Below, one piece after another: positions 1-64,000 of a stretch of DNA of 64,000 nt. The stretch lies in the NCBI RefSeq assembly GCF_008041935.1, contig NZ_VKAC01000004.1, positions 1 to 64,000 of the forward strand. The letters run 5' to 3'. How positions within the stretch are numbered: the first letter of the stretch is position 1; the number at the start of each line of letters is the position of its first letter. Under the pieces are notes generated by a model. The model did no database searches. It was not told the DNA's origin and saw only the letters and a program-made list of their open reading frames with translations. Both the position numbers and the translations under genes were made by a program. This stretch comes from Quadrisphaera setariae. Lineage in GTDB: Bacteria > Actinomycetota > Actinomycetes > Actinomycetales > Quadrisphaeraceae.

Positions 1-79
1 CCAGGGCGCAGGCGTGATGGTCGGCTTTACCGACGTCCAAGCCGACGTAGACGTCGAAGTGGTGCTCGGATGGGTCCAT
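1..79 (-). CDS. IS110-family transposase, N-terminal fragment (cut by window edge)
   Basis: Only the first 26 codons lie inside the window. Starting at the ATG at 79 the reverse strand reads MDPSEHHFDVYVGLDVGKAD, then HHACAL. The YVGLDVGKADHHACAL block is the first acidic motif of the RuvC-like DEDD catalytic domain at the N-terminus of IS110 transposases, which act with a structured bridge RNA. An upstream purine-rich stretch (AGGAGGACGCG on the reverse strand) is a good ribosome binding site. The rest of the gene is beyond position 1, so intactness cannot be judged. Confidence 0.85.
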   Translation of the reverse strand, partial: MDPSEHHFDVYVGLDVGKADHHACAL

Positions 80-300
80 CGCGTCCTCCTGGTCGCCGTC
101 GACGCACACGCGGCAGGCCAGCCCGGACCCCCGCGTCGCAGCCACGTTACGAACAGCGAACGACTCCGCAGGTCCCTATCAGCGATCACCAGTGCCCACC
201 CGCCGCCGGTGGCAACACCCCCCAGATCATCGGTGCACAGGGGAACTCAGCCGTGCCGGCGGCGGTGGCCTGCCACCCCATCGCTGGGGTGATCAAAAAG
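80..300 (-). mobile_element. Non-coding left end of the IS110 element, candidate bridge-RNA region
   Basis: About 220 bases upstream of the transposase start hold no convincing gene on either strand. In the IS110 group this end encodes the bridge RNA, transcribed in the same direction as the transposase. Visible structure includes a perfect 6-bp hairpin with a 4-nt loop at 275-290 (ACCCCA-TCGC-TGGGGT) and a GC-rich arm pair near 195-212 (CCACC/GGTGG). The exact element end cannot be set without a second copy or an empty site. The next gene starts at 318, so the boundary must lie near 300. Assigning this as bridge RNA is inference from family knowledge. Confidence 0.45.
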
Positions 301-317
301 GTAACGGGGGAGGGGTG

Positions 318-1118
318 GTGACGTCGGAGTTCGCGCGCAGCGCTGTGCTGCCCCACCTGGAAGCCCGCCGCTCCTGCCAGCAGAACACCTGCTACCGGCC
401 GCACGCCCACGACGCCCTCTCGGTCGGGCTCGTCGAGGAGGGCGCGTCGGTCTTCACCGCTCCCTCCGGCGACGCCGTGCAGCTCCACGTCGGGGACGTC
501 GTCGTCATCGCCGCCGGGCAGGTCCACCAGTGCAACCCGCGCAGCGGGCCCTGGCGGTACCAGATGGTGCACGTCGACCAGGACTGGGCGGCCGCGCAGG
601 CCGCGAGGACGGGGGCGGGGTCCCTCCTGGCGGGCGTCACGGTGCTGCGCGACGCCCGCGCGCACCAGCGGTTCCGGGAGTGGAGCGAGCTGCTCTTCTC
701 CCCTCGCCCCGTCGAGGACGCCGACAGCATCGAGAGCGGCTTCCGCAGCCTCGCCCGGGCGCTGGCTGAGGCGGCGCCGGCGCACACCGTGGCGGGCGGC
801 GTCGACCCCGTCGTGCTGGAACGGGTGCGGCCGGTGCTCGAGCGGCTGCGAGACGACGAGACCAACCCGCGCCTGGACGAGCTCGGCAGGCTCGTGGGAC
901 TGTCCCGCTTCCAGCTCGTCCGGGCGGTCAAGAGCGCCACCGGGCTCGCCCCGCTGGCGTGGCGCCAGGACCAGAGGGTCACCCGGGCACGCCACCTGCT
1001 GCGCCAGGGGACCTCCGTCGCGGATGCGGCGCACGCGCTGGGCTTCGCCGACCAGAGCCACTTCCACCGCGTCTTCCGCGCGCACGTCGCCGCGACCCCG
1101 AGCACCTACCGAGGCTGA
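318..1118 (+). CDS. AraC-family transcriptional regulator
   Basis: A 266-aa AraC/XylS regulator. The N-terminal half is a cupin-type sensor domain with the usual His pair regions (PHAHDALSVG and AGQVHQCNP). The C-terminal ~100 residues hold two helix-turn-helix motifs: LDELGRLVGLSRFQLVRAVK and VADAAHALGFADQSHFHRVF. The start is GTG 318 (or the adjacent GTG 315), directly behind a GGGGGAGGGG ribosome binding site; the open frame reaches further upstream but into the IS end. It lies 90 bp before a LysE-family exporter gene on the same strand, and this regulator/exporter pairing suggests control of that exporter. Ligand unknown. The IS110 end sits immediately upstream and could affect its expression. 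Confidence 0.9.
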   Translation: MTSEFARSAVLPHLEARRSCQQNTCYRPHAHDALSVGLVEEGASVFTAPSGDAVQLHVGDVVVIAAGQVHQCNPRSGPWRYQMVHVDQDWAAAQAARTGAGSLLAGVTVLRDARAHQRFREWSELLFSPRPVEDADSIESGFRSLARALAEAAPAHTVAGGVDPVVLERVRPVLERLRDDETNPRLDELGRLVGLSRFQLVRAVKSATGLAPLAWRQDQRVTRARHLLRQGTSVADAAHALGFADQSHFHRVFRAHVAATPSTYRG

Positions 1119-1208
1119 TCCCCAGGCTGAGGGCAACATCGTTCAAGACACCTCGCCCGCCGGTGGCTGACCGTGGTCGCAACGGTCCAGCGGACGACGG
1201 GGAGTGGC

Positions 1209-1832
1209 GTGGAGCAGTTCATCGCGGTGGCGGTCGCGCACTTCCTGGCACTACTCATCCCCGGAGTGGACTTCTTCCTCATCTCCCGCACCGCGATGGT
1301 GAGCGGCTGGCGGAGCGCGAGCGGGGTCTGCTGGGGGATCGCGGCCGCCAACGGGATCCCCATCACCGTGGCCTTCTGCGGCCTGTCCCTCATCTCCTCG
1401 CCGCTGGTGCTGCTGGTCGTGCAGCTCGCAGGCGGTGCGTTCCTGACGCACGTCGGAGTGGTGTTCGTCCGGTCCGCCGGCCACACCGACCTGGAACCTG
1501 CTCCGGCTGCCAGGCAGCTGACGTGGCGCAGGAACGTCGGGCTCGGTCTGGCCTCCGGGCTGCTGAACCCCAAGAACGCGCTGTTCTACGTGAGCCTCGC
1601 GTCGGTCATCGCCGGGGCCGCCCCGCACGTCCTGGTCGGCTACGGGGTGTGGATGGTCGCCGTCGTGCTCGCCTGGGACCTCCTCGTCGCGGGTGTCCTC
1701 GGGTCTCCGCGGGTGCTGGCCCGGTCGACGCGCGTCGTGCCGTGGGTGACGCGGGTCGCGGGCTCGTTCCTGTTCGTGTTCGGCATCGGCACGACCGTCG
1801 GCGCGCTGCTGCGCCTGGTCGCTCGTGGTTGA
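1209..1832 (+). CDS. LysE/RhtB-family amino-acid exporter
   Basis: A 207-aa integral membrane protein with about six hydrophobic segments. The N-terminus MEQFIAVAVAHFLALLIPGV carries the family's LIPG(V/P)DF signature, followed by SGWRSASGVCWGIAAANGI and later LGLASGLLNPKNALFY, the second conserved loop (NPK). It probably exports an amino acid or similar small metabolite by proton exchange. GTG 1209 is preferred over GTG 1173: it has the better purine-rich upstream sequence (ACGGGGAGTGGC) and gives the family's normal N-terminus. It is probably co-regulated with the AraC gene upstream. Confidence 0.9.
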   Translation: MEQFIAVAVAHFLALLIPGVDFFLISRTAMVSGWRSASGVCWGIAAANGIPITVAFCGLSLISSPLVLLVVQLAGGAFLTHVGVVFVRSAGHTDLEPAPAARQLTWRRNVGLGLASGLLNPKNALFYVSLASVIAGAAPHVLVGYGVWMVAVVLAWDLLVAGVLGSPRVLARSTRVVPWVTRVAGSFLFVFGIGTTVGALLRLVARG

Positions 1833-1874
1833 GCAGGTCCGCTGGTGCGAGCGTGGTCCGCTGGACTCCCGGCG

Positions 1875-2873
1875 TCACGCGAGGAGGCGGCTCCACCCGC
1901 GGGCGCCCGCTGCGCTCTGCACCAGGTGGCTCAGCGCCTGGACTGCGACGGCGTCTGCGGCGACCTCCTGGTCAGCCGTCAGCCCGCGGTGACCGATCGC
2001 GCACCAGGTGGAGTAGGCCAGGGCCCGCAGCTGGCTGTTGAGGAGCCCTGCGAAGCGGAGGGAGGCAGGTGCCTGGTGCTGCCCTCCTGACCTTCCGTAG
2101 GCGTCCAGCGCTCGTCGGACGTCCGACGGGCTGGGGGAGTGCGGCGGCACCCGCAGGAAGGACCACAGGGTGCGGAGCCACTCGAGGTCAGGGACCTCCG
2201 GCCCTGCGCTGTCCCAGTCGAGCAGCACCGGCCCGTCGGCGGTGACGAGGACGTTCTCCGGTGTCAGGTCGCCGTGGCACAGGCGCGACAGCTCGGCCAG
2301 GTCGAGGACGGGCTCGACGTGGGCCTGCACGTCGAGCACGACGGGCAGGGACGCTCGGAGGCGGTCACCCACCTCTCGGCCGCGGTGTCGGGCCTGGTCC
2401 GCCCAGTCCCGCCACTCCTCAGCGGGGAACGTCCGGTAGGTGGAGCCCAGAGGCGACCGGCTGCGCAGGCCGAGCCCGTGGAGGGTCGCCGAGGTCTGGG
2501 CCGCCCACTCCAACAGCTCGGGATGGGCTGAGCCGCTCGGCGTCGAGCCGTCCACCCACGTGTGGACGCGGTAGGTGAGCGTCTGCCCACCGGTCGGGAG
2601 CTCGGCGAGGACGTCCGCGAGCGGCTCGGCGGGTGCGACGGGTCGTGGCATCCGCACACCCGCTGACTGGGCCGCCAGCTCCAGTGAGGTGCTCTCCTGG
2701 AACCCCTGGAGCCACCAGTCCTCGTGGACGCGCTGCACCTGCTTGACCGCCCAGGTGCCGCGGTCCGTCGTCAGGCGGAAGAGCCGGTGGGTGTTGCCCC
2801 CGGGGACGCGCACGAGCTCGGAGGTCGGGGCGCCCAGGCCGAAGCGCCGGGCGATGAGCTGCGCCGCCGTCAC
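1875..2873 (-). CDS. APH-fold phosphotransferase, second kinase of the arr operon
   Basis: A 332-aa aminoglycoside-phosphotransferase/choline-kinase fold protein. It shows a nucleotide-binding N-lobe (GGNTHRLFRLTTDRGTWAVK, with the likely ATP lysine), the catalytic loop LCHGDLTPENVLV (HGDxxxxN) and the metal-binding segment VLLDWDSAG. Its GTG start at 2873 overlaps the TGA of the preceding kinase gene as GTGA, so the two are translationally coupled. It is the last gene of the HTH-arr-kinase-kinase operon. Substrate unknown: antibiotic, sugar or other small alcohol are all possible. The 3' end converges on lysE with a 42-bp gap. Confidence 0.85.
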   Translation of the reverse strand: MTAAQLIARRFGLGAPTSELVRVPGGNTHRLFRLTTDRGTWAVKQVQRVHEDWWLQGFQESTSLELAAQSAGVRMPRPVAPAEPLADVLAELPTGGQTLTYRVHTWVDGSTPSGSAHPELLEWAAQTSATLHGLGLRSRSPLGSTYRTFPAEEWRDWADQARHRGREVGDRLRASLPVVLDVQAHVEPVLDLAELSRLCHGDLTPENVLVTADGPVLLDWDSAGPEVPDLEWLRTLWSFLRVPPHSPSPSDVRRALDAYGRSGGQHQAPASLRFAGLLNSQLRALAYSTWCAIGHRGLTADQEVAADAVAVQALSHLVQSAAGARGWSRLLA

Positions 2874-3787
2874 CGACGGTCCGCCCAGCGCTCCTGGAGC
2901 CACGTCCTCGCCCCTGCCAGCGACCGCCGCTGGTAGGCCAGCAAATCCGGGACGCTGTCCGGACGGGCGCGGAACGCCGCCTCCGTCCAGTACCCGGCGA
3001 GCACCGCGAGGTGCGCGTCGACGGCGCGCGCCTCCGCGCCGCAGGACAGCGGGCTCGCCGCGAACAGCGCCGCGGCGTCGTGGCCGTCGCCCTGCGCGGT
3101 GACCAGGAACGTCACGAGGTCCACCCACGGCGCGCCGAGGCAGCCGCGGCTCCAGTCGATCGTCCAGACCTCTCCGGTGGCGTCGTCGACGAGGTAGTTG
3201 TCGGTCCGAGGGTCGAAGTGGCACAGCGTCTCTCCCGCCGACGCCGCCGGCCACGCCGCCTCCAGCGCAGCGAGCTCGCCGAGGCCCTCGCGCGCCCAGT
3301 CGTCCAGGTCCGTCACTGCGAGTGCCCGCTCGCGTCCCGCGGCGAGGTCGTTCCACACCCTGAACGCTGACCCGACCATCTCCGCCACCGACCGCAGCGG
3401 CGCCACGGGGCTCGGCGTCAGGAGTCGCCCCCTCCTCTCGACCGCCGCAACCACTGCCTCGACGTCGGGCGCCGTCCACGGCTGCGCCGCCAGGTGCGCG
3501 TGCAGCGCGTCGAACCACAGGACCACCCACTCGCCGTCGACAGTCCACCCGCGCAGCCTCGGCGCCGGCAGGGCCCCGGGCAGTTGCGCGCCGATGCGCG
3601 CCTCGGTCAGGTGGTCCGCGCGTCGCTCCGGGTCTCGCGACGCCTTGACGAACACCTCTTCGCCGTCCTGGAGGACGACGACGGCTGCCGCGTCCGAGGC
3701 GTAGGTCCCCGCTGCCGCCGTCGCCGTCACCGGTGCGCTGGTGAGGTGCCGCTCCAGGACGGCGACCAGCGTCGCGGGCAGGTCCAC
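2870..3787 (-). CDS. APH-fold phosphotransferase, first kinase of the arr operon
   Basis: A 305-aa phosphotransferase of the APH superfamily. The N-lobe lysine is in EEVFVKASRDPE, the Brenner motif is CHFDPRTDNYLVDD (a variant with HFD in place of HGD), and the metal ligand is in VWTIDWSRG. It starts at GTG 3787, 16 bp after the arr stop codon, and overlaps the next kinase by 4 bp. HFDxRxDN variants are common in uncharacterised actinobacterial APH proteins, so an aminoglycoside substrate should not be assumed. Position after arr is consistent with a resistance or stress operon, but this is inference. Confidence 0.85.
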   Translation of the reverse strand: MDLPATLVAVLERHLTSAPVTATAAAGTYASDAAAVVVLQDGEEVFVKASRDPERRADHLTEARIGAQLPGALPAPRLRGWTVDGEWVVLWFDALHAHLAAQPWTAPDVEAVVAAVERRGRLLTPSPVAPLRSVAEMVGSAFRVWNDLAAGRERALAVTDLDDWAREGLGELAALEAAWPAASAGETLCHFDPRTDNYLVDDATGEVWTIDWSRGCLGAPWVDLVTFLVTAQGDGHDAAALFAASPLSCGAEARAVDAHLAVLAGYWTEAAFRARPDSVPDLLAYQRRSLAGARTWLQERWADRR

Positions 3788-3803
3788 CGCGGCAGTGTCG
3801 GCG

Positions 3804-4283
3804 TCAGTCCTCGATCACGTCCAGGCCCTGCTCGCGCAGACGCGCCAGCCCGGCGAGCATCCCCTGCAGCACCTCGGGGGAGTGGCCCTGCCAGTCGGCC
3901 ACCTCGCCGACCACGCGCAGCGGGTGCAGGGTCCGGTACGACCCGGTCGGGTTGCCGGGGAACTTCTTGTCGGTGACGTTCGGGTCGTCCTCGAAGGGGC
4001 CGAGCGGCTCGACGACGTACACGTGCCCCCGTCCGGGCTCCAGATCGGCCTCGCCCGTCAGCGCGGTCGACAGCTCCGCGCCCCAGACGGCCGTCTCCTC
4101 CTTGGCGGTGAAGTAGACGTGCCGCAGCGCTCGCTCGCGGAACGCCGAGCGGTGACCCGGCACCAGCTCGTCGCCGACCGCGAGCGCTGCGCGCGTGCCG
4201 TGGAAGAACGGCCCCTCGACCTGGTCGCAGTGCTCGTAGGTCACCGGCACCCGTGGCTGCGGCGTGTTGGCGTCGGCGCTCAC
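3804..4283 (-). CDS. arr: Rifampin ADP-ribosyltransferase
   Basis: A 159-aa Arr enzyme, normal length for the family, which transfers ADP-ribose from NAD+ to the ansa-chain hydroxyl of rifamycins and inactivates them. The family signatures are clear: GPFFHGTRAALAVGD, HVYFTAKEETAVWGAEL and YVVEPLGPFEDDPNVTDKKF followed by PGNPTGSYRT. The His of FHGT, the Tyr of VYFTA and the Asp of GPFEDDPN match the known active-site residues. The start is GTG 4283, overlapping the stop of the upstream HTH gene as GTGA. It is the second gene of a four-gene reverse-strand operon. Confidence 0.93.
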   Translation of the reverse strand: MSADANTPQPRVPVTYEHCDQVEGPFFHGTRAALAVGDELVPGHRSAFRERALRHVYFTAKEETAVWGAELSTALTGEADLEPGRGHVYVVEPLGPFEDDPNVTDKKFPGNPTGSYRTLHPLRVVGEVADWQGHSPEVLQGMLAGLARLREQGLDVIED

Positions 4284-4675
4284 TGGTCCGAGCTCCGCCC
4301 CGCGAGCGCGCGCGCCGCGGCGGCTTCGTCGTCGTCGAGGCCCTCGTGGTCGACGGCGGCGTGCTGGCGGACCTGGTGGTCGATCCACCGCTGGTGCGCC
4401 TCCCACGCGGACTGCTTGCTGATGCCGAGGGCGTCTCCGATCTGCGACCAGCTGGCGCCCGCCGCGCGCGCGGTCCGGACGGTCAGCTGCCGGCCGTAGC
4501 CGGCCTTGCGGGTCAGCACCTCGCTGAGCGCCAGCAGCTCCAGCGCGCTGGTCGGGTCGCCGACGGCGGTGTCGACGCCGGCGGAGTCGGCGATCTCCTC
4601 GCGCCGCAGCGCGTCGTAGCGCGCGGCGGCGGTGAGCAGCGTGTGCTCGCGCTCCAGGGCTGCAGGCGTCGTCAT
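4280..4675 (-). CDS. Small helix-turn-helix protein upstream of arr
   Basis: A 131-aa protein with a C-terminal helix-turn-helix-like segment (AAGASWSQIGDALGISKQSA followed by WEAHQRWID). The N-terminal half is helical (ALEREHTLLTAAARYDALRR). Proteins of this type often precede arr genes in actinobacteria. It is first in the operon, starts at ATG 4675 six bases after a -10 box (leaderless), and its promoter contains an inverted repeat (4691-4706), so autoregulation is likely. Direct control of arr and both kinases is inferred from the operon layout. Confidence 0.8.
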   Translation of the reverse strand: MTTPAALEREHTLLTAAARYDALRREEIADSAGVDTAVGDPTSALELLALSEVLTRKAGYGRQLTVRTARAAGASWSQIGDALGISKQSAWEAHQRWIDHQVRQHAAVDHEGLDDDEAAAARALAGRSSDQ

Positions 4676-4729
4676 GGTGCCAGCCTGGTCGTCAGTCTGT
4701 CCTGACGTCAACCCTCGTAGGCTGGGTCC
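4676..4729. promoter_or_regulatory. Divergent promoter region with inverted repeat between the HTH-arr operon and the APH(6)-type kinase gene
   Basis: On the reverse strand, -35 TTGACG (4711-4706), an 18-bp spacer and -10 CAGGCT (4687-4682) lie 6 nt before the ATG at 4675. On the forward strand, -10 TAGGCT (4718-4723) lies 6 nt before GTG 4730. Both transcripts would be leaderless. The repeat GTCAG-N6-CTGAC (4691-4706) sits in the reverse promoter's spacer, and a TGACGTCA palindrome (4703-4710) overlaps its -35, an ideal place for a repressor. Confidence 0.6.
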
Positions 4730-5623
4730 GTGGTCGAGGTGCCCGGGGCGTTCGCGCGCATGCCGCGCTGGTGGCACGACGACGCCGGGCGGGCGTGGCT
4801 CGACGAGCTGCCCGCGCTCGTGGGTGACCAGTGCCGCCGGTGGCAGCTCGTGGTGGACGGCCGGCCCTGGAACGGGTCGAACGCGCTGGTCGTCCCGGTC
4901 CGCGCGGCCCGCGGAGGTGGCGAGCCGCTGGCGCTGCGCCTGGCGCCGCCCGGAGACGAGGTCACCACCCACGCGCGGGCGCTGCGCCTGTGGGCCGGAC
5001 GCGGCGCCGTGCTCCTCCACGACGTCGACGACGACCACCGCGCCCTCCTGCTCGAACGCCTCGACGGCAGCGCCACGCTCGGCGGGGTGCCGCTGCCCGA
5101 GGCGGTCGAGGTGCTGGCGGGGCTCGCCGTGGTGCTCGCGGTGCCGGTCCCCGACGACGTCCCGAGCACCGCGTCGGCCGCCGCAGATCTCGCCTCCTCC
5201 ATCGGGGGTGCCTGGGAGGCGCTGGGGCGTCCCTTCCCGCGCCTCCAGCTCGACGCGGTGCTCCGCGCCGCCCGAGCCAGGGCCACCGCGCCGTTCCCCG
5301 ACCTCGCCGTCGACGGCGACCTCCACCCCGATCAGGTGCTGCGCGGGCGCCGCGCGCCCTGGCTCGTGGTCGATCCGGTGCTCCTGCGCGGAGACCTCGA
5401 GCACGACCTCGGCCGTGTGCTCTGGAGCCGCCTGGACGAGGTCGACGACGATGCCGGCGTGGTGGCGCTCTTCGACCGCTTCGTCGACGCCGCCGGGGTC
5501 CCGCGCGAGCGCGCCCGGGACTGGGTGCTCGTGCGCGCGGCGTCCTACCTCGTGTGGGGGCTGCAGCGCGGCCTCACGCTCGACCCGCCGAGGTGCCGCC
5601 GTCTCCTCGACGTCTTCACGTGA
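4730..5623 (+). CDS. Aminoglycoside 6-phosphotransferase / hydroxyurea kinase family protein
   Basis: A 297-aa kinase of the APH(6) (streptomycin 6-kinase) family. Family features are the N-terminal WNGSNALVVPV, the basic LALRLAPPGDEV, LLLERLDGSATL and the catalytic AVDGDLHPDQVLRG followed by WLVVDPV. Members phosphorylate streptomycin or, in some actinomycetes, hydroxyurea. The gene is transcribed divergently from the arr operon with a leaderless start. A housekeeping or unknown small-molecule kinase role is also possible. The 3' end overlaps the convergent GNAT gene by 8 bp. Confidence 0.85.
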   Translation: MVEVPGAFARMPRWWHDDAGRAWLDELPALVGDQCRRWQLVVDGRPWNGSNALVVPVRAARGGGEPLALRLAPPGDEVTTHARALRLWAGRGAVLLHDVDDDHRALLLERLDGSATLGGVPLPEAVEVLAGLAVVLAVPVPDDVPSTASAAADLASSIGGAWEALGRPFPRLQLDAVLRAARARATAPFPDLAVDGDLHPDQVLRGRRAPWLVVDPVLLRGDLEHDLGRVLWSRLDEVDDDAGVVALFDRFVDAAGVPRERARDWVLVRAASYLVWGLQRGLTLDPPRCRRLLDVFT

Positions 5624-6113
5624 GGCGTGCCAGGTCGGTGCGCAGGACGGCGTAGAGCACGCCGTCGCGGTAGGCGCCGTCGCGCCACTGCCCGCCGCGC
5701 ACCACGCCTTCGCGCAGCAGCCCGGCCTTCTCCAGGCTGCGCTGCTCGGCGAGGTTCTCCACGTCGGTGTGCGCCTCGACGCGGTGCGCCGCGGTGTGCG
5801 TGAAGAGCAGCTCCACCAGCTGCTGCTGGGCCGCGCTGCCGACACCCCTCCCGCGGTGCGTCGGGCGCAGCCAGATGCCGATCATCGGGCAGCCTGACGC
5901 GGCGTTGGGGCCCCATCGCCGGGCCTGCCAGTGCCAGCTGACCTCGCCGGCCACCTCGCCGTCGTCGTCGAGGACGGTGAGGGCGCCGCTGTCCTCGAGG
6001 TCGCAGTCGGCGGGCTGCGTCGCCGGCCGCCGGGGGCCGAAGTCGTCGAAGGGGCTCTCACCCCCGGTCAGCAGCGGCAGGTCCTCGGGGAGCTGGGGGC
6101 GCAGGACGACCAC
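5616..6113 (-). CDS. GNAT-family N-acetyltransferase
   Basis: A 165-aa GNAT protein. The acetyl-CoA-binding motif A reads IGIWLRPTHRGRGVGSAAQQ (RGRGxGxxA), followed by HRVEAHTDVENLAEQRSLEK and AGLLREGVVRGGQWRDGAYR, typical of RimJ/RimL-like acetyltransferases (aminoglycoside or protein N-terminal). Start is GTG 6113. Substrate not predictable. A strong hairpin at 6157-6207 lies upstream and insulates it from the sigma-factor operon. Confidence 0.85.
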   Translation of the reverse strand: MVVLRPQLPEDLPLLTGGESPFDDFGPRRPATQPADCDLEDSGALTVLDDDGEVAGEVSWHWQARRWGPNAASGCPMIGIWLRPTHRGRGVGSAAQQQLVELLFTHTAAHRVEAHTDVENLAEQRSLEKAGLLREGVVRGGQWRDGAYRDGVLYAVLRTDLARLT

Positions 6114-6156
6114 CTGCCGCAGTCTGCCCGGCTCTGAGGCTCATGCAGTGTCGTGA

Positions 6157-6207
6157 TCATGCAGAAGACCCGCACCGGCTGGCCCGGGGTGCGGGTCTTC
6201 TGCATGA
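6157..6207. terminator. Perfect 20-bp stem hairpin, terminator of the sigma-factor operon
   Basis: Arms TCATGCAGAAGACCCGCACC (6157-6176) and its exact complement (6188-6207) are separated by an 11-nt loop. It lies just after the stop of the reverse-strand gene ending at 6227, in the position of its terminator. No T-tract follows, as is usual for high-GC actinobacterial terminators. Confidence 0.75.
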
Positions 6208-6226
6208 GCATCGAGCGAGGGGAGGG

Positions 6227-7324
6227 TCAGCGGCCGCTCGCGGCGGGAAGGCCTGAGGCTGCGAGCGCTGCGGCGGAGGCGGCGAGCAGCCGCTGCACCT
6301 CGGCCGTGCTTCGGCTCGGCGGGTTCCACACCTCCACGCCCACCACGAGGTCACCGACCCGCGCAGCCCCGCGGGTGGAGTCTCCGCCGCCGTCCGCGAA
6401 GGAGGCCGCCCACGCCTCGTCGGCGCCCGGCACGCTGGCGGCGCCCAGTGACGTCGGGTCGCTCATCCACCGGCACGCACCGGTGTCCTCCACGGCGTCC
6501 CGGAAGGCGCGGGCGCCTCCACCCGTCGGCCAGCCGGTCACCACCATCGTCACGCTGACCTGCGTGAGGTCGTTGGACTGCGGGTCTTCCGCCCAGCTCC
6601 ACTGCCGGCCGGCCACGGTGTCGACGTCGGCTCCGTCGCAGAACTGCCCCGGCACGGTCGGCTCCAGCCGGTACTGCCCGAGGTCCTGGCCGAGCTGCAC
6701 GCCGGGAGGCAGCGCCGCCGCGGTCGACGCGGCGGTGGCGACGTCGGGGATCTCGTACGCCACCGCGAACGGGTTCCAGCCGGGGGTGTCGCGCGCGGGG
6801 AACGTCTGGCCCGGGGAGAGCGGAACCACCGTGGCGCTCGGCGCCTGCAGGCCCTGCTCGCTGCCGGGCACGGCGGTCGGGGTGCTGTCAGGGAGGCCGG
6901 TGGGTCCGATGCCGGTGAGGGTCGGTGTAGGTGTCACCAGAGGTGGCCCCGCTGTGGGCACGACCGTCGCCGTCGGCTGCACCGTCACGGCCGAGCCGCC
7001 GACCGGTGCCGACGGCGGCAGCGCGCTCACCGTCACCGCCACGATCCCGGCGGCGCACGCCGCAGCGATGACCCCCGCCAGTACGGGCACCCCCTGCGCG
7101 CCGGGTGCGCGCGCCGGCCGGCGCCGCGCCCCTCGCCGCCGCACCTCCTCCAGGTCCAGAGGGCGGGCCCCGCTCTCGCCGTCCACGCCGCGCAGCGCCT
7201 CCCGCAGTCCCGCTTCGAAGGACGACGACGGCGCAGCCGCGCCCGAGCGAGCACCGCGGGCGTCGTCGTCGCGGTCGAGGTCCTGGACGGGCTGGTCGGA
7301 GGGAACGCGGTCGTCGGTGTTCAC
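6227..7324 (-). CDS. Membrane-anchored protein co-transcribed with a SigE-family sigma factor
   Basis: A 365-aa protein with a charged N-terminal cytoplasmic region of about 80 residues, one transmembrane segment (VPVLAGVIAAACAAGIVAVT), a Pro/Thr-rich linker (PTATVVPTAGPPLVTPTPTL) and an extracytoplasmic domain with Cys residues (GQFCDGADV and TGACRWMSD) that could form a disulfide. Its GTG start overlaps the sigma-factor stop as GTGA. The topology fits an anti-sigma or sensor partner, but no known anti-sigma motif (HxxxCxxC) is present, so the function is inferred only from the pairing. Confidence 0.7.
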   Translation of the reverse strand: MNTDDRVPSDQPVQDLDRDDDARGARSGAAAPSSSFEAGLREALRGVDGESGARPLDLEEVRRRGARRRPARAPGAQGVPVLAGVIAAACAAGIVAVTVSALPPSAPVGGSAVTVQPTATVVPTAGPPLVTPTPTLTGIGPTGLPDSTPTAVPGSEQGLQAPSATVVPLSPGQTFPARDTPGWNPFAVAYEIPDVATAASTAAALPPGVQLGQDLGQYRLEPTVPGQFCDGADVDTVAGRQWSWAEDPQSNDLTQVSVTMVVTGWPTGGGARAFRDAVEDTGACRWMSDPTSLGAASVPGADEAWAASFADGGGDSTRGAARVGDLVVGVEVWNPPSRSTAEVQRLLAASAAALAASGLPAASGR

Positions 7325-7872
7325 AGCACCGCCTCCTCGCTGGTCGTGGGGCTGGTCGTGGGGCTGGTCGTGGGGCCGGTGGCGCCGAGGCGCGCGCGCA
7401 GCGTGCCGAGGGCGCGGGAGGCCTGGCTCTTGACGGTGCCCTCGCTGCAGCCGAGGGCCTCAGCGACCTGCGCGACGGACTGGTCCTCCGCGTACCGCAG
7501 CAGCACCACCGCGCGCTGGCGGGGCGGGAGGGCGCGCACGGCCTCCAGCACCTGCTCGGCGGTCTCGCCGCCCGTGGTCGGGGCCGCAGCCGGGGAGGAT
7601 CGCTCGGGCAGCAGGTCGTGCACCACCTCCAGGCGCCGCCACGGCCGCCGGCCGTCGGACACGAGCACCCGCACCAGCGTCGTGCGGGCGTAGGCGGCGG
7701 GGTTGCCGTCGGAGCGCACGCGCGGCCAGGCCGCCCACAGGCGTTCGAGGGCCTCCTGGACGAGGTCGTCGGCGCGGTGCGCGTCGCGGCACCAGGCCCT
7801 GGCCAGGCGTCGGAGCCCGGGCGCGGCCGAGGTGGCGAACGCGTCGAAGGACGCCTCCAGGTCGGCGGTCAC
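7321..7872 (-). CDS. SigE-family ECF RNA polymerase sigma factor
   Basis: A 183-aa ECF sigma factor of the actinobacterial SigE family. Region 2 reads LRRLARAWCRDAHRADDLVQ followed by EALERLWAAWPRV; region 4 reads LPPRQRAVVLLRYAEDQSVA followed by QVAEALGCSEGTVKSQASRA, the promoter -35 recognition helix. The C-terminus carries a TSPTTSPTTS repeat encoded by three 12-bp direct repeats. Start GTG 7872 gives the family's usual N-terminus (TADLEASFDAF). The downstream membrane gene overlaps by 4 bp. A candidate ECF promoter at 7912-7940 would give autoregulation. Confidence 0.92.
   Translation of the reverse strand: MTADLEASFDAFATSAAPGLRRLARAWCRDAHRADDLVQEALERLWAAWPRVRSDGNPAAYARTTLVRVLVSDGRRPWRRLEVVHDLLPERSSPAAAPTTGGETAEQVLEAVRALPPRQRAVVLLRYAEDQSVAQVAEALGCSEGTVKSQASRALGTLRARLGATGPTTSPTTSPTTSEEAVL
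7339..7374. repeat. Three 12-bp tandem repeats in the sigma-factor C-terminus
   Basis: GCTGGTCGTGGG occurs three times in direct succession (7339-7350, 7351-7362, 7363-7374). The repeat is in frame and encodes the TSPT units at the end of the sigma factor. Copy number is likely to vary between strains without breaking the frame. Confidence 0.9.
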
Positions 7873-7911
7873 AGCACCCCCTCGGACTCCGTGCAGCAGC
7901 GTCACAGCAGT

Positions 7912-7940
7912 ACTACGCGTCGCGACCCCGCTGAGGTTGC
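7912..7940 (-). promoter_or_regulatory. Candidate ECF-type promoter of the sigma-factor operon
   Basis: Reverse strand: -35 GCAACC (7940-7935), a 17-bp spacer and -10 CGTAGT (7917-7912), 40 bp before the start codon at 7872. An AAC-containing -35 with a CGT-containing -10 is the general form of ECF promoters, which would mean autoregulation. Confidence 0.4.
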
Positions 7941-8029
7941 ACGAGGACGACGACGAGGAGAGCGCCAGCGCTGGAGACGGCTGGCGCGGCGCGCTGGCGC
8001 TGGCCCGCCGCGGTGCGCGACCCTCGGCC

Positions 8030-8398
8030 ATGACCACCGTCGACCACGTGAGGCCGGTGTCCGTGCGACGCCCGCGCGGGGGGTGGCGCTGGACGGCCGC
8101 GGGCACGGTCGCCTTCCCCGTGCTGTGGGCCCTGTCAGCGCTGCTCGTCGGATCGCTCGGCATGCACCCGGTCTGGGGGGCGGTGCACGTGGCCGTCCTG
8201 GGACTGGCGGTGTGCGTGGGCCTGGGCCACCGCTGGGCGTACACCGGCGTCGTGGTGCTCGGGTCGGCGGTGTTCGTGGACAGCGTCACGAACCCGGGGA
8301 TGCTCGCTGCCGCGGGCTGGGTCTTCGGGACGCTCTACCTGGCGATCGGCGTCGCGCTGCTGCTCGCGTCCCGCCGCGGCGCCAGCGCCAGGTCCTGA
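8030..8398 (+). CDS. Small four-helix membrane protein
   Basis: A 122-aa protein with a short basic N-terminus (RRPRGGWRWT) and four hydrophobic segments: TVAFPVLWALSALLVGSLG, WGAVHVAVLGLAVCVGLG, YTGVVVLGSAVFVDSV and MLAAAGWVFGTLYLAIGVAL. It is transcribed divergently from the sigma-factor operon. I do not recognise the family. An uncharacterised integral membrane protein is the safest call; ATG 8030 is the only plausible start. Confidence 0.65.
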   Translation: MTTVDHVRPVSVRRPRGGWRWTAAGTVAFPVLWALSALLVGSLGMHPVWGAVHVAVLGLAVCVGLGHRWAYTGVVVLGSAVFVDSVTNPGMLAAAGWVFGTLYLAIGVALLLASRRGASARS

Positions 8399-8474
8399 CG
8401 AACCATCAGGCTGCTGAGGCCGGACCTGGCCTCGAGACCCTGACGCTCCGACCCGACCTGGTACTGCGAGGCTG

Positions 8475-9707
8475 GTGCTCCCGCCACCGCGACCCTCGGG
8501 ACCCCCACTGGACAGCGACCGCCGGCACGCCGCACGCCCCCGCTCCGCGGGGTTCGCCGTCGCCTCGACAGCCCTCGTCCTCATCTTCGTCTCAGCCGGG
8601 ACGCCGATCCCGCTGTACAACCTCTACCGCGCCGAGGACGGGCTCTCCACCGCCGACCTCACCGTCGTCACCGCCGCCTACCTGGCCGCCGCCGCGCTGT
8701 CGCTGCTGGTGCTCGGTCGGCTGTCCGACCACCTCGGCCGCAAGGTCGTGGGCGTGGCGGCGCTGGTCTGCTCGGCGCTGGGCCTCGTCGTCCTGCTGGG
8801 GGTCGACGGCGTCGCGCCGCTGGCGGTCGGGCGGCTGCTGCAGGGACTCGCCACGGGGATGGCCTCCAGCGCGCTCGGTGCGCTGGTCGTCGACACCGCT
8901 CCGGAACGCCGCCGGTGGCTTCCCGCCGTGGTGACCAGCGCCGCTCCGACGCTCGGCATCCCGCTCGGCGCGCTGCTGTCCGGCGTGCTGGTCGACCACG
9001 CGCCAGCACCCCACCTGCTCGGCTACAGCACCGTGCTGGTGCTGCTCGCGGCGGTGGCCGTCGGCGTGGCGCTCGGCCCGGAGACGTCCACGCGCACGTC
9101 GGTGCGCGCGGCGCTCGGCTCGCTGCGGCCGCACGTCACGGTGCCGGCGGGGGCCGGCCGGCAGCTGGGTGCCGTCGCCGGGTTCATCCTCGCCACGTGG
9201 TCGCTCGGCGGCTTCTACCAGGCGTTCGGGCCCACCATCGCCGAGCAGCAGCTCGGCTCCAGCACGGCGCTGCTGGCAGCGGCCGTCTTCGCGTCCTTCA
9301 CGGTGCTGGCGGTGGTCGGCGGGCCGGTGTCCGCGCGGTTCCGCCCCGACCTGGCCCTGCGCTGGGGCGCGGTGGTCTACCTGCTGTGCGTGGGCGGGAT
9401 CCTCGCCGCACTGGCCGCCGCGGCCACGGGACCGTTCCTCGCCGCGAGCCTGGCCGCCGGCGTCGCCCAGGGCGTCGCGCAGACCGGCGGCATGCGCGCG
9501 CTGCTCGCCCGCACCGGCCCCGCCGACCGCGCGGGCGTGCTGTCCACGGTCTTCCTCGTCAGCTACAGCTGCGCCGCCGGTCCGAGCCTCGTGGCGGGCC
9601 GCCTGACGGACACCTCCACGCTGGTGCAGATCAGCGCCGGCTACGGAGCGCTCGCGGTGGCGGGCGTCGTCGTCGTCCTGCTGGTCGCCCGCCCGCCACG
9701 TCCGTGA
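8475..9707 (+). CDS. Major facilitator superfamily transporter
   Basis: A 410-aa, 12-helix MFS transporter. The cytoplasmic loop 2-3 signature LGRLSDHLGRKVVGV (G-x-L-x-D-x-x-G-R-K) and an LLQGLATGMASSALGALVVD segment are typical of drug/metabolite exporters of the DHA1 type. A proton-driven exporter is likely; substrate unknown. It starts at GTG 8475. It is monocistronic, followed by a convergent esterase gene, and no adjacent regulator is present. Confidence 0.88.
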   Translation: MLPPPRPSGPPLDSDRRHAARPRSAGFAVASTALVLIFVSAGTPIPLYNLYRAEDGLSTADLTVVTAAYLAAAALSLLVLGRLSDHLGRKVVGVAALVCSALGLVVLLGVDGVAPLAVGRLLQGLATGMASSALGALVVDTAPERRRWLPAVVTSAAPTLGIPLGALLSGVLVDHAPAPHLLGYSTVLVLLAAVAVGVALGPETSTRTSVRAALGSLRPHVTVPAGAGRQLGAVAGFILATWSLGGFYQAFGPTIAEQQLGSSTALLAAAVFASFTVLAVVGGPVSARFRPDLALRWGAVVYLLCVGGILAALAAAATGPFLAASLAAGVAQGVAQTGGMRALLARTGPADRAGVLSTVFLVSYSCAAGPSLVAGRLTDTSTLVQISAGYGALAVAGVVVVLLVARPPRP

Positions 9708-9890
9708 TGCCACCACTCGACCCGAGCGCGTGCTCCTCGTGGTCGAGGTGGTCTCACCCGGGTCGGAGACGACCGACCGCGTGGTCAGGCGCGACCAGTG
9801 CGTGAGGTGCTCACCACGGTCCTCAGGACCACTGCCCTGTCCGTGCTGGAGGTCGACCTCCGCCGTCTGTGGGCCGCTGGCTGCGGCTTC

Positions 9891-10832
9891 TCAGAGCTGC
9901 CGGCCGAGCTGGGAGTCCATCCACCGCAGCGTGGTCCAGTCCGCCTGCTGGTCGGCCTCGACGAAGAGCTTGAAGTCGTGGCCGAGCGGCTCGCGCTGGT
10001 AGGGGAAGTCGACGCCCTGCTGGGCGAACAGGTCCACCACCTGCTCCACGCGGTCGCCGTTGAGGTCACCGCCGACCAGCCGGACCTGCGGTCGCTCCGC
10101 CTCCACACCGGACAGGAACTCCAGGTAGGACTGCGGCTCGCGGCTCATCGCGCCGTCCACCGACCACACCGCGGCGAAGTCCGCCGGGTGCTCCACCCCG
10201 AACCGGAACGCGCCGTGGCCGCCCATCGACCAGCCCACCAGCAGCCGCTGCGCGGCACCGGGCTCCACGCGGTACGTCGACTCGACGTGGGGGATGAGGT
10301 CGTCGATGAAGTGCGTGTCGTACGCGCCCTCCCACCGGCCGTCCTCGTTGCTGTCCGGCGTGACGATGACGACGTCGCGCAGCGCCCCCGCCTCCACCGC
10401 CGCCCGCAGCCGCTCCGCCTCGGGCAGGAAGGTGGCGTTGGACTGGTCGCGGCCGTGCAGCGCGTAGAGCACGGGGTAGGTCCTGCACGCGGTGTAGTAG
10501 TCCGCCGGGAGGCTCACGCTGTACGGGACCGCCTCGCCGTCGGCGCCGGTCATCTCCGTGTCGAAGCGCAGGTCGCCCTGGGTCGAGCTGTCGCAGCCGG
10601 CTGACCCGCTGGGCGACGACGACGGCGGCCCCGCCACCGGCACCCCGCCCACGCTGACCCCGTCCTCGCCGCGCTGGCGGAGCTCGCGGACGGCCAGCGC
10701 CGCTGCCGCCACGAGCACCACCGCCACCGCGGCGGCGATCACGGCGGCGAGCTGCGTGCGCCGACGAGGGCTCGGAGAGGACGGGGAGGCTGCCACCCGA
10801 CGAGTCTGCGCCACGGAGATCGTTCCAGGCAC
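9891..10832 (-). CDS. Secreted or membrane-anchored esterase (enterochelin esterase/esterase D-like)
   Basis: A 313-aa alpha/beta hydrolase. The N-terminus has a basic stretch (RRRTQLAAVI) and a signal-anchor helix (AAAVAVVLVAAAALAV), then a Ser-rich linker and a hydrolase domain with YPVLYALHGRDQSN (oxyanion region), the nucleophile elbow LVGWSMGGHGAFRF (GxSxGG) and the likely catalytic His in EPLGHDFKLF. This resembles the enterochelin-esterase-like/antigen 85-like group. The natural substrate is unknown. It is monocistronic. Confidence 0.85.
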   Translation of the reverse strand: MPGTISVAQTRRVAASPSSPSPRRRTQLAAVIAAAVAVVLVAAAALAVRELRQRGEDGVSVGGVPVAGPPSSSPSGSAGCDSSTQGDLRFDTEMTGADGEAVPYSVSLPADYYTACRTYPVLYALHGRDQSNATFLPEAERLRAAVEAGALRDVVIVTPDSNEDGRWEGAYDTHFIDDLIPHVESTYRVEPGAAQRLLVGWSMGGHGAFRFGVEHPADFAAVWSVDGAMSREPQSYLEFLSGVEAERPQVRLVGGDLNGDRVEQVVDLFAQQGVDFPYQREPLGHDFKLFVEADQQADWTTLRWMDSQLGRQL

Positions 10833-10896
10833 CTCGCAGACCGCCGATCGGGCGCCTTCGCCCCCGCGCGCCGCGGGTGGCGCGGGACAGCTGCTC

Positions 10897-11439
10897 TCAG
10901 GCGGCCCCGACCTCAGCCTGGAGGGCCCGGACGACGTCGGCGAGCACGCCGGAGCTCAGCAGCCCCGGTCCCAGCGGACCGGCGGAGTCCGCGCCGAGAG
11001 CCGGCAGCTGCCGCAGCGCGGCCCGCACCTGCGGGTCCAGGAGCGCCACCTGCGCGACGACCTCCCGCTCCAGCGCTCCCGCGCGGTCAGCGGCAGGTGC
11101 TGCCAGCGACGCCGCCTTCGCGGCGTAGGCGGCGGCCCCCAGCGCGTGCGCGCCCATGTGCGCCACGCCGCTGGCCTGACCCGCGGCCCAGGCGGCGGCC
11201 TTCGCGGCCGGTGAGGTCACCGCGCTCGCGGCCCGCCCGGCGACCAGGCGTCGCCTGATCTCGCCCGCGGCGTCGAGGTCTCCACGGCTGAACGCGCGGG
11301 CCCGGGCGATCCCGTCCCGGGGGCGTCCGTCGTCGGGGGCCTCGGCGGTGAACAGGGGCAGTGCGCGCTCCGCGCAGTCCGCCGCCCATGCGGCCACGCA
11401 CCGGCGGTCCGCCTCGCTGAGGGTCTGCGGTGACACCAC
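10897..11439 (-). CDS. Imm5-like immunity-family protein
   Basis: A 180-aa Ala-rich helical protein with a conserved N-terminus, LSEADRRCVAAWAADCAERA and LPLFTAEAPDDGRPRDGIAR, and a later GVAHMGAHALGAAAYAAKAA segment. These features recall actinobacterial proteins described as putative immunity proteins (Imm5-like), sometimes mislabelled exonuclease. No toxin gene is next to it, so an immunity role is not supported here by context. Start is one of two tandem GTG codons at 11439 and 11436. Confidence 0.65.
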   Translation of the reverse strand: MVSPQTLSEADRRCVAAWAADCAERALPLFTAEAPDDGRPRDGIARARAFSRGDLDAAGEIRRRLVAGRAASAVTSPAAKAAAWAAGQASGVAHMGAHALGAAAYAAKAASLAAPAADRAGALEREVVAQVALLDPQVRAALRQLPALGADSAGPLGPGLLSSGVLADVVRALQAEVGAA

Positions 11440-11514
11440 GCGAGCACCTTCCCACGCGTCCGCCCCATCACCGGCAGCGCACGTGCGGCGTACTCGCGAG
11501 GTGCAGTGGGCCGG

Positions 11515-12321
11515 TCAGGCGGGGAGCGGACCGCCGCGCGCGTCGAGCAGGGCGTGCAGCACCGCCAGCTCGCTGGTCTGCGAGCTGACGATCGCCTGGG
11601 CGAGCGAGCGCTCGGCGGTGTCGGACTCGGGGAAGAGGTCGAGCGCGACCTGAGCCATCTCCACGCCGGCCTCGTGGTGGGGGATCATCAGCTGCAGGTA
11701 GAGCCGTTCGGCGTCGGTGCCCCGAGCGGCCTGCAGCCTGGCGAGCTGGTCGGAGGTGGCCATGCCGGGCATGGAGTCCACGCCGCTGGCTCCGGCGCTC
11801 GGGCCCGCACCCCCGTGGTCCATCCCGTGCATGCCGCTCATGCCGTTCATGCCGTCTCCAGCACGAGCCATCCACGTCATCACCGGCTGCGACCCGGTCT
11901 GCGGCAGCCCCCACAGCTCCAGCCAGCCGTGCATCTGACCCGCCTGCTGCTGCTGGGTGAGCAGGACGTCGGTGGCCAGCTGCCGGACCTCGGCGTCGTC
12001 GGTGGCGCCCAGCACGGACAGCGACATCGTCACCGCCTGCCGGTGGTGCGCCTGCATGTCACGGGCGAAGCCCGCCTCGACGGACGTGTCGGTCGGCACC
12101 GCGAGCGACGCCCCCGCCGTCGGGCCGGCGGGGGCGCGAGCCAGCAGGAACACCCCGAGCACCACCACCGCAGCCAGCGCCACGGCGACGAAGACCGCCA
12201 GCGCGGTGAGCACGGGTGGTCGCCCTGCCCCCGCAGGACGCTCCGCGGCGACGTCGTCGAACGGGTCGTCGCCGCGCCCGTCGTCGTCGCCGTCAGGAAG
12301 GCTCTGCGGGGGGTGGCTCAC
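11515..12321 (-). CDS. DUF305 membrane-anchored metal-associated protein
   Basis: A 268-aa protein with an acidic N-terminus, one transmembrane helix (VLTALAVFVAVALAAVVVLG) and two DUF305 His-rich motifs: MQAHHRQAVTMS and LMIPHHEAGVEMAQ. Between them is a Met/His-rich stretch, GMNGMSGMHGMDHGG, that could bind copper. DUF305 proteins such as cyanobacterial CopM bind copper in the periplasm. GTG 12321 overlaps the stop of the DUF3105 gene as GTGA, the usual actinobacterial pairing. A role in extracytoplasmic copper handling is inference. Confidence 0.88.
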   Translation of the reverse strand: MSHPPQSLPDGDDDGRGDDPFDDVAAERPAGAGRPPVLTALAVFVAVALAAVVVLGVFLLARAPAGPTAGASLAVPTDTSVEAGFARDMQAHHRQAVTMSLSVLGATDDAEVRQLATDVLLTQQQQAGQMHGWLELWGLPQTGSQPVMTWMARAGDGMNGMSGMHGMDHGGAGPSAGASGVDSMPGMATSDQLARLQAARGTDAERLYLQLMIPHHEAGVEMAQVALDLFPESDTAERSLAQAIVSSQTSELAVLHALLDARGGPLPA

Positions 12322-12983
12322 GCGGGCGTGCCCACCCCGCCGCTGCACGGGGCACCGGGCTCGGGGGTCTGCGGGCCCTGGACGTACTTGCGCAGGAACA
12401 GCGCCAGGCGCGGGTCGTCGGCGCTGGACAGCTGCAGCTGCTCGCCCCACGCGCTGGCGACCACGGGGCTCGGCACCCCGGCGTACGGGCTGAGCAGCGT
12501 GTAGTCGCTCACCGAGACGGCCTCGCGCAGCGTGGCCACCTGGTCGGCGGGCAGCGACGGGTCGTAGGTGACCCACACCGCGCCGTGCTCGAGGGAGTGG
12601 ACGGCGTTGCGGTCGGCCACCTGCGCCTGGTCGGTGTAGACGCCGCAGTTCTGCCACACCGCGTCGTGGTTCCCGCCCACCGGGGGCAGCGGGTCGTACG
12701 TGACGGGGGTGGTGACGTGCTCGCGGCCGAGGTCCTTGCCGTACGTCCCGCCGAACTCCTGCACGCCCTCGATCGGCTTGGCCGCCTCCGCCGCGACCGC
12801 AGCGTCCTTGCGCTGGTCGACGACGATGACCGTCGCCACCGCCCCCACGACGACGGCGACAGCCCCCGCCGTCAGGGAGATGACGAGCGTGCGGTGCCGC
12901 TTCTCGCGGCGCTCGGCCTCCTTGCGGGCAGCGGCGGCTCGTGCGGCGCGCTCGGCGCGGTCGATCTTCTTGGCTTCGGCCAC
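12318..12983 (-). CDS. DUF3105 membrane-anchored protein
   Basis: A 221-aa protein. A highly charged N-terminal helix (RAERAARAAAARKEAERREK) precedes a transmembrane segment (ISLTAGAVAVVVGAVATVIV). The extracytoplasmic DUF3105 domain has the conserved PPVGGNHDAVWQNCGVY and VHSLEHGAVWVTYDP. Conserved His and Cys residues suggest metal or redox chemistry, but the function is unknown. It is first in a two-gene operon with DUF305. Confidence 0.88.
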   Translation of the reverse strand: MAEAKKIDRAERAARAAAARKEAERREKRHRTLVISLTAGAVAVVVGAVATVIVVDQRKDAAVAAEAAKPIEGVQEFGGTYGKDLGREHVTTPVTYDPLPPVGGNHDAVWQNCGVYTDQAQVADRNAVHSLEHGAVWVTYDPSLPADQVATLREAVSVSDYTLLSPYAGVPSPVVASAWGEQLQLSSADDPRLALFLRKYVQGPQTPEPGAPCSGGVGTPA

Positions 12984-13034
12984 ACCACCGATCGTCGCAC
13001 GGCGTCAGCGCACGTCACGGCAGGTCACGGCGGG

Positions 13035-15209
13035 TCACCGCGGTCTGGCCTGCACGTGCAGCAGGACGGCTGTCCACCGCGTGGGCAGCGTCACAGCCAG
13101 CGCACCCCCGGGCGCCTGCGCGGTGGAGGCGTCGCTGGAGCGCGGGAAGACCACCGAGGCCGATGCGGGGTCGAGCCCGCCGGGCAGCGCGAGCTCGGCC
13201 GTCGCGTCGTCGTCGTCCCTCCTCCACACCGCCAGCAGTGCGCTGCCGCGGGCGGCGTCGTGCAGGCCGTGCGCCACCCAGCCGTCCTCCCAGCCGGGCA
13301 GTCCCAGCGGCCAGAAGGCCGTCGAGGCGGGGATGCTCGCCCGGTGCGCCTTGTAGGCGGTGACCGCCTCCGCCACCAGCGCCTTCTGGTGCGCGTCCAT
13401 GTGGTCCAGGTGCCCGGACAGGTGCACGCGTCCGAGCAGCGGGGCGACCAGGGTGAAGGCGATCTCGTCGTCGGTGTGGCCGGGCTGGGGGTAGGCCCAG
13501 CTGGCGGCCTGCTCGGGGAGCACGGACGTGGCCGCGGCGGCGGCGATGGGCGGGTAGCGGCGCAGGTCCTGCTGGTCGGAGGTCGACTGCACCTGCGCCC
13601 GTGACATGACGGCGTGGTCGACGCGCATCCCGCCGGAGGCGCAGCTCTCCAGCACGAGGGTCGGGTGCCGGTCGAGCACCCCGTCGAGCCAGGCCAGGTG
13701 CGCCCGCTGGTGGCCGAGCAGCCCCTCGCCGGGGGAGGTGGCCTCGCGGTCGGTGCCGGAGCCGATGTCGATGTTGTGGTCGAGCTTGAAGTAGCCCACG
13801 CCGTGCTCGAGCACCAGCCTGTCGACGACGCCGTCCAGGTGCGCACGGGCTGCGGGGTGGCGCAGGTCGAGCTGGTAGCGGCCGTGCTCGACCAGCCGGC
13901 GACCCCGACGGCTGAAGAAGGCCGCCTCGGGCAGCTGGTCGGCCAGGGGGCTGCGGACGCCGATGACCTCGGGCTCCAGCCACAGGCCCGGCACCATGCC
14001 CGCGGCGCGGATGGCGTCCAGCACCTCGTCGACGCCGCCCGGGAAGCGGTCCGCGGCGGGCTCCCACGCGCCGACCCCGTCCCACCAGTCCTCGCCGACG
14101 CCGCCGTACCAGCCCGCGTCGATGCAGAAGACCTCCGCGCCCGCCTCGGCCGCGGCGGCCACCAGCGGCAGCAGCTTCGCCGTGGTCGGGTCCCCCATGA
14201 GGGTGTTCATGTAGTCGTTGAAGATCACCGGCAGGCCGGCGGTGTCGGGATGGGGGCGGCGCGTGGCGCGGCGAGCGGCGGTGAGCTCGGCGAAGGCGCC
14301 GGTGACACCGCCGGCGGAGACGGCCAGCGTCACGGGCACCGTGGTGAACGACTCCCCGGGCGCCAGCTCGGTGGACCACTGGTGCTGCGCGTCGGTGGGG
14401 CCGAGCGCCGACAGGTACGCACCGTCGGCGCGCTCGCCGACCTGCCAGTGCCAGCCCCCGGAGGACTCCACCTGCCACGCCAGCGCGAGGTCGGTGACCG
14501 GGTCGTGCAGGACGCCCACCGGCAGCGAGCCGTCGGTGGACCAGTTGCCGTGCGAGCCGCGCTCGAACGCGCCGCGCGGGTCGTGCTGGTGGACGGCGCG
14601 GTGCAGGTCGGGCAGCACCTCGCGCACCCCGGCGGAGGTCCAGCGGTTCTCGGCCAGCCAGTCGTTGTCCGCCCAGTGCAGCCGCAGCCGCTCCAGCGGT
14701 GCGCCCGGCAGCAGGCCCGCGAGCACGAGGCTGGTGACCCAGGCGACCTCGACCGCGTCCTCGCCGGTGTTGGTCAGCGTGGTGCGGGATCGGACCGCGC
14801 GGGCGCCCGGCAGCGCCTCGAACACCGTGCGCACGGCCAGCCCGGTGGGGCGGTGGAGGCTGTCGAGCGCCAGTGCGCAGGCGCCGTCGAGGGTCTCGGA
14901 GCCTGCGAGGAGGAGGCTCGGCGTGGTCGCGCTGTCGGCGTAGCGGCGCGCCGACCAGCTGCGTCCCAGCCCCACCAGGCCGACCTCCGCGGGGGGCAAC
15001 GGGGCCTCGGGGTGGGCGACGGCGGTGCCGCCGAGGTCGAGGCGGGCGATGCGGGCCACGCCGTCGGCGTCGGTGCCGACGGTGAGGGTGAGGTCTCCAG
15101 CGGCCCAGGTCAGGGGCGCGGAAGAGCTGTCGGTGCTCGCTCGGAGGACGGCGCTCGCGCTGCTCTGCGCGACGCGCTCCGATGACGAACCGGTCACGGT
15201 GCTTGCCAT
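13035..15209 (-). CDS. GH36 alpha-galactosidase
   Basis: A 724-aa glycoside hydrolase family 36 enzyme that removes terminal alpha-galactose from raffinose-type sugars or melibiose. It has an N-terminal beta-sandwich (about 1-320), a catalytic barrel with IFNDYMNTLMGDPTTAKLLP, IDAGWYGGVGEDWWDGVGAW and LEPEVI, the nucleophile Asp477 in YFKLDHNIDI and the acid/base Asp531 in ESCASGGMRVDHA. No signal peptide, so it acts on imported sugar. ATG 15209 is 10 bp from a LacI operator half. It is divergent from the LacI gene and the ABC importer. Confidence 0.92.
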   Translation of the reverse strand: MASTVTGSSSERVAQSSASAVLRASTDSSSAPLTWAAGDLTLTVGTDADGVARIARLDLGGTAVAHPEAPLPPAEVGLVGLGRSWSARRYADSATTPSLLLAGSETLDGACALALDSLHRPTGLAVRTVFEALPGARAVRSRTTLTNTGEDAVEVAWVTSLVLAGLLPGAPLERLRLHWADNDWLAENRWTSAGVREVLPDLHRAVHQHDPRGAFERGSHGNWSTDGSLPVGVLHDPVTDLALAWQVESSGGWHWQVGERADGAYLSALGPTDAQHQWSTELAPGESFTTVPVTLAVSAGGVTGAFAELTAARRATRRPHPDTAGLPVIFNDYMNTLMGDPTTAKLLPLVAAAAEAGAEVFCIDAGWYGGVGEDWWDGVGAWEPAADRFPGGVDEVLDAIRAAGMVPGLWLEPEVIGVRSPLADQLPEAAFFSRRGRRLVEHGRYQLDLRHPAARAHLDGVVDRLVLEHGVGYFKLDHNIDIGSGTDREATSPGEGLLGHQRAHLAWLDGVLDRHPTLVLESCASGGMRVDHAVMSRAQVQSTSDQQDLRRYPPIAAAAATSVLPEQAASWAYPQPGHTDDEIAFTLVAPLLGRVHLSGHLDHMDAHQKALVAEAVTAYKAHRASIPASTAFWPLGLPGWEDGWVAHGLHDAARGSALLAVWRRDDDDATAELALPGGLDPASASVVFPRSSDASTAQAPGGALAVTLPTRWTAVLLHVQARPR

Positions 15210-15217
15210 GACGGGGA

Positions 15218-15258
15218 TGTTACCGGTTACATTCCTCTCGTGGTTGTAACCGGTAACA
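15218..15258. promoter_or_regulatory. Paired LacI-family operators over both divergent start sites
   Basis: TGTTACCGGTTAC (15218-15230) and its exact reverse complement GTAACCGGTAACA (15246-15258) are 15 bp apart; each is itself an imperfect palindrome centred on CCGG, typical of LacI-family sites. The left site is 9 bp before the GH36 start. The right site lies inside the first codons of the LacI gene. Confidence 0.85.
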
Positions 15259-16319
15259 CGACGACGCCGTCCGGCCAGAGCGCCCCGGCTGCGTCCATCC
15301 GCGACGTTGCGCGCCAGGCCGGCGTGTCTCACGTGACGGTCAGCCGCGTCATCAACCACCACCCCAACGTCAGTCCGGCCACGCGCGAGAAGGTGCAGGC
15401 GGCGATCGAGGCACTGGGGTTCCGGCCCAGCTCCACGGCCCGGGCCCTCGCCTCCGGCGGGGCGCACCAGGTCACGGTCATCACCTCCGACACGAGCCTG
15501 TACGGGTACGCCTCCACGCTGCGCGGCGTCGAGGAGGCTGCGCGCGCTGCCGGGGTGGGGGTGGCCATCTCGGTGCTCGACTCCGCCGAGCCGCACGTGG
15601 TGCAGGCGGCGGTGGAGCGCGTGAGCGACCCCCGCGAAGGGGCGGTCATCGTGCTGGCCTTCGACAAGGCCGGGGTGCGGGCCATGGAGGCGCTGCCCGC
15701 GGGCGTGCGCACGGCGGCCGCCGTCGAGTCCATCGTCGGGCGGCGGGCCGGGTCGAAGAAGAAGGCCGCGGCGTGGGCGTGGTTCGACGACATCGCCGCC
15801 GCCCGCACCGCCACCGGCCACCTGCTGGAGCTCGGGCACCCGACGGTCCACCACCTCGCCATCCCCTCCTCCACCCGCGTCGGAGACCGCCAGCGCGGGT
15901 GGGAGCAGGCGCTCACCGAGGCGGGCGCGCCGGTCCCGCAGCCCGTGCCGGCCAAGGGCTGGGGCACGGCCGCGGCGCACGCCGCAGCGCTGGAGCTGCT
16001 GGGTGAGGGGCGCGACGGCGACGGCCACCCGGTGACCGCGCTGCTGTGCGGCAACGACGACCAGGCCCTGGGGGTGCTGCGCGCGGCGCGCGACCTCGGG
16101 CTGTCCGTGCCCGGCGACCTGTCGGTGGTCGGCTTCGACGACGTGCCTGGAGCGGCGTACTACGCGCCGTCGCTGACGACCGTGCGGTTCGACTTCGCCG
16201 CGCTGGGCCGACGCACCTTCGAGCTGCTCGGCATCGGCCAGCGCTCCGCGGACAGCACCGAGGTGGTCGTCCCCGCTCCCGAGCTGGTGGTCCGGGAGAG
16301 CTCCGGACCACCCCGCTGA
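15240..16319 (+). CDS. LacI-family repressor of the alpha-galactoside locus
   Basis: A 359-aa LacI/GalR regulator: N-terminal HTH and hinge (SIRDVARQAGVSHVTVSRVI, later STARALASG) and a periplasmic-binding-like effector domain ending TVRFDFAALGRRTFELL. GTG 15240 is the only usable in-frame start, giving a short extension before the HTH whose codons contain operator DNA. It probably represses its own gene and the divergent GH36 gene, with an alpha-galactoside or galactose as inducer. A hairpin (16323-16349) follows. Confidence 0.92.
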   Translation: MVVTGNTTTPSGQSAPAASIRDVARQAGVSHVTVSRVINHHPNVSPATREKVQAAIEALGFRPSSTARALASGGAHQVTVITSDTSLYGYASTLRGVEEAARAAGVGVAISVLDSAEPHVVQAAVERVSDPREGAVIVLAFDKAGVRAMEALPAGVRTAAAVESIVGRRAGSKKKAAAWAWFDDIAAARTATGHLLELGHPTVHHLAIPSSTRVGDRQRGWEQALTEAGAPVPQPVPAKGWGTAAAHAAALELLGEGRDGDGHPVTALLCGNDDQALGVLRAARDLGLSVPGDLSVVGFDDVPGAAYYAPSLTTVRFDFAALGRRTFELLGIGQRSADSTEVVVPAPELVVRESSGPPR

Positions 16320-16322
16320 CCC

Positions 16323-16349
16323 CCGGCTCCCTCGAGGTGGGGGAGCCGG
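16323..16349 (+). terminator. Terminator hairpin after the LacI gene
   Basis: CCGGCTCCC (16323-16331) pairs with GGGAGCCGG (16341-16349) over a 9-nt loop, 4 bp after the LacI stop. It separates the regulator from the ABC importer genes, although readthrough remains possible. Confidence 0.6.
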
Positions 16350-16415
16350 CTGCAGACCCCCGTCGCCACCGGGTGCCGGGGGTGTCCCGACCGACCGACA
16401 AGGCAGGACAGAACC

Positions 16416-17750
16416 ATGGCACGACTGCTCCACAAGGTGGTGGCGCTCGCGACGATCGGGCTGGTGGCGGCGACGGCTGCCTGCTCCGACCCGGGGGCGG
16501 CCCCGGCCTCAGGTGGCGACGGCTCGGCATCTGCGGCCGCCTGGCCCGAGCCCACCGCGAAGCTCGACGGCACCACGCTGACCATCTGGGCCGCCCAGAA
16601 CAGCAACACCATCCCCGCGGAGGTCGCGAAGGACTTCGAGGCCGCGACCGGGGCGAAGGTCGACATCGTCACCGTGCCGGACCCCTACGAGCAGGGCGTG
16701 CAGACCAAGGTCGCCTCCGGCGACAAGCCCGACCTCGCCTTCTGGCAGCCCACGGGCTCGCAGCTCACCGCGCTCAACGCCAAGCAGAACCTGCAGCCGC
16801 TCGACGGCGCACCGTTCATCGACTCCTACAAGCCCGCGCTCAAGGACGTCACCGGCATCCTCGACGGCACCCGGTACGCGGCGCTCGTCACCACGCCCGC
16901 CGTCGAGGGGGTCTGGTACAACAAGGAGGTCTTCGCCGAGTACGGGATCACCGAGACGCCGAAGAGCTTCGACGAGATGGTCGCCGACGCCGAGAAGATC
17001 AAGGCCGGCGGCGGCGTGCCCTTCTACGAGATGGGCGGCGACAAGTGGGCCACCCAGTGGTGGGTGCAGGTCCAGCTCGCCGACGCCGCGAAGAGCGGCC
17101 TGTGGGACGAGGTCAACAAGGGCCAGCAGAAGTTCACCGACCCCACCATCCTCGGCGCCGTCACGAAGTACGACGACCTCGTCAAGCAGGGCCTGTTCAA
17201 CAGCAACATCACCTCGGCCACGTTCGAGGACCAGGGCCAGGCCGTCCTGTCCGGCGAGGCCGCGATGGCCGTGCAGGTCAACACCTTCTTCAGCCAGCTG
17301 CAGGCCAAGGCCAGCACCGACGAGCTCAACCAGAAGATCGGCTTCTTCCCGATCTCGCCGTCGGGCAACGTCGGCACCTTCATCCCCGACCAGTCCAACG
17401 CCCTGGTGGCCTTCAAGACCGGTGACTCCGCACGCGAGGCCGCTGCCCGCCAGTTCCTGTCCTTCTGGCTGTCGGAGACCGAGTACACCAAGTTCGTCGA
17501 GGCGCAGAACACCGTCTCGATCCTGCAGGGCGTGGACACCCCGGCCACCGTGCCGACGGCCCTGACGGCCAACGCCGACTCGATCGGCGACTCGGTGGGC
17601 TCCATGCAGGTCGAGGCGATCGTCAACCCGGACCTCTACCTCAACCTGGCCAACATGCTCGCCGGCCAGGCGACGCCGGAGCAGGTCGCGCAGACCACGC
17701 AGGACCAGTTCGCCCAGCTCGCCCAGGCGATCGGCGCCCCGGGCTTCTGA
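16416..17750 (+). CDS. ABC transporter sugar-binding lipoprotein
   Basis: A 444-aa family 1 solute-binding protein. The signal peptide ends in VAATAACSD, with Cys23 as the lipidation site. The mature protein has TLTIWAAQNSNTIPAEVAKD, AFWQPTGSQL and GVWYNKEVFAEYGI, characteristic of oligosaccharide-binding proteins. ATG 16416 follows the ribosome binding site AGGCAGGA (16401-16408). Context with GH36 and LacI indicates an alpha-galactoside (raffinose, melibiose or similar). It is followed by a strong intercistronic hairpin and two permeases. Confidence 0.9.
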   Translation: MARLLHKVVALATIGLVAATAACSDPGAAPASGGDGSASAAAWPEPTAKLDGTTLTIWAAQNSNTIPAEVAKDFEAATGAKVDIVTVPDPYEQGVQTKVASGDKPDLAFWQPTGSQLTALNAKQNLQPLDGAPFIDSYKPALKDVTGILDGTRYAALVTTPAVEGVWYNKEVFAEYGITETPKSFDEMVADAEKIKAGGGVPFYEMGGDKWATQWWVQVQLADAAKSGLWDEVNKGQQKFTDPTILGAVTKYDDLVKQGLFNSNITSATFEDQGQAVLSGEAAMAVQVNTFFSQLQAKASTDELNQKIGFFPISPSGNVGTFIPDQSNALVAFKTGDSAREAAARQFLSFWLSETEYTKFVEAQNTVSILQGVDTPATVPTALTANADSIGDSVGSMQVEAIVNPDLYLNLANMLAGQATPEQVAQTTQDQFAQLAQAIGAPGF

Positions 17751-17764
17751 GCCCGCCACCGACC

Positions 17765-17806
17765 GGTCCCGCCTGCGCCGCCCTCCAGCACGGCGCAGGC
17801 GGGACC
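17765..17806 (+). other. Perfect 16-bp intercistronic hairpin between binding protein and permease
   Basis: GGTCCCGCCTGCGCCG (17765-17780) is exactly complementary to 17791-17806 with a 10-nt loop, 14 bp after the binding-protein stop. In sugar ABC operons such structures stabilise the upstream mRNA or partly terminate, giving more binding protein than permease. Confidence 0.75.
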
Positions 17807-17891
17807 ACCCCAGACCCCCGTCCCTACGGGCCGCGCATCCCCGGCCGGCCCGCGGGACGGGCCCCACACGGTCCTCGAGGAAGAGGCAGCG

Positions 17892-18878
17892 ATGAGCACC
17901 ACCTGGGTACGGACCCAGCACCCCCCGGAGGACCGAGCCGTGAGCACCTCGACACAGTCCACCCGCACCGGCCGCGTCCGCGGGCGCGAGCTCCCCGGGA
18001 GGAACCGTCGCCGGCAGCAGCCGCCGTCGCAGCCCAGCTGGTTCCTCGTCCCGGCCTTCGTGCTGCTGACGCTGTTCTTCCTGGTCCCGTCGGTCTACAA
18101 CTTCGTCTACGCGTTCACCGACTGGTCCAGCTTCAAGTCCGCCATCGGCTTCGTGGGGCTGCGGAACTTCGAGAACGTGGCCAAGAACGGCGTCCTGCTG
18201 ACGGACCTGCGGACCACCGTCCTGTACGCGGCAGGGGTCGCCGTCTTCCAGAACCTCTTCGGGCTGGGGCTGGCGCTCCTGCTGGAGGCCGACACCCGGC
18301 TCAACCGCTTCGCCCGCACGATGTTCTTCATCCCCGTGGTGATGTCGGCGCTGGCGGTGGGCTACATCTTCCAGGCGCTGCTCAAGCCCGAAGGTGCCCT
18401 CAACGCCCTCATCGGGCTCTTCACCGGAGGCTTCGACTACGCCTGGCTCGCCGACACCCGCTGGACCCTCCTGTGGGTCGTCCTCATCCACTCCTGGAAG
18501 TGGATGGGCCTGGCGATGATCATCTACCTGGCGGGTCTGAAGACCATCAGCGGCGACGTGCTCGAGGCATCCCGGCTCGACGGCGCGAGCCGGTGGCAGA
18601 CCTTCCGCCTCATCCGGTTCCCGCTGCTCGCTCCCGCGCTGACGTTCAACGTCGCCACCGCGCTGCTCGGGTCGATGAACAGCTTCGACATCGTGCAGGC
18701 CACCACCGGCGGCGGTCCGGCGCAGAAGACGGAGATCCTCAACATCTTCATCTACCGGACCTTCGGGCAGGGCCTGTTCGCGCAGGCCACGACCATGAGC
18801 CTGGTCCTGTTCATCACCATCGCCGTGATGGCCTTCCCCACCATCTACCTGCTGCGCCGACGGGAGCGCGTCCTGTGA
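17892..18878 (+). CDS. ABC sugar transporter permease (MalF-like)
   Basis: A 328-aa permease with a ~50-residue basic cytoplasmic N-terminus and six hydrophobic segments, beginning WFLVPAFVLLTLFFLVPSVY. The EAA loop, which contacts the ATPase, is EASRLDGASRWQTFRLIRFP. ATG 17892 has an AGGAAGAGG ribosome binding site; GTG 17940 is an alternative. The gene overlaps the second permease by 4 bp (GTGA). Together with the binding protein it forms a CUT1-type importer for the locus. Confidence 0.9.
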   Translation: MSTTWVRTQHPPEDRAVSTSTQSTRTGRVRGRELPGRNRRRQQPPSQPSWFLVPAFVLLTLFFLVPSVYNFVYAFTDWSSFKSAIGFVGLRNFENVAKNGVLLTDLRTTVLYAAGVAVFQNLFGLGLALLLEADTRLNRFARTMFFIPVVMSALAVGYIFQALLKPEGALNALIGLFTGGFDYAWLADTRWTLLWVVLIHSWKWMGLAMIIYLAGLKTISGDVLEASRLDGASRWQTFRLIRFPLLAPALTFNVATALLGSMNSFDIVQATTGGGPAQKTEILNIFIYRTFGQGLFAQATTMSLVLFITIAVMAFPTIYLLRRRERVL

Positions 18879-19804
18879 GCACCCCGACCTCCGTGCCCCT
18901 GCCTGCCGGTGCGCCGGCGGCGCCCACCGCTGCCGACACCGCTGGAGGACGACGACGGCGAACGCGTCCGGCGGTGGCCCCCGAGGGCGGAGGTGGTCCG
19001 CTGCACGCCGTCGTCGTCGTCCTGCTCACCGCGGTGGTGGTCGGCGTGCCGCTGTGGCTGGTGCTGGTCACGTCGGTGAAGAGCCAGGGTGAGGCGCTGC
19101 TGCCGAGCCTGGCGCTGCCGCGCGACGGGTTCCACCTCGTGGCCAACTACTCGACGGTCATCACCGACGGGCGCCTGGGCGCGGCGCTGCTCGGCAGCGT
19201 CCTCGTGGTGGCGCCGTCGGTGGTCTTCGTGCTGCTCCTCGCCTCGATGGCGTCCTGGGTGCTGGCGCGCCGCAAGGGCCGCTGGATCTCGGTGCTGTAC
19301 GCCCTGGGCATCAGCGGGCTGATCCTGCCGCCGGCCGTCGTGACGCTCGTGCTGCTGCTGCGCCAGCTGCAGCTGGCGGGCACGGTCGGGGGCATGGTCA
19401 TGGTCTACGTGGGCATCTACATGTCCACGGCGATCTTCTTCATCACCGGCTTCATCCGCACCATCCCTCCCGAGCTGGAGGAGGCGGCCCGCGTGGACGG
19501 AGCCGGTCCGGTGCGCACCTTCTTCACCGTGGTGCTGCCGCTGCTGCGCCCGGTGATGGCGACCGCGACCATCCTCATCTGCCTCTACATCTGGAACGAC
19601 GTCTTCTACGCGTTCTTCGTCGTCGGCGGGCGGCTCGACACGCTGCCGCTGAACCTGTTCCAGGTGGCCAGCGCCGGGGCGTACCTCAACAACTGGCACC
19701 TGATCTTCGCGTACGTGGTGCTCATGAGCCTGCCGCTGGTGCTGGTCTTCGTCATCGCCCAGCGGCGGATCATCTCCGGCATCACCGGCGGCGCGGTCAA
19801 GTAG
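18875..19804 (+). CDS. ABC sugar transporter permease (MalG-like)
   Basis: A 309-aa CUT1 permease: a variable N-terminus rich in Ala/Pro/Arg, then helices starting HAVVVVLLTAVVVGVPLWLV, and the EAA loop PELEEAARVDGAGPVRTFFT. It starts at GTG 18875 within the stop of the previous gene. No ATP-binding subunit follows; the operon probably borrows a shared MsmK/MsiK-type ATPase encoded elsewhere, as is common for actinobacterial sugar importers. The 3' end overlaps the antisense VOC remnant. Confidence 0.9.
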   Translation: MSTPTSVPLPAGAPAAPTAADTAGGRRRRTRPAVAPEGGGGPLHAVVVVLLTAVVVGVPLWLVLVTSVKSQGEALLPSLALPRDGFHLVANYSTVITDGRLGAALLGSVLVVAPSVVFVLLLASMASWVLARRKGRWISVLYALGISGLILPPAVVTLVLLLRQLQLAGTVGGMVMVYVGIYMSTAIFFITGFIRTIPPELEEAARVDGAGPVRTFFTVVLPLLRPVMATATILICLYIWNDVFYAFFVVGGRLDTLPLNLFQVASAGAYLNNWHLIFAYVVLMSLPLVLVFVIAQRRIISGITGGAVK

Positions 19805-19985
19805 CCGACCCGGACCCACCGGTCTCGCCAGCAGCGGCCTGGTGCTCCTCGAGGAGCACCAGGCCGCTGCCGTCCGGGTCGTCGACGTGGAGCATCGGCG
19901 GCACTCCGTCCCAGCGCAGCACCTGGGCGTCGGGCGTGCCCAGGCCATCGGGCTGCGGACCCGTCGGTGCTTGACGACCGCGTAC
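19797..19985 (-). pseudogene. C-terminal remnant of a VOC (glyoxalase-like) protein gene
   Basis: The reverse-strand frame reads DAQVLRWDGVPPMLHVDDPD followed by GSGLVLLEEHQAA and a TGA at 19799-19797. The PMLHVDDPDG-x-GLVLLEE block closes many VOC/glyoxalase proteins. The frame is closed upstream by TGA at 19988-19986, and no N-terminal VOC domain is present, so only about 60 codons remain. It lies between the ABC operon and the PadR operator. A truncated relic is the simplest reading; codon-level similarity should be confirmed by search. Confidence 0.55.
19831..19870. terminator. 40-bp perfect palindrome after the sugar ABC operon
   Basis: GCAGCGGCCTGGTGCTCCTC (19831-19850) is followed immediately by its exact complement (19851-19870). 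It lies 26 bp after the permease stop and can act as a bidirectional transcription terminator. It also falls within the VOC remnant reading frame. Confidence 0.7.
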
Positions 19986-20023
19986 TCAGTGTCGCAGAGT
20001 AGTGCTACTTAGCGACGCTGAGT
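19984..20023. promoter_or_regulatory. 40-bp nested dyad operator upstream of the PadR gene
   Basis: Outer arms ACTCAGTGTCGC (19984-19995) and GCGACGCTGAGT (20012-20023) match at 11 of 12 positions. Inner arms AGTAG (19998-20002) and CTACT (20005-20009) share the same centre. 16 of 20 base pairs are symmetrical. The dyad ends 10 bp before the ribosome binding site of the PadR gene, as expected for autorepression. Confidence 0.7.
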
Positions 20024-20044
20024 ACTGGCTCGAGGGAGGCTCCG

Positions 20045-20374
20045 CTGGACAACCAGGCCGAGGTGCTCAAGGGCGTCCTCGAGGGGTGCGTGCTGCAGGT
20101 CATCGACCGCGGCGAGACCTACGGCTACGAGATCACCTCGACGCTGCAGGAGCTCGGCTTCACCGGCCTCGTCGAGGGCACCGTCTACGCGATCCTGCTG
20201 CGCCTGGAGAGGAACGGCCTGGTCAGCACCGACAAGCGCCCCTCCAGCAGTGGGCCGCCGCGCAAGTTCTACGCCCTCAACGACGCCGGCCGGCAGCGCC
20301 TCGCCGCGTTCTGGGGCACGTGGGACCACGTCTCGACCACCATCGACCACCTCCGGGAGGACAGCCGTGCGTGA
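20045..20374 (+). CDS. PadR-family transcriptional regulator, probable CTG start
   Basis: A 109-aa PadR regulator with a winged-helix domain: VLKGVLEGCVLQVIDRGETY, GYEITSTLQELGF, EGTVYAILLRLERNGLV and SGPPRKFYALNDAGRQRL. Relatives usually start MDNQxxxLxKGVLEGCVL. Here the matching LDNQAEVLKG begins with CTG at 20045, five bases after GGGAGG (20034-20039); the first in-frame GTG (20063) is 23 bases from that site and would cut conserved residues. A CTG start is therefore proposed. It overlaps the DUF1048 gene by 8 bp. Confidence 0.85.
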   Translation: MDNQAEVLKGVLEGCVLQVIDRGETYGYEITSTLQELGFTGLVEGTVYAILLRLERNGLVSTDKRPSSSGPPRKFYALNDAGRQRLAAFWGTWDHVSTTIDHLREDSRA

Positions 20375-20711
20375 CCTGCTCACCAAGCTCGTCGGCGAGA
20401 AGAAGGAGTGGCGGGCCATGCAGGCCCGCGCCGCCGCGCTCCCGGTGGACTACCGCGTGGTGTACGCGGAGATCCAGAAGTACGTCTTCAACCTCGCCGG
20501 AGGTGACGGCCGCTCGATCATCGCCCTGCTGGAAGACCTGCTCGGCCTCTTCGAGACCGGTGCCGCCGACGGCCGGCGCGCGCTGGAGGTCACCGGCGAC
20601 GACGTCGCCGGCTTCTGCGACGAGCTGCTCCGCAACGCCCGCACCTACACGCAGGACTGGCGCGACAAGCTCAACCGCACGGTGCACGAGAAGCTCGGCG
20701 GGCAGTCCTGA
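20367..20711 (+). CDS. DUF1048 protein paired with PadR
   Basis: A 114-aa soluble helical protein of the DUF1048 family: LTKLVGEKKEWRAMQARAAA, LPVDYRVVYAEIQKYVFNLA and DWRDKLNRTVHEKLG. DUF1048 genes commonly follow a PadR gene and are repressed by it; PadR systems of this type respond to antibiotics or other compounds. Function unknown. The GTG start at 20367 lies inside the PadR gene, so the two are translationally coupled. Confidence 0.88.
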   Translation: MRDLLTKLVGEKKEWRAMQARAAALPVDYRVVYAEIQKYVFNLAGGDGRSIIALLEDLLGLFETGAADGRRALEVTGDDVAGFCDELLRNARTYTQDWRDKLNRTVHEKLGGQS

Positions 20712-20738
20712 GGGACGACGACGACGGCGGGCGTCGCG

Positions 20739-21596
20739 TCAGGCGCGGCCCCACAGCTCGAACGGCGTCGCGCCGGGTCTGAAGCCGCACGCCTCGGCGA
20801 GCGCCGCGGCGTCGCGGAAGCCGTGCGCGAGGGCTTCCGGGTGGTGGGCGTCGCTGCCGAACGCCACCGCGTCACCGCCGGCCTCGTGCCACCAGCGCAG
20901 CACCCGGCCCTCCAGCGGCAGACGGGTGTTGAGCTCCAGCGCCCGGCCGGAGGTGGCGAGTGCCGACAGGGCCGTGCGGACGTCGTCCTCCAGCGCCTCC
21001 CAGGGGATCGGCCCGGCGGAGGCGGGCCAGGTGCGCAGCGGGTAGTCGATGTGGGCCAGCACCGCGAAGGGCGCGTCACTGGCGGCCAGGGCTGCGACCT
21101 CGGTGAGGTAGGCGCGGACCACGTCGACGGGGTGGCGCTGGTCGTAGCCGTGGCCGGTCTCCACGTGCTCGACGCGTCCACTGGCCGCGGCGTCGGGGTG
21201 CAGGTCGGGCAGGGCGTGCACCGAGCCGACCAGCCGCTCCGCGCAGGTGGCCCGGACGAGCTCGGCGACGGGGTCGGGGTGCCAGTGCGGTTCGCTGAGC
21301 TCGAGCCCGGACCAGATGCGCAGGCCCGGGAACGCCTCGCGGCAGCGCTCCACCTCCTCCAGGTACGCCTCCACCTGCAGGGCGTCGCCCAGGAAGGCGC
21401 CGTGGTCGTCGACGTGACCGCTGTAGCGCTCGGGCAGCGGCTGGCCGTGGAGGTTCCACCGCGTGAGGTCGACGTGCTCGGTGAACGCCAGCGCCGGCAC
21501 CCCGACCTCCACGGCGCGGGCGCACGTCGCGCGCATGTCACCGGCAGGGGCGTCCCAGGAGAACTGGCTGTGGACGTGGCCGTCGGCGGGCAGCAC
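20739..21596 (-). CDS. PHP-domain phosphoesterase (histidinol-phosphatase-like)
   Basis: A 285-aa PHP metallohydrolase. The metal-ligand motifs are DGHVHSQFSWDAPAGDM (HxH), LAFTEHVDLT (EH), GLELSEPHWH, VLAHIDYPLR and AFGSDAHHPE (SDAH). The length and layout match the HisK/YtvP-type histidinol-phosphatase family. A role in histidine biosynthesis is possible, but no his genes are nearby, so a general phosphoesterase is the safer call. Confidence 0.88.
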   Translation of the reverse strand: MLPADGHVHSQFSWDAPAGDMRATCARAVEVGVPALAFTEHVDLTRWNLHGQPLPERYSGHVDDHGAFLGDALQVEAYLEEVERCREAFPGLRIWSGLELSEPHWHPDPVAELVRATCAERLVGSVHALPDLHPDAAASGRVEHVETGHGYDQRHPVDVVRAYLTEVAALAASDAPFAVLAHIDYPLRTWPASAGPIPWEALEDDVRTALSALATSGRALELNTRLPLEGRVLRWWHEAGGDAVAFGSDAHHPEALAHGFRDAAALAEACGFRPGATPFELWGRA

Positions 21597-21613
21597 CCTG
21601 CGACGCTAGCGCC

Positions 21614-22453
21614 GTGCGCGGTGGTGGGCAGGGGCGGCAGCCGGAGGACCCGTCGAGCGTCGACGAGCGCCTGGGGGTGCTTCCGGGCTTCCCCGGCTCG
21701 GCCGACCTCGGCGGGCTGCCCCTCGCAGGCGGTGGGAGCACGGCGCTGCGGCGCGTCATCAGGTCCGCCGTGCCGATCGCCCTGCCGATCGCCCTGCCGA
21801 TCGCCCTGCCGATCGCCGTGGCGGACGCCTCGCCCGACGCGGTGGCCGGCGAGCTGCCGGACGAGCTGCGGCGGTCCGCGGAGCGCTTCGGGGTGAGGGC
21901 CGTCGTCGACCTGCGCTCTGACGCGGAGGCGCGCCTGCTGCCCCATCCTCTCGCTGACCTGCCCGGGTACCGGTTGCTCCCGCTGATCGACGTGGCCGCA
22001 GAGCCCCAGCGCGACGTGACCTCCGAGGCCACGTTCGGCGACCTGTACGCCCGCAGCCTGGGGCGCAACCGCAGGACGCTGGTCGAGGTCTTCCGCGCGC
22101 TCGCGGCCCACGCGCGGGCCGCAGCTGCCGGGCCTGGCGCTGGCGCTGTGCTCGTGTGCTGCGCCGCGGGTCGCGACCGGACGGGCATGGTGGCCGCGCT
22201 GCTGCTCGACCTCGCGGGTGCCGAGCGGGGGGCCGTCGTCGACGACTACCACCGCGCCGGCAGCGGCTCGCCCGTCGTCGACCCCCCGACGGCTCCCACG
22301 CCGCACCGGAGAGGGGGGCCCGACGTCGAGGCGATGCTCGACCACGTGCACGCCCGCTGGGGCGGCCCGGCGGACTACCTGCGCTGGCTCGGCCTGGACG
22401 ACGAGGAGGTCGTGACCCTCCGGTCTCTGCTGCGTCCAGAGGGCGCGGCGTGA
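21614..22453 (+). CDS. Tyrosine-protein-phosphatase-like protein with a PIAL repeat
   Basis: A 279-aa protein of the tyrosine/serine phosphatase (MptpB-like) family: VRAVVDLRSDAEARLLP, the P-loop CCAAGRDRTGMVAALLL (CxxxGRxRTG) and a C-terminal DHVHARWGGPADYLRWLGLD. Residues about 53-68 are a PIAL-PIAL-PIAL-PIAV repeat from four 12-bp units and sit where relatives have an ordinary linker. It is coupled by a 4-bp overlap to the VOC gene. Substrate unknown (phosphotyrosine or phosphoinositide-like). Confidence 0.85.
   Translation: MRGGGQGRQPEDPSSVDERLGVLPGFPGSADLGGLPLAGGGSTALRRVIRSAVPIALPIALPIALPIAVADASPDAVAGELPDELRRSAERFGVRAVVDLRSDAEARLLPHPLADLPGYRLLPLIDVAAEPQRDVTSEATFGDLYARSLGRNRRTLVEVFRALAAHARAAAAGPGAGAVLVCCAAGRDRTGMVAALLLDLAGAERGAVVDDYHRAGSGSPVVDPPTAPTPHRRGGPDVEAMLDHVHARWGGPADYLRWLGLDDEEVVTLRSLLRPEGAA
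21771..21818 (+). repeat. Four 12-bp tandem repeats in the phosphatase gene
   Basis: TGCCGATCGCCC occurs as units 21771-21782, 21783-21794, 21795-21806 and 21807-21818 (the last unit ends in G). The repeat keeps the frame and encodes PIAL/PIAV, so slippage would change length by four residues. Confidence 0.9.
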
Positions 22454-22896
22454 GCGAGAGCCTGTCATCGCGCGGCGCGCTGCACCACGTCGAGCTGTGG
22501 GTGCCCGACCTGGCGCGGGCGCTGCCGCGGTGGTCCTGGCTGCTCGGTGAGCTCGGCTACGAGCTCTTCCAGGCGTGGGAGGGAGGCGCGAGCTTCCGGC
22601 TGGGCGCGACCTACCTGGTGCTGGAGCAGTCCCCGGCGGTGACCGCTGACCGCCACGAGCGTCTGCGCCCGGGGTTGAACCACCTCGCGTTCCACGCCGG
22701 CACGCGCGAGCAGCTCGACGCGGTGGTGGCTGCCTGCGCCGACCACGGGTGGAGGCTGCTGTTCGCCGACCGGCACCCCTTCGCCGGGGGTCCCGAACAC
22801 TGCGCGGCCTACCTCGAGGACGACGACGGCTACGAGGTCGAGCTGGTCGCTGAACCGCCCCTCGGGCCGGTCTCCGGGTCGGGCGCCGGAGCCTGA
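22450..22896 (+). CDS. VOC-family (glyoxalase/bleomycin resistance-like) protein
   Basis: A 148-aa vicinal-oxygen-chelate protein. Metal-ligand positions can be seen as LHHVELWVPDL, LNHLAFHAG and the C-terminal DDDGYEVELVAEP. The GTG start overlaps the phosphatase stop. The enzyme activity cannot be named from sequence: dioxygenase, glyoxalase, or binding protein are all possible. Its 3' end overlaps the convergent TetR gene by 67 bp. Confidence 0.85.
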   Translation: MSESLSSRGALHHVELWVPDLARALPRWSWLLGELGYELFQAWEGGASFRLGATYLVLEQSPAVTADRHERLRPGLNHLAFHAGTREQLDAVVAACADHGWRLLFADRHPFAGGPEHCAAYLEDDDGYEVELVAEPPLGPVSGSGAGA

Positions 22897-23555
22897 CCGG
22901 GGCGGTGCGCCCGCCAGAAGGTGTCGACCCCCGCGGCCGCGCGCGCCCGGATGCGCTCGGCCGGAGGCGGCGGCTCGCCCAGCATGCCGCGGTCGAGGTC
23001 GGCGCCCATCACGAGGAAGGCGAACTGCTCGGCTGCCAGCTCCGGGCTGGCCACCGCCAGCCGACCCCGCTCGGTGAGCGCGGCGAACGTGCTGGCCAGG
23101 GCGACGAGCACGGCCTCAGGCGCACGACGCCGGTAGTCCGCGAGCAGGTCGGGGAACCGCTCGCCCTCGCGCGCCAGCAGCCGGCGCAGCGGCACCACCG
23201 GACCGGCGAGCACCGTCAGCGCCAGCTCCTCCGCGACCCGCCCCAGCCCCGCGCGGAGGTCGCGGGCCCCAGCCAGCTCGTGGACGTGTGCGAGCAGCTC
23301 ACCGGTGAAGCGCTCGGCGGTGTCGATCGAGCGCTCCAGCGCGGCGCGGAACAGCGAGGCCTTGTCGGCGTAGAGGTTGAAGACCGTCCGCTTGGCCAGG
23401 CCCGCCTCCGCCGCGACCTGCTCGACGGTGGACGCGTCGTAGCCGTGCGCGAGGAAGCACGCGGTCGCGGCCGTCAGCACGCGCTGGCGCGAACGCGCAG
23501 CGCGCGGATCCTCGCCGCGCGCCTCGTCGTCGTCGTGAGTCTCGGCGGACGCCAC
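22830..23555 (-). CDS. TetR-family repressor
   Basis: A 241-aa TetR regulator. The N-terminal HTH reads RVLTAATACFLAHGYDASTV followed by EQVAAEAGLAKRTVFNLYAD; the C-terminal domain resembles the AcrR/TetR_C-type AefR-like group. It starts at GTG 23555 and is divergent from the DUF998 gene. A perfect 22-bp palindrome (23620-23641) lies between the two genes and next to the DUF998 ribosome binding site. The 3' end overlaps the convergent VOC gene. Confidence 0.9.
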   Translation of the reverse strand: MASAETHDDDEARGEDPRAARSRQRVLTAATACFLAHGYDASTVEQVAAEAGLAKRTVFNLYADKASLFRAALERSIDTAERFTGELLAHVHELAGARDLRAGLGRVAEELALTVLAGPVVPLRRLLAREGERFPDLLADYRRRAPEAVLVALASTFAALTERGRLAVASPELAAEQFAFLVMGADLDRGMLGEPPPPAERIRARAAAGVDTFWRAHRPGQAPAPDPETGPRGGSATSSTS

Positions 23556-23619
23556 GATCGCTCCCTCCGGGTGAGGTCCTGGGACGAGGGTCCCGTCGGG
23601 GCTACCGTACGACCAGCGG

Positions 23620-23641
23620 TGTTGCACCGATCGGTGCAACA
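23620..23641. promoter_or_regulatory. 22-bp perfect palindrome, TetR operator
   Basis: The core GTTGCACCGATCGGTGCAAC (23621-23640) is extended by a matching T and A. It sits between the divergent TetR and DUF998 genes and abuts the AGGAGGGGG ribosome binding site, ideal for repression of the DUF998 gene. Confidence 0.88.
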
Positions 23642-23657
23642 GGAGGGGGTGGGGGTC

Positions 23658-24353
23658 GTGGCGAAGGACGAGCTCGACACGTCGGCGGCGGTGACCCGCA
23701 GCCTGCTGGGCTGGGGTGTGGTCGCGGGGCCGTTCTACGTGGTGGTCGGCCTGGTGCTGGCGCTGACCAGGCCCGGGTTCGAGCTGTCGCACCACGCGCT
23801 GTCGCTGCTGGTGCTCGGTGAGCACGGATGGCTCCAGCGCACCAACCTCGTGCTGACCGGGCTCATGGTGCTGGCCGCGGCGGCAGGCGCGGCGCGCGCT
23901 CTGCGCGACGGCCGCGGGCTGGCCATCGCGACGGCGACGGCGGTCTACGGCCTGGCGCTGCTCGCGAGCGCCGCCGCCCTGCCCGACCCGGCGGCGGGGT
24001 TCCCGCCCGGCTCGGCGACCGCGTCGACGTCGGCGATCAGCACGCACGGACTGCTGCACATCGTCTTCGGGGCTCTCGGGTTCCTCGCGCTCGCGCTGGG
24101 AGCGTTCGCGGAAGGGCGCTGGCGCGCATCGCTGGGGGAGCGCGGAGCCGCTGGGCGCGCGCGGATGCTGGGGGCCGTGGTGCTGGTCGGGTTCCTCGCC
24201 GGGGCGGCTCTGGCGCAGCAGGCGGTCGGGACGCTGCTGCTGTGGGTGGCCGTGCTCGCCGGCTTCACGTGGCTGGCGCTGGCGAGCGCGCGGCTGTACG
24301 CGCAGGTGCCGCACCCGCTGTACGCCCGGCGCTCCGCCGCTGCCGCCGGCTGA
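23658..24353 (+). CDS. DUF998 membrane protein
   Basis: A 231-aa protein with six predicted membrane helices. DUF998 signatures are GVVAGPFYVVVGLVLALTRP and ELSHHALSLLVLGEHGWLQR followed by TNLVLTGLMV, and HGLLHIVFGALGF. The ribosome binding site AGGAGGGGG lies about 8 bp before GTG 23658. It is probably repressed by the divergent TetR. Function unknown; the TetR linkage suggests a response to a small hydrophobic compound. Confidence 0.87.
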   Translation: MAKDELDTSAAVTRSLLGWGVVAGPFYVVVGLVLALTRPGFELSHHALSLLVLGEHGWLQRTNLVLTGLMVLAAAAGAARALRDGRGLAIATATAVYGLALLASAAALPDPAAGFPPGSATASTSAISTHGLLHIVFGALGFLALALGAFAEGRWRASLGERGAAGRARMLGAVVLVGFLAGAALAQQAVGTLLLWVAVLAGFTWLALASARLYAQVPHPLYARRSAAAAG

Positions 24354-24404
24354 GGCCGCTGGCCGAGTTCGCTGACCGCGGCGGGCGGCGGGTGAACGTC
24401 ACCT

Positions 24405-24460
24405 GATCTTGGCGATCGATCGGCTCGTCACGCCCCCAGGGCCGGCCGATCGCCAAGATC
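24405..24460. terminator. Convergent terminator hairpin
   Basis: GATCTTGGCGATCG (24405-24418) pairs perfectly with CGATCGCCAAGATC (24447-24460) over a 28-nt loop. It lies between the convergent DUF998 and GNAT genes. Confidence 0.65.
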
Positions 24461-24509
24461 TGCACCATCCGGGCGGAGCACAGCGCGGCGGGTGGCTGGC
24501 GCCGGCGGG

Positions 24510-25043
24510 TCAGGCGTCCCAGCGGACGGGCGTCGTGGTGCCGCTGACCCAGTCGGCGCGCATGAGGCCGTGACCGATGCCGTCGAACAGACGGCCGCCC
24601 TCGCCGGGCCAGGCGGACCGGTAGTGCGACTCCTTGACGAAGCCGCACCGCTGCAGCACCGCGCGCATGACCGCGTTGTCGATGCGGGTGTTCGCCTCGA
24701 TGCGCTGCAGCTGGGGGTCGCGGTCGGACAGGTGCTGGCTGAGCCAGCGCACTGCCGCTGTGCCGAGCCCCCGCCTGCGGTGGGACTCGTCGATGCGGAG
24801 GTCGAACAGCGGTGTGCCGTCGTCGACGTCGTCGAACCGGACCAGGCCCGCGCGCTCGCCGTCGGCCAGGAGCCAGTGGGCGTGGGTGTGGGGTCCGACC
24901 CAGGAGCCGTCGGCTGCACTGGCGAGCGCCTGCTCGCGCGTCCAGCGCTCGCGGACGTGGAACGGCCAGGCCTGCCGGGTGAGGAAGTCGGCGAGGTGCT
25001 CGGCGTCAGCGGACAGGTCGAGCGGAGCGGTGGAGAGCGTCAT
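24510..25043 (-). CDS. GNAT-family N-acetyltransferase
   Basis: A 177-aa GNAT enzyme. Motif A is LRIDESHRRRGLGTAAVRWL (RRRGLGTAA), followed by IEANTRIDNAVMRAVLQRCG with GFVKESHYRSAWPG, typical of RimJ/RimL-type enzymes. ATG 25043 is the start. It is probably monocistronic. The 240 bp between it and the next gene upstream show nothing I can identify. Confidence 0.85.
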   Translation of the reverse strand: MTLSTAPLDLSADAEHLADFLTRQAWPFHVRERWTREQALASAADGSWVGPHTHAHWLLADGERAGLVRFDDVDDGTPLFDLRIDESHRRRGLGTAAVRWLSQHLSDRDPQLQRIEANTRIDNAVMRAVLQRCGFVKESHYRSAWPGEGGRLFDGIGHGLMRADWVSGTTTPVRWDA

Positions 25044-25283
25044 GCGCGTCGCTCGTCTCCAGGCTGGGCCGACCGCCCCGCGGTGAGTGACGCGCTGCGG
25101 GCCGTGACCGGGACCGCCGGCGCGGCTGCAGCCGGCGGCTCAGGACGAGGCGGGCGCGAGGCGCCGACGAGCGCCCCTGGATCGTCAGGGCCGCTGCTCT
25201 CCGCCTTCTGCACGCCGCGTCCCACCGGTCGAGCATCGTCAGCATCGCGGTCCGGCGTCCACCCGTTTCTGCCCGGCCAGCGG

Positions 25284-25742
25284 TCAGGCTGGCGTGAGGT
25301 TCCGCCGGGGGAGGGGGCTCGAGTAGACGACGCTCGTGGTGATGCCGCCGAGCGTCGCCAGCTTGCCGGTGATGCGCTCCAGGTCGCGCATGCTGCGCGC
25401 GAGCACCTTGAGGATGAAGCAGTCATCGCCGGTGACGTGGTGCGCCTCCACCACCTCGGGCAGCACGGCGAGCAGGTCGTGGAACGGCTTGTAGTTGCCG
25501 CTCGGGTACGCCAGCCGCACGAACGCCTGCACGGCGTAGCCGAGCGCCTCCGGGGCGACCACCGCTGTGTACCCGGTGATGACGCCGAGGTCGGTCAGCC
25601 GCCGCAGCCTGTCCGCGGTCGCGCTGGGGGAGAGGTTCACCGCGCGGGCGAGGTCGGCGACGCTCATCCGCCCGTCCCGCTGGAGGGCCTCCACGACACC
25701 CCTGTCGACGGTGTCCAGCACGATCTGCGGGTTCGACGGCAC
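25284..25742 (-). CDS. Lrp/AsnC-family transcriptional regulator
   Basis: A 152-aa Lrp/AsnC regulator. The HTH reads VDRGVVEALQRDGRMSVADL followed by ARAVNLSPSATADRLRRLTD, and the RAM ligand-binding domain contains EAHHVTGDDCFILKVLA. The GTG start at 25742 gives the usual short N-terminus; a longer in-frame start (ATG 25838) would overlap the divergent rhodanese start. Likely effector is an amino acid. It shares an 85-bp divergent intergenic region with the rhodanese gene, its probable target. Confidence 0.88.
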   Translation of the reverse strand: MPSNPQIVLDTVDRGVVEALQRDGRMSVADLARAVNLSPSATADRLRRLTDLGVITGYTAVVAPEALGYAVQAFVRLAYPSGNYKPFHDLLAVLPEVVEAHHVTGDDCFILKVLARSMRDLERITGKLATLGGITTSVVYSSPLPRRNLTPA

Positions 25743-25827
25743 GAGCGGCAGGATGCCAGCCGATCCACGGCTGATCCGCCCCGTCGCCGTGGAACGCCCC
25801 TGTCCAGCGCAGCGCCGCGCCGGTTCC

Positions 25828-26277
25828 ATGGACGTCATGAACGGTCTCACCACCTCAGCCACCGCAGCGATCTCCGCCGTCGGCTTCTTCGCCACCCGCC
25901 TCGCCCACCAGACCGACCCGGCCGACCTGGCGCACGCGCGCGCCACGGGCGCAGCGCCGCTCGTCCTCGACGTCCGCTCCGCCGCCGGGTGGGCGCAGGG
26001 CCGCATCCCCGGCGCCGTGCACATCCCCCTCGCCGAGCTCACCGAGCGCATCGGCGAGCACGCCCCCGACCTCGACGCCGACGTCGTCGTCTACTGCTGG
26101 GGACCCGGCTGCAACGGCAGCACCCGCGCCGGCCTCGCCCTGGCGCTCGCGGGCTACGGCTGCGTGAAGGAGCTCGTCGGGGGCTACGAGTACTGGGTCC
26201 GCGAGGGCTTCGCCGTCGTCAGCGACGCCGGTCGCAGCCGCCAGGTGCCCGACCCGCTCACCGCGCCCGCCGGGTGA
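25828..26277 (+). CDS. Rhodanese-domain protein
   Basis: A 149-aa single-domain rhodanese. It shows LVLDVRSAAGWAQGRIPGAV followed by HIPLAEL, and an active-site loop VYCWGPGCNGSTRAGLALA with the catalytic Cys in CNGS. Rhodaneses move sulfane sulfur between thiols. It starts at ATG 25828, or 25837 as an alternative. Divergence from an Lrp gene is a common arrangement for this CWGPxCNG type. Confidence 0.9.
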   Translation: MDVMNGLTTSATAAISAVGFFATRLAHQTDPADLAHARATGAAPLVLDVRSAAGWAQGRIPGAVHIPLAELTERIGEHAPDLDADVVVYCWGPGCNGSTRAGLALALAGYGCVKELVGGYEYWVREGFAVVSDAGRSRQVPDPLTAPAG

Positions 26278-26293
26278 TCGGCAGGATGGGCGG

Positions 26294-26851
26294 GTGGTGC
26301 GCGAGCTGACCTACGAGCACGTCGGTGCCACCCGCCCTGCCGACGCCGACTGGCCGCCCGCCGCGGTCCCGGCCGGCTACCGCCGCCACGAGTCCACCGT
26401 GCTCATCGGTCAGGACGACGACGGCGAGGACGCCGTCTGGCGCGCAGCTTCCGCCGCCGTGCTCGCCTGGGGCGTCAAGACGCGCAGCGGCTTCACCGTC
26501 CACCCGCCCTCAGGCCCGGGCGGTGTCCGCGATGGCGAGGAGCTGTGGCTGCACGCCGCGCTGGGAGCTCGCGCCGCCACGGTCACCGTGCGCGAGCCGG
26601 TGCGCGTGGTCGCCGTCGTCGACACCGACGACCGCCGCGGCTTCGCCTACGGCACGCTGCGCGGCCATCCCGTCAGCGGTGAGGAGGCGTTCGTCGTCCA
26701 CCGAGACCCCGAGGGCCGGGTGCACCTGACCCTGCGCTCCCTGACCCGCCCGGCGCCGGGCGGTCCGTGGCGCCTCGTGTTCCCTGCGCTGCTGGTCGCC
26801 CAGCGCGTCTACCGCCGGCGCTACCAGCAGGCCCTGGTCAGCCTGCGCTGA
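26294..26851 (+). CDS. DUF1990 family protein
   Basis: A 185-aa protein of DUF1990: LTYEHVGATR, AVLAWGVKTRSGFTVHPPSG, FAYGTLRGHPVSGEEAFVVH and RRRYQQALVSL. The fold resembles START-like lipid/ligand-binding proteins, but its function is unknown. GTG 26294 is the start, 16 bp after the rhodanese gene, so the two could be co-transcribed. The 3' end overlaps the convergent ComB-like gene by 14 bp. Confidence 0.87.
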   Translation: MVRELTYEHVGATRPADADWPPAAVPAGYRRHESTVLIGQDDDGEDAVWRAASAAVLAWGVKTRSGFTVHPPSGPGGVRDGEELWLHAALGARAATVTVREPVRVVAVVDTDDRRGFAYGTLRGHPVSGEEAFVVHRDPEGRVHLTLRSLTRPAPGGPWRLVFPALLVAQRVYRRRYQQALVSLR

Positions 26852-27599
26852 GGCACCCGTCGCGCAGCACCGGCACGCGGTCGCTGGTGTCGGGCTCGGC
26901 GGCCACGAGCACGTCGCCCCGGTGCCCGGCGGCCACCAGCTCGGCGCCGCTGGAGCACTCGAGGAGGGCGCTCCCGACGTCGTCCTGAGTCGCTGAGGAG
27001 GCAGCGCGTGCGGCGCGGGCCTCCTGCGACAGCCCGGTCCACCCCAGCGCCACCAGCCGGTCGACCACGGCGCCAGCGCCCCACACGTCCTCGACCGCCG
27101 GCCGCAGGCTCCCGTCGGGCCAGCGCTCCCCGGCGGCGACCACCGCCACGCTCGCGCTGTCGACTCCGCCCGCCAGGTCGGTCAGCCAGCGCGCCACCGC
27201 TGCGGCGTTCCGCAGGCACGCCGCCACCACCACCGGTGCTCGACCGGCCAGCTCCGCGCACAGGCGCGAGCCGTTCGGGGAGGGCAGCACCAGCCGCTGC
27301 GGCGATGCAGCGCGCAGCGACACCGGCGACAGGCTCACCCCTCCCGCAGCCCGCGCGCGAGAGCGCCCGACGGCGAGCACCGCGTCGTGCTGGAGCGCCA
27401 GCGCGGTGGCGCGCTCGTCGTCGTCCCACGGGCAGGGCCACACCCGGCCGCCGCCGTCCAGCACCACGCTGACCGCCGTCGTGAAGGACAGGACGTCGAC
27501 GACGACGACCGCGGCGACGTCCTCGGCGATGGCCAGCGCCCCGGTCACCCCCTGCTCGAACCGGATCCTGGCGCTGCCCTGGCGATGGGCTGCCGGCAC
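26838..27599 (-). CDS. 2-phosphosulfolactate phosphatase family protein (ComB-like)
   Basis: A 253-aa protein with the ComB signatures AAVVVVDVLSFTTAVSVVLD, LVLPSPNGSRLCAELAG and VVAACLRNAAAVARWL. ComB hydrolyses phosphosulfolactate, but most actinobacteria with a homologue lack the rest of coenzyme M synthesis, so the physiological substrate here is open. It starts at GTG 27599 and lies 3' of the STAS gene (2-bp gap), possibly in one transcript. Confidence 0.85.
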   Translation of the reverse strand: MPAAHRQGSARIRFEQGVTGALAIAEDVAAVVVVDVLSFTTAVSVVLDGGGRVWPCPWDDDERATALALQHDAVLAVGRSRARAAGGVSLSPVSLRAASPQRLVLPSPNGSRLCAELAGRAPVVVAACLRNAAAVARWLTDLAGGVDSASVAVVAAGERWPDGSLRPAVEDVWGAGAVVDRLVALGWTGLSQEARAARAASSATQDDVGSALLECSSGAELVAAGHRGDVLVAAEPDTSDRVPVLRDGCLSAG

Positions 27600-27601
27600 C
27601 G

Positions 27602-28060
27602 TCAGGCGAGCGCCGCCCTGGCAGCGGCTGCCTGGCCGACGCCCGGCCCGTGGACGAGGGCCTCGGCGAGCGTCGCGTGCAGGGAGACGACGCGGTTGAC
27701 GCCGGTGATGGTCAGCAGCCGGACGGCCTGCTCGCTCGCGCCGACCAGGGCGAGGCGCCCGCCCAGCGCCAGCGTCCGGCGCAGGGTGTTGAGCAGCGCG
27801 CCGAGCCCAGCGGAGTCGATGAACTCCACCGAGGCGAGGTCGACCACCACGTCCGAGGCGCCGCCGGTGCCGTCGGCGGGCAGCGCGAGGTCGGTGGCCG
27901 AGCGCAGGCGGTGGATCGAGGCGATGTCGAGGTCGCCGACCAGCGTCATGACGCGCAGCGGCAGCGCCGATCCGGCACGGGAGTGGTCTTCCACGGCGAC
28001 GCGCAGGCCACCGGTCCGCAGGGGGCGGTTACCGGACGCGCCGGCAGCTGAGCAGCTCAT
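27602..28060 (-). CDS. STAS-domain anti-sigma factor antagonist
   Basis: A 152-aa STAS protein. The phospho-acceptor region is DLASVEFIDSAGLGALLNTL (IDSAGLG, Ser being the switch-kinase target), preceded by TLVGDLDIASIHRL and followed by GGRLALVGASEQAVRLLTIT. Such proteins release sigma factors by partner switching. No anti-sigma kinase or sigma factor is next to it. ATG 28060 gives a ~25-residue variable lead-in. Confidence 0.88.
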   Translation of the reverse strand: MSCSAAGASGNRPLRTGGLRVAVEDHSRAGSALPLRVMTLVGDLDIASIHRLRSATDLALPADGTGGASDVVVDLASVEFIDSAGLGALLNTLRRTLALGGRLALVGASEQAVRLLTITGVNRVVSLHATLAEALVHGPGVGQAAAARAALA

Positions 28061-28248
28061 GGACGACCCATCGAGGAGGGCGCGTCGAAGACCGCGGGCG
28101 CGCGAGACCGAGGTGCGGGAAGCTCCGGAGCCGTCCGCCTGGGGCGGACGGTGCTGGAGATCACCCAACGTAGCCCTGTGGCTGCGGAGGATCAAGGCTG
28201 CGGAGGACGCACAGGGCAGACAGGACGCACCGCACCTAGCCTCGACGC

Positions 28249-28944
28249 ATGGACCTGGGACTGAGCGGACGCGTGGTGCTCGTGGTCGGGGGCACCGGGC
28301 TCGTCGGGAGCGCCGTGGTGCAGCGGCTGCGCGAGGAGGGGGCGACCGCCGTGGTCGCCTCCCGCTCGACGACCCCTGACGAGCACGGAACGAGCCTGCG
28401 GCTCGACGCCCGCGACGACGCCTCCGCGGCCGCCGCCGTCGACGCGGTGCTCGCCCACCACGGACGCCTCGACGGCCTCGTGGTGGCCGCGGCGCCCAGC
28501 GCGCGCACGCTCGACGCCTCCCGCAACGACGACCCGGCCCAGGTGCTGGAGGCGTTCGACGCGAAGGCCGTCGTCTTCCTGCGGCTCGTCAACGCCGTCC
28601 TGCCGGCGATGGAGGGGGCCGGCTACGGGCGGGTGGTCGGCATCAGCGGCCAGAACGCCTTCCTCACCGGTAACACCACCGGCGCGGTGCGCAACGCGGC
28701 GCTGGTCGTGATCGCCAAGAACCTCGCTGACGCAGTGGCCGGCAGCGGAGTCACGGTCAACACGGTGAGCCCCGGAACCGTCACCCCGACGCCGGCCGCG
28801 GAGGTGCAGCCGGGACGGGGCGGGGAGTCGAGCCCCGACGAGATCGCCGACCTGGTGACGTTCCTGCTGTCGCCGAGGGCGCGAGCGATCTCGGGGGAGT
28901 CGATCGCCACCGGGCACCGCGTTCGCGGCGTCGTCTCCTGCTGA
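28249..28944 (+). CDS. SDR-family protein lacking the catalytic tyrosine
   Basis: A 231-aa short-chain dehydrogenase/reductase fold. The NAD(P)-binding VVLVVGGTGLVGSAVVQRL, the DGLVVAAAPS region and the C-terminal VNTVSPGTVTPTP and ISGESIATG are normal. At the YxxxK site the sequence is AALVVIAKNLAD, with Val where Tyr is expected while the Lys is kept. The catalytic mechanism is therefore altered or lost. Start ATG 28249 follows TAGCCT by 6 nt (leaderless). Confidence 0.85.
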   Translation: MDLGLSGRVVLVVGGTGLVGSAVVQRLREEGATAVVASRSTTPDEHGTSLRLDARDDASAAAAVDAVLAHHGRLDGLVVAAAPSARTLDASRNDDPAQVLEAFDAKAVVFLRLVNAVLPAMEGAGYGRVVGISGQNAFLTGNTTGAVRNAALVVIAKNLADAVAGSGVTVNTVSPGTVTPTPAAEVQPGRGGESSPDEIADLVTFLLSPRARAISGESIATGHRVRGVVSC

Positions 28945-28999
28945 CCCGCACCGTCAGGACGACGACGGGCGTCACGGCGGCAGGGCCGGTCCTCGCCGC

Positions 29000-29048
29000 G
29001 GCGGAGTCGAGGGTCACGACGGATCCGGTCCTGGCCCTCGACTCCGCC
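29000..29048. terminator. 14-bp stem terminator after the SDR gene
   Basis: GGCGGAGTCGAGGG (29000-29013) pairs with CCCTCGACTCCGCC (29035-29048) over a 21-nt loop, 55 bp after the SDR stop and before the riboswitch promoter. The wider 374-bp gap (28945-29318) holds this hairpin, a promoter and the riboswitch, with no further gene. Confidence 0.75.
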
Positions 29049-29096
29049 AGCGTGGAGAGCGGAGGTGGCACCGCCGAACTGCCAGCGGTCGGCCTG

Positions 29097-29125
29097 TTGA
29101 CGCATCTGCCGTGAGCCGTCAGGCT
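29097..29125 (+). promoter_or_regulatory. Candidate housekeeping promoter for the first SAM-IV leader
   Basis: -35 TTGACG (29097-29102), a 17-bp spacer and -10 CAGGCT (29120-29125) lie about 43 bp before the first helix of the SAM-IV riboswitch. The same pair of hexamers with an 18-bp spacer drives the HTH-arr operon. Confidence 0.5.
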
Positions 29126-29164
29126 TGGCCCCGCACCACCTGAACCACCAGCTCCACGTGTTCC

Positions 29165-29310
29165 ACAGGTCATGAGCGTCAGCGACAAGCCCTGGCTAGC
29201 TGACCGGCAACCCTCGCTCTGCGGCGGGGTGCCCCAGGTGACGACCCGACCGGACCCGCACCACGCGGTCTCCGGTAAGCGCGAGGCCCCTCCTCGGGGC
29301 AGAAGACGAG
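29165..29310 (+). ncRNA. SAM-IV riboswitch (first copy)
   Basis: The leader begins GGTCATGAGCGTCAGCGACA and continues through GCTGACCGGCAACCCT, GCGGCGGGGTGCCCCAGGTG and ACGACC, the SAM-IV aptamer core. P1 pairs 29168-29171 with 29243-29246, and P2 pairs GTCAGC (29178-29183) with GCTGAC (29199-29204). A GCCCC/GGGGC hairpin (29286-29300) lies just upstream of the GACGAGG ribosome binding region, so control could be at translation initiation. SAM binding would shut off the LLM-OsmC genes. The 3' limit is approximate. Confidence 0.9.
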
Positions 29311-29318
29311 GTGTCGCG

Positions 29319-30236
29319 ATGTCCTCCCTGCACCTGGCGCTCGCCCTCGGCGGCGACCGCCCCAGCTCCCCGGCCACCTGGGCGCACCTCGTGCGCGAGG
29401 CGGAGGTCGGCCTGCTCGACCTCGTCACCCTCGACGTGCCCCCGAGCACCGTGACCGCTGCAGACGCCGCGGCGCAGGACGCCGACGGCCTCGACGCCGT
29501 CCGCGCGGCCACCCGCCTGGCCGCTACGACGCGGTCCATCGGCCTCGTGCCCACCGTGAACGTCGGGCGCACCGACCCCGGTCAGATCGCCCGCGCCCTC
29601 GACGCCCTCGACCGCGCCAGCGGCGGCCGCGCCGGGGTGCACCTGCAGGTGCCCGTGCCCGCCGACGAGCAGGGCTGGGTCACCGCCGTCCGCCGCCGCT
29701 CCGCGGCCACCCACCCGGGCGCCGGGCCGCTGGTCGCGCTGCCCGGCCGGCCCGGCCGTGGCAGGCACACGCTCCCCGGCCGTGCTGACCTGGCCTTCGT
29801 CACCCCGCGTGACGTCGCCGCCGCCCAGCGCCTCGCCGCGGCAGCGCGCAGCGCCGAGCAGGCGCCGCGGCACCTGCTCGCCGACGTCGTCGTCGTCCTC
29901 GACCACCACGAGGAGCACGCGCTCGAGCGCGCAGCGCACGCCGCCCACCAGGCCGCCCCGAGCACCGCACCCGACGGCGCGCAGGTGTTCGCCGGGACCC
30001 CCGCGCAGCTGGCCGACCTGGCCCTCGACCTCCACGGCGCCGGGCTGGCCGGCCTGCGGCTGCACCCCGCCGACCCCGCCCGCGACCTGCGGGGCATCAC
30101 GCGCGGCCTGGTGCCCGAGCTGCAGCGCCGCGGCGCCTTCCGCCGGGCCTACCGCGGCACCGACCTGCGCGAGCGCCTCTCAGACCAGCGCCCGGCCGAC
30201 CAGGACCTCGCCGCGCAGCACCGCACCGCCGCCTGA
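29319..30236 (+). CDS. Compact luciferase-like (LLM) flavin monooxygenase under SAM-IV control
   Basis: A 305-aa LLM-fold protein: LHLALALGGDRPSSPATWAH, REAEVGLLDLVTLDVPP and RSIGLVPTVNVGRTDPGQIA. It is paralogous to the 426-aa LLM encoded at 34130; they share HLAxALxG, LLADVVVVLD, FAGTPxxLADLAL and LVPELQRRGAFRxAYxxxxLRERL. It lacks about 120 residues, largely the middle segment of the larger protein. ATG 29319 follows the riboswitch. Probable FMN-dependent monooxygenase of a sulfur compound; the shortening makes activity uncertain. It is followed by osmC. Confidence 0.85.
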   Translation: MSSLHLALALGGDRPSSPATWAHLVREAEVGLLDLVTLDVPPSTVTAADAAAQDADGLDAVRAATRLAATTRSIGLVPTVNVGRTDPGQIARALDALDRASGGRAGVHLQVPVPADEQGWVTAVRRRSAATHPGAGPLVALPGRPGRGRHTLPGRADLAFVTPRDVAAAQRLAAAARSAEQAPRHLLADVVVVLDHHEEHALERAAHAAHQAAPSTAPDGAQVFAGTPAQLADLALDLHGAGLAGLRLHPADPARDLRGITRGLVPELQRRGAFRRAYRGTDLRERLSDQRPADQDLAAQHRTAA

Positions 30237-30297
30237 GCGGCCGTCGAGCCATCTGTCCACTGCTGGAACACCCGACAGAGAACGAGGAGACCGCACC

Positions 30298-30774
30298 ATG
30301 CCGCTGCACCCGAAGGGTTCCGTCCTGACCTTCGAGCTCCACGGTGAGGGGGAGGGCGTCCTGCAGGAGGTCGCCATCACCGGCGGGCCGCACGTGGTCC
30401 GCGCCGAGGGCCACCCCGCGTTCGGGGGCACCGACAGCGCCCCCAGCCCGCTCGACCTCGTGCTCGCCGGCTACGTCTCCTGCAACCAGGTGACCTCGAA
30501 GATCGTGGCGCTGGGCCAGGGCGTCGAGCTGGGCGAGTTCCACGGCCGGGTCGACGCCGAGCTCGACAACTCCGTGCTCGTCTTCGGCGCCGAGGGCAAC
30601 CCCTCCTTCTCGAAGGTGACGCTCACCGTGGAGCTGGAGACCGACCTCGACGACGCCGCCTTCGAGGCCTTCGTCGCCGAGGTCAGCCGCCGCTGCCCGG
30701 TGACGCAGCTGCTGCAGCGCGCCGGCACCGAGGTGGTCAACCGCTGGACGAACAAGGTCCGCGTCGCCGCCTGA
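30298..30774 (+). CDS. OsmC/Ohr-family thiol peroxidase-like protein
   Basis: A 158-aa OsmC-family protein. The two redox Cys positions are in LVLAGYVSCNQVTSKIVALG and SRRCPVTQLLQRAG. Family members reduce organic hydroperoxides or act on sulfur metabolites; OsmC genes are frequent in sulfonate/organosulfur clusters. ATG 30298 follows an ACGAGGAGA ribosome binding site. It is in the first SAM-IV transcript and ends at a strong terminator (30796-30830). Confidence 0.9.
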   Translation: MPLHPKGSVLTFELHGEGEGVLQEVAITGGPHVVRAEGHPAFGGTDSAPSPLDLVLAGYVSCNQVTSKIVALGQGVELGEFHGRVDAELDNSVLVFGAEGNPSFSKVTLTVELETDLDDAAFEAFVAEVSRRCPVTQLLQRAGTEVVNRWTNKVRVAA

Positions 30775-30795
30775 CCTGCGACGTCCCACGTCCGA

Positions 30796-30830
30796 GCGGG
30801 CCGGGGGAGCCCCTGGCACCCCCGGCCCGC
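30796..30830 (+). terminator. Terminator after osmC
   Basis: GCGGGCCGGGGG (30796-30807) pairs perfectly with CCCCCGGCCCGC (30819-30830) over an 11-nt loop, 22 bp after the osmC stop and 53 bp before the second SAM-IV riboswitch. It separates the two riboswitch units. Confidence 0.85.
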
Positions 30831-30882
30831 CCGCGTGGCAGGGTCCACGTCAGCTCCACAGCTCCACCAGATGCACGGACCC

Positions 30883-31020
30883 ACAGGTCATGAGCGTCAG
30901 CGACAAGCCCTGGCTCGCTGACCGGCAACCCCCACTCGCGGCGGGGTGCCCCAGGGGAAGACCCGGCAGGGCTCGACCGAGCCCCTGTCAGCGCGACAGC
31001 CCCTCCCCGGGGCAGGACAC
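30883..31020 (+). ncRNA. SAM-IV riboswitch (second copy)
   Basis: From GGTCATGAGC (30886) the sequence is almost identical to the first copy through GACAAGCCCTGGCTCGCTGA and CCGGCAACC, then diverges in the P3 loop and rejoins at GCGGCGGGGTGCCCCAGG. P1 is 30886-30889 with 30960-30963. Downstream hairpins GGGCTC/GAGCCC (30969-30984) and CTGTC/GACAG (30985-30999) fit the peripheral helices. It precedes the leader peptide, ABC importer and LLM genes. Confidence 0.9.
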
Positions 31021-31034
31021 GGACGGACACGACC

Positions 31035-31130
31035 ATGACGACGACGAGCGCCCTGCTGACGCGCCGCCGCCACGTCGACCTCCTGCGCACCGCCGCGCAG
31101 CGCTGTCGCCTCGTACGCCGCTCCGCCTGA
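31035..31130 (+). CDS. 31-aa regulatory leader peptide of the LLTRRRHVDL type
   Basis: A 31-codon frame from ATG 31035 to TGA 31130 encodes MTTTSALLTRRRHVDLLRTA, then AQRCRLVRRSA. LLTRRRHVDLLR plus a Cys shortly before the C-terminus is the signature of the actinobacterial putative leader peptides that precede sulfur/cysteine uptake operons. Ribosome stalling at the Cys codon (TGT) when cysteine is scarce would influence downstream expression. It lies 15 bases after the riboswitch. A 7-bp hairpin (31146-31175) follows the stop codon. Confidence 0.85.
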   Translation: MTTTSALLTRRRHVDLLRTAAQRCRLVRRSA

Positions 31131-31145
31131 GCCCACCGCCCTCCC

Positions 31146-31175
31146 GCCGGGCTCGGCGGCCCGCTGGCGCCCGGC
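31146..31175 (+). promoter_or_regulatory. Candidate attenuator hairpin after the leader peptide
   Basis: GCCGGGC (31146-31152) pairs with GCCCGGC (31169-31175), 15 bases after the leader-peptide stop. Its position fits an attenuator responding to ribosome stalling, but the whole 143-bp gap to the permease gene is GC-rich and other folds are possible. Confidence 0.4.
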
Positions 31176-31273
31176 GATCCGCCGACGCGCCCGCCACTCC
31201 TGGATCCACGCCCTGACGCACCCCTGCGCCGACTGCAGCGGGCGTGCGCCACCCCCTGCCCTGAAGGACCCCC

Positions 31274-32287
31274 GTGAGCGACAGCCCGACCGCCGTGCGC
31301 CCCGCGCCGGCACCCCCGAGACCCCCGGACGACGAGCGCGTCGTCCCGCTGCGCCACCCCTGGCGCTGGGTGGCCACCGCCCTCGTGCTGGTGCTGCTCG
31401 CGCAGGTGGTGCACGGGCTGGTGACCAACCCCTTCTACCAGTGGGACCGGTTCGGCTACTGGTTCTCGCGGCCCGTCATCCTCGAGGGGCTGCTCATCAC
31501 CTTGCAGGTCACGGCGTACTCGGCCGTGCTCGGCCTGGCCGGAGGCGTGCTGCTGGCGCTCATGCGCCTGTCGGGCAGCCCCGTGCTGCAGGTGGTCAGC
31601 TGGACGTTCACCTGGGTGTTCAGGTCCGTGCCGCTGATCGTCGTCCTGATCTTCCTCTACAACGTCAGCGCGCTGTACCCCGAGCTCGGCCTCGGCGTCC
31701 CCTTCGGGCCGCAGCTCGTCACGTTCGGCACCGCCGACCTCGGCGACGAGATGCTCATCGCGGTGGTCGCCCTCAGCCTCAACGAGGCGGCGTTCGCCTC
31801 CGAGGTGGTCCGCGGCGGGCTGCTGTCGGTGGACGCCGGGCAGCGCGAGGCCGCCGCGGCGCTGGGCCTGCCGCGCGCGTACCGGTTCTGGCGGATCGTC
31901 ATGCCGCAGGCGCTGCGCTCGATCGTGCCGAACTACGTCAACCAGCTCATCGGCATCATCAAGGGCAGCTCGCTGGTGTTCTACGTCTCCCTGCTCGACC
32001 TGTTCGGCACCGTGCAGACGATGGGCGCCACCTACCCCGGCGACGTCATCCCGCTGCTGCTCGTGGCCACCACCTGGTACGTCGTGCTGACCAGCGTCGT
32101 CTCCGCCGCCCAGTTCCACGTCGAGCGGGCCTTCGCCCGCGGCGCCGACAGGACCCCGCCGCCCACGCCGTGGCAGCGCGTCCGGGCCGGGGCCGGTGAC
32201 CTGGTCGCGAAGGTCCGCGCGGCGTCGTCCCCGGCCGCCCCGGTCAGCCCCCGGCCCGGCGGCCCCGCCGGCGGGAGCGTCCGGTGA
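31274..32287 (+). CDS. Polar amino-acid-type ABC transporter permease
   Basis: A 337-aa HisM/TcyB-like permease with a ~50-residue cytoplasmic extension and a Pro/Ala-rich tail. Family features are ILEGLLITLQVTAYSAVLGL, VFRSVPLIVVLIFLYN and the EAA loop GQREAAAALGLPRAYRFWRI. GTG 31274 has a GAAGGACC ribosome binding site. The ATPase gene overlaps by 4 bp. With the riboswitch and leader peptide upstream, a sulfur amino acid or thioether is the likely substrate. Confidence 0.9.
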   Translation: MSDSPTAVRPAPAPPRPPDDERVVPLRHPWRWVATALVLVLLAQVVHGLVTNPFYQWDRFGYWFSRPVILEGLLITLQVTAYSAVLGLAGGVLLALMRLSGSPVLQVVSWTFTWVFRSVPLIVVLIFLYNVSALYPELGLGVPFGPQLVTFGTADLGDEMLIAVVALSLNEAAFASEVVRGGLLSVDAGQREAAAALGLPRAYRFWRIVMPQALRSIVPNYVNQLIGIIKGSSLVFYVSLLDLFGTVQTMGATYPGDVIPLLLVATTWYVVLTSVVSAAQFHVERAFARGADRTPPPTPWQRVRAGAGDLVAKVRAASSPAAPVSPRPGGPAGGSVR

Positions 32288-33045
32288 GCGCCGCGGTGGA
32301 GGTGGTGCGGGCGAGCAAGTCGTTCGGGGACCGCCGCGTGCTCGACGACGTGTCCCTGTCCGTGCCCGCCGGGCGCGTCGTGGCGATCATCGGGCCGTCC
32401 GGCTCGGGCAAGTCGACGCTGCTGCGCGCCGTCAACCACCTCGAGGAGCTCGACGGCGGGCACGTCGAGGTGGGCGGGGAGCTGGTGGGTGTTCGCCGGC
32501 ACCGCGGCGTGCTGAGGGAGGTCGCCGAGCCGGTGGTCCTGCGGCAGCGCCGCCGGATCGGGTTCGTCTTCCAGTCCTTCAACCTCTTCGGCCACCTCAC
32601 CGCGCTGGAGAACGTGGCGGCCGCTCCCGCCGCCACCGGACTGCTCAGCCGGGCCGAGGCCAGGCAGCGGGCGGCCGCGCTGCTGGCGCGCGTGGGCCTG
32701 GCCGCCCACACCGGCGCCTACCCGCGCCAGCTGTCCGGCGGGCAGGCGCAGCGCGTGGCCATCGCCAGGGCGCTGGCGATGGACCCCGAGGTCATCCTCT
32801 TCGACGAGCCCACCTCCGCCCTCGACCCGGAGCTCGTGGGCGAGGTGCTCGAGGTGATCCGCGACCTCGCGGCCAGCGGCACCACCCTCGTCATCGTCAC
32901 CCACGAGATCGCGTTCGCCCGCGAGGTGGCCGACACCGTCGTCTTCCTCGACGCCGGCCGCGTCGTGGAGAGCGGACCGCCCTCGGCGGTGCTCGACGCC
33001 CCGCAGCACCCCCGCACCCGCGACTTCCTCCGCCGCGTCCGCTGA
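32284..33045 (+). CDS. Amino-acid ABC transporter ATP-binding protein
   Basis: A 253-aa ABC ATPase with Walker A GPSGSGKSTLLR, Q-loop FVFQSFNLFGHLTALEN, signature QLSGGQAQRVAIARALAMDP and Walker B EVILFDEPTSALDPE, then the His switch VTHEI. The NLFxHLTALEN loop is typical of GlnQ/TcyC-like polar amino-acid importers. GTG 32284 lies within the stop region of the permease gene (GTGA). Confidence 0.94.
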   Translation: MSAAVEVVRASKSFGDRRVLDDVSLSVPAGRVVAIIGPSGSGKSTLLRAVNHLEELDGGHVEVGGELVGVRRHRGVLREVAEPVVLRQRRRIGFVFQSFNLFGHLTALENVAAAPAATGLLSRAEARQRAAALLARVGLAAHTGAYPRQLSGGQAQRVAIARALAMDPEVILFDEPTSALDPELVGEVLEVIRDLAASGTTLVIVTHEIAFAREVADTVVFLDAGRVVESGPPSAVLDAPQHPRTRDFLRRVR

Positions 33046-33101
33046 CCGTCCGCCGACGCACCCCCGCCCCAGACCCCCTCAGCACCACCCAGGAGCCCGT
33101 C

Positions 33102-34115
33102 ATGTCCCGACCGCACGCCCCCACCGCCCTGTTCGCCACCGCCGTCAGCGCCGTCCTCGCGCTGTCGCTGTCCGCCTGCGGCGGCTCGTCCGCCGACGCC
33201 GCCGGCAGCCCGTCGGCCGCGCCCGGCACCGTCACCGTCGGCGCCCTGTCCAACGGCGCGGCCACCGAGACCACCCTCGACGTGCCGGTCGTGCAGGAGA
33301 TCCGCGACGAGCTCCCGGCCGAGGTCAAGGAGTCGGGCGAGCTCGTCATCGGCGTCGGTGCGCTGCCGTCGGGCTTCCCGCCGCTGGCCTACGTCGGCGA
33401 CGACCAGAAGACCCTCACCGGCTCCGAGCCCGACATCGGCCGCCTGGTCGCCGCGACCCTCGGCCTGGAGCCCGTGCTGGAGAGCTCCACCTGGGAGAAC
33501 CTCTTCGTGGGCATCGACTCCGGCAGGACCGACGTCGGGTTCAGCAACATCACCGACACCGAGGAGCGCCAGCAGAAGTACGACTTCGCCTGCTACCGCA
33601 AGGACGAGCTGGCGCTCGAGGCCCCCGAGGACGCCTCCTGGACGTTCACCGGCGACCCGTCGGTGCTCGCGGGGAAGACCATCGCGGTGGCTTCGGGCAC
33701 CAACCAGGAGCGCATCCTCCTGGAGTGGCAGCGCCAGCTGCAGGCCGCGGGCCAGACCCTGGACGTGCAGCGCTTCGCCGACACCACCTCCACGTACACC
33801 GCGCTGAGCTCGGGCCGCATCGACGCGAACTTCGGTCCCAACCCGACGGCCGCCTACCACGTCACGCAGACGAAGGGCACGCCGCAGGCCACCAAGATCG
33901 TCGGGACGTCGTCCGGAGCGGGCGCCTCCCTGCAGGGCCTCATCTGCGCCACCTCCAAGAAGGACAGCGGCCTGGCCGAGCCGGTCGCCGACGCCCTGAA
34001 CCACCTCATCTCCTCCGGTCAGTACGCCAAGACCCTGGAGGCCTGGAACCTCTCGAACGAGGCCGTGCCGACGTCGGAGATCAACCCTCCCGGCCTGCCG
34101 CTCACCGACCAGTGA
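33102..34115 (+). CDS. ABC transporter substrate-binding lipoprotein (family 3-like)
   Basis: A 337-aa binding protein with lipobox LSLSACGG (lipidated Cys26). The mature domain matches family 3: SGELVIGVGALPSGFPPLAY, GSEPDIGRLVAATLGLEPVL, GRTDVGFSNITDTEERQQKY (DF) and GKTIAVASGTNQERILLEWQ. It supplies substrate to the two upstream components. ATG 33102 follows AGGAG. Ligand inferred as a cysteine- or methionine-derived compound from context only. Confidence 0.9.
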   Translation: MSRPHAPTALFATAVSAVLALSLSACGGSSADAAGSPSAAPGTVTVGALSNGAATETTLDVPVVQEIRDELPAEVKESGELVIGVGALPSGFPPLAYVGDDQKTLTGSEPDIGRLVAATLGLEPVLESSTWENLFVGIDSGRTDVGFSNITDTEERQQKYDFACYRKDELALEAPEDASWTFTGDPSVLAGKTIAVASGTNQERILLEWQRQLQAAGQTLDVQRFADTTSTYTALSSGRIDANFGPNPTAAYHVTQTKGTPQATKIVGTSSGAGASLQGLICATSKKDSGLAEPVADALNHLISSGQYAKTLEAWNLSNEAVPTSEINPPGLPLTDQ

Positions 34116-34129
34116 CGGAGGCTGTACCA

Positions 34130-35410
34130 GTGACGTCCTCTGCTCGCAGGGAGCACCTGCACCTCGCCGTCGCGCTGGACGGCGCGGGGTGGCACCCCGC
34201 CGCCTGGCGCGAGCCCACCGCCCGCCCCACCGAGCTGTTCAGCGCGGCGTACTGGACCGACCTCGTCCGCGAGGCCGAGGCCGGCCTGCTCGACCTCGTC
34301 ACCGTCGAGGACGCGCTGCGCCTGCAGTCCGACGACCCCAGGTACACGGGCCGCCCCGACGAGCGCACCGACAGGGTCCGCGGCCGCCTCGACGCCGTGC
34401 TCCTCGCGGCGCGGCTCGCGCTGGTCACCGAGCACATCGGCCTCGTGCCGAGCGCCACGGCCACGCACACCGAGCCGTTCCACCTGTCCAAGGCCATCGC
34501 CACGCTCGACCACACCACCCGCGGGCGCGCCGGGGTGCGGGTGCAGGTCTCGCTGCGCCCCGACGAGGCCGCCCAGTTCGGGCGGCGTGCTGAGCTGGTG
34601 GCCCTCGCCGAGCTCGCGCCCGGCCGCACCCCGCCGCCCGCCCTCGTCGAGGACGTCTTCGACGAGGGCCGCGACTGGGTGGAGGTGCTCCGCCGCCTCT
34701 GGGACTCCTGGGAGGACGACGCCGAGATCCGCGACGCCGCCACCGGCAGGTTCGTCGACGCCGCCAAGCTCCACACCGTCGACTTCACCGGTCCGCGCTT
34801 CTCCGTGCGCGGCCCGTCCATCACGCAGCGCCCGCCGCAGGGCCAGCCGCTCGTGGCGGCGCTGTCGCACGTGCCCGTGGCGCACCGGTTCGTCGCGCGG
34901 TGCGCGGACCTGGGCTTCCTCACCCCCCACGACGACGACGAGGCGCGCCGGCTCGTCGCCGCCGTCCACGACGAGCGGGAGGTCCAGCCCCCCTGGCCGG
35001 ACGGCGCGGGCGACCAGCCGCTGCGCCTGCTCGCCGACGTCGTCGTCGTCCTCGACCCCCGGCCCGGGGCCGCGGCGGAGCGGCTGGCCCGCCTCGACGA
35101 GACCGCCGGCACCCCGCTCTCCCGGAGCAGCGACGCCCTCGTCTTCGCCGGCACCCCCGGCGAGCTCGCCGACCTGGCCCTGGCGTGGCGCGACGCGGGG
35201 CTGGACGGGCTGCGGCTGCGGCCCGCCGCCCTCCCCGACGACCTGCACGCCATCACGCGCACCCTCGTGCCCGAGCTGCAGCGCCGAGGGGCCTTCCGCA
35301 CCGCGTACGCCGAGCGCACGCTGAGGGAGCGCCTCGGCCTGGCGCGACCCGCCAACCGCTACGCCCTCACCGGCCACCACGACACCGCCACCACGGAGAG
35401 CAGCCGATGA
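34130..35410 (+). CDS. LLM-class flavin monooxygenase (full-length paralogue)
   Basis: A 426-aa LLM protein: HLHLAVALDGAGWHPAAWRE, WTDLVREAEAGLLDLVTVED, HIGLVPSATATHTEPFHLSK and ATLDHTTRGRAGVRVQVSL. The middle segment DWVEVLRRLWDSWEDDAEIR and HTVDFTGPRFSVRGPSITQR is the part missing from the 305-aa paralogue at 29319. It resembles NtaA/SnaA/YxeK-like FMN monooxygenases that use a separate reductase, none of which is encoded here. GTG 34130 has ACGGAGG upstream. Coupled by ATGA to the next gene. Confidence 0.88.
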   Translation: MTSSARREHLHLAVALDGAGWHPAAWREPTARPTELFSAAYWTDLVREAEAGLLDLVTVEDALRLQSDDPRYTGRPDERTDRVRGRLDAVLLAARLALVTEHIGLVPSATATHTEPFHLSKAIATLDHTTRGRAGVRVQVSLRPDEAAQFGRRAELVALAELAPGRTPPPALVEDVFDEGRDWVEVLRRLWDSWEDDAEIRDAATGRFVDAAKLHTVDFTGPRFSVRGPSITQRPPQGQPLVAALSHVPVAHRFVARCADLGFLTPHDDDEARRLVAAVHDEREVQPPWPDGAGDQPLRLLADVVVVLDPRPGAAAERLARLDETAGTPLSRSSDALVFAGTPGELADLALAWRDAGLDGLRLRPAALPDDLHAITRTLVPELQRRGAFRTAYAERTLRERLGLARPANRYALTGHHDTATTESSR

Positions 35411-36801
35411 GCCGCCACAGCACGCGCAAGCGCCAGGTGCACCTCGCGGCGCACTTCCCCGGCGTCAACAACACCACCGTGTGGTCCGACCCCGCCGCGG
35501 GCAGCCACATCGACCCGGACTCCTTCGTCCGCTTCGCGCAGACCGCCGAGCGCGGGAAGCTCGACTTCATGTTCCTCGCCGAGGGGCTGCGGCTGCGCGA
35601 GCACGCCGGGCGGATCTACGACCTCGACGTCGTCGGCCGGCCCGACACCTTCACCATCCTCGCGGCGCTCGCGGGCGTCACCACGCACCTCGGGCTGACC
35701 GGCACCATCAACTCGACGTTCAACGAGCCGTACGAGGTGGCCCGGCAGTTCGCCACCCTCGACCACCTCTCCGAGGGCCGGGCGGCGTGGAACGTCGTCA
35801 CCAGCTGGGACGCGTTCACGGGCGAGAACTTCCGCCGCGGCGGCTTCCTGGGAGCCGGCCAGCGCTACGACCGCGCCCGGTCCTTCCTGGAGACGGCGCT
35901 GGAGCTGTTCGACTCCTGGCGCGGAGACGAGGTCGTGGCCGACCAGGCCACCGGCCAGTTCCTGCGGGCCCCCGGGCCCGGGGCGTTCTCCCACCGCGAC
36001 GCCTTCTTCGACATCGCCGGCCACACCACCGTGCCCCGCAGCCCGCAGGGCCGGCCGGTCGTCTTCCAGGCCGGTGACTCCGAGGAGGGCCGCGAGTTCG
36101 CCGCCGAGCACGCCGACGCCATCTTCAGCCGCCACGCGACCCTGGAGGAGGGGCAGCCGTTCTACGCCGACGTCAAGGCCCGCCTCGCGAAGTTCGGTCG
36201 TCAGCGCGACGAGCTGCTCGTGCTGCCCGCCGCCACGTTCGTGCTCGGCGACACCGACGCCGAGGCCGAGGAGCTGGCCCGCGAGGTGCGCCGCGCGCAG
36301 GTCAGCGGCGCCACCGCCATCGTCTTCCTCGAGCAGGTGTGGAACCGCGACCTGTCGCACCTCGACCCCGACGGCCCCCTGCCCGACGTCGACCCCGTGG
36401 TCGGCGAGCAGGTGATGAGCCAGGGCCGCGCCAGCGTGCGGATGCACCGCGACCCGCTGGCCACCGCGAAGGCGTGGCGCGAGCGCGCCGAGGCGGAGGG
36501 CCTGTCGATCCGCGAGCTGATGATCGAGCAGACGGCGCGGCAGACCTTCGTCGGGTCGCCGACCACCGTCGCCGACCAGGTCGAGCACCTCGTGGAGGCG
36601 GAGGCCTCCGACGGGTTCATCCTCGTCCCGCACCTCACGCCAGGCGGCCTCGACCCCTTCGTCGACCAGGTGGTGCCGATCCTCCAGGAGCGCGGCGTGC
36701 ACCGCACCGAGTACGAGGGCACCACCCTGCGCGACCACCTCGGCCTGCGGCCCCTGCCCGCCCCCGGCCTCCTCACGACGACGACGGGGGCACGCGCGTG
36801 A
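35407..36801 (+). CDS. NtaA/SnaA/DszA-family FMN-dependent monooxygenase (YtnJ/CmoJ-like)
   Basis: A 464-aa monooxygenase of the NtaA/DszA group: RQVHLAAHFPGVNNTTVWSD, RFAQTAERGKLDFMFLAEGL, GLTGTINSTFNEPYEVARQF and SEGRAAWNVVTSWDAFTGEN. The mid-region PQGRPVVFQAGDSEEGREFA and the C-terminal VGSPTTVADQVEHLVE are typical. The group oxidises C-S or C-N bonds; the Bacillus relative CmoJ acts in S-substituted cysteine salvage. FMNH2 must come from a reductase elsewhere. ATG 35407 overlaps the previous stop (ATGA), and the next gene starts inside its stop. Confidence 0.92.
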   Translation: MSRHSTRKRQVHLAAHFPGVNNTTVWSDPAAGSHIDPDSFVRFAQTAERGKLDFMFLAEGLRLREHAGRIYDLDVVGRPDTFTILAALAGVTTHLGLTGTINSTFNEPYEVARQFATLDHLSEGRAAWNVVTSWDAFTGENFRRGGFLGAGQRYDRARSFLETALELFDSWRGDEVVADQATGQFLRAPGPGAFSHRDAFFDIAGHTTVPRSPQGRPVVFQAGDSEEGREFAAEHADAIFSRHATLEEGQPFYADVKARLAKFGRQRDELLVLPAATFVLGDTDAEAEELAREVRRAQVSGATAIVFLEQVWNRDLSHLDPDGPLPDVDPVVGEQVMSQGRASVRMHRDPLATAKAWRERAEAEGLSIRELMIEQTARQTFVGSPTTVADQVEHLVEAEASDGFILVPHLTPGGLDPFVDQVVPILQERGVHRTEYEGTTLRDHLGLRPLPAPGLLTTTTGARA

Positions 36802-37955
36802 GCACGCCGCTGGCCGTCCTCGACCTGACGCCCGTCCCCTCGGGCAGCACGGCCCGGCAGGCGCTGGCGAACAGCGCCGACCTCGCCGAGTCCGCGGAGC
36901 GCTTCGGGTACGCCCGCTACTGGGTGGCCGAGCACCACCTCAACCCCGGCGTGGTGGGCGTCTCGCCCGCGGTCGTCCTGGCGCTGGTCGCGGGCCGGAC
37001 GACCACCATCCGGCTCGGCGCAGCCGCCCTGCAGACGGGGCACCGCACGGTGCTGAGCGCCGTGGAGGACTTCGCGCTGCTCGACGCCGTCCACTCCGGG
37101 CGCATCGACCTCGGCATCGGGCGCCCCGGGGGGCCGCCGCGCGGACCCGACGGCTCGCTGCCGGCGCCCCCGCCGCCTCCCACGCGCGAGCAGGCCGAGG
37201 GGACCGTGGTCGACGGGCTGCGGGTGCCCGGGCCGTTCCCGCTGGGCCCGCTGCTCACGTCGCCGCGGTTCGCGGCGATCCCCGAGCTGGTCCCGGTGCC
37301 CGGGGCTGAGGCGCCGTCCTTCGCGCAGCAGGTCGACACCGTCCTCGGCCTCCTCGCCGGCACGTGGAAGTCCTCCACGGGCGTTCCCCTGCAGGTCCAC
37401 CCCGGCACCGGTGCCGACCTGCAGCTGTGGCTGTTCGGCAGCACCGGCGGCACCACCGCCGCCGTGGCGGGGGAGCGCGGCCTGCGCTTCGGCGCCAACT
37501 ACCACGTGGCCCCGCAGGGCGTCCTCGACGCCGCCCGCGCCTACCGGGCGGCCTTCCGCCCCTCCCAGGGCGCCAGCGGTCTGGCGCAGCCGCACCTGAC
37601 GGTGTCCGCCGACGTCGTCGTCGCCGAGACCGACGAGGAGGCCGAGCACCTGGCCGCCGGCTACGGCCCGTGGGTGCGCTCCATCCGCACCGCCGCCGGG
37701 GCCATCCCCTACCCCAGCCCGTCCGAGGCCGCCGACCTGGCATCTCCGGACCACTGGACCGACGACGACGACGCCCTGGTCCGCGACCGGCTCGCGACGC
37801 GCTTCGTCGGGTCTGCGCGGACCGTGGCCGACGGCCTGGAGCGCCTGCGCAGCGCCACCGGCGCTGACGAGCTGCTCATCACCACCACCACCCACGACCA
37901 CGCCGCCCGCGTCCGCTCCTACGAGCTGCTCGCCACCGAGTGGGGCGACCGGTGA
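36798..37955 (+). CDS. LLM-class flavin oxidoreductase (YtmO/MsnO8-like)
   Basis: A 385-aa LLM protein: LAVLDLTPVPSGSTARQALA, RFGYARYWVAEHHLNPGVVG, RLGAAALQTGHRTVLSAVED and HSGRIDLGIGRPGG. This MsnO8/YtmO-like form is typical of thioether and alkanesulfonate gene sets. A Pro/Gly-rich insert (PGGPPRGPDGSLPAPPPPP) follows. The start GTG 36798 overlaps the upstream stop, and the GNAT gene starts within its own stop. Substrate inferred from the operon. Confidence 0.9.
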   Translation: MSTPLAVLDLTPVPSGSTARQALANSADLAESAERFGYARYWVAEHHLNPGVVGVSPAVVLALVAGRTTTIRLGAAALQTGHRTVLSAVEDFALLDAVHSGRIDLGIGRPGGPPRGPDGSLPAPPPPPTREQAEGTVVDGLRVPGPFPLGPLLTSPRFAAIPELVPVPGAEAPSFAQQVDTVLGLLAGTWKSSTGVPLQVHPGTGADLQLWLFGSTGGTTAAVAGERGLRFGANYHVAPQGVLDAARAYRAAFRPSQGASGLAQPHLTVSADVVVAETDEEAEHLAAGYGPWVRSIRTAAGAIPYPSPSEAADLASPDHWTDDDDALVRDRLATRFVGSARTVADGLERLRSATGADELLITTTTHDHAARVRSYELLATEWGDR

Positions 37956-38701
37956 CCCAGCTCGCCCCAGACCCGCGCGGCGCGGACCTCCCCGTGCTCG
38001 ACCAGCTCGACAGGTCCGTGTGGAACGCCCTCCACGGCCCGCACGCCGCGCTCGCGGTGCGGCGGGGCCGCGTGGTGACCTACCCCGACGACGTCGCCCG
38101 GTTCTCCTCCCTCCCGGAGCACCCGACGCCTGACGACTGGTCCGACGCCGCCGCGCTCGTGGGGACGCAGGGGATGCTCCTGCTCACCGGCGACGTCCCC
38201 GAGGCCCCCGCGGGCTGGACCGTGCTCATGGACCTGCCGGGCGTGCAGATGGTCGCCACCGACGCCGTGGCGTCGGCCCCTGACGCCGAGACCGTGCGGC
38301 TCGACCTGCACGACCCGGCCGACGTCGCCGACGCCCTCGCCCTGGTGGAGCACACCCAGCCCGGACCGTTCTTCGAACGGACGATGGCGATGGGCACCTA
38401 CCTCGGCGTCCGCCGCGAGGGCCGGCTCGTGGCGATGGCGGGGGAGCGGCTGCACCCCGAAGGGGCGGTGGAGATCAGCGCCGTGTGCACCGACGCCGCG
38501 TGGCGGGGGCAGGGGCTGGGCACGCGCCTCGTGCACGCCGTGGCCCACGGCATCCGCGAGCGCGGGGAGGTGCCGTTCCTCCACGCCTCGGCGTCGAACA
38601 CGGGCGCGATCCGCCTGTACGAGCAGCTGGGGTTCCGCCTGCGCCGGCCCACGCGCTTCGCGGCGCTGCGTCCGCCCGGCGGCACCGCCGAGCTCTCCTG
38701 A
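37952..38701 (+). CDS. GNAT N-acetyltransferase of the organosulfur operon
   Basis: A 249-aa GNAT protein with an N-terminal extension and a C-terminal catalytic domain: EISAVCTDAAWRGQGLGTRL (RGQGLG acetyl-CoA loop) and FLHASASNTGAIRLYEQLGF. By analogy with Bacillus SnaA, N-acetylation of an S-substituted cysteine could precede oxidation by the LLM enzymes. This is inference from operon content. GTG 37952 is coupled to the preceding LLM gene; it is the last gene of the operon. Confidence 0.85.
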   Translation: MTQLAPDPRGADLPVLDQLDRSVWNALHGPHAALAVRRGRVVTYPDDVARFSSLPEHPTPDDWSDAAALVGTQGMLLLTGDVPEAPAGWTVLMDLPGVQMVATDAVASAPDAETVRLDLHDPADVADALALVEHTQPGPFFERTMAMGTYLGVRREGRLVAMAGERLHPEGAVEISAVCTDAAWRGQGLGTRLVHAVAHGIRERGEVPFLHASASNTGAIRLYEQLGFRLRRPTRFAALRPPGGTAELS

Positions 38702-38867
38702 CCCGGTCCGCCCTCCCGGCCCACCAGTGGGGCCGCAGCGCCACCCGGAGGCGTGTGAGAAGTCACTCAGTCGTGCATGCCGGACTGGGCGCGCGGCCCG
38801 GCGGCGACCTTCCTAGCGTCGGAGGAGCCGGTGGACGCCGGTGACCTTCGAGACGAGGAGGCGTGAC

Positions 38868-39041
38868 GTGTCCGCAGTGGACAAGGCCAAGAACGTGGTG
38901 CAGCAGACGGTGGGCAAGGTCGAGGAGGCCGTCGGCAAGAAGACCGACGACGCCGAGCTGACCGCGCAGGGCCAGAAGGACCAGGCCATGGGCGCCCAGC
39001 GCCAGAACGTCGAGAAGGCCAAGGACGCCTACAAGGGCTGA
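38868..39041 (+). CDS. CsbD-family stress protein
   Basis: A 57-aa CsbD protein (KAKNVVQQTVGKVEEAVGKK and TDDAELTAQGQKDQAMGAQR), the normal small size for the family. CsbD genes are usually induced by general stress; the biochemical role is unknown. GTG 38868 lies 6 bp after a strong AGGAGG (38856-38861). The upstream 165 bp contain no gene. Confidence 0.9.
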   Translation: MSAVDKAKNVVQQTVGKVEEAVGKKTDDAELTAQGQKDQAMGAQRQNVEKAKDAYKG

Positions 39042-39051
39042 GGCGGCCCCT

Positions 39052-39474
39052 GTGAGCACGCCGGTGGGCACGGTGACCGGTACCGGCGCCCCGTCGCTGG
39101 GCGCTGTCGCGCTCAGCGGGGCGGCCGAGCCCGTCGTGCACCAGCTCGTCAGCGCCGTCAGCTCCTCCGCAGAGCTGGCGGCGCTCGACCTGCACCAGCA
39201 GCTGTCGCTGCTCACCGCGGCCAGCGAGCCGTGGCGCCACCCGGACACCCGGCGCCGCTCGCGGGTGCCCGTGGTCCTGGCCCAGGCCCTGGGGCGGGAG
39301 TGGCCGAGCCGCATCCACGCCGGCCTCAGCGACCGCCCCGGTGACCCGGTGGCACCGCACCAGCTGCCGCACCTCGCCGAGGAGGTCCGGGCCGTCCTGG
39401 ACGGTGACCGGGCCCGCCGCGACGAGTTCGTCGCCGAGGTGGTCCGCCTGCTGGGCGAGGGCCAGCCGCGCTGA
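39052..39474 (+). CDS. Hypothetical protein downstream of csbD
   Basis: A 140-aa soluble protein I do not recognise. It begins with a low-complexity region, then [20 protein letters not shown], an [20 protein letters not shown] segment and an acidic/basic C-terminal helix ([20 protein letters not shown]). No signal peptide or membrane helix. It starts 10 bp after csbD and is probably co-transcribed. Codon use is normal for the region. Confidence 0.6.
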
Positions 39475-39679
39475 CCGGCTCGCGCGTCGGCCCGGGGTCT
39501 GTGACGGCGTCGTGGCGACGCCACCACCCTCGCCCGCTCAGCCCTCGCCCCGGACCGCTCCCGCGGCCGGGGCGTCGTGCTGGGCGGGTGTCGTGCTGGG
39601 CGGGTCCGGTGCCGGTGGGCCCTGCTGTCCGCGACCGCCGACGCGCCGTGTCGATCTGGGGCCAGTAGCGTGGTCAGCC

Positions 39680-42600
39680 GTGCTGACGGCGCCCTCCGAC
39701 GACCCCGCCCTGACCGAGACGAGCTCGGACGCCACCCAGGTGGTGCCTGCTGACGTGGTGCTCCCCGAGGGCGAACCGCTCGCCGGACCCTGGCGGCAGG
39801 TGCCGCTGAGCGGGCTCCTCGCCCTGCTGGAGCACTCCGCGGGCGTGCCCGCGGGCCGCCCCCGCGTGGTGGCGGTGGACGGGCGCGGTGGCAGCGGCAA
39901 GTCCGCCCTCGCGGACCGGCTGCTGGCCGCCGTCGAGGGCGGCGTGCTGGTCCGCACCGACGACATCGCCTGGAACCACGGCTTCTTCGACTGGACCGAC
40001 CTGCTCGTCGAGGGGGTGCTCCAGCCCGCCCGGGACGGGCAGGCCGTGAGCTTCCGGCCGCCGGCGTGGGAGGAGCACGGCCGCGAGGGCGCGATCGAGG
40101 TGCCCGAGGGCACGAAGTGGCTGTTCCTCGAGGGCGTCGGCGCTGCTCGCCGAGAGCTGGCGGACCACGTCGACGTGGCCCTGTGGGTGCAGTCCGACCC
40201 GGCCGAGGCCGAGCGCCTCGGCATCGAGCGCGACGTCGCCCTCGGCGTCAACGGCGAGCGCGAGGGCGCCACGCGGTTCTGGCACGAGTGGCAGGCCGAG
40301 GAGCTCCCCTTCATCGCGGAGCAGCGCCCGTGGGAGCGCGCCCGCATCGTCGTCGCCGGTGCTGGACTGGCGGGCGTGCTGCGCGAGGAGGTCGTGGTGG
40401 CGCCCCGCCCCCTCGTCGCGCCCGCCGGCACCCCGACCGGCATCTCCGCGGCCGAGGACGGCGGCGAGCCCGGCGAGATCACGTTCGACGAGGCGCGCTA
40501 CCCGGCCCGTCCGCGCCGCCTGCGCCCGGCCGCCCAGCTGGAGACCCGCCGCCGCCGAGCGCCGCACCGGCGCACTGCTGACGGCACCAACCCCGCCTAC
40601 GTGGCGTGGCTGGTGCAGCAGTCGATGCTCGCCGACGCCGAGGGCCTGTCCCGCCAGCTCAGCGGCAGCCCGGCGATGTGGCGCAACCCCTACGCCCGCC
40701 CGAACGCGCGCCGCGCGGTCTCCACGGCGTCGGTGTGGTTCACCGCCTACCCGATCTCCCTCATCACGCGGGAGGGGGAGTCCTTCCTGGCGTCGGTGGC
40801 CGACGAGCGCCTGTGGAGCGCCTTCGAGCAGATCGGCATCGACGGCATCCACACCGGCCCGGTGAAGAAGGCCGGAGGTATCACCGGCTGGGAGGAGACC
40901 CCCAGCGTCGACGGGCACTTCGACCGGATCAGCACCCAGATCGACCCGCTCTTCGGCACCGAGGACGAGTTCCGGGCCGTCTGCGAGGTGGCCGACGCGC
41001 ACGGCGGCTCCGTCATCGACGACATCGTCCCCGGCCACACCGGCAAGGGCGCCGACTTCCGCCTGGCGGAGATGGGCCACGGCGACTACCCCGGCGTCTA
41101 CCACATGGTGGAGATCCCCCGGGAGGACTGGCACCTGCTGCCCGACGTCCCGGAGGGCCGCGACGCCGTCAACCTCGACGCCATCACCGAGGCCCGCCTG
41201 GCCGACGCCGGCTACATCATCGGCGCCCTCCAGCGCGTGATCTTCTACGCCCCGGGCGTCAAGGAGACCAACTGGAGCGCCACCGCCGAGGTCACCGGCG
41301 TGGACGGCCAGGTGCGCCGCTGGGTGTACCTGCACTACTTCAAGCAGGGCCAGCCCTCCATCAACTGGCTCGACCCGACGTTCGCCGGCATGCGCCTCGT
41401 CATCGGCGACGCCCTGCACTCCCTGGCCGAGCTGGGCACCAGCGCGCTGCGCCTGGACGCCAACGGCTTCCTGGGAGTGGAGAAGTCCGCCGAGGGCGCC
41501 CCGGCGTGGTCGGAGGGCCACCCCCTGTCGGAGGCCGCCAACCACGTCATCGCCAGCACCGTCCGCAAGGTCGGCGGGTTCACCTTCCAGGAGCTGAACC
41601 TCGGCATCGAGGACATCCGCGACACCGGTCGCGTGGGCGCGGACCTGTCCTACGACTTCGTCAACCGCCCCGCGTACCAGCACGCGCTGGTCACGGGCGA
41701 CACCGAGTTCCTGCGCCTCACGCTCAACACCTCCCTGGAGGTGGGCGTCGACCCCGCCTCGCTCGTGCACGGCATGCAGAACCACGACGAGCTGACCTAC
41801 GAGCTGGTCCACTGGGCCACCGCCCACACCCACGACGAGTACCCCTTCCGCGGCCGCCCCACCACGGGCGCCGAGCTCGCCGAGGCCGTGCGCGCTGACC
41901 TGCTCCGCGGCATCACCGGTGAGGCCTCGGACTACAACCACGTCTTCACCACCAACGGCATCGCGTGCACCACGGCCTCGGTCATCGCGGCGTCCCGCGG
42001 CCACAGGACGCTGGACTCCATCGGCGACGACGACGTCGAGATGATCCGGCGGGCGCACCTGCTCCTGGCCATGTTCAACGCCTGGCAGCCGGGGGTGTTC
42101 GCGCTGTCCGGGTGGGACCTCGTCGGGGCGCTGCCGGTGCCGATCGAGCAGGTCGCGGCCCTCACCGACACCGGCGACACCCGCTGGGTGGAGCGCGGCG
42201 CGCACGACCTGCTCGACGTCGACCCGCAGGCCACCCACTCGGCCAGCGGCATGCCGCGGGCCCGCGTGCTCTACGGGTCCCTGCCCGAGCAGCTGCGCGA
42301 CGAGGCGTCCTTCGCCTCCCGCCTCAAGGGGCTGCTGGCGCTGCGGGCCAAGCACGGGATCGCCACGGCCACGCAGGTGGACGTCCCCGCCGTGGCCCAC
42401 CCGGGGATGCTCGTCATGGTCCACCGCCTCGACGGCGGCGACCCGAACCGCTCGGCCGGCCTGCAGGTGACGGTGCTGAACTTCACCGGCGAGACCATCG
42501 AGGGCACCGTCCGCTCGGAGCACTTCGAGCCGCGCATGGCGGTCCTCGACGCCCGCGACGACGGCGAGATCGGCTGGGTGGACGACCTGCGCAGCTTCAG

Positions 42601-42694
42601 CGTGTGGCTGAGCCCCTACAGCGGCCTGTTCCTCACCCTGAAGGACCCGGGCGCCCCCGAGGACGACCTGCGCCGCTCGGGCGCCCACCGCTGA
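39680..42694 (+). CDS. Fusion of a uridine-kinase-like P-loop domain with a GH13 trehalose-synthase-like domain
   Basis: A 1004-aa two-part protein. Residues ~55-245 are a uridine-kinase-like NTPase: [20 protein letters not shown] (Walker A 68-75), [13 protein letters not shown] and [15 protein letters not shown]. Residues ~305-1000 are GH13: [20 protein letters not shown], nucleophile Asp593 in [10 protein letters not shown], acid/base Glu638 in FTFQELNL and stabiliser Asp703 in QNHDEL. The GH13 part resembles actinobacterial maltose glucosyltransferase/trehalose-synthase annotations but is not the classic TreS form. GTG 39680 is 8 nt after TAGCGT (leaderless). No internal ribosome binding site is seen between the domains. 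Confidence 0.85.
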
Positions 42695-42723
42695 CGGCGG
42701 CCCCGGGGACGCTCCGGGGGCAC

Positions 42724-42773
42724 GACGACGACGAGGGCCGGCCGCTGGGAAGCGGCCGGCCCTCGTCGTCGTC
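42724..42773. terminator. Bidirectional terminator, perfect 23-bp stem with GGGA tetraloop
   Basis: The left arm 42724-42746 (from GACGACGACGAGGGCC to GGCCGCT) is exactly complementary to 42751-42773, with loop GGGA at 42747-42750. It lies between the convergent GH13 fusion and aquaporin genes. One of the strongest hairpins in the window. Confidence 0.92.
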
Positions 42774-42805
42774 AGGTTGACGTCGGGTGGGGCGGTGCTG
42801 AGCGG

Positions 42806-43585
42806 TCAGGCCCGCCCGGCCACGCGCTCGCGCTGCGCCGTGCGCTCGACGCGGACGTCGCCGCGCTCCTCGCTGGTCGCCAGCAGGGACTTGTGCACCA
42901 GCGCGGCGATGACGCCGCCGACCAGCGGGGCCACGACGAAGAGCCACACCTGCCCGAGCGCCTCCGGGCCCGCGAACAGCGCCGGGGCGATGGACCGGGC
43001 GGGGTTCACGGAGGTGTTGGTCACCGGGATCGAGATGAGGTGGATGACCACGAGGGTCAGGCCGATGGCCAGCGGCGCGAGGCCGGGAGCGCCCTTGGGA
43101 CCGGTGGTGCCGAGCACGACGAGCACGAACACCGCCGTCAGGACGACCTCGACCAGCAGCGCGGCGACGAGGCCGTACCCCTCGGGGGAGCGGTCGGCGT
43201 AGCCGTTGGTGGCGAAGCCGCCGGTGGGGTCGAAGCCCGCGCGGCCGCTCGCGACGCCGTAGAGCACGGCGGCCCCGGCCACCGCGCCGACGAGCTGGGA
43301 GACCACGTAGACGGGCAGCTCCCGCCACGGCAGGCGGCCCGCCACGGACAGGCCCAGGGAGATGGCCGGGTTGAAGTGGCCACCGGAGATGTGGCCGAAG
43401 GCGTAGGCGCCCGTGGTCACGGCCAGGCCGAACGCCAGGGCGACGCCCAGCCAGCCGATCGCCACCTGGGCGCCGGTGTCCCCGGGGGCCGCGGTGGTGG
43501 CGAGCACGGCGGCGCCGCACCCCGCGAACACCAGCCAGAACGTCCCGAGGAACTCAGCGGCGACCTTCTGCACCTCTCTGCTCAC
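42806..43585 (-). CDS. aqpZ: Aquaporin Z (MIP-family water channel)
   Basis: A 259-aa MIP channel with six helices and both NPA boxes: [16 protein letters not shown] and [16 protein letters not shown]. The N-terminal [20 protein letters not shown] and the Arg of NPAR (selectivity filter) fit the water-selective AqpZ type. A basic/acidic C-terminal tail of ~25 residues follows. GTG 43585 is the start. The convergent trehalose-synthase-like gene hints at a common osmotic-stress role. Confidence 0.93.
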
Positions 43586-43746
43586 GGCAGTCCTCTCTTC
43601 GTCGAAGCCCCCGCGTCCGAGCGGTACCGGGGGAGTGCGGTCATGGGAACGGCGCGGGCAGGGCCCGCGCCGTCACGGCTTCTCATCGTGCGCGACAGGC
43701 CTCGGCTGCGCGATCCGGGACGAGGTCTGCCGCGCGGGTCCGAGGG

Positions 43747-44286
43747 TCAGCAGGACGCGTCGCCGGGGCCGGCCGCGTCCGTCGGGCCGGTGGCGCCAGC
43801 CGTGTCGACGACGTCGACCACCTCGACGTCGACGGCCGTGACCTCCAGGCCCATCAGCTCGTGCAGGGCCGTGGCCACGGCGGCGCGCACGTGCTCGGCC
43901 ACCTCCGGAGCGCTCCGCCCCAGCTCGGTGACCACCGCCACGCCGACGCTGGCCTGCCGCTCACCGACCTCCACCTCCACGCCCGGGCAGCCGCCGCGGG
44001 AGGAGCCGGGGATCTGCTGGCGCAGAGCCGCCGCAGTCCGCTCGACCGTGCGCGCGGTGGGCGTGCCCAGGTCGTGCACGCCGGGGACCTCGCGCGCGGC
44101 GAGGCCCGCGAGGGTCGCGATGACGGCGTCCGTGGTGGTCGTCGCGCCGGCGGCGCGCACCGCTCGGGGAGCCGGTGCGGTCGCCCGCGTGAGGTCCGGC
44201 GCGCCGGGAGGGGCGGTCGAGAGTCCGCCGGCGCCGCTGGCGGTGCCGTGGAGCGTCGAGGTGCTCGGGGCGGCGGTCTCGGTCAT
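43747..44286 (-). CDS. Asp23/Gls24-family envelope stress protein
   Basis: A 179-aa protein. A Pro/Ala/Thr-rich N-terminal region of about 60 residues precedes the Asp23 domain: VIATLAGLAAREVPGVHDLG, VEVEVGERQASVGVAVVTEL and VAEHVRAAVATALHELMGLE. Asp23 proteins associate with the membrane and contribute to cell-envelope homeostasis. ATG 44286 has a GAGGAGG ribosome binding site. The TetR operator CTTACACCGTAAG at 44348-44360 lies 62 bp upstream. Confidence 0.87.
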   Translation of the reverse strand: MTETAAPSTSTLHGTASGAGGLSTAPPGAPDLTRATAPAPRAVRAAGATTTTDAVIATLAGLAAREVPGVHDLGTPTARTVERTAAALRQQIPGSSRGGCPGVEVEVGERQASVGVAVVTELGRSAPEVAEHVRAAVATALHELMGLEVTAVDVEVVDVVDTAGATGPTDAAGPGDASC

Positions 44287-44347
44287 GATCCTCCTCATCA
44301 CGGCGGCGGCCGGGATGACCGCGGGCGCCGTGGGCCGGATCACCAGG

Positions 44348-44360
44348 CTTACACCGTAAG
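44348..44360. promoter_or_regulatory. TetR-class operator between the Asp23 and TetR genes
   Basis: CTTACACCGTAAG is a dyad with CTTAC/GTAAG half-sites around ACC, the classic form recognised by TetR_C-type repressors. The same sequence occurs inverted at 45266-45278. Confidence 0.8.
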
Positions 44361-44477
44361 TGAGGGCCCGCCACTCGTGGGGGGTGCCGCGAGGCGCGTC
44401 GGCAGGGCGGCGAGGGGCCCTGCTCCGGACGAGCCCGACGACCTGCGCACCTCGCCGCAGGGTGACAACCTCAGCGG

Positions 44478-45248
44478 GTGACGATCAGCGATGGCCCCAG
44501 GAGCGGCGCTGCAGGGGGAGCGGGCGAGCCCGACGCGGACCTCCTGGCCGTGCAGGGCAAGGAGCCGCCCTCGGCGAGGGTGCCGCTGAGCCGCGAGCGC
44601 ATCCTCGCGGCGGCCCTGGCCTTCATCGACGAGGAGGGCGTGGGCTCCCTGACCATGCGCCGCCTCGGCTCGCGCCTCGGCGTGGAGGCCATGTCGCTGT
44701 ACCGGTACGTGCCCGGGCGGGAGGACCTGCTCGACGGCGTGGTGGACTTCCTCGTCACCGAGCTCGACCGCGATGAGGACGTGCTCAAGACCCCCGAGCA
44801 CGGCTGGCAGGACTTCCTCCAGCGGATGGCGCACGGCGTGCGGCGCATGGCCATCGCGCACCCGAAGGCGTTCCCCCTCATCGCCTCCACGCCCCCGGAG
44901 GCCCCGTGGCTGCGGCCCCCGCTGCGCTCGGTGCGCTGGGTGGAGACCTTCCTGGCGGGGCTGCTGGCCGAGGGCTTCGACGACGAGCAGGCCGTGGCCG
45001 TCTACCGCGCCTTCACGAGCTTCCTGCTGGGCAACCTGCTGCTGGAGGTGTCCCACCGCGGCGGGGCCGTCGGCCCGCTCGACCTCGTCGACGAGGAGGT
45101 CCCCGCGCACGGCCTGCGCGACGCCCCGACCGTGGAGCGCCTGCGCGACCTCCTGGCCGACGACAGGTCGCTGCAGGAGTTCGAGGAGTCCTTGGAGAGC
45201 CTCATCGACAGGATCACCGTGCAGGTGGTGGGTGGAAGCGGGTCCTGA
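44478..45248 (+). CDS. TetR-family repressor (TetR_C type)
   Basis: A 256-aa regulator. The HTH is PLSRERILAAALAFIDEEGV then GSLTMRRLGSRLGVEAMSLY with RYVPGREDLLDG, the hallmark of the tetracycline-repressor-type subfamily. The C-terminal domain reads LLAEGFDDEQAVAVYRAFTS. It starts at GTG 44478. Identical operators flank it: one upstream (also upstream of the Asp23 gene), one downstream before the gene at 45288. It probably controls itself and both neighbours. Ligand unknown. Confidence 0.92.
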   Translation: MTISDGPRSGAAGGAGEPDADLLAVQGKEPPSARVPLSRERILAAALAFIDEEGVGSLTMRRLGSRLGVEAMSLYRYVPGREDLLDGVVDFLVTELDRDEDVLKTPEHGWQDFLQRMAHGVRRMAIAHPKAFPLIASTPPEAPWLRPPLRSVRWVETFLAGLLAEGFDDEQAVAVYRAFTSFLLGNLLLEVSHRGGAVGPLDLVDEEVPAHGLRDAPTVERLRDLLADDRSLQEFEESLESLIDRITVQVVGGSGS

Positions 45249-45265
45249 TCTCGCGGAGGCGAGCG

Positions 45266-45278
45266 CTTACGGTGTAAG
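45266..45278. promoter_or_regulatory. Second copy of the TetR-class operator
   Basis: CTTACGGTGTAAG is the exact reverse complement of the site at 44348-44360. It overlaps the probable -10 box (TAAGAA, 45275-45280) of the leaderless gene starting at GTG 45288, so binding would block that promoter. Confidence 0.8.
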
Positions 45279-45287
45279 AATCTCGCC

Positions 45288-45857
45288 GTGCTCGACAGTC
45301 CCACCAGCGGGCCGACGGCGCCCGCAGAGCCCGTCGACGACGACGCGCGCGACCGCTCGGCCGCCGCGGCCCCCCTCGGGGCGGTGCGCGCCGTGGTCCG
45401 ACAGCTCGACCGAGCCTGCTCCGCCGCCACGACCAGCACCGCCTCCTGGGAGGCGCTCGTGGTGGCGCTGCGGGCGTGCGCCGACGAGCTGGCCCGCCAG
45501 GACGCCGCCGCGTGGCGCCTCGCGGTCGGGTCCGCGGTGCCGCTGGAGCACTGGGTGGCGGGAGAGTGGGCGACCCGTCTGCGCGACGCCCTGGTGGACG
45601 ACGGGTTCACGAGCCGGTGCGCGGTCCAGGCCGTCGAGGTGGTGGCGGTGCACCTGCAGCGCACCTGCCCGGCCGCGGTGGTGACCCCGAGCGGCTCCGG
45701 CGCCTCCAGCGCTCCCGGGGTCCCCGGGGCAGTGGGTCCGCTGTCCGCCTACCCGGTGCTGCAGCGGCTGCGCCCGCAGCTCTCCGCAGACACCGAGGGC
45801 GCCCCGGCGGCCTCGGTCCAGGCCCTCCTGGCGCAGGTCGCGGCGCTGCGCGCCTGA
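45288..45857 (+). CDS. Hypothetical protein in the TetR regulon
   Basis: A 189-aa protein of no recognised family. A disordered acidic N-terminus (EPVDDDARDRSA) precedes a helical domain: AVRAVVRQLDRACSAATTST, WEALVVALRACADELARQDA, AVPLEHWVAGEWATRLRDAL and RCAVQAVEVVAVHLQRTC, then a Gly/Ser-rich linker. No signal or membrane segment. GTG 45288 lies 7 nt after the -10 box, with the TetR operator overlapping it. Function unknown; the operator is the best clue to its role. Confidence 0.7.
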   Translation: MLDSPTSGPTAPAEPVDDDARDRSAAAAPLGAVRAVVRQLDRACSAATTSTASWEALVVALRACADELARQDAAAWRLAVGSAVPLEHWVAGEWATRLRDALVDDGFTSRCAVQAVEVVAVHLQRTCPAAVVTPSGSGASSAPGVPGAVGPLSAYPVLQRLRPQLSADTEGAPAASVQALLAQVAALRA

Positions 45858-45872
45858 GGGGTCCGGACCGCC

Positions 45873-47051
45873 TCAGCCGCCCGCACCGACGTGAGCTGGC
45901 CTGCGCGGCCGGGTGAGCAGGACGACGACGACCCCCACGGCCACGCCGAGCAGCGTCTCCACGCCGCGGTCGGCCAGCAGGGCGGGCACCGGTACGGGGT
46001 GGGCGAGCTGGCCCATGAGCAGCGCGAGCGGCGTGATGACGAGCATGGCGGCGCCGTAGTGCCGCACCACGAGCAGCTCCGCGAGCACCTGCAGGACGGC
46101 GGCGACGGCCACCACGGCCACCGTCGGCAGCGGCAGCGACAGCAGCACCGCCGCCACGCCGAGGCCGGCGAGGGTGCCGAGCACGCGGTGCGCGGCGCGC
46201 ACCAGCTGCGAGGACAGCGTCAGCGCGGTCAGCGGGGCGACGGCGGCGACCGCGGCCCAGTACGGGTGCTCGCTGGTGGTGGCCACGCCCAGCGCCCCGG
46301 CCACGGCCACCGCCGCAGCGCACCGGACCACCTGCACCCGCCGCCGGAGCGCTGGCCGCGCCGTCAGCGTCGACCGCGCAGCCGAGGTGGCGTGCGCACC
46401 AGGCGCCGCAGGTGTCACCGGGCGCGCCGCAGGACCCGGAGCCGCTGGGCCGGTGCCCGTGCGCGTGCTCGTGCTGGAGTCGGAGCTGGCCCTGCGCCGG
46501 GCCAGCCGGCGCACCAGAGGCCCCGACGCCGCGGTCAGCGCCAGGGCGAACGCCGCGGTGCCCAGCGCGGTGCCGACCGCTGCGACCGCTGCCACCGCGA
46601 CGTCCACCGCGCCGCTGACGGCGCCACCCACCGGGACGGCCGAGCACGCCCCCACCGCGAAGACGCAGAAGAGCGGTCCGGGTGGCCGCCAGCCCTGCCG
46701 GTCGGACAGGTGCGCGGCGAGCGCCGCCCACGCCGCGGTCACGACCACCGCGAGCCACGCCCCGGCGCCGCTGAGGGAGACCGCGACGCCCGTGGCGACG
46801 GCCGCCACCAGCACCACGGCGAGCCGCAGCTGCACGCGCGGGTCCGCGGAGCCGTCGGGGCGGCGGCCGTAGACGGCGGTGAACGCCCCGAACGCGGCGT
46901 AGAGGGCGAGGTCCGTGCGCTCCAGCGCCACGAGCAGCCCCAGCGGCGCGGCCACGGTGGCCCCTGCCCGCAGCGCGGCGGGCAGCGTCCCCGACTGCGG
47001 GGAGTGGGTCACCAGTGCCCTGACCGCCGTGCCCGCCCGCGCTCCAGCCAC
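45873..47051 (-). CDS. FUSC-family membrane transporter
   Basis: A 392-aa protein of the FUSC/aromatic acid exporter-like group, with two blocks of membrane helices. The first starts GTLPAALRAGATVAAPLGLL, the second SEHPYWAAVAAVAPLTALTL with RAAHRVLGTLAGLGVAAVLL, matching the conserved FUSC repeat (RxxxRxxGTxxG). A central ~45-residue Ala/Thr/Pro-rich linker separates them. Likely efflux of aromatic or amphipathic compounds. GTG 47051 is the start. Confidence 0.85.
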   Translation of the reverse strand: MAGARAGTAVRALVTHSPQSGTLPAALRAGATVAAPLGLLVALERTDLALYAAFGAFTAVYGRRPDGSADPRVQLRLAVVLVAAVATGVAVSLSGAGAWLAVVVTAAWAALAAHLSDRQGWRPPGPLFCVFAVGACSAVPVGGAVSGAVDVAVAAVAAVGTALGTAAFALALTAASGPLVRRLARRRASSDSSTSTRTGTGPAAPGPAARPVTPAAPGAHATSAARSTLTARPALRRRVQVVRCAAAVAVAGALGVATTSEHPYWAAVAAVAPLTALTLSSQLVRAAHRVLGTLAGLGVAAVLLSLPLPTVAVVAVAAVLQVLAELLVVRHYGAAMLVITPLALLMGQLAHPVPVPALLADRGVETLLGVAVGVVVVLLTRPRRPAHVGAGG

Positions 47052-47110
47052 GCCCCCATCTTCGCGGGCCGTCCGGTGATCACCCGGTCGACCGCCGGTA
47101 GCGTGCAGGG

Positions 47111-47755
47111 GTGACCACCCCTGACCGCGGCGCGCTGCGCGCGGTCAGGTCGGCGGTGCTGGCGCTGTTCGTGGTGGGCCTGTCCGCCGTCGGCCACGCC
47201 GCCGCGGGAGGTCACCTGCCCGGTCCCCTCGCGGCGACCGGCCTGGTCGCGGCCGTGCTCGCCTGCTGCTGGCTGGCGACCCGCTGGCACCTGCCCGCCG
47301 GTGCCGCGGTGCTGCTGCTGGCCGGCAGCCAGGTGGCGCTGCACGCCGCGCTCGAGGCCCTGGCCCCCACCCACCACCCGGGTGCTGCGCCTGCGCCCGC
47401 CCTGGCACCGCACCTCGCCGGGGCCGCCGGCCTCGACCACACCGGACACCTCGCCACCGCCGGGACCGCGTCGTCGCTGTGGCTGGGCGGTCCGTCGACG
47501 GCCGACGCGACCATGCTCCTCGCGCACGTGGTCGTCGCGTCGGCCCTCGCCCTGGTCTACAGCCGCGGCGAGGACGCGGTCTGGGCGCTGTGCGCCTGGC
47601 TGGCGCCGCTGGCGGCCGTGGTCGTCGCCCTGGTCCGGCTGCCCGTCGCCCCGCGTCCCCGGTCGCTGCCGGCGGTCGGCGTCGTCGTCCCGACCGGCCT
47701 GCTCGTCCTGCGCGCGGTGCGGCGCCGCGGCCCTCCGGCGGCCCTCGCCGGCTGA
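47111..47755 (+). CDS. Membrane protein heading the YcnI/CopC cluster
   Basis: A 214-aa protein with about five membrane helices: AVLALFVVGLSAVGHAAAGG, LAATGLVAAVLACCWLATRW, GAAVLLLAGSQVALHAALEA, MLLAHVVVASALALVYS and LCAWLAPLAAVVVALVRLP. A His-rich loop (APTHHPG and LDHTGHLATAG) lies on one face. Unnamed family often found before ycnI/copC. GTG 47111 lies 6 nt after TAGCGT. Copper handling is suggested by context only. Confidence 0.75.
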   Translation: MTTPDRGALRAVRSAVLALFVVGLSAVGHAAAGGHLPGPLAATGLVAAVLACCWLATRWHLPAGAAVLLLAGSQVALHAALEALAPTHHPGAAPAPALAPHLAGAAGLDHTGHLATAGTASSLWLGGPSTADATMLLAHVVVASALALVYSRGEDAVWALCAWLAPLAAVVVALVRLPVAPRPRSLPAVGVVVPTGLLVLRAVRRRGPPAALAG

Positions 47756-47828
47756 CCCCGCACGGGGAGCGGCCGGCCTCGCGCCACCCGACCCGCCGGA
47801 CCCCGGCCGCACACCCTGGAGCCCCACC

Positions 47829-48614
47829 GTGTCCTCGACGACCCCGTCGTCCCTGCCTGCCCGCCTGCCCTCCCGCCGCCTGCCGGCCGGAGCGCGCGCC
47901 GCCGCGACCGCCGCCCTGGCCGCGGGGCTGCTGCTCGTGCCCGTGGCCGCCGCCTCGGCGCACGTGCACGTCACTCCCGACACCACCGCGGCGGGCAGCT
48001 ACGCGCTCCTCGACGTCCGCGTGCCGAACGAGTCGGCCACCGCCAGCACCACGAAGGTGGAGCTGACCCTGCCCACCGACCACCCCTTCACCTACGCCGC
48101 CGTGCAGCCGGTGCCGGGCTGGACCGCGCAGGTCACCGAGGAGCCGCTGGCCACGCCCGTCGTGGTGGAGGGGACCACCCTGACGAAGGCGCCCCGCACC
48201 ATCACGTGGACGGCGCAGGCCGGCGCCGGCATCGCCCCCGGCCAGTTCCAGCAGTTCCCCGTCTCGGTCGGTGCCCTGCCCGCCGCCGGCACCACCGTGC
48301 AGCTGCCCGCCACGCAGACGTACTCCGACGGCACCGTGGTCGCCTGGGACCAGCCCGTCCCGGCGAACGGCGCTGAACCCGAGAACCCCGCCCCGGAGTT
48401 CACCACCACGGCCGCGGCGTCCGGCCACCACCACGACGACGAGAGCACCTCGGCGACCGCCTCCGCCTCCGGGGCGAGCGGGACCGGCGACGCCGGTGCG
48501 TCCGCTGGCGGCACGTCCGCGGGTACGTGGCTCGGCGCGACCGGTGCGCTGCTGGGCGCCGTGGCCCTCGTCGTCTCCCTGGTGCGCCGGCGTCCCGCGG
48601 CGGTGACCTCGTGA
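47829..48614 (+). CDS. ycnI: YcnI-family extracytoplasmic copper-binding protein
   Basis: A 261-aa exported protein. The signal peptide ends VAAASAHVHVTPD, leaving a mature N-terminal His, which in YcnI is a copper ligand. The DUF1775 domain includes DVRVPNESATASTTKVELTL, HPFTYAAVQPVPGWTAQV and AGAGIAPGQFQQFPVSVG. The C-terminus has a His/Ser linker (SGHHHDDEST) and a transmembrane anchor (LGATGALLGAVALVVSLVRR). GTG 47829 is the start; copC begins within the stop. Confidence 0.9.
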   Translation: MSSTTPSSLPARLPSRRLPAGARAAATAALAAGLLLVPVAAASAHVHVTPDTTAAGSYALLDVRVPNESATASTTKVELTLPTDHPFTYAAVQPVPGWTAQVTEEPLATPVVVEGTTLTKAPRTITWTAQAGAGIAPGQFQQFPVSVGALPAAGTTVQLPATQTYSDGTVVAWDQPVPANGAEPENPAPEFTTTAAASGHHHDDESTSATASASGASGTGDAGASAGGTSAGTWLGATGALLGAVALVVSLVRRRPAAVTS

Positions 48615-49228
48615 GCCGCGGTTCCCGACGCCTGCGCGGCCGGGCGCTCGCCCTGCTGGCCGGTGCCCTCCTCGTGCTGCTGCCCGCGCTGCCCGCGCAG
48701 GCGCACGACCGTCTCGAGGCGTCCTCGCCCGCGGACGGCAGCACGGTCCCGACCGCGCCGTCCGCAGTGGTGCTGACCTTCAACGCTCCCGCCATCGCGC
48801 TCGGCTCGAAGGTGGTGGTCACCGGACCGGACGGGGCCGTCGTGTCCGAGGGGGACGCGCAGTTCGTCGACACCGCCGTGACGCAGCAGCTGGCCGGTGA
48901 CCTCCCCGCCGGGCAGTACCGCGTCGAGTGGCGCGTCACCTCCTCCGACGGCCACCCCGTCTCCGGGACCTTCGCGTACACGGCCTCCGCCCCGGCCGCG
49001 GGCAGCACCACCGCGAGCCCGTCGGGCACCCCGTCAGCGACCGAGTCGTCCACCCCGTCGGCCGCGGGGTCGGCGACTCCGTCGGAGGCGGCCTCCTCAC
49101 CGGCAGGCCCGGTGCCGGATCCGTCGTCGACCTCCTCCGGGGCGCCGGCGTGGCTCGTGGCCGGCGGAGCCGTGGTGGCGCTCGCCGTGGTGGCGGCCGT
49201 GGCCGCTGCCGTCCTGCGCCGCCGCTGA
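48611..49228 (+). CDS. copC: CopC-domain copper-resistance protein
   Basis: A 205-aa CopC protein with a signal peptide ending PALPAQAHDRLEASSPADGS; the mature His is the conserved Cu(II) ligand. The domain contains APSAVVLTFNAPAIALGSKV and YRVEWRVTSSDGHPVSGTFA (the second His, DGHP). A Ser/Thr/Pro linker and a C-terminal helix anchor it. GTG 48611 overlaps the ycnI stop as GTGA, so production is coupled. Confidence 0.92.
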   Translation: MSRGSRRLRGRALALLAGALLVLLPALPAQAHDRLEASSPADGSTVPTAPSAVVLTFNAPAIALGSKVVVTGPDGAVVSEGDAQFVDTAVTQQLAGDLPAGQYRVEWRVTSSDGHPVSGTFAYTASAPAAGSTTASPSGTPSATESSTPSAAGSATPSEAASSPAGPVPDPSSTSSGAPAWLVAGGAVVALAVVAAVAAAVLRRR

Positions 49229-49254
49229 CTCGGAGGCTCTGTCAGGTGGAGCAG

Positions 49255-49302
49255 CAGCGCCAGGTCGTGGAGGCCGGATCCGGCCTCCACGACCTGGCGC
49301 TG
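49255..49302. terminator. 48-bp perfect palindrome after copC
   Basis: The left half 49255-49278 (CAGCGCCAGGTCGTGGAGGC, CGGA) is an exact complement of 49279-49302, centred on a GGATCC. It lies 26 bp after the copC stop and before the convergent ArsR gene, as a bidirectional terminator. Confidence 0.85.
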
Positions 49303-49340
49303 AGCGTGGACCTGGGACTGCGGTGACCGACGTCCGCGCG

Positions 49341-49380
49341 GGTCAGCGCCGGTCAGCGCCGGTGAGCGCCGGTGAGCGCC
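49341..49380. repeat. Four 10-bp tandem repeats
   Basis: GGTCAGCGCC (twice) then GGTGAGCGCC (twice) occupy 49341-49380, directly before the ArsR stop codon. They are non-coding on both strands; too short and unspaced for CRISPR. Confidence 0.85.
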
Positions 49381-49382
49381 CG

Positions 49383-49721
49383 TCAGTGCTCGGGGTGCAG
49401 CGCGGAGTGCGACGCGCCCAGCTGGTGCAGCAGCTCGTGGGCGGTGTCGTCTGCGAGGTGCCACCGGCTGAGGCGCCCGTCCCGCACGCGGTCCGCCAGG
49501 CCGCACGCGCGCAGCGCCGCCAGGGCCTGCGTGGTCGTGTTCGGCGACTGCCCGGTCGCCGCCGCCAGCGCCTTCACCGGCGAGCCGGGAGCGGCGTGGA
49601 TCGCCACGAGCAGCTCCAGCCGGGTCGGGTCGGACAGGGCCGCGAAGCGGGCGAGCGCCTGCTGCAGCCCCGGGCGCGCCGCGGCGACCGCGTCACGCGC
49701 TGTGACCTCCAGCGGGTCCAC
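49383..49721 (-). CDS. ArsR-family metalloregulator
   Basis: A 112-aa ArsR/SmtB repressor: LARFAALSDPTRLELLVAIH, LAAATGQSPNTTTQALAALR and LADRVRDGRLSRWHLADDTA. The C-terminal tail (HELLHQLGASHSALHPEH) is His-rich, suggesting a nickel/cobalt site similar to NmtR/KmtR. GTG 49721 gives the usual length; the longer open frame would cross the divergent NiCoT promoter. Divergence from a nickel/cobalt permease supports the assignment. Confidence 0.9.
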   Translation of the reverse strand: MDPLEVTARDAVAAARPGLQQALARFAALSDPTRLELLVAIHAAPGSPVKALAAATGQSPNTTTQALAALRACGLADRVRDGRLSRWHLADDTAHELLHQLGASHSALHPEH

Positions 49722-49768
49722 CGCCGCCCCTTCCCGCTCCGCCCTGGCTGCCCCGACGTCATGTGTCT

Positions 49769-49789
49769 GCCCGCACACTTGTGACGGGC
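49769..49789. promoter_or_regulatory. Probable ArsR operator overlapping the NiCoT promoter
   Basis: GCCCGCACACTTGTGACGGG plus C forms an imperfect dyad (GCCCG-CACA / TGTG-A-CGGGC). It covers the -35 region of a promoter whose -10, TAGCAT (49800-49805), lies 7 nt before ATG 49813. Confidence 0.55.
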
Positions 49790-49812
49790 CTCCAGCACTT
49801 AGCATCCCGCCC

Positions 49813-50874
49813 ATGGGCACCGCCACCACCGCCGGGCGGCACCCGCTGCTCACCAGCCACGGGCGGGCGGCGCTGCCGTTCCGCCGTCGCGTGGGCGCGG
49901 CGTTCGCCGTCGTCGCCGGCCTGCACCTGGTGGGGCTGGGCCTGCTCTCGCTGGGCGTCCTCGCCGGGGGCGCGGGCGCCGTCACGGTGGGGCTCGCGGC
50001 CGTGGCCTACCTGCGGGGGCTGGTGCACTCCTTCGACTTCGACCACATCTCGATGATCGACAACAGCACCCGGAAGTTCGTCGCCGAGGGGCGCAGCCCC
50101 GCATCGGTGGGCCTGGCGTTCTCCCTCGGCCACTCCACGGTGGTGGTGCTCACCGGAGTGCTCGTGATCGCCGGGGCCGGCTTCGTCCGCACCGCGCTCG
50201 ACGAGTCCTCCAGGGCCGCGCGCGTGCTCGGCGTCATCGGCGTGAGCGTCTCCGGGCTGTACCTCGTGCTCGTCGCCGTGGCGAACCTCGCGACGTTCTG
50301 CCAGGCTTGGAGGCTGCGCCGCGCGCTGCGGCGAGACCCCGGCATGCACGTCCCGCCGCAGGCCCTCACCCCGCGCGGACCCGCTGCGGTGGTGATGACC
50401 GCGCCGCTGCGCCGCGTCCGCCACCCCTGGCACGTCTACGTGGTGGGCTTCCTGTTCTCCCTCGGGTTCGACACGTCCAGCCAGATCGGCGTCCTCGTGC
50501 TCACGGCGGGCGCCGCACTGGCCGGAGCCCCGGTCGTGGCCCTGCTCTGCCTGCCGGTGCTCTTCACCGCGGCCATGACCCTGGGTGACACCGCCAACGG
50601 CCTCATGATGGTGCGGATGTACAGCGCGGCCCAGGAGGACCCGGCCCGCAAGATCACCTACAACCTCGTCATCACCGGCGTCGGCATCCTCTCGGGCCTG
50701 CTCGTGGGCGCCCTGGCCGCGGCGACGCTGCTCAGCGAGCAGCTGGGCGTCACCGGCGGCGTGGTGGGCGCCCTGACCGCGCTCGACACCGAGCACGCCG
50801 GGTACGTGCTGGCGGGCTTCTTCGCGGTGGTGTTCGTGGTCTCGGGCGTCGTCTGGAAGCGTTCGCGGGCGTGA
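49813..50874 (+). CDS. NiCoT-family nickel/cobalt permease
   Basis: A 353-aa HoxN/NixA-type permease. The signature in helix II is GLVHSFDFDHISMIDNSTRK (HxxxxDH). Further matches are LGHSTVVVLTGVLVIAG, FLFSLGFDTSSQIGVLVL and FTAAMTLGDTANGLMMVRMY. It imports Ni2+ or Co2+, for urease, hydrogenase, superoxide dismutase or cobalamin use. ATG 49813 is leaderless. The HAD gene overlaps its stop by 4 bp. Confidence 0.93.
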   Translation: MGTATTAGRHPLLTSHGRAALPFRRRVGAAFAVVAGLHLVGLGLLSLGVLAGGAGAVTVGLAAVAYLRGLVHSFDFDHISMIDNSTRKFVAEGRSPASVGLAFSLGHSTVVVLTGVLVIAGAGFVRTALDESSRAARVLGVIGVSVSGLYLVLVAVANLATFCQAWRLRRALRRDPGMHVPPQALTPRGPAAVVMTAPLRRVRHPWHVYVVGFLFSLGFDTSSQIGVLVLTAGAALAGAPVVALLCLPVLFTAAMTLGDTANGLMMVRMYSAAQEDPARKITYNLVITGVGILSGLLVGALAAATLLSEQLGVTGGVVGALTALDTEHAGYVLAGFFAVVFVVSGVVWKRSRA

Positions 50875-51593
50875 CGCACCAGCCCGACCCCCCGAGCGAC
50901 CTGCCGTACGACGCGGTCCTGTTCGACTGCGACGGGGTCCTCGTCGACTCCGAGCCCATCACCAACGAGGTGCTGCGCCTCATGCTGGCCGACCTCGGCT
51001 GGGACATGACGCCGCAGGAGTGCCTGCGCCGCTTCGTCGGGCGAGCCGTGGCCGACCAGGCCGACGCCATCGAGGAGCGCACGGGAGTGCGCATCACCCA
51101 GGCGTGGGTCGAGGAGTTCCGGCGGCGCCGCAGCGCGGAGCTGGCGGTGCGGGTGCAGGCCGTCGAGGGGGTGGCCGACGCCCTGGCCGCCGTCGCCGCC
51201 GCCTACGGGGGCCGGGTGGCGTGCGCCTCCGGCGCTGACCGCGCCAAGGTGCAGATGCAGCTGGACGTGACCGGCCTGGCCGCACCCTTCGGCGACCGGG
51301 TGTTCAGCGGCGTGGAGCTGCCCCGCAGCAAGCCCGCTCCCGACGTGTACCTCCAGGCCGCCAGCGCGCTGGGCGTCGACCCCCGCCGCTGCGCCGTGGT
51401 CGAGGACTCCCCGGCCGGGGTCACCGCGGGAGCGGCCGCGGGGGCGGTCGTGCTGGGGTACTGCCCGGGCGGGCCGGCGAGCAGCACCCCGGACGCCCTC
51501 GCGGCGGTGGGCGCGGCCACCGCGTTCACGTCCATGGACCAGCTGCCGGCCCTGCTCGGCGTCTCGCCGCGGTCGGTGGCCCCGGGCGCATGA
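50871..51593 (+). CDS. HAD-superfamily phosphatase/phosphomutase
   Basis: A 240-aa HAD subfamily IA enzyme: motif I AVLFDCDGVLVDSEPITNEV (DxDG), motif II ACASGADRAKV, motif III SKPAPDVYLQAASALGV and motif IV CAVVEDSPAGVTAGAAAGA. It resembles beta-phosphoglucomutase/YieH-like phosphatases of sugar phosphates. GTG 50871 overlaps the NiCoT stop; functional connection to nickel is not evident. Confidence 0.9.
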   Translation: MTHQPDPPSDLPYDAVLFDCDGVLVDSEPITNEVLRLMLADLGWDMTPQECLRRFVGRAVADQADAIEERTGVRITQAWVEEFRRRRSAELAVRVQAVEGVADALAAVAAAYGGRVACASGADRAKVQMQLDVTGLAAPFGDRVFSGVELPRSKPAPDVYLQAASALGVDPRRCAVVEDSPAGVTAGAAAGAVVLGYCPGGPASSTPDALAAVGAATAFTSMDQLPALLGVSPRSVAPGA

Positions 51594-51689
51594 TGCGGCA
51601 CGGACGGCGCCGCGCGGCGGCGCCGCGCCGGAAGTCGACCGTCGAGTTCTCCGAGATGGCGGACACAGCGCTGCGGCTGCCGCAGACTG

Positions 51690-53888
51690 GTGCCCGTGGC
51701 GGGGCAGACCGAAGGCAGCGGTGAGCGTCGGCGTGCGTTGGACGCCGAGCGCGCCGGCTCAGGACGGCGGGTCGCCGGCCACGTCGCGCCCGTCCTCCCG
51801 GTCGACTCCGCGCCCCCGGCTGCGCTGAGCCCGGAGTCGAGCCCCGCGTCGAGCCCGGCGCCGGCCGCCGCGGCCCGGGACCCGTTCACCACGCCGCCCG
51901 CTGGTGCGCCGGTCGTCCGGCCCGCGACCGGCGCCCACGCCAGCGCCAGCGCTCCCACGCCGCCGCTGGGAACCCCCCTGCCCAGCCGCCGCGACCGCGT
52001 CGCGCTGCGCCGCCCCACGGCCCTGGACGAGGCCGCCGTGCAGGCCTCCGACACCGCCGCCTGGCGCACCTCGCCGGCCCTGGAGGACCCCCGCACCGCC
52101 AGCGCCATCGCCCGGCCCTCGCCGCTCACGCACGCGCTGGCCCGCACGCTGACCGAGCACCTCGAGTCGCTGACGCCGCCCGCCGGCCTCTCCTCGACCC
52201 CGCCGCCGGCCTCGTCGACGACTGCGCCGTCCTCGCGCTCCGCAGGTGCGCTGCGCGAGGCGCCGTCGGTGTACGTGCCCCGGCGTCGTCCCGCCCCCGC
52301 CGTCTCCGGCCCCCTCCCCGTGGTCAGCGCGACGACGACGCCCGCCGAGTCCCGCCGCGAGCCGTCCTGGACGACCGAGCCCGTCGCGCCCCGCAGGTCG
52401 CAGCGTCCGGAGCCGCGCTCTCCGTTCACCTCCGCCCCCCTCGGTGCCAGTCCCCTCGGTGCTGGTCCGCTCGGTGCCGGCACGGACGGCGCCAGCCCCT
52501 TCGCCTCGGCCCCCGCCGCACCCCGCTGGTCCGGTGACCACAGCGAGCCCGAACTGCCTCCGCCCCCGCCCGCCGCGGAGGTCGAGGCCGCCGCCCGGGC
52601 GCGGGCCGCGCGGTTCTCCACCGCCCCGGTGCCGCCGCCGATGCCGGACCGGGTCAGCCCTGACCCGGCCGGCCGCACGTCCCTGGTGGTCCCCGGGCTG
52701 CCCACGACCGGCCTCCCCTCCTCGGCGGCACCCGCCGCCGGCGCCTCCGCTCCGTCGGGAACGGCCTCCTCGGGCCTGCCCACGACGGGCCTCCCGCCGG
52801 TGTCCGGGCCGACCGCCGCCCTGACCGCCGCCGACCTCGCGGTGCTGCGGGCTGTCACCGCCGACCGCACCGGTGCCACTCCCGCCGCGCCCGCCGCCCC
52901 CGCGGCCAGCTCGAGCGCCAGCAGGACCGCGAGCACGACGGCGCTGCCGTCCGAGCCCCGCCACGGCCGGCCGTCCCGCTCCTCCGCCCCCCGGACCGAC
53001 CGCACCGCGCGCACCGGTCGCGCCGCGGGCCGCTCGGCGGGCCGCGGTGACCGCCAGGCCGCCGCTGAGGCCCCCACCACGTCGACCCCCTCGACGGACC
53101 CGCGCAGCGCAGACGGCGCAGCCAGCGCGGCCAGCGCCGGTCGCGGGGCCGCCAGGAGCGGCGGGAGCACCCGACCGCCGTCGCGCCCCGGTGCCCGTCC
53201 CGCTGCGGGCGGCCGCCGCTGGCACCAGCGCCGCGCCCTCGGGCTGCCGGTGGGCGTGCTGGCCGCAGCCGTCGCGCTGGCGGCTACCGTCGTCGTCGGC
53301 GTCGCCTCCAGCGGCACCGGTCACGACTTCGCCGCGGCGCTGACCTCCAGCAGCACCACCGACACCCCCGGCACGGCCACGCCCCCCGCTGCCTCTCCGG
53401 CCGTCGACGACGCGGCGAGCGCGGCGGCGAAGAGCACCGAGGAAACCGCGAAGGCGGCCGACGGCGCAGACAGCGCGGCCGGAGCCGCCGCTCCCGCCGC
53501 GGGGGAGCAGCAGAAGACCGCCGCCGAGCCGCCCGCCTCCTCCGCGCCCGCCGCGGCGGCCTCAGCGCCGGCCGCTGAGCCGCGCACCGCTCCGCTGGGC
53601 GACGTCACGTACGAGGGCTTCGGCACCGCGAAGAACACCTACGTCGAGCTCGGCACCAAGGACTCCCGCGAGGTCCACCAGGACCTCGGCGCCACGTTCA
53701 CCAAGGCGGTGCCGGACTCCAAGGGCTGGCCCGGCTGGTACGTCGCGGTGAGCTCGCTGGGGCAGAAGAGCGACGGCAGCGTCGGTTGCCGCATCAAGGA
53801 CGCCGACGGCACGGTCCTCGTCGAGCAGAAGTCCGACGAGGGCAAGCTGGTCATGTGCACCCTCGGGCTGCCGGCCGGCGTGAACTAG
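51690..53888 (+). CDS. Large disordered membrane protein with an MmpS-like C-terminal domain
   Basis: A 732-aa protein. Residues 1-~525 are low-complexity Pro/Ala/Ser/Arg-rich sequence with repeats (PLGAS/PLGAG at 250-264; GLPTTGLPP). A transmembrane helix (GVLAAAVALAATVVVGVASS) follows at ~530-550, then a Ser/Thr/Ala linker. The last ~95 residues form a folded domain, VTYEGFGTAKNTYVELGTKD, with GCRIKDADG and VMCTLG Cys residues, like MmpS-type domains. Not a known gene. It may anchor to the envelope. GTG 51690 or 51696 is the start. Confidence 0.7.
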   Translation: MPVAGQTEGSGERRRALDAERAGSGRRVAGHVAPVLPVDSAPPAALSPESSPASSPAPAAAARDPFTTPPAGAPVVRPATGAHASASAPTPPLGTPLPSRRDRVALRRPTALDEAAVQASDTAAWRTSPALEDPRTASAIARPSPLTHALARTLTEHLESLTPPAGLSSTPPPASSTTAPSSRSAGALREAPSVYVPRRRPAPAVSGPLPVVSATTTPAESRREPSWTTEPVAPRRSQRPEPRSPFTSAPLGASPLGAGPLGAGTDGASPFASAPAAPRWSGDHSEPELPPPPPAAEVEAAARARAARFSTAPVPPPMPDRVSPDPAGRTSLVVPGLPTTGLPSSAAPAAGASAPSGTASSGLPTTGLPPVSGPTAALTAADLAVLRAVTADRTGATPAAPAAPAASSSASRTASTTALPSEPRHGRPSRSSAPRTDRTARTGRAAGRSAGRGDRQAAAEAPTTSTPSTDPRSADGAASAASAGRGAARSGGSTRPPSRPGARPAAGGRRWHQRRALGLPVGVLAAAVALAATVVVGVASSGTGHDFAAALTSSSTTDTPGTATPPAASPAVDDAASAAAKSTEETAKAADGADSAAGAAAPAAGEQQKTAAEPPASSAPAAAASAPAAEPRTAPLGDVTYEGFGTAKNTYVELGTKDSREVHQDLGATFTKAVPDSKGWPGWYVAVSSLGQKSDGSVGCRIKDADGTVLVEQKSDEGKLVMCTLGLPAGVN
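52437..52481 (+). repeat. Three 15-bp tandem repeats encoding PLGA(S/G)
   Basis: CCCCTCGGTGCCAGT (52437-52451) and two diverged units (52452-52466, 52467-52481) encode PLGAS-PLGAG-PLGAG in the disordered region of the 732-aa protein. Confidence 0.85.
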
Positions 53889-53926
53889 CCGCGGGCGAGC
53901 CCCCGCGCGGTGCGTACGGTGGGGCG

Positions 53927-55276
53927 ATGAGCTCCACCCCGGACCCTCAGGACGAGGTCGTCAGCATCTGCCGCGACCTGCTGCGCATCGACACCACCAA
54001 CCCCGGAGACGGCTCGGGCCCCGGTGAGCGGGCCGCTGCGGAGCTGGTGGCGGAGCTGCTGGCCGAGGTGGGCCTGGAGCCGCAGCTCTTCGAGAGCGAG
54101 CCGGGCCGGGCCAGCGTCGTCGTGAGGGTCGAGGGGGACCCCGACGGCACGCGCGAGCGGGGGGCGCTGCTGCTGCACGGGCACCTCGACGTCGTCCCCG
54201 CCCGCGCGGAGGACTGGACCGTCCACCCGTTCTCGGGAGAGGTCACCACCGAGACCACCTCAGACCCGGAGTCGCCCGAGCAGGAGTTCCTGTGGGGCCG
54301 CGGCGCGGTGGACATGAAGGACATGGACGCGATGCTCCTGGCGGTGGTGCGCGACCTCGTGCGCCGCGGCGAGCGGCCTCCGCGCGACCTCGTGCTGGCG
54401 TTCATGGCTGACGAGGAGGCCGGCGGCGTGCAGGGCGCGCACTGGCTGGTCGACCACCACCCCGGCCTGTTCGAGGGCGTCACCGCGGCGGTCAGCGAGG
54501 TCGGCGGGTTCTCCACCCAGATCGGTGGTCAGCGCGCCTACCTGCTGCAGACGGCCGAGAAGGGCATCGCGTGGCTGCGGCTGGTGGCGCACGGCCGCGC
54601 CGGCCACGGCAGCCAGGTCAACACCGACAACGCCGTCACCCGGCTGTGCGAGGCGGTGGCCCGCATCGGCGCCCACCCGTGGCCGGTGGAGGTCACCCCG
54701 ACCGTGCGGGCCTTCCTCGACGGCGTCACCGACATCACCGGCGTCGCGTTCGACCCGGACGACCCCTCCGCTCTGCTCGACCAGCTCGGCACGACGGCGC
54801 GCTGGGTCGGCGCGACCCTGCGCGACACGGCCAACCCCACGCTGCTGGAGGCCGGGTACAAGCACAACGTCATCCCCGGCACCGCCACGGCGCTGGTCGA
54901 CTGCCGCTTCCTGCCCGGTCACGAGGAGCGCCTCGTGCAGACCGTCAGGGAGCTCGCGGGGGAGTTCGTCGAGGTCCAGGACGTGCACCGCGACGTCGCG
55001 CTGGAGACGCCCTACGACGTGCCCCTGGTCGACCGGATGGTCGAGGCGCTGCTCGCCGAGGACCCGTCCGCCCGCGTGCTGCCCTACTGCCTGTCGGGGG
55101 GCACGGACAACAAGTCCTTCAGCCAGCTGGGCATCCCCGGCTACGGCTTCGCGCCGCTGCGCCTGCCCGCGGACCTCGACTTCGCGGGCCTGTTCCACGG
55201 CGTCGACGAGCGCGTGCCGCTGGACGCGCTGCGCTTCGGCACGCGCGTCCTGCAGCGCTTCGTGGCCAGCTCCTGA
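53927..55276 (+). CDS. M20-family zinc peptidase/deacylase
   Basis: A 449-aa M20 amidohydrolase (dipeptidase/ArgE/DapE-like group). Metal and catalytic motifs are LLLHGHLDVVPARAEDW, FLWGRGAVDMKDMDAMLLAV (GRG-D-MK), AFMADEEAGG (catalytic EE) and the C-terminal HGVDERVPL. It is the first gene of the conserved actinobacterial mshC-linked block. Start ATG 53927 follows TACGGT by 6 nt (leaderless). Substrate cannot be assigned. Confidence 0.92.
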   Translation: MSSTPDPQDEVVSICRDLLRIDTTNPGDGSGPGERAAAELVAELLAEVGLEPQLFESEPGRASVVVRVEGDPDGTRERGALLLHGHLDVVPARAEDWTVHPFSGEVTTETTSDPESPEQEFLWGRGAVDMKDMDAMLLAVVRDLVRRGERPPRDLVLAFMADEEAGGVQGAHWLVDHHPGLFEGVTAAVSEVGGFSTQIGGQRAYLLQTAEKGIAWLRLVAHGRAGHGSQVNTDNAVTRLCEAVARIGAHPWPVEVTPTVRAFLDGVTDITGVAFDPDDPSALLDQLGTTARWVGATLRDTANPTLLEAGYKHNVIPGTATALVDCRFLPGHEERLVQTVRELAGEFVEVQDVHRDVALETPYDVPLVDRMVEALLAEDPSARVLPYCLSGGTDNKSFSQLGIPGYGFAPLRLPADLDFAGLFHGVDERVPLDALRFGTRVLQRFVASS

Positions 55277-55292
55277 CCGCCGGCCCAGCTCC

Positions 55293-55529
55293 TCAGCTGG
55301 GACGGACCACTCTGACGATGCGCCGCCTCAGCTGCACCTGGCGCCGCCCGCCCAGGTAGAGGCGCACCCGCGACAGCTCCCAGTGCCCGTGCTCGGCGGC
55401 CTCCGTGAGGAGCCGCCGCGCCTCGCTGCGGGAGGTGTCGCGGGACAGCGTGATCGTGCGGTACTCGTACTCGACGTCGGACCGGCCGGGGCGTCGGCCG
55501 CTGGTGCGGGGCGAAGGGATCTGCTCCAT
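55293..55529 (-). CDS. DUF5703 family protein
   Basis: A 78-aa basic protein of DUF5703: EYEYRTITLSRDTSRSEARR, LLTEAAEHGHWELSRVRLYL and GGRRQVQLRRRIVRVVR. The family is conserved in actinobacteria at this locus and has no known function. ATG 55529 is the start, divergent from the acidic protein gene by 36 bp. Confidence 0.88.
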   Translation of the reverse strand: MEQIPSPRTSGRRPGRSDVEYEYRTITLSRDTSRSEARRLLTEAAEHGHWELSRVRLYLGGRRQVQLRRRIVRVVRPS

Positions 55530-55565
55530 CGCCGTCCATGATGCCCACCCGCTACCGTTCGGGCC

Positions 55566-55877
55566 ATGGCGACCGATCCCCGCGCAGCTCTCGACCGACT
55601 CGTCGCTGCGCTGGAGTCCCACCTGGCAGCCGCCCAGCGGCGGCAGGGCGACGAAGACCCCGCGGTCGAGGCGGCCTACACCGCCCTGGCCGACGCGTTC
55701 GAGGTGTACGAGGAGTCCCTCTACACCGCGTACGAGGAGGTCACCCCGTTCGAGCTCTTCGACGAGGACGAGGACGGCCTCGACGACGACGAGGACGAGG
55801 ACGACGACCTCGACGACGACGCCCCCGAGGACGACGACGCCGACGGCCCCGCCGGCCCGGACGCCGTTCGGCGGTGA
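55566..55877 (+). CDS. Small acidic protein
   Basis: A 103-aa protein: an N-terminal helical hairpin (LDRLVAALESHLAAAQRRQG and ALADAFEVYEESLYTAYEEV) and an extremely Asp/Glu-rich tail of about 35 residues. It is conserved next to DUF5703 in actinobacteria; sometimes labelled primosome-related, without evidence visible here. ATG 55566 follows TACCGT by 7 nt (leaderless). Confidence 0.8.
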   Translation: MATDPRAALDRLVAALESHLAAAQRRQGDEDPAVEAAYTALADAFEVYEESLYTAYEEVTPFELFDEDEDGLDDDEDEDDDLDDDAPEDDDADGPAGPDAVRR

Positions 55878-55892
55878 GCCTGCCGCAGCGCC

Positions 55893-56828
55893 TCAGCCGG
55901 CGCTGAGCTCGTCGAGCACCGCGCGGATCTCCGCGGGGAGCTCCAGCTCGTCGGCCGCGAGGCTGCCGAGCAGCTGGCCCGGGGTGCGGGCGCCCACGAC
56001 GGCGCTCGCCACCCCGGGGTGGTCGCGCACCCACGCCAGGGCCACCTCCAGGGGAGCCACCCCCAGCCCGTCCGCGGCGGTGGCCACGGCCTGCGCCACC
56101 CGGCGCGACCCGGTGCCCAGGTAGGGCTGCACCCAGGCGGCGAGGTGCTCGGAGGCGGCCCGCGAGTCCGACGGCGTGGTCGAGCGGTACTTGCCCGTGA
56201 GCACCCCGCGCCCCAGCGGCGCCCACGCGAGCACACCGAGCCCGTGGTGGGCGGCAGCGGGAAGCACGTCGGCGTGGTCGCCGGCGAGGACGCTGAGCTC
56301 CACGCCCGCGGCGGCCAGCGGCTGGCCGGCGGCGCGCGCCGCGGCCGCGGCGGTGGCCAGCTGCCACCCCGCGTGGTCCCCGACGCCGGCGTAGCGGGCC
56401 CTGCCGCTGCTCAGGGCGCGGGCCTGGGCGGAGACGACCTCCTCTGGCGGGGTGCACCCGTCCCAGGCGTGCACCATCCACACGTCCACGTGGTCGGTGC
56501 CCAGGCGCGCCAGCGAGGCGTCCAGCCCGGCGAGCAGGGCGCGGGCGGAGGTGTCGGGGCCGGGGCGGCGGCCGCGGCCGGACTTCGTCACCAGCACCAC
56601 GTCCTCGCGCGGGACGACGTCGCCGAGGAGCTCACCGAGCAGCTGCTCGGCGGCGCCGCCGCCGTAGACGTCGGCGGTGTCGACGAGGCTGCCGCCGGCC
56701 TCCACGAAGGGCACGAGCAGGTCGCGCGCCTCGTGGGCGTCGGTCACGCCGTCACTGCCCCAACCCATGGTGCCGAGGCCGAGCGCCGAGACGCGCAGAC
56801 CCGACCTTCCGAGGGTGCGCTGCTCCAC
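55893..56828 (-). CDS. Aldo/keto reductase
   Basis: A 311-aa NADPH-dependent aldo/keto reductase: LGRSGLRVSALGLGTMGWGS, GGSLVDTADVYGGGAAEQLL (catalytic Asp/Tyr), EDVVLVTKSGRG (catalytic Lys) and SLARLGTDHVDVWMVHAWDG with His. The C-terminal cofactor segment is SAVVGARTPGQLLGSLAA. Start GTG 56828 follows TACGTT by 6 nt. Substrate unknown. Confidence 0.9.
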   Translation of the reverse strand: MEQRTLGRSGLRVSALGLGTMGWGSDGVTDAHEARDLLVPFVEAGGSLVDTADVYGGGAAEQLLGELLGDVVPREDVVLVTKSGRGRRPGPDTSARALLAGLDASLARLGTDHVDVWMVHAWDGCTPPEEVVSAQARALSSGRARYAGVGDHAGWQLATAAAAARAAGQPLAAAGVELSVLAGDHADVLPAAAHHGLGVLAWAPLGRGVLTGKYRSTTPSDSRAASEHLAAWVQPYLGTGSRRVAQAVATAADGLGVAPLEVALAWVRDHPGVASAVVGARTPGQLLGSLAADELELPAEIRAVLDELSAG

Positions 56829-56916
56829 CGCGGCAACGTACTTCAGGCCGGTGACGCTCCGTGGCGGCACGGGGCTCGCACCGCGACCGGCCGGCCACCC
56901 CCTAGGGTCGGCGCGC

Positions 56917-57963
56917 ATGAGGCTGGCGCTGTCGCTGGGGTACTTCGGCTCCGACCGCCCGGTGGCAGCGCAGGCCGCCGACGCGCTCGCGCTGGTGCAG
57001 CGCGCCGAGGAGCACGGCTTCGCCTCCGCGTGGGTCAGCGAGGCGTACGGCTCCGACGCCGTCAGCGTGCTCGCGTGGCTCGCGGGGCAGACGCGCACCA
57101 TCGGCCTGGGCAGCGCGGTGCTGCAGGTGCCCGCCCGCAGCGCGGCGGCCACGGCCATGACGGCCGCCACCCTGGACGGGGTCTCCGGCGGCCGCTTCAG
57201 CCTGGGCCTGGGCGTGTCGGGGCCGCAGGTCTCCGAGGGCTGGCACGGCGTGGCCTTCGCGCAGCCGCTGGCCCGCACCCGCGCCTACGTGGCGGACGTG
57301 CGCCGCGCTCTGGCCCGCGAGCCCGGGCTGCACGGCGCGTCCCGGCTGCGCCTGTCGCTGCCGGCGCCGCGGCCCGACCTGCCGCTGCTGCTGGCGGCCG
57401 TCGGCCCGAAGAACGTCGAGCTGGCGGGGGAGGTGGCCGACGGGTGGCTGCCGGCGTTCCTCGTGCCCGAGGCGTCCGAGGAGCAGGTGGCCGCCCTGGC
57501 CCGGGGTCGGGCGCGCTGCGAGCTGCCCGGCGGCGCGGACCGGCCCCTCGACGTCGTCGCCGCGGTGACGGCGCTGGTGGTCCCGGAGGGGGCCGACCTC
57601 GACGACCCGGCCGTCGCCGCCCCGCTGCGCGCGCACACGGCCCTGTACCTGGGCGGGATGGGCAGCCGCGAGAAGAACGTCTACGCCGAGCAGGCCGCCC
57701 GGCTCGGCCACGGAGCGGCCGCCGCGGCCGTGCAGGACGCCTACCTCTCCGGCGACCGCACCAGCGCCGCGGCGCTGGTGCCGACCGAGCTGCTGCGCGC
57801 GGCGTGCCTGCTGGGCACCCCCGAGGAGCTGCGCGCGCGGCTGGGCGCCTACGCGGCGGCCGGGGTGGGCACCGTCGCCGTCGCCCCCTTCGGGGCCACC
57901 CTGGCCGAGCGGCTGGCGGTGCTGGACGCGCTGGCTCCCGCTACAGCCAGCCCGACCGCTTGA
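56917..57963 (+). CDS. LLM-class F420-dependent oxidoreductase
   Basis: A 348-aa luciferase-like oxidoreductase: LALSLGYFGSDRPVAAQAAD, HGFASAWVSEAYGSDAVSVL, RTIGLGSAVLQVPARSAAAT and LDGVSGGRFSLGLGVSGPQV, the F420-binding pattern of the actinobacterial subgroup. It is unrelated in context to the organosulfur LLM genes. Start ATG 56917 is leaderless (TAGGGT, 8 nt). Its end overlaps convergent corA by 23 bp. Confidence 0.9.
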   Translation: MRLALSLGYFGSDRPVAAQAADALALVQRAEEHGFASAWVSEAYGSDAVSVLAWLAGQTRTIGLGSAVLQVPARSAAATAMTAATLDGVSGGRFSLGLGVSGPQVSEGWHGVAFAQPLARTRAYVADVRRALAREPGLHGASRLRLSLPAPRPDLPLLLAAVGPKNVELAGEVADGWLPAFLVPEASEEQVAALARGRARCELPGGADRPLDVVAAVTALVVPEGADLDDPAVAAPLRAHTALYLGGMGSREKNVYAEQAARLGHGAAAAAVQDAYLSGDRTSAAALVPTELLRAACLLGTPEELRARLGAYAAAGVGTVAVAPFGATLAERLAVLDALAPATASPTA

Positions 57964-58936
57964 ACGCCCGCCACAGCACCAGGCAGACCACCACCATGAG
58001 GCCCAGGGCGTACGGGTAGCCGTAGTGCCACTTCAGCTCGGGGATCACGTCGAAGTTCATGCCGTAGATCCCGGCGATGAGGGTGGGAACCAGCGCCATC
58101 GCGGCCCACGCGGAGATCTTGCGCGAGTCGGCGTTCTGCTGCACCGACACCTGCGCCAGGTGGACGTTGAGGATGTCGGTGAGGGACCTCTCGTACCCGG
58201 CCACCCGGTCCTCGGTGCGCATGAGGTGGTCGAGCACGTCGGCGAAGAACGGCCTCAGCCGCTTGGTCACCCCCGCCACCTCCCCCCGCGCCAGCGACGC
58301 GACCGGCTCCACCAGCGGCGCCACGGCGCGGCGGGCCTCGGAGACCTCCCGCTTGAGCCGGTAGATGTCCGCGGCGTCGACGTCCCCGGGGGCGCCGCCG
58401 GCGCCGGTGAAGACGCGGCGCTCCAGGTCGTCCAGGTCGTCCCCGAGCTCGTCGGCCACCACCACGAAGTGGTCGACCACGGCGTCCAGCACCCCGTGCA
58501 GCGCCCCCATGGCGCTGGCCCGCAGCGGGCCCGGTGCGGCGTCGAGGGTGTAGCGCACGCTCTTGAGCGGGGTGTGACCCCCGCGCCGCACGCTCACCAC
58601 GTAGTGGGGGCCCACGAACATCGTCAGCTCGCGGGTCTCCACGCTGGAGGTGGGCTCGTCGTACTCCAGGGGCCGCAGCACCACGAGCAGGGAGTCGTCG
58701 TCGTAGCGGTCCACCTTGGGCCGCTGCCCGCCGTGGACGGCGTCCTCCACGGCCAGGGGGTGCAGGTGCAGCTCGTGGGCCAGGCGCTGGAGCTCGTCGG
58801 GGTCGGGCTCGTCCATCCCGATCCACACGAAGCCCTCGCCGCCGTCCTGGCAGCCGCTCAGCGCGCCCTGCCAGTCCTCCACCTGGTGGTGCCCCTCGGG
58901 ACCCCACACCCACGTGCCCGCTATCACGCGCGCCAT
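57941..58936 (-). CDS. corA: CorA-family magnesium/cobalt transporter
   Basis: A 331-aa CorA protein with a large N-terminal cytoplasmic domain (FVWIGMDEPDPDELQRLAHE, LHPLAVEDAVHGGQRPKVDR) and two C-terminal helices. The selectivity signature YGMNF follows the first (ALVPTLIAGIYGMNFDVIPE). A basic C-terminus (AFKRSGWL) is typical. GTG and ATG alternatives exist; ATG 58936 is chosen. Confidence 0.93.
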   Translation of the reverse strand: MARVIAGTWVWGPEGHHQVEDWQGALSGCQDGGEGFVWIGMDEPDPDELQRLAHELHLHPLAVEDAVHGGQRPKVDRYDDDSLLVVLRPLEYDEPTSSVETRELTMFVGPHYVVSVRRGGHTPLKSVRYTLDAAPGPLRASAMGALHGVLDAVVDHFVVVADELGDDLDDLERRVFTGAGGAPGDVDAADIYRLKREVSEARRAVAPLVEPVASLARGEVAGVTKRLRPFFADVLDHLMRTEDRVAGYERSLTDILNVHLAQVSVQQNADSRKISAWAAMALVPTLIAGIYGMNFDVIPELKWHYGYPYALGLMVVVCLVLWRAFKRSGWL

Positions 58937-58959
58937 CCTGGCTGACGTAGCGTTCCGGC

Positions 58960-59721
58960 GTGCCCGTCCTCCTCCTGGTCCGCCACGGCCGCACCGCTGC
59001 CAACACCGGTGGCGTCCTGGCCGGCCGCACCCCCGGTGTCACCCTCGACGAGACCGGGCGGGCCCAGGTGGCAGCGCTCGCGCAGCGCCTGGCGCCGCTG
59101 CCGCTGGTCCGCGTGGTCGCCTCGCCGCTGGAGCGCTGCCAGGAGACGGCGGCCGCTCTGCTGGCGGTCCCCGGCCCCGACGGCGCCCCACGGCCCGAGC
59201 TGGTCACCGACGAGGGCCTGTCCGAGTGCGACTACGGCGACTGGACCGGCCGCCCCATCGCCGAGCTGCTCAAGGAGCCGCTGTGGGGCGCGGTCCAGGC
59301 GCACCCCAGCTCGGTGGTCTTCCCCGGGGGCGAGCCGATGCGGATGGTGCAGCAGCGCGCCCTCGACGTGGTCCGCCGCATCGACGCCGAGGTGGCCGCG
59401 GAGCACGGGCCCGACGCCGTGTGGGCCGCGGTCAGCCACGGCGACGTCATCAAGGCGGTGCTCGCCGACGCGCTCGGGGTCCACCTGGACGGCTTCCAGC
59501 GGATCGTCGTCGACCCGGCCTCGGTCTCGGTGGTCAGGTACACCCCGCTGCGCCCGTTCGCGGTGCGCACCAACGACACCGGCGGTGACGTCACCTCCCT
59601 GCTGCCGCCCCCGCCCGAGCCCTCCCAGCAGGGCGAGCCGGACGGTGACCAGCCCGACCAGCCCCCCTCCGTCCCGTCCTCCGACGCCGTCATCGGTGGT
59701 GGCGCCGGGGGAGGCCGCTGA
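58960..59721 (+). CDS. Histidine-phosphatase family protein (MSMEG_4193-type phosphomutase-like)
   Basis: A 253-aa phosphoglycerate-mutase-like phosphatase: VLLLVRHGRTAANTGGVLAG (RHG with catalytic His), ASPLERCQETAAAL, GLSECDYGDWTGRPIAELLK and VSHGDVIKAVLADAL (second His). The C-terminal 45 residues are a Pro/Asp-rich tail. The type is conserved with DUF3090 and mshC. Start GTG 58960 lies 6 nt after TAGCGT. Substrate unknown. Confidence 0.9.
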   Translation: MPVLLLVRHGRTAANTGGVLAGRTPGVTLDETGRAQVAALAQRLAPLPLVRVVASPLERCQETAAALLAVPGPDGAPRPELVTDEGLSECDYGDWTGRPIAELLKEPLWGAVQAHPSSVVFPGGEPMRMVQQRALDVVRRIDAEVAAEHGPDAVWAAVSHGDVIKAVLADALGVHLDGFQRIVVDPASVSVVRYTPLRPFAVRTNDTGGDVTSLLPPPPEPSQQGEPDGDQPDQPPSVPSSDAVIGGGAGGGR

Positions 59722-59742
59722 GCGGGAGGTAGGTTCGCCACC

Positions 59743-60303
59743 ATGCCCCGGCAGGTCTTCGACTTCGACCCCCCGGAGCGGTTCGTGGCCGGCACCACGG
59801 GCCCCCCGGGAGCGCGCACCTTCTTCCTCCAGGCCCGCTCCGGCACCGTCCTGACCTCGGTGGCCCTGGAGAAGACCCAGGTCTCCGCCTTGGCCGAGCG
59901 CGTCGAGGAGCTCCTCGACGAGGTGGTCCGCCGCAGCGGCGGCGCTGCCCCGGTGCCTGCGGTGACCCCGGCCGACGCCCGCGACGACGCCCCGCTGGAC
60001 ACCCCCATCGAGGAGGAGTTCCGCGTCGGCACGATGACGCTCGCCTGGGACGGCGACCGCCAGCTCGTCGTCATCGAGTGCTTCGAGGTCGGTGACGACG
60101 ACGACGGCGGATCGGCCGTCGGCGCGGAGGAGGAGGACACCCGCTCCCTCCTGCGGGTCAACCTCACCGGCGCCAGCGCCAGGGCGTTCTGCAGCAGGGC
60201 CCTGGCCGTCGTCGCGGCGGGCCGCCCCCCGTGCCCGTTCTGCGGGGACCCGCTCGACCCGGCCGGGCACGTGTGCCCGCGCGCCAACGGGTACCGCCGC
60301 TGA
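59743..60303 (+). CDS. DUF3090 family zinc-ribbon protein
   Basis: A 186-aa DUF3090 protein: FDFDPPERFVAGTTGPPGAR, QARSGTVLTSVALEKTQVSA and a C-terminal Zn-binding CPFCGDPLDPAGHVCPRANG. An acidic linker (EVGDDDDGG) is in the middle. Function unknown; conserved beside the histidine phosphatase and the SCO1664-like gene. ATG 59743 is leaderless (TAGGTT, 7 nt). Confidence 0.92.
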   Translation: MPRQVFDFDPPERFVAGTTGPPGARTFFLQARSGTVLTSVALEKTQVSALAERVEELLDEVVRRSGGAAPVPAVTPADARDDAPLDTPIEEEFRVGTMTLAWDGDRQLVVIECFEVGDDDDGGSAVGAEEEDTRSLLRVNLTGASARAFCSRALAVVAAGRPPCPFCGDPLDPAGHVCPRANGYRR

Positions 60304-61184
60304 GCAGCACCCAGCACGGCGGCGAAGGCGCTCCGGACCTCCTGACCCTGTTGTCAGCGGGTGATCTGGAGGTGACCGGCCGAGTGCTCGGCGCCTCCAA
60401 CACCACGCTGCTCGCCCGGGTGACCTCGGGTGAGCGGTCGCTGGCGTGCGTCTACAAGCCCGTGGCGGGGGAGGCCCCGCTGTGGGACTTCCCCGACGGC
60501 ACGCTCGCCGGGCGCGAGGTGGCCGCCGCGCTGGTCTCCGAGGCCGCCGGGTGGGGCGTCGTCCCGCCGACCGTGCTGCGCGAGGGCGAGTTCGGCCTCG
60601 GATCGGTGCAGGCGTGGGTGGGACCCCCGCCCGACGACGGGCCGTACGTCGACCCTCCCGGGACCCGGCGTCGCGCTGGGGCCGGCCGGGGCCTCGGTGA
60701 GCCGGGCGCGGGCGTCATCGACGTCGTCGCGCCCTCGCGGGTGCCTGACGGCTGGCTCACCGTGGTGCAGGGGGAGGGCTACCGCGGGGAGGCGGTCTCG
60801 CTCGTGCACGCCGACGACCCGGGCCTGGTGCGGATGGCGGCCTTCGACGCGGTGGCCAACAACGCCGACCGCAAGGGCGGTCACGTGCTGCGAGGCCTCG
60901 ACGACCGCATCTACGGCGTCGACCACGGCCTGACCTTCCACGACGACCCCAAGCTCCGCACGGTGCTGTGGGGCTTCGCCGGCAGGTCGTTCGACGACGA
61001 GGTCGTGGTGCTGCTGGAGCGCACGGCCGCTGCCCTGGACGGCGACCTGGCCGACGTGCTGTCCACCCTCCTCACCGACGACGAGCTGCTCGCCGCGCAG
61101 CTGCGCGTGGAGCGGCTGCTGGAGCGGCGGCGCTTCCCGAAGCCGCCGCCGGGTGGTCGCGCGCTGCCCTGGCCGCCCTTCTGA
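60300..61184 (+). CDS. SCO1664-family kinase-like protein, possible CTG start
   Basis: A ~294-aa protein of the SCO1664/PI3K-4K-like family: [57 protein letters not shown] and [20 protein letters not shown]. The NNxDR and DHG motifs match the catalytic and metal positions of PI3/4-kinase-like folds. No ATG/GTG fits: the CTG at 60300 overlaps the DUF3090 stop as CTGA and gives ~25 residues before the conserved DLLTLL start of the domain. A GTG at about 60273 inside DUF3090 is the alternative. Confidence 0.87.
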
Positions 61185-61233
61185 GGCGCCCTCCGGCGCT
61201 GGGGGCCGCTCGCGCTGGGTAGGGTCGCGGGCG

Positions 61234-62514
61234 ATGCGTCCCTGGTCAGCCCCCGCCGTCCCCCAGCTCCCCGGCAGGGGTGGCCCCGTGCGCGTGCACG
61301 ACACCTCCACCGGTGAGCTGCAGGTCGCCGCGCCCGGCCCGAAGGCCCGCCTGTACGTCTGCGGCATCACCCCGTACGACGCCACGCACCTCGGCCACGC
61401 CGCCACCTACCTGGCCTTCGACCTGCTGCAGCGCGCCTGGCGCGACTCCGGCCTGCAGGTGAGGTACGCCCAGAACGTCACCGACGTGGACGACCCGCTG
61501 CTCGAGCGCGCCACCCGCGACGGCGTCGACTGGCGCGAGCTGGCCGCCTCCCAGGTGGACCTGTTCGCCTCCGACATGGAGGCGCTGCGGGTGCTGCCGC
61601 CCGACGCCTGGGTCGGCGCCGTCGAGGCGATCCCGCGGATCGCGGCCACCGTCCGGGCGATGCTCGCCCGCGGCGCCGCCTACACGGTCGAGCCGTCCAC
61701 CGAGAGCCCCGCCCAGGTCGACCCGGCGAAGGGCGACGTCTACGCCGATCTCTCGGCCGACCCGGGTTTCGGCGCGGTCGCTCACCTGGCCACGGAGCAG
61801 ATGCTCGCGCTGTCCGCCGAGCGTGGAGGAGACCCCCAGCGCCCCGGCAAGCGCGACCCGCTCGACCCGCTGCTGTGGCGCGCCGCCCGCGAGGGCGAGC
61901 CCGCGTGGGACGGCGGCACCCTCGGGGCTGGTCGCCCCGGCTGGCACGTCGAGTGCACCGTCATCGCCGCCGACGACCTGGGCTCCGGCTTCGACGTCCA
62001 GGGCGGCGGCTCCGACCTGGCCTTCCCGCACCACGAGATGAGCGCCAGCCACGGCGCGGTGCTGTACGGCCCGCCCTTCGCCGGCGTGTACGCGCACGCC
62101 GGGATGGTCGGCCTCGACGGCGAGAAGATGAGCAAGTCCAAGGGCAACCTCGTGCTCGTCTCCAAGCTCCGCGCCGCCGGGGTGGAGCCTGCTGCGGTGC
62201 GCCTGGCGGTGCTCGCCCACCACTACCGCTCCGACTGGTCCTGGACCCAGGCGGGTCTGGAGGAGGCCGTGGAGCGCCTCGTGCGGTGGCGCGCCGCCGT
62301 CGCCGTCGGCGGGGCCGACGACGGCGCAGACCAGCTCGCGGTGCTGGCGGACCTGCGCGCCCGCCTCGCCGACGACCTCGACGCCCCCGGCGCCCTCGTC
62401 GTCCTCGACGCCTGGGCCGCCACGGTCCTCGCCGCCCCCGGCGGCGCGGAGAGCGGCCAGCGCGCGGACCTCGTCGCGGACGCCGTCGACGCCCTGCTGG
62501 GCATCGCCCTCTGA
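61234..62514 (+). CDS. mshC: Cysteine:GlcN-Ins ligase, mycothiol synthesis
   Basis: A 426-aa MshC, the third enzyme of mycothiol biosynthesis, which joins Cys to GlcN-inositol using ATP. It derives from cysteinyl-tRNA synthetase: [20 protein letters not shown] (HIGH-like), [20 protein letters not shown], the zinc site [18 protein letters not shown] and KMSKSKGN (KMSKS). It lacks the anticodon domain of CysS. ATG 61234 is leaderless (TAGGGT, 8 nt). This gene marks the organism as an actinobacterium. Confidence 0.96.
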
Positions 62515-62524
62515 CGGGCTGACC

Positions 62525-62587
62525 CCGCGAGTGCGGAGGACAGGCGCAGGGACAGCGCGTCCCTGCCCCTGTCCTCCGCCCTCGCGG
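62525..62587. terminator. Bidirectional terminator between mshC and PAC2
   Basis: A long interrupted stem (CCGCGAG, GCGGAGGACAGG and GCAGGGAC on the left; matching GTCCCTGC, CCTGTCCTCCGC and CTCGCGG on the right) with single mismatches spans the gap between the convergent genes. Confidence 0.85.
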
Positions 62588-62613
62588 AGCCCCTCGACCC
62601 GAGGGCCGAGCGC

Positions 62614-63477
62614 TCAGCCGCTGGTGAGCCCGTCCTTGCCCTCGTCGGGGCGGCGGCGCAGGTACCTCTCGAACTCCCGGGCGATCGCCTCGCCGGTCGC
62701 CTCGGGGAGGTCGGCGGTGTCCTTGGCCTCCTCGAGCTGGCGGACGTACTCGCCGATCTCGGCGTCCTCCCCGGCCAGCTCGTCCACACCGTGCTCCCAG
62801 GCGCGGGCGTCGTCGGTGAGGTCTCCCAGCGGCACCGGCTCCCCGAGCACCTCCTCGATGCGGCCCAGCAGCGCCAGCACGGCCTTCGGCGAGGGCGACT
62901 GCCCCACGTAGTGCGGCACCGCCGCCCACAGGCTCAGCGACGGCAGCCCGGCGCTCGCGGCGGCCTCGGAGACCACGCCGACGATGCCCGTCGGGCCCTC
63001 GTAGGTGGACCGCTCCAGCGAGAGGCGGCGCAGCAGCTCCTCGTCGTCCGTGGTGGAGGAGACGGGGATCGGGCGGGTGTGGGGGACGTCCGCCAGCAGG
63101 GCCCCCATGGTGATCACCGTCTCGACGCCGAGGCGACGGGCGTGCTCGAGGAGCTCTCCGGTGTACCGGCGCCACCGCATCGACGGCTCGATGCCGTGCA
63201 CGAGGACGACCGTGCGGCCGCTGGCCGGGGCGGTGGCCGCGAAGATGCGCGTGGTGGGCCAGGTGATGGTGCGGCGCCCGTCGTCGTCGAGCGCCACCTG
63301 CGGTCGGTTGACCTGGAAGTCGTGGTACTCCTCGGGGTCCAGCTCCGCGACCTGCTCCGCGCCCCAGACGCGACGCAGGTGGTCGAGCGCGCCGCTGGCG
63401 GCCTCGCCGGCGTCGTTCCAGCCCTCGAACGCCGCGAGCATCACCGGCTCGGCGAGCGGGTGCTCCTCAGGTGCCAC
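62614..63477 (-). CDS. PAC2-family protein
   Basis: A 287-aa PAC2 (proteasome assembly chaperone 2-like) protein: MLAAFEGWNDAGEAASGALD, YHDFQVNRPQV, VLVHGIEPSMRWRRYTGELL, VITMGALLADVPHTRPIPVS and SLWAAVPHYVGQSPSPKAVL. The actinobacterial form is conserved beside mshC and probably acts in a proteasome-related or protein-assembly process. GTG 63477 is the start. Exact role unknown. Confidence 0.92.
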   Translation of the reverse strand: MAPEEHPLAEPVMLAAFEGWNDAGEAASGALDHLRRVWGAEQVAELDPEEYHDFQVNRPQVALDDDGRRTITWPTTRIFAATAPASGRTVVLVHGIEPSMRWRRYTGELLEHARRLGVETVITMGALLADVPHTRPIPVSSTTDDEELLRRLSLERSTYEGPTGIVGVVSEAAASAGLPSLSLWAAVPHYVGQSPSPKAVLALLGRIEEVLGEPVPLGDLTDDARAWEHGVDELAGEDAEIGEYVRQLEEAKDTADLPEATGEAIAREFERYLRRRPDEGKDGLTSG

Positions 63478-63620
63478 GTCTGCCTCCTGTCAGCGCCCCC
63501 GTCTGCAGGGCGCCACGCGGCCAGCCTAGGCGGGGGGTGGGTCCACGGGCGGAGGCGCCGGGCGACGCGCTCACCCACCAGGACGACGCCGGGGCGCCCA
63601 CCCGGCCCTAGCGTGGCCCG

Positions 63621-64000
63621 GTGATGGAGCGGGGCCAGCGTCAGCCCACAGGGGTGCGCGGCCGCGTCGACGCCTCCGAGGCCTGGGTGAGGACCCACCC
63701 CGTGGTGGTCGACGCGGCCCTGTTCTGCCCCCCTGCGCTGCTGCTGGCGGGGATCTTCGCCTCCAGCGGCTCGCCGTGGCAGTCGCTGGCCGCGCTGCTC
63801 CAGGTGGGCGTGCTCGCGCTGCGCCGCGCGCGGCCGGTGCTCACCGCGGTGGTCGTGTACGCGTTCGCCGCGGTGCACCTGCTGACCGGGGTGGTGGGCA
63901 GGGGGGCCAGCGAGGCGCTGCTGGTCTCCCCGTCCGACGTCGCCGTGCTCGTGGCGCTGTACTCGGTGGCCGCCCACGGCCCCCGCTGGGCCCGGTACTG
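63621..64000 (+). CDS. Sensor histidine kinase, N-terminal part (cut by window edge)
   Basis: About 126 residues up to the window end. A basic segment (RGQRQPTGVRGRVDASEAWV) precedes four helices: VVVDAALFCPPALLLAGIFA, SLAALLQVGVLALRRARPVL, AVVVYAFAAVHLLTGVVG and VAVLVALYSVAAHGPRWARY. The AVLVALYSVAAHGPR end is typical of the DUF7134 sensor region of NarL/DesK-type kinases. GTG 63621 lies 6 nt after TAGCGT, making it the probable leaderless start; ATG 63624 is adjacent. Confidence 0.75.
   Translation, partial: MMERGQRQPTGVRGRVDASEAWVRTHPVVVDAALFCPPALLLAGIFASSGSPWQSLAALLQVGVLALRRARPVLTAVVVYAFAAVHLLTGVVGRGASEALLVSPSDVAVLVALYSVAAHGPRWARY

Follow-up and report, generated by a model that had tools for sequence, protein, structure and literature searches.

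Does a SAM riboswitch always control a gene directly, or can it control a second sensor? This question is raised by a locus of Quadrisphaera setariae in which a SAM-IV aptamer is followed by a short ORF with a cysteine codon and then by genes for an importer and for monooxygenases. The locus lies in the window, the whole stretch of 64,000 nt analysed here. A preliminary description of the region had proposed a two-input control of the AND type, built from the aptamer, a leader peptide and a hairpin. Sequence comparison gives good support for a single leader that carries two sulfur sensors in series, and it is fairly probable that SAM gates the loading of ribosomes onto a leader that responds to cysteine starvation.

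Organization of the leader region in the window

The aptamer and the cysteine-containing leader of the preliminary description were both recovered (Table 1). The aptamer matched the SAM-IV model RF00634 over its full length (model positions 1–116), and a spacer of 35 nt separated the end of the Rfam aptamer from the leader ATG, rather than the 15 nt given earlier. Within this spacer, 30999–31003 pairs with 31009–31013 to form a small GCCCC/GGGGC hairpin, and a weak Shine–Dalgarno-like sequence, GGACGG, is located at 31021–31026, 5′ of the leader. Rfam matched nothing in the window but two SAM-IV aptamers, about 1.6 kb apart and with genes between them; the locus is not a tandem riboswitch logic gate, which would have two RNAs of the aptamer or T-box type in a single leader, its second element being an ORF. 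Behind the other SAM-IV aptamer a closely similar GCCCC/GGGGC hairpin (29286–29300) is followed directly by an LLM-type gene (29319–30236), which provides a natural comparison without a leader. No promoter was found by a pattern scan of 30700–31400, and in 36 of the 63 composite loci described below a TAnnnT box stood no more than 20 nt upstream of the aptamer, a count made without a control.

Table 1. Features of the SAM-IV/leader locus and its surroundings in the window
Feature	Position	Strand	Evidence or remarks
Other SAM-IV aptamer in the window, not followed by a leader of this type	29168–29287	+	95.6 bits
SAM-IV aptamer (RF00634), putative first sensor	30886–30999	+	cmscan, 93.3 bits (gathering score 38), E 1.3e-15
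Spacer from aptamer to leader start	30999–31034	+	From sequence
Leader ORF, putative second sensor	31035–31130	+	ATG, 31 codons, MTTTSALLTRRRHVDLLRTAAQRCRLVRRSA, core LLTRRRHVDLLRTAAQRCR
Sole Cys codon of the leader (TGT)	31104–31106	+	Eight codons before the stop
Start of post-leader spacer, C > G, candidate Rho loading region	31131–31200	+	C skew comparison
ABC transporter permease, first gene predicted to be regulated (GTG start)	31274–32287	+	BPD_transp_1
ABC transporter ATPase	32284–33045	+	Best NCBIfam match cystine TcyN, 301.8 bits, below the cut-off of 406
Family-3 solute-binding protein	33102–34115	+	SBP_bac_3
Luciferase-like monooxygenase, NtaA/DmoA type, start not refined	34139–35410	+	Below NCBIfam cut-off
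NtaA/DmoA family FMN-dependent monooxygenase, start not refined	35413–36801	+	TIGR03860, 407.6 bits (cut-off 279.7)
MsnO8 family LLM oxidoreductase, start not refined	36786–37955	+	TIGR03558, 250.8 bits (cut-off 166.95)

The leader scored 25 bits (24.3 bits in the genome search) against the NCBIfam family NF042934 ‘putative leader peptide’, whose cut-off is 27, and no match above this cut-off was obtained across the whole genome. As a short ORF with an RRHVDL core located 5′ of sulfur-type genes, it is a close relative of NF042934 without being filed as a member. Against NF042933, the Cys-rich leader Ms5788A, it reached 20 bits (cut-off 45) and, with a single Cys codon and an aptamer upstream, it does not belong to the leaderless poly-Cys attenuators. 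The importer and oxidation genes expected downstream were present as an ABC permease, an ATPase, a binding protein and three luciferase-like monooxygenases, after which comes a GNAT protein.

Recurrence of the composite and controls for chance

Composite loci were sought in the genomes of 84,980 species using a gapped, exact-match pattern consisting of the SAM-IV 3′ core and, after it, a leader core whose Asp, Leu/Phe and Cys codons are at fixed spacing. Sixty stretches, every one with an actinobacterial title, gave 61 matches and represented 22 named genera, and this count is a lower bound because the pattern must match exactly. All 61 could be read as the leader core; the pattern itself demanded the Asp, Leu/Phe, Arg/Ser and Cys codons, which are therefore invariant by construction. 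These matches, together with two loci of the window's genome, make up the set of 63 loci. The window's genome has ten SAM-IV aptamers, two of which, that of the window and one at C1:608954 (L005), have such a leader behind them.

In GC-rich DNA, short ORFs are frequent (71 were listed in 11 kb), as would be needed for an aptamer to stand by chance next to a spurious ORF. A regular expression applied to stretches from the window's genome and its relatives found 94 distinct SAM-IV aptamers, seven of which had a leader-type ORF behind them; the seven leaders scored 47.8–67.6, the next best score among the 94 being 20.2. No leader was found on the antisense strand (0/94), upstream of the aptamers (0/38) or in shuffled sequences (0/282), and no control scored above 22. 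Chance proximity was ruled out by these controls and, given also the recurrence in 22 named genera, the coding selection and the SAM-I aptamer ends described below, it is extremely improbable as an explanation. Four loci without a regular-expression aptamer and the leader-bearing aptamer of L076 are missing from the set of 94, and two of the ten places with SAM-IV and a leader (G034 and G057) were read apart from it.

A leader profile was made from 50 leader cores, all of them linked to SAM-IV and the profile to that extent biased. Its use on 59 related genomes, the window's own included, gave 32 leaders (E ≤ 1e-3), of which ten were directly behind a SAM-IV and eight directly behind a SAM-I aptamer (18 of 32, coordinates compared by hand), one of these eight SAM-I aptamers scoring below Rfam's cut-off. 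The same 59 genomes contained 131 SAM-IV aptamers, ten of them with such a leader, and 95 SAM-I aptamers. In a phylum-wide census of 246 genomes (E ≤ 1e-4) leaders were found in 11 genomes, eight of which belong to one genus. The 25 new leader loci from this census were scanned with Rfam: 24 had no SAM aptamer upstream, none had a SAM-I aptamer, and one (L214, genome G226) had a SAM-IV aptamer directly upstream. Among the other 24, L207 also holds a SAM-IV aptamer, but 52 nt from the start of another, divergent leader (G207:C2:85366), which is not itself one of the 25 loci. The composite thus forms one branch within a larger family of leaders and is not the form usual for that family.

Several variants were seen among these loci. 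The SAM-IV aptamer of L214 is followed by a family leader that lacks Cys and ends LLRVSSAY. In the window's genome, a family leader without SAM-IV (L186, C1:324962, minus strand) ends DRCR with a TGT codon, and by eye the gene behind it resembles a dicarboxylate/cystine symporter. In the same genome a pair of SAM-IV aptamers on opposite strands stand back to back with about 100 bases between them (L003 and L009, C11:49524–49839), and another SAM-IV aptamer (L001, C6:238448) precedes a 10-codon ORF, MTPPSLRRGA, that has a good Shine–Dalgarno site; the ORF behind the SAM-IV aptamer of L008 starts similarly, as judged by eye.

Evidence for translation of the leader

Single-base codon changes were compared over 214 pairs from the 63 loci. 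In frame, 774 were synonymous and 326 non-synonymous, against 145 and 1091, and 134 and 953, off frame, and on this comparison the leader is under coding selection. Conservation extended to positions not forced by the search pattern, namely Arg at −13 (59/63), Ser at −3 (55/63) and Ala at −2 (55/63). The pattern allowed TGT or TGC at the Cys codon, and TGT was present in all 63 composites; within genes, TGT accounted for six of 137 Cys codons in the window and 43 of 479 in 60 loci. The last Cys codon of 36 leaders without SAM-IV, a set that includes L175 behind a sub-threshold SAM-I aptamer, was TGT in 31 and TGC in four, with one leader lacking Cys. The residue after Cys was Arg in 41 of the 63 loci, Pro in 20, Leu in one and Gln in one. 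A stop codon followed within three codons of Cys (Cys counted) in 43 of the 63, the maximum being 24 codons and the window having eight.

In the SAM-IV loci the leader started a median of 43 nt after P4 (interquartile range 40–46, n = 62), within a range limited to what the pattern could find; L155, in which P4 was misparsed, was left out here and in the folding test of the leader Shine–Dalgarno site. Genes standing directly behind SAM-IV most often began 40–50 nt after P4 (22 of 86), and the leader therefore sits where a riboswitch of this type often has its target gene.

Leaders behind SAM-I aptamers

Fourteen loci with SAM-I and a leader were read, one of them in the window's own genome (C16:13818, L233). 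The aptamer ended in GATGGAGG in 12 loci, in GATGGGAG in one and in GATGGGAA in one, and the leader started 4–9 nt past the aptamer end in the 12 GATGGAGG loci and 4–12 nt past it over all 14. The Cys codon was TGT in 13 of the 14. In P1 of these composites GATGG pairs with CCATC, the outer P1 pairs often being non-standard, and the Shine–Dalgarno sequence of the leader, GGAGG, partly overlaps P1 in 12 of the 14 loci, with only part of it in firm P1 pairs. In SAM-I riboswitches P1 is stabilised by SAM binding, and in view of this overlap SAM should hinder access to the leader Shine–Dalgarno site.

Among 20 SAM-I stretches, three of which were chosen for having a leader and five for being in the window's own genome, 12 ended in GATGGAGG, an ending that also precedes long genes. 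The next ORF was a family leader in six stretches, another short ORF in six and a long ORF in eight. SAM-I and SAM-IV form one Rfam clan, so the aptamer is not of independent origin in the two types of composite.

Other small ORFs were seen at the same site. In three genomes of the same genus (L226, L227 and L234, the last at C16:31731 of the window's genome) the SAM-I end GATGGAGG serves an 8-codon ORF of the form V-S-x-C-M-x-x-R (VSACMPQR, VSSCMTPR and VSPCMLER), a possible Cys-Met mini-leader. The SAM-I aptamer of L225 is followed by an ORF of 32 aa with several Cys codons near its end, a different Cys-rich leader.

Genes behind the composites

Fourteen other composite leaders, among them examples from Kitasatospora and Streptacidiphilus, precede relatives of the window's permease (43–71 % identity), and relatives of the window's monooxygenases were the first gene in eight loci (BLAST cluster). 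By eye, further first genes included flavin reductases, GNAT proteins, a cysteine-dioxygenase-like group and binding proteins. The GNAT-like genes, also recognized by eye, stood behind the composite in Klenkia, Trujillonella, Geodermatophilus, Modestobacter, Blastococcus and Goekera (L104, L113, L115, L121, L136, L139, L144, L145, L160, L161 and L163) and would be an unexpected target of sulfur control.

The region after the leader

The hairpin that had been placed after the leader corresponds to GAGCCC/GGGCUC, which spans the leader stop codon within the spacer 31128–31273. This spacer folded no better than its shuffled versions (z −0.89, 38 of 200 at least as stable) and a scan of 30700–31400 for terminator-like sites gave none; the locus does not have the form of a classical attenuator with an intrinsic terminator, and the hairpin gains no support as an expression platform. 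Over 62 loci the region round the leader stop was mildly more structured than shuffled sequences (mean z −0.92, 12 loci below −2).

In 61 of 62 loci C outnumbered G over the 70 nt past the leader stop (mean skew 0.279). The control means were 0.060 for sequence that follows gene stops (n = 81) and 0.096 for sequence that precedes gene starts (n = 67), with P values of 3e-14 and 3e-10, respectively. One of the 63 loci had too short a sequence after the stop and was left out of this test and of the fold test. The same skew was present behind leaders without SAM-IV (C > G in 35 of 36, mean 0.273), which indicates that the C-rich spacer belongs to the leader module. RNA that is rich in C and poor in G is preferred by Rho. 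A ribosome stalled at the Cys codon, which is near the stop in 43 of the 63 loci, would cover the start of this spacer; taken together, these features are suggestive, but not proof, of a role for Rho as in leader-peptide attenuation of the mgtL/tnaC type.

Comparison with known systems

No description of a SAM riboswitch followed by a Cys leader was found in the available text of the open-licence literature searched, in which the combination therefore looks undescribed, in line with the earlier statement that no well-described example was known. Each half has known relatives. The aptamer is a full-length SAM-IV riboswitch, from which the locus differs in that the first ORF is a leader peptide instead of an enzyme or transporter gene. 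The leader shares its RRHVDL core and its position 5′ of sulfur-type genes with the actinobacterial family NF042934 (cis_reg_atten); the window copy is just under the cut-off and stands behind a SAM aptamer, as do 18 of the 32 leaders in the 59 genomes. The available accounts of the mycobacterial poly-Cys leaders (Ms5788A, NF042933; Canestrari et al., 2020, as cited in PMC13236596 and PMC9094748) likewise describe short ORFs with Cys codons before sulfur genes, whereas the window leader has one Cys codon and no run, is far below the NF042933 cut-off and is not leaderless. Mycobacterium, Propionibacterium and Bifidobacterium have candidate Cys leaders according to the accessible part of PMC1262725, and the reannotation of S. 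lividans, in the excerpt available, lists SAM-IV and leader peptides separately (PMC8079986). The cysS motif uORFC-8-2 also has Cys codons in a uORF; in the available text these are tandem, mostly UGC codons with an intrinsic terminator, in contrast to the one UGU codon and the empty terminator scan here (PMC8632094).

On the available descriptions, two systems are nearest in logic. The tandems of SAM-I with a T-box(Met), of which nine examples are given in the sections available of PMC9481103, also join a SAM sensor and an amino-acid-starvation sensor in one leader, but their second sensor is a tRNA-binding RNA and not a translated leader; the terms ‘leader peptide’, ‘uORF’ and ‘cysteine’ are absent from the text of that paper. 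The mgtA leader with MgtL combines a leader peptide and RNA structure with a Rho-dependent output; in the portions available of PMC11282234 and PMC11552253 its signal is Mg2+, relayed by the translation of MgtL, with no separate aptamer controlling the loading of the leader.

Proposed mechanism and alternatives

In the mechanism proposed, what the SAM-IV aptamer would control is the transcript's first ORF, a leader peptide and not an enzyme gene. At high SAM, translation of the leader (or the transcript itself) would be shut off and the genes would be off, and at low SAM ribosomes would load onto the leader. With Cys-tRNA plentiful, these ribosomes would finish the leader and leave at its stop, exposing the C-rich RNA, and transcription would probably be ended by Rho; with Cys-tRNA scarce, they would stall at UGU and the importer and monooxygenase genes would be expressed. 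The gate would be NOT SAM AND NOT cysteine. Both modules, with their order and spacing, can be read from the sequences, as can their recurrence, the coding selection, the TGT codon, the C-rich spacer and the overlap with P1 in SAM-I; for SAM binding, the direction of the switch, ribosome stalling and the action of Rho we infer the behaviour given above. The serial arrangement of the sensors is supported by the occurrence of the pair in 22 named genera, by coding selection and by two aptamer families standing before the same leader family. This part of the two-input control claimed earlier has held, and AND logic, with expression only when SAM and cysteine are both low, is what it most naturally suggests; the hairpin as its platform has not. 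The SAM-I cases lend the AND logic anatomical support, because in them the leader Shine–Dalgarno site overlaps P1. Several observations weigh against the proposed mechanism: no switch of access to the leader Shine–Dalgarno site by the pseudoknot tail was apparent when the SAM-IV loci were folded (n = 62, P 0.94), GGAGG is only partly in firm P1 pairs in the SAM-I cases, the Shine–Dalgarno-like sequence of the window leader is weak and its Cys codon is eight codons from the stop, the leader of L214 has no Cys, and 24 of the 25 leaders of the phylum-wide census have no SAM aptamer upstream.

The output might not involve Rho. If a stalled leader ribosome opened a downstream Shine–Dalgarno site rather than blocking Rho, the leader would act by translational attenuation, the mode ascribed to cysteine genes of M. 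smegmatis in the available text of PMC13236596, and the mild excess of structure round the leader stop would fit. Folding, however, gave no indication of the leader region masking the downstream Shine–Dalgarno site, to which access did not differ whether the leader was free or stalled (41 loci, 13 up, 11 down, P 0.97; the other 22 of the 63 had no clear Shine–Dalgarno gene start or one too close), and the window's own spacer folds no better than shuffled sequence; translational attenuation is on balance unlikely. The sensing step might also differ. The conserved nascent chain, and not the Cys codon alone, could sense a thiol or another metabolite and stall the ribosome as an arrest peptide. 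The unforced conservation of Arg, Ser and Ala would then be explained, as would the single Cys codon of the window leader, unlike the poly-Cys leaders, and the SAM-IV leader of L214 that has no Cys at all. The retention of the rare TGT codon in 63 of 63 composites fits codon-level sensing better, and an arrest peptide is judged slightly less likely still than translational attenuation.

It is likewise doubtful, to about the same degree as translational attenuation, that the two sensors work independently, with the riboswitch ending transcription before the leader and the leader acting alone on the transcripts that escape. The logic would be the same, without SAM controlling translation of the leader. 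In favour of this, aptamer and leader are separated by a GC-rich hairpin in the window, and similar ones are visible in other loci. Against this stand the absence of terminator-like sites from 30700–31400, the overlap of the leader Shine–Dalgarno site with P1 in 12 of 14 SAM-I composites, and a tendency to translational riboswitches in Actinomycetota that is cited in the available text of a 2025 paper (PMC12452182).

Implications for sulfur control in Actinomycetota

The gating of a cysteine-starvation leader by SAM may be one case of a general sensor relay in Actinomycetota, in which a SAM riboswitch delivers its output at the ribosome-binding site of a conserved UGU cysteine leader. Such a relay would use two aptamer families, SAM-IV and SAM-I, and would place other small ORFs (the Cys-Met octapeptide and the Cys-rich ORF) at the same site behind SAM-I; riboswitches would load attenuators and not genes, with AND logic over SAM and Cys-tRNA. 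This generalization is put forward tentatively, its likelihood falling a little short of even. The rare and strictly kept UGU codon would offer a direct test of codon-level cysteine sensing, and both inputs could be tested separately. If the proposal is true, a riboswitch can control a ribosome-based second sensor instead of a gene, two-input logic can be accommodated within one leader and without a protein, and a setting would be provided for a widespread actinobacterial leader family that NCBI names only ‘putative’.
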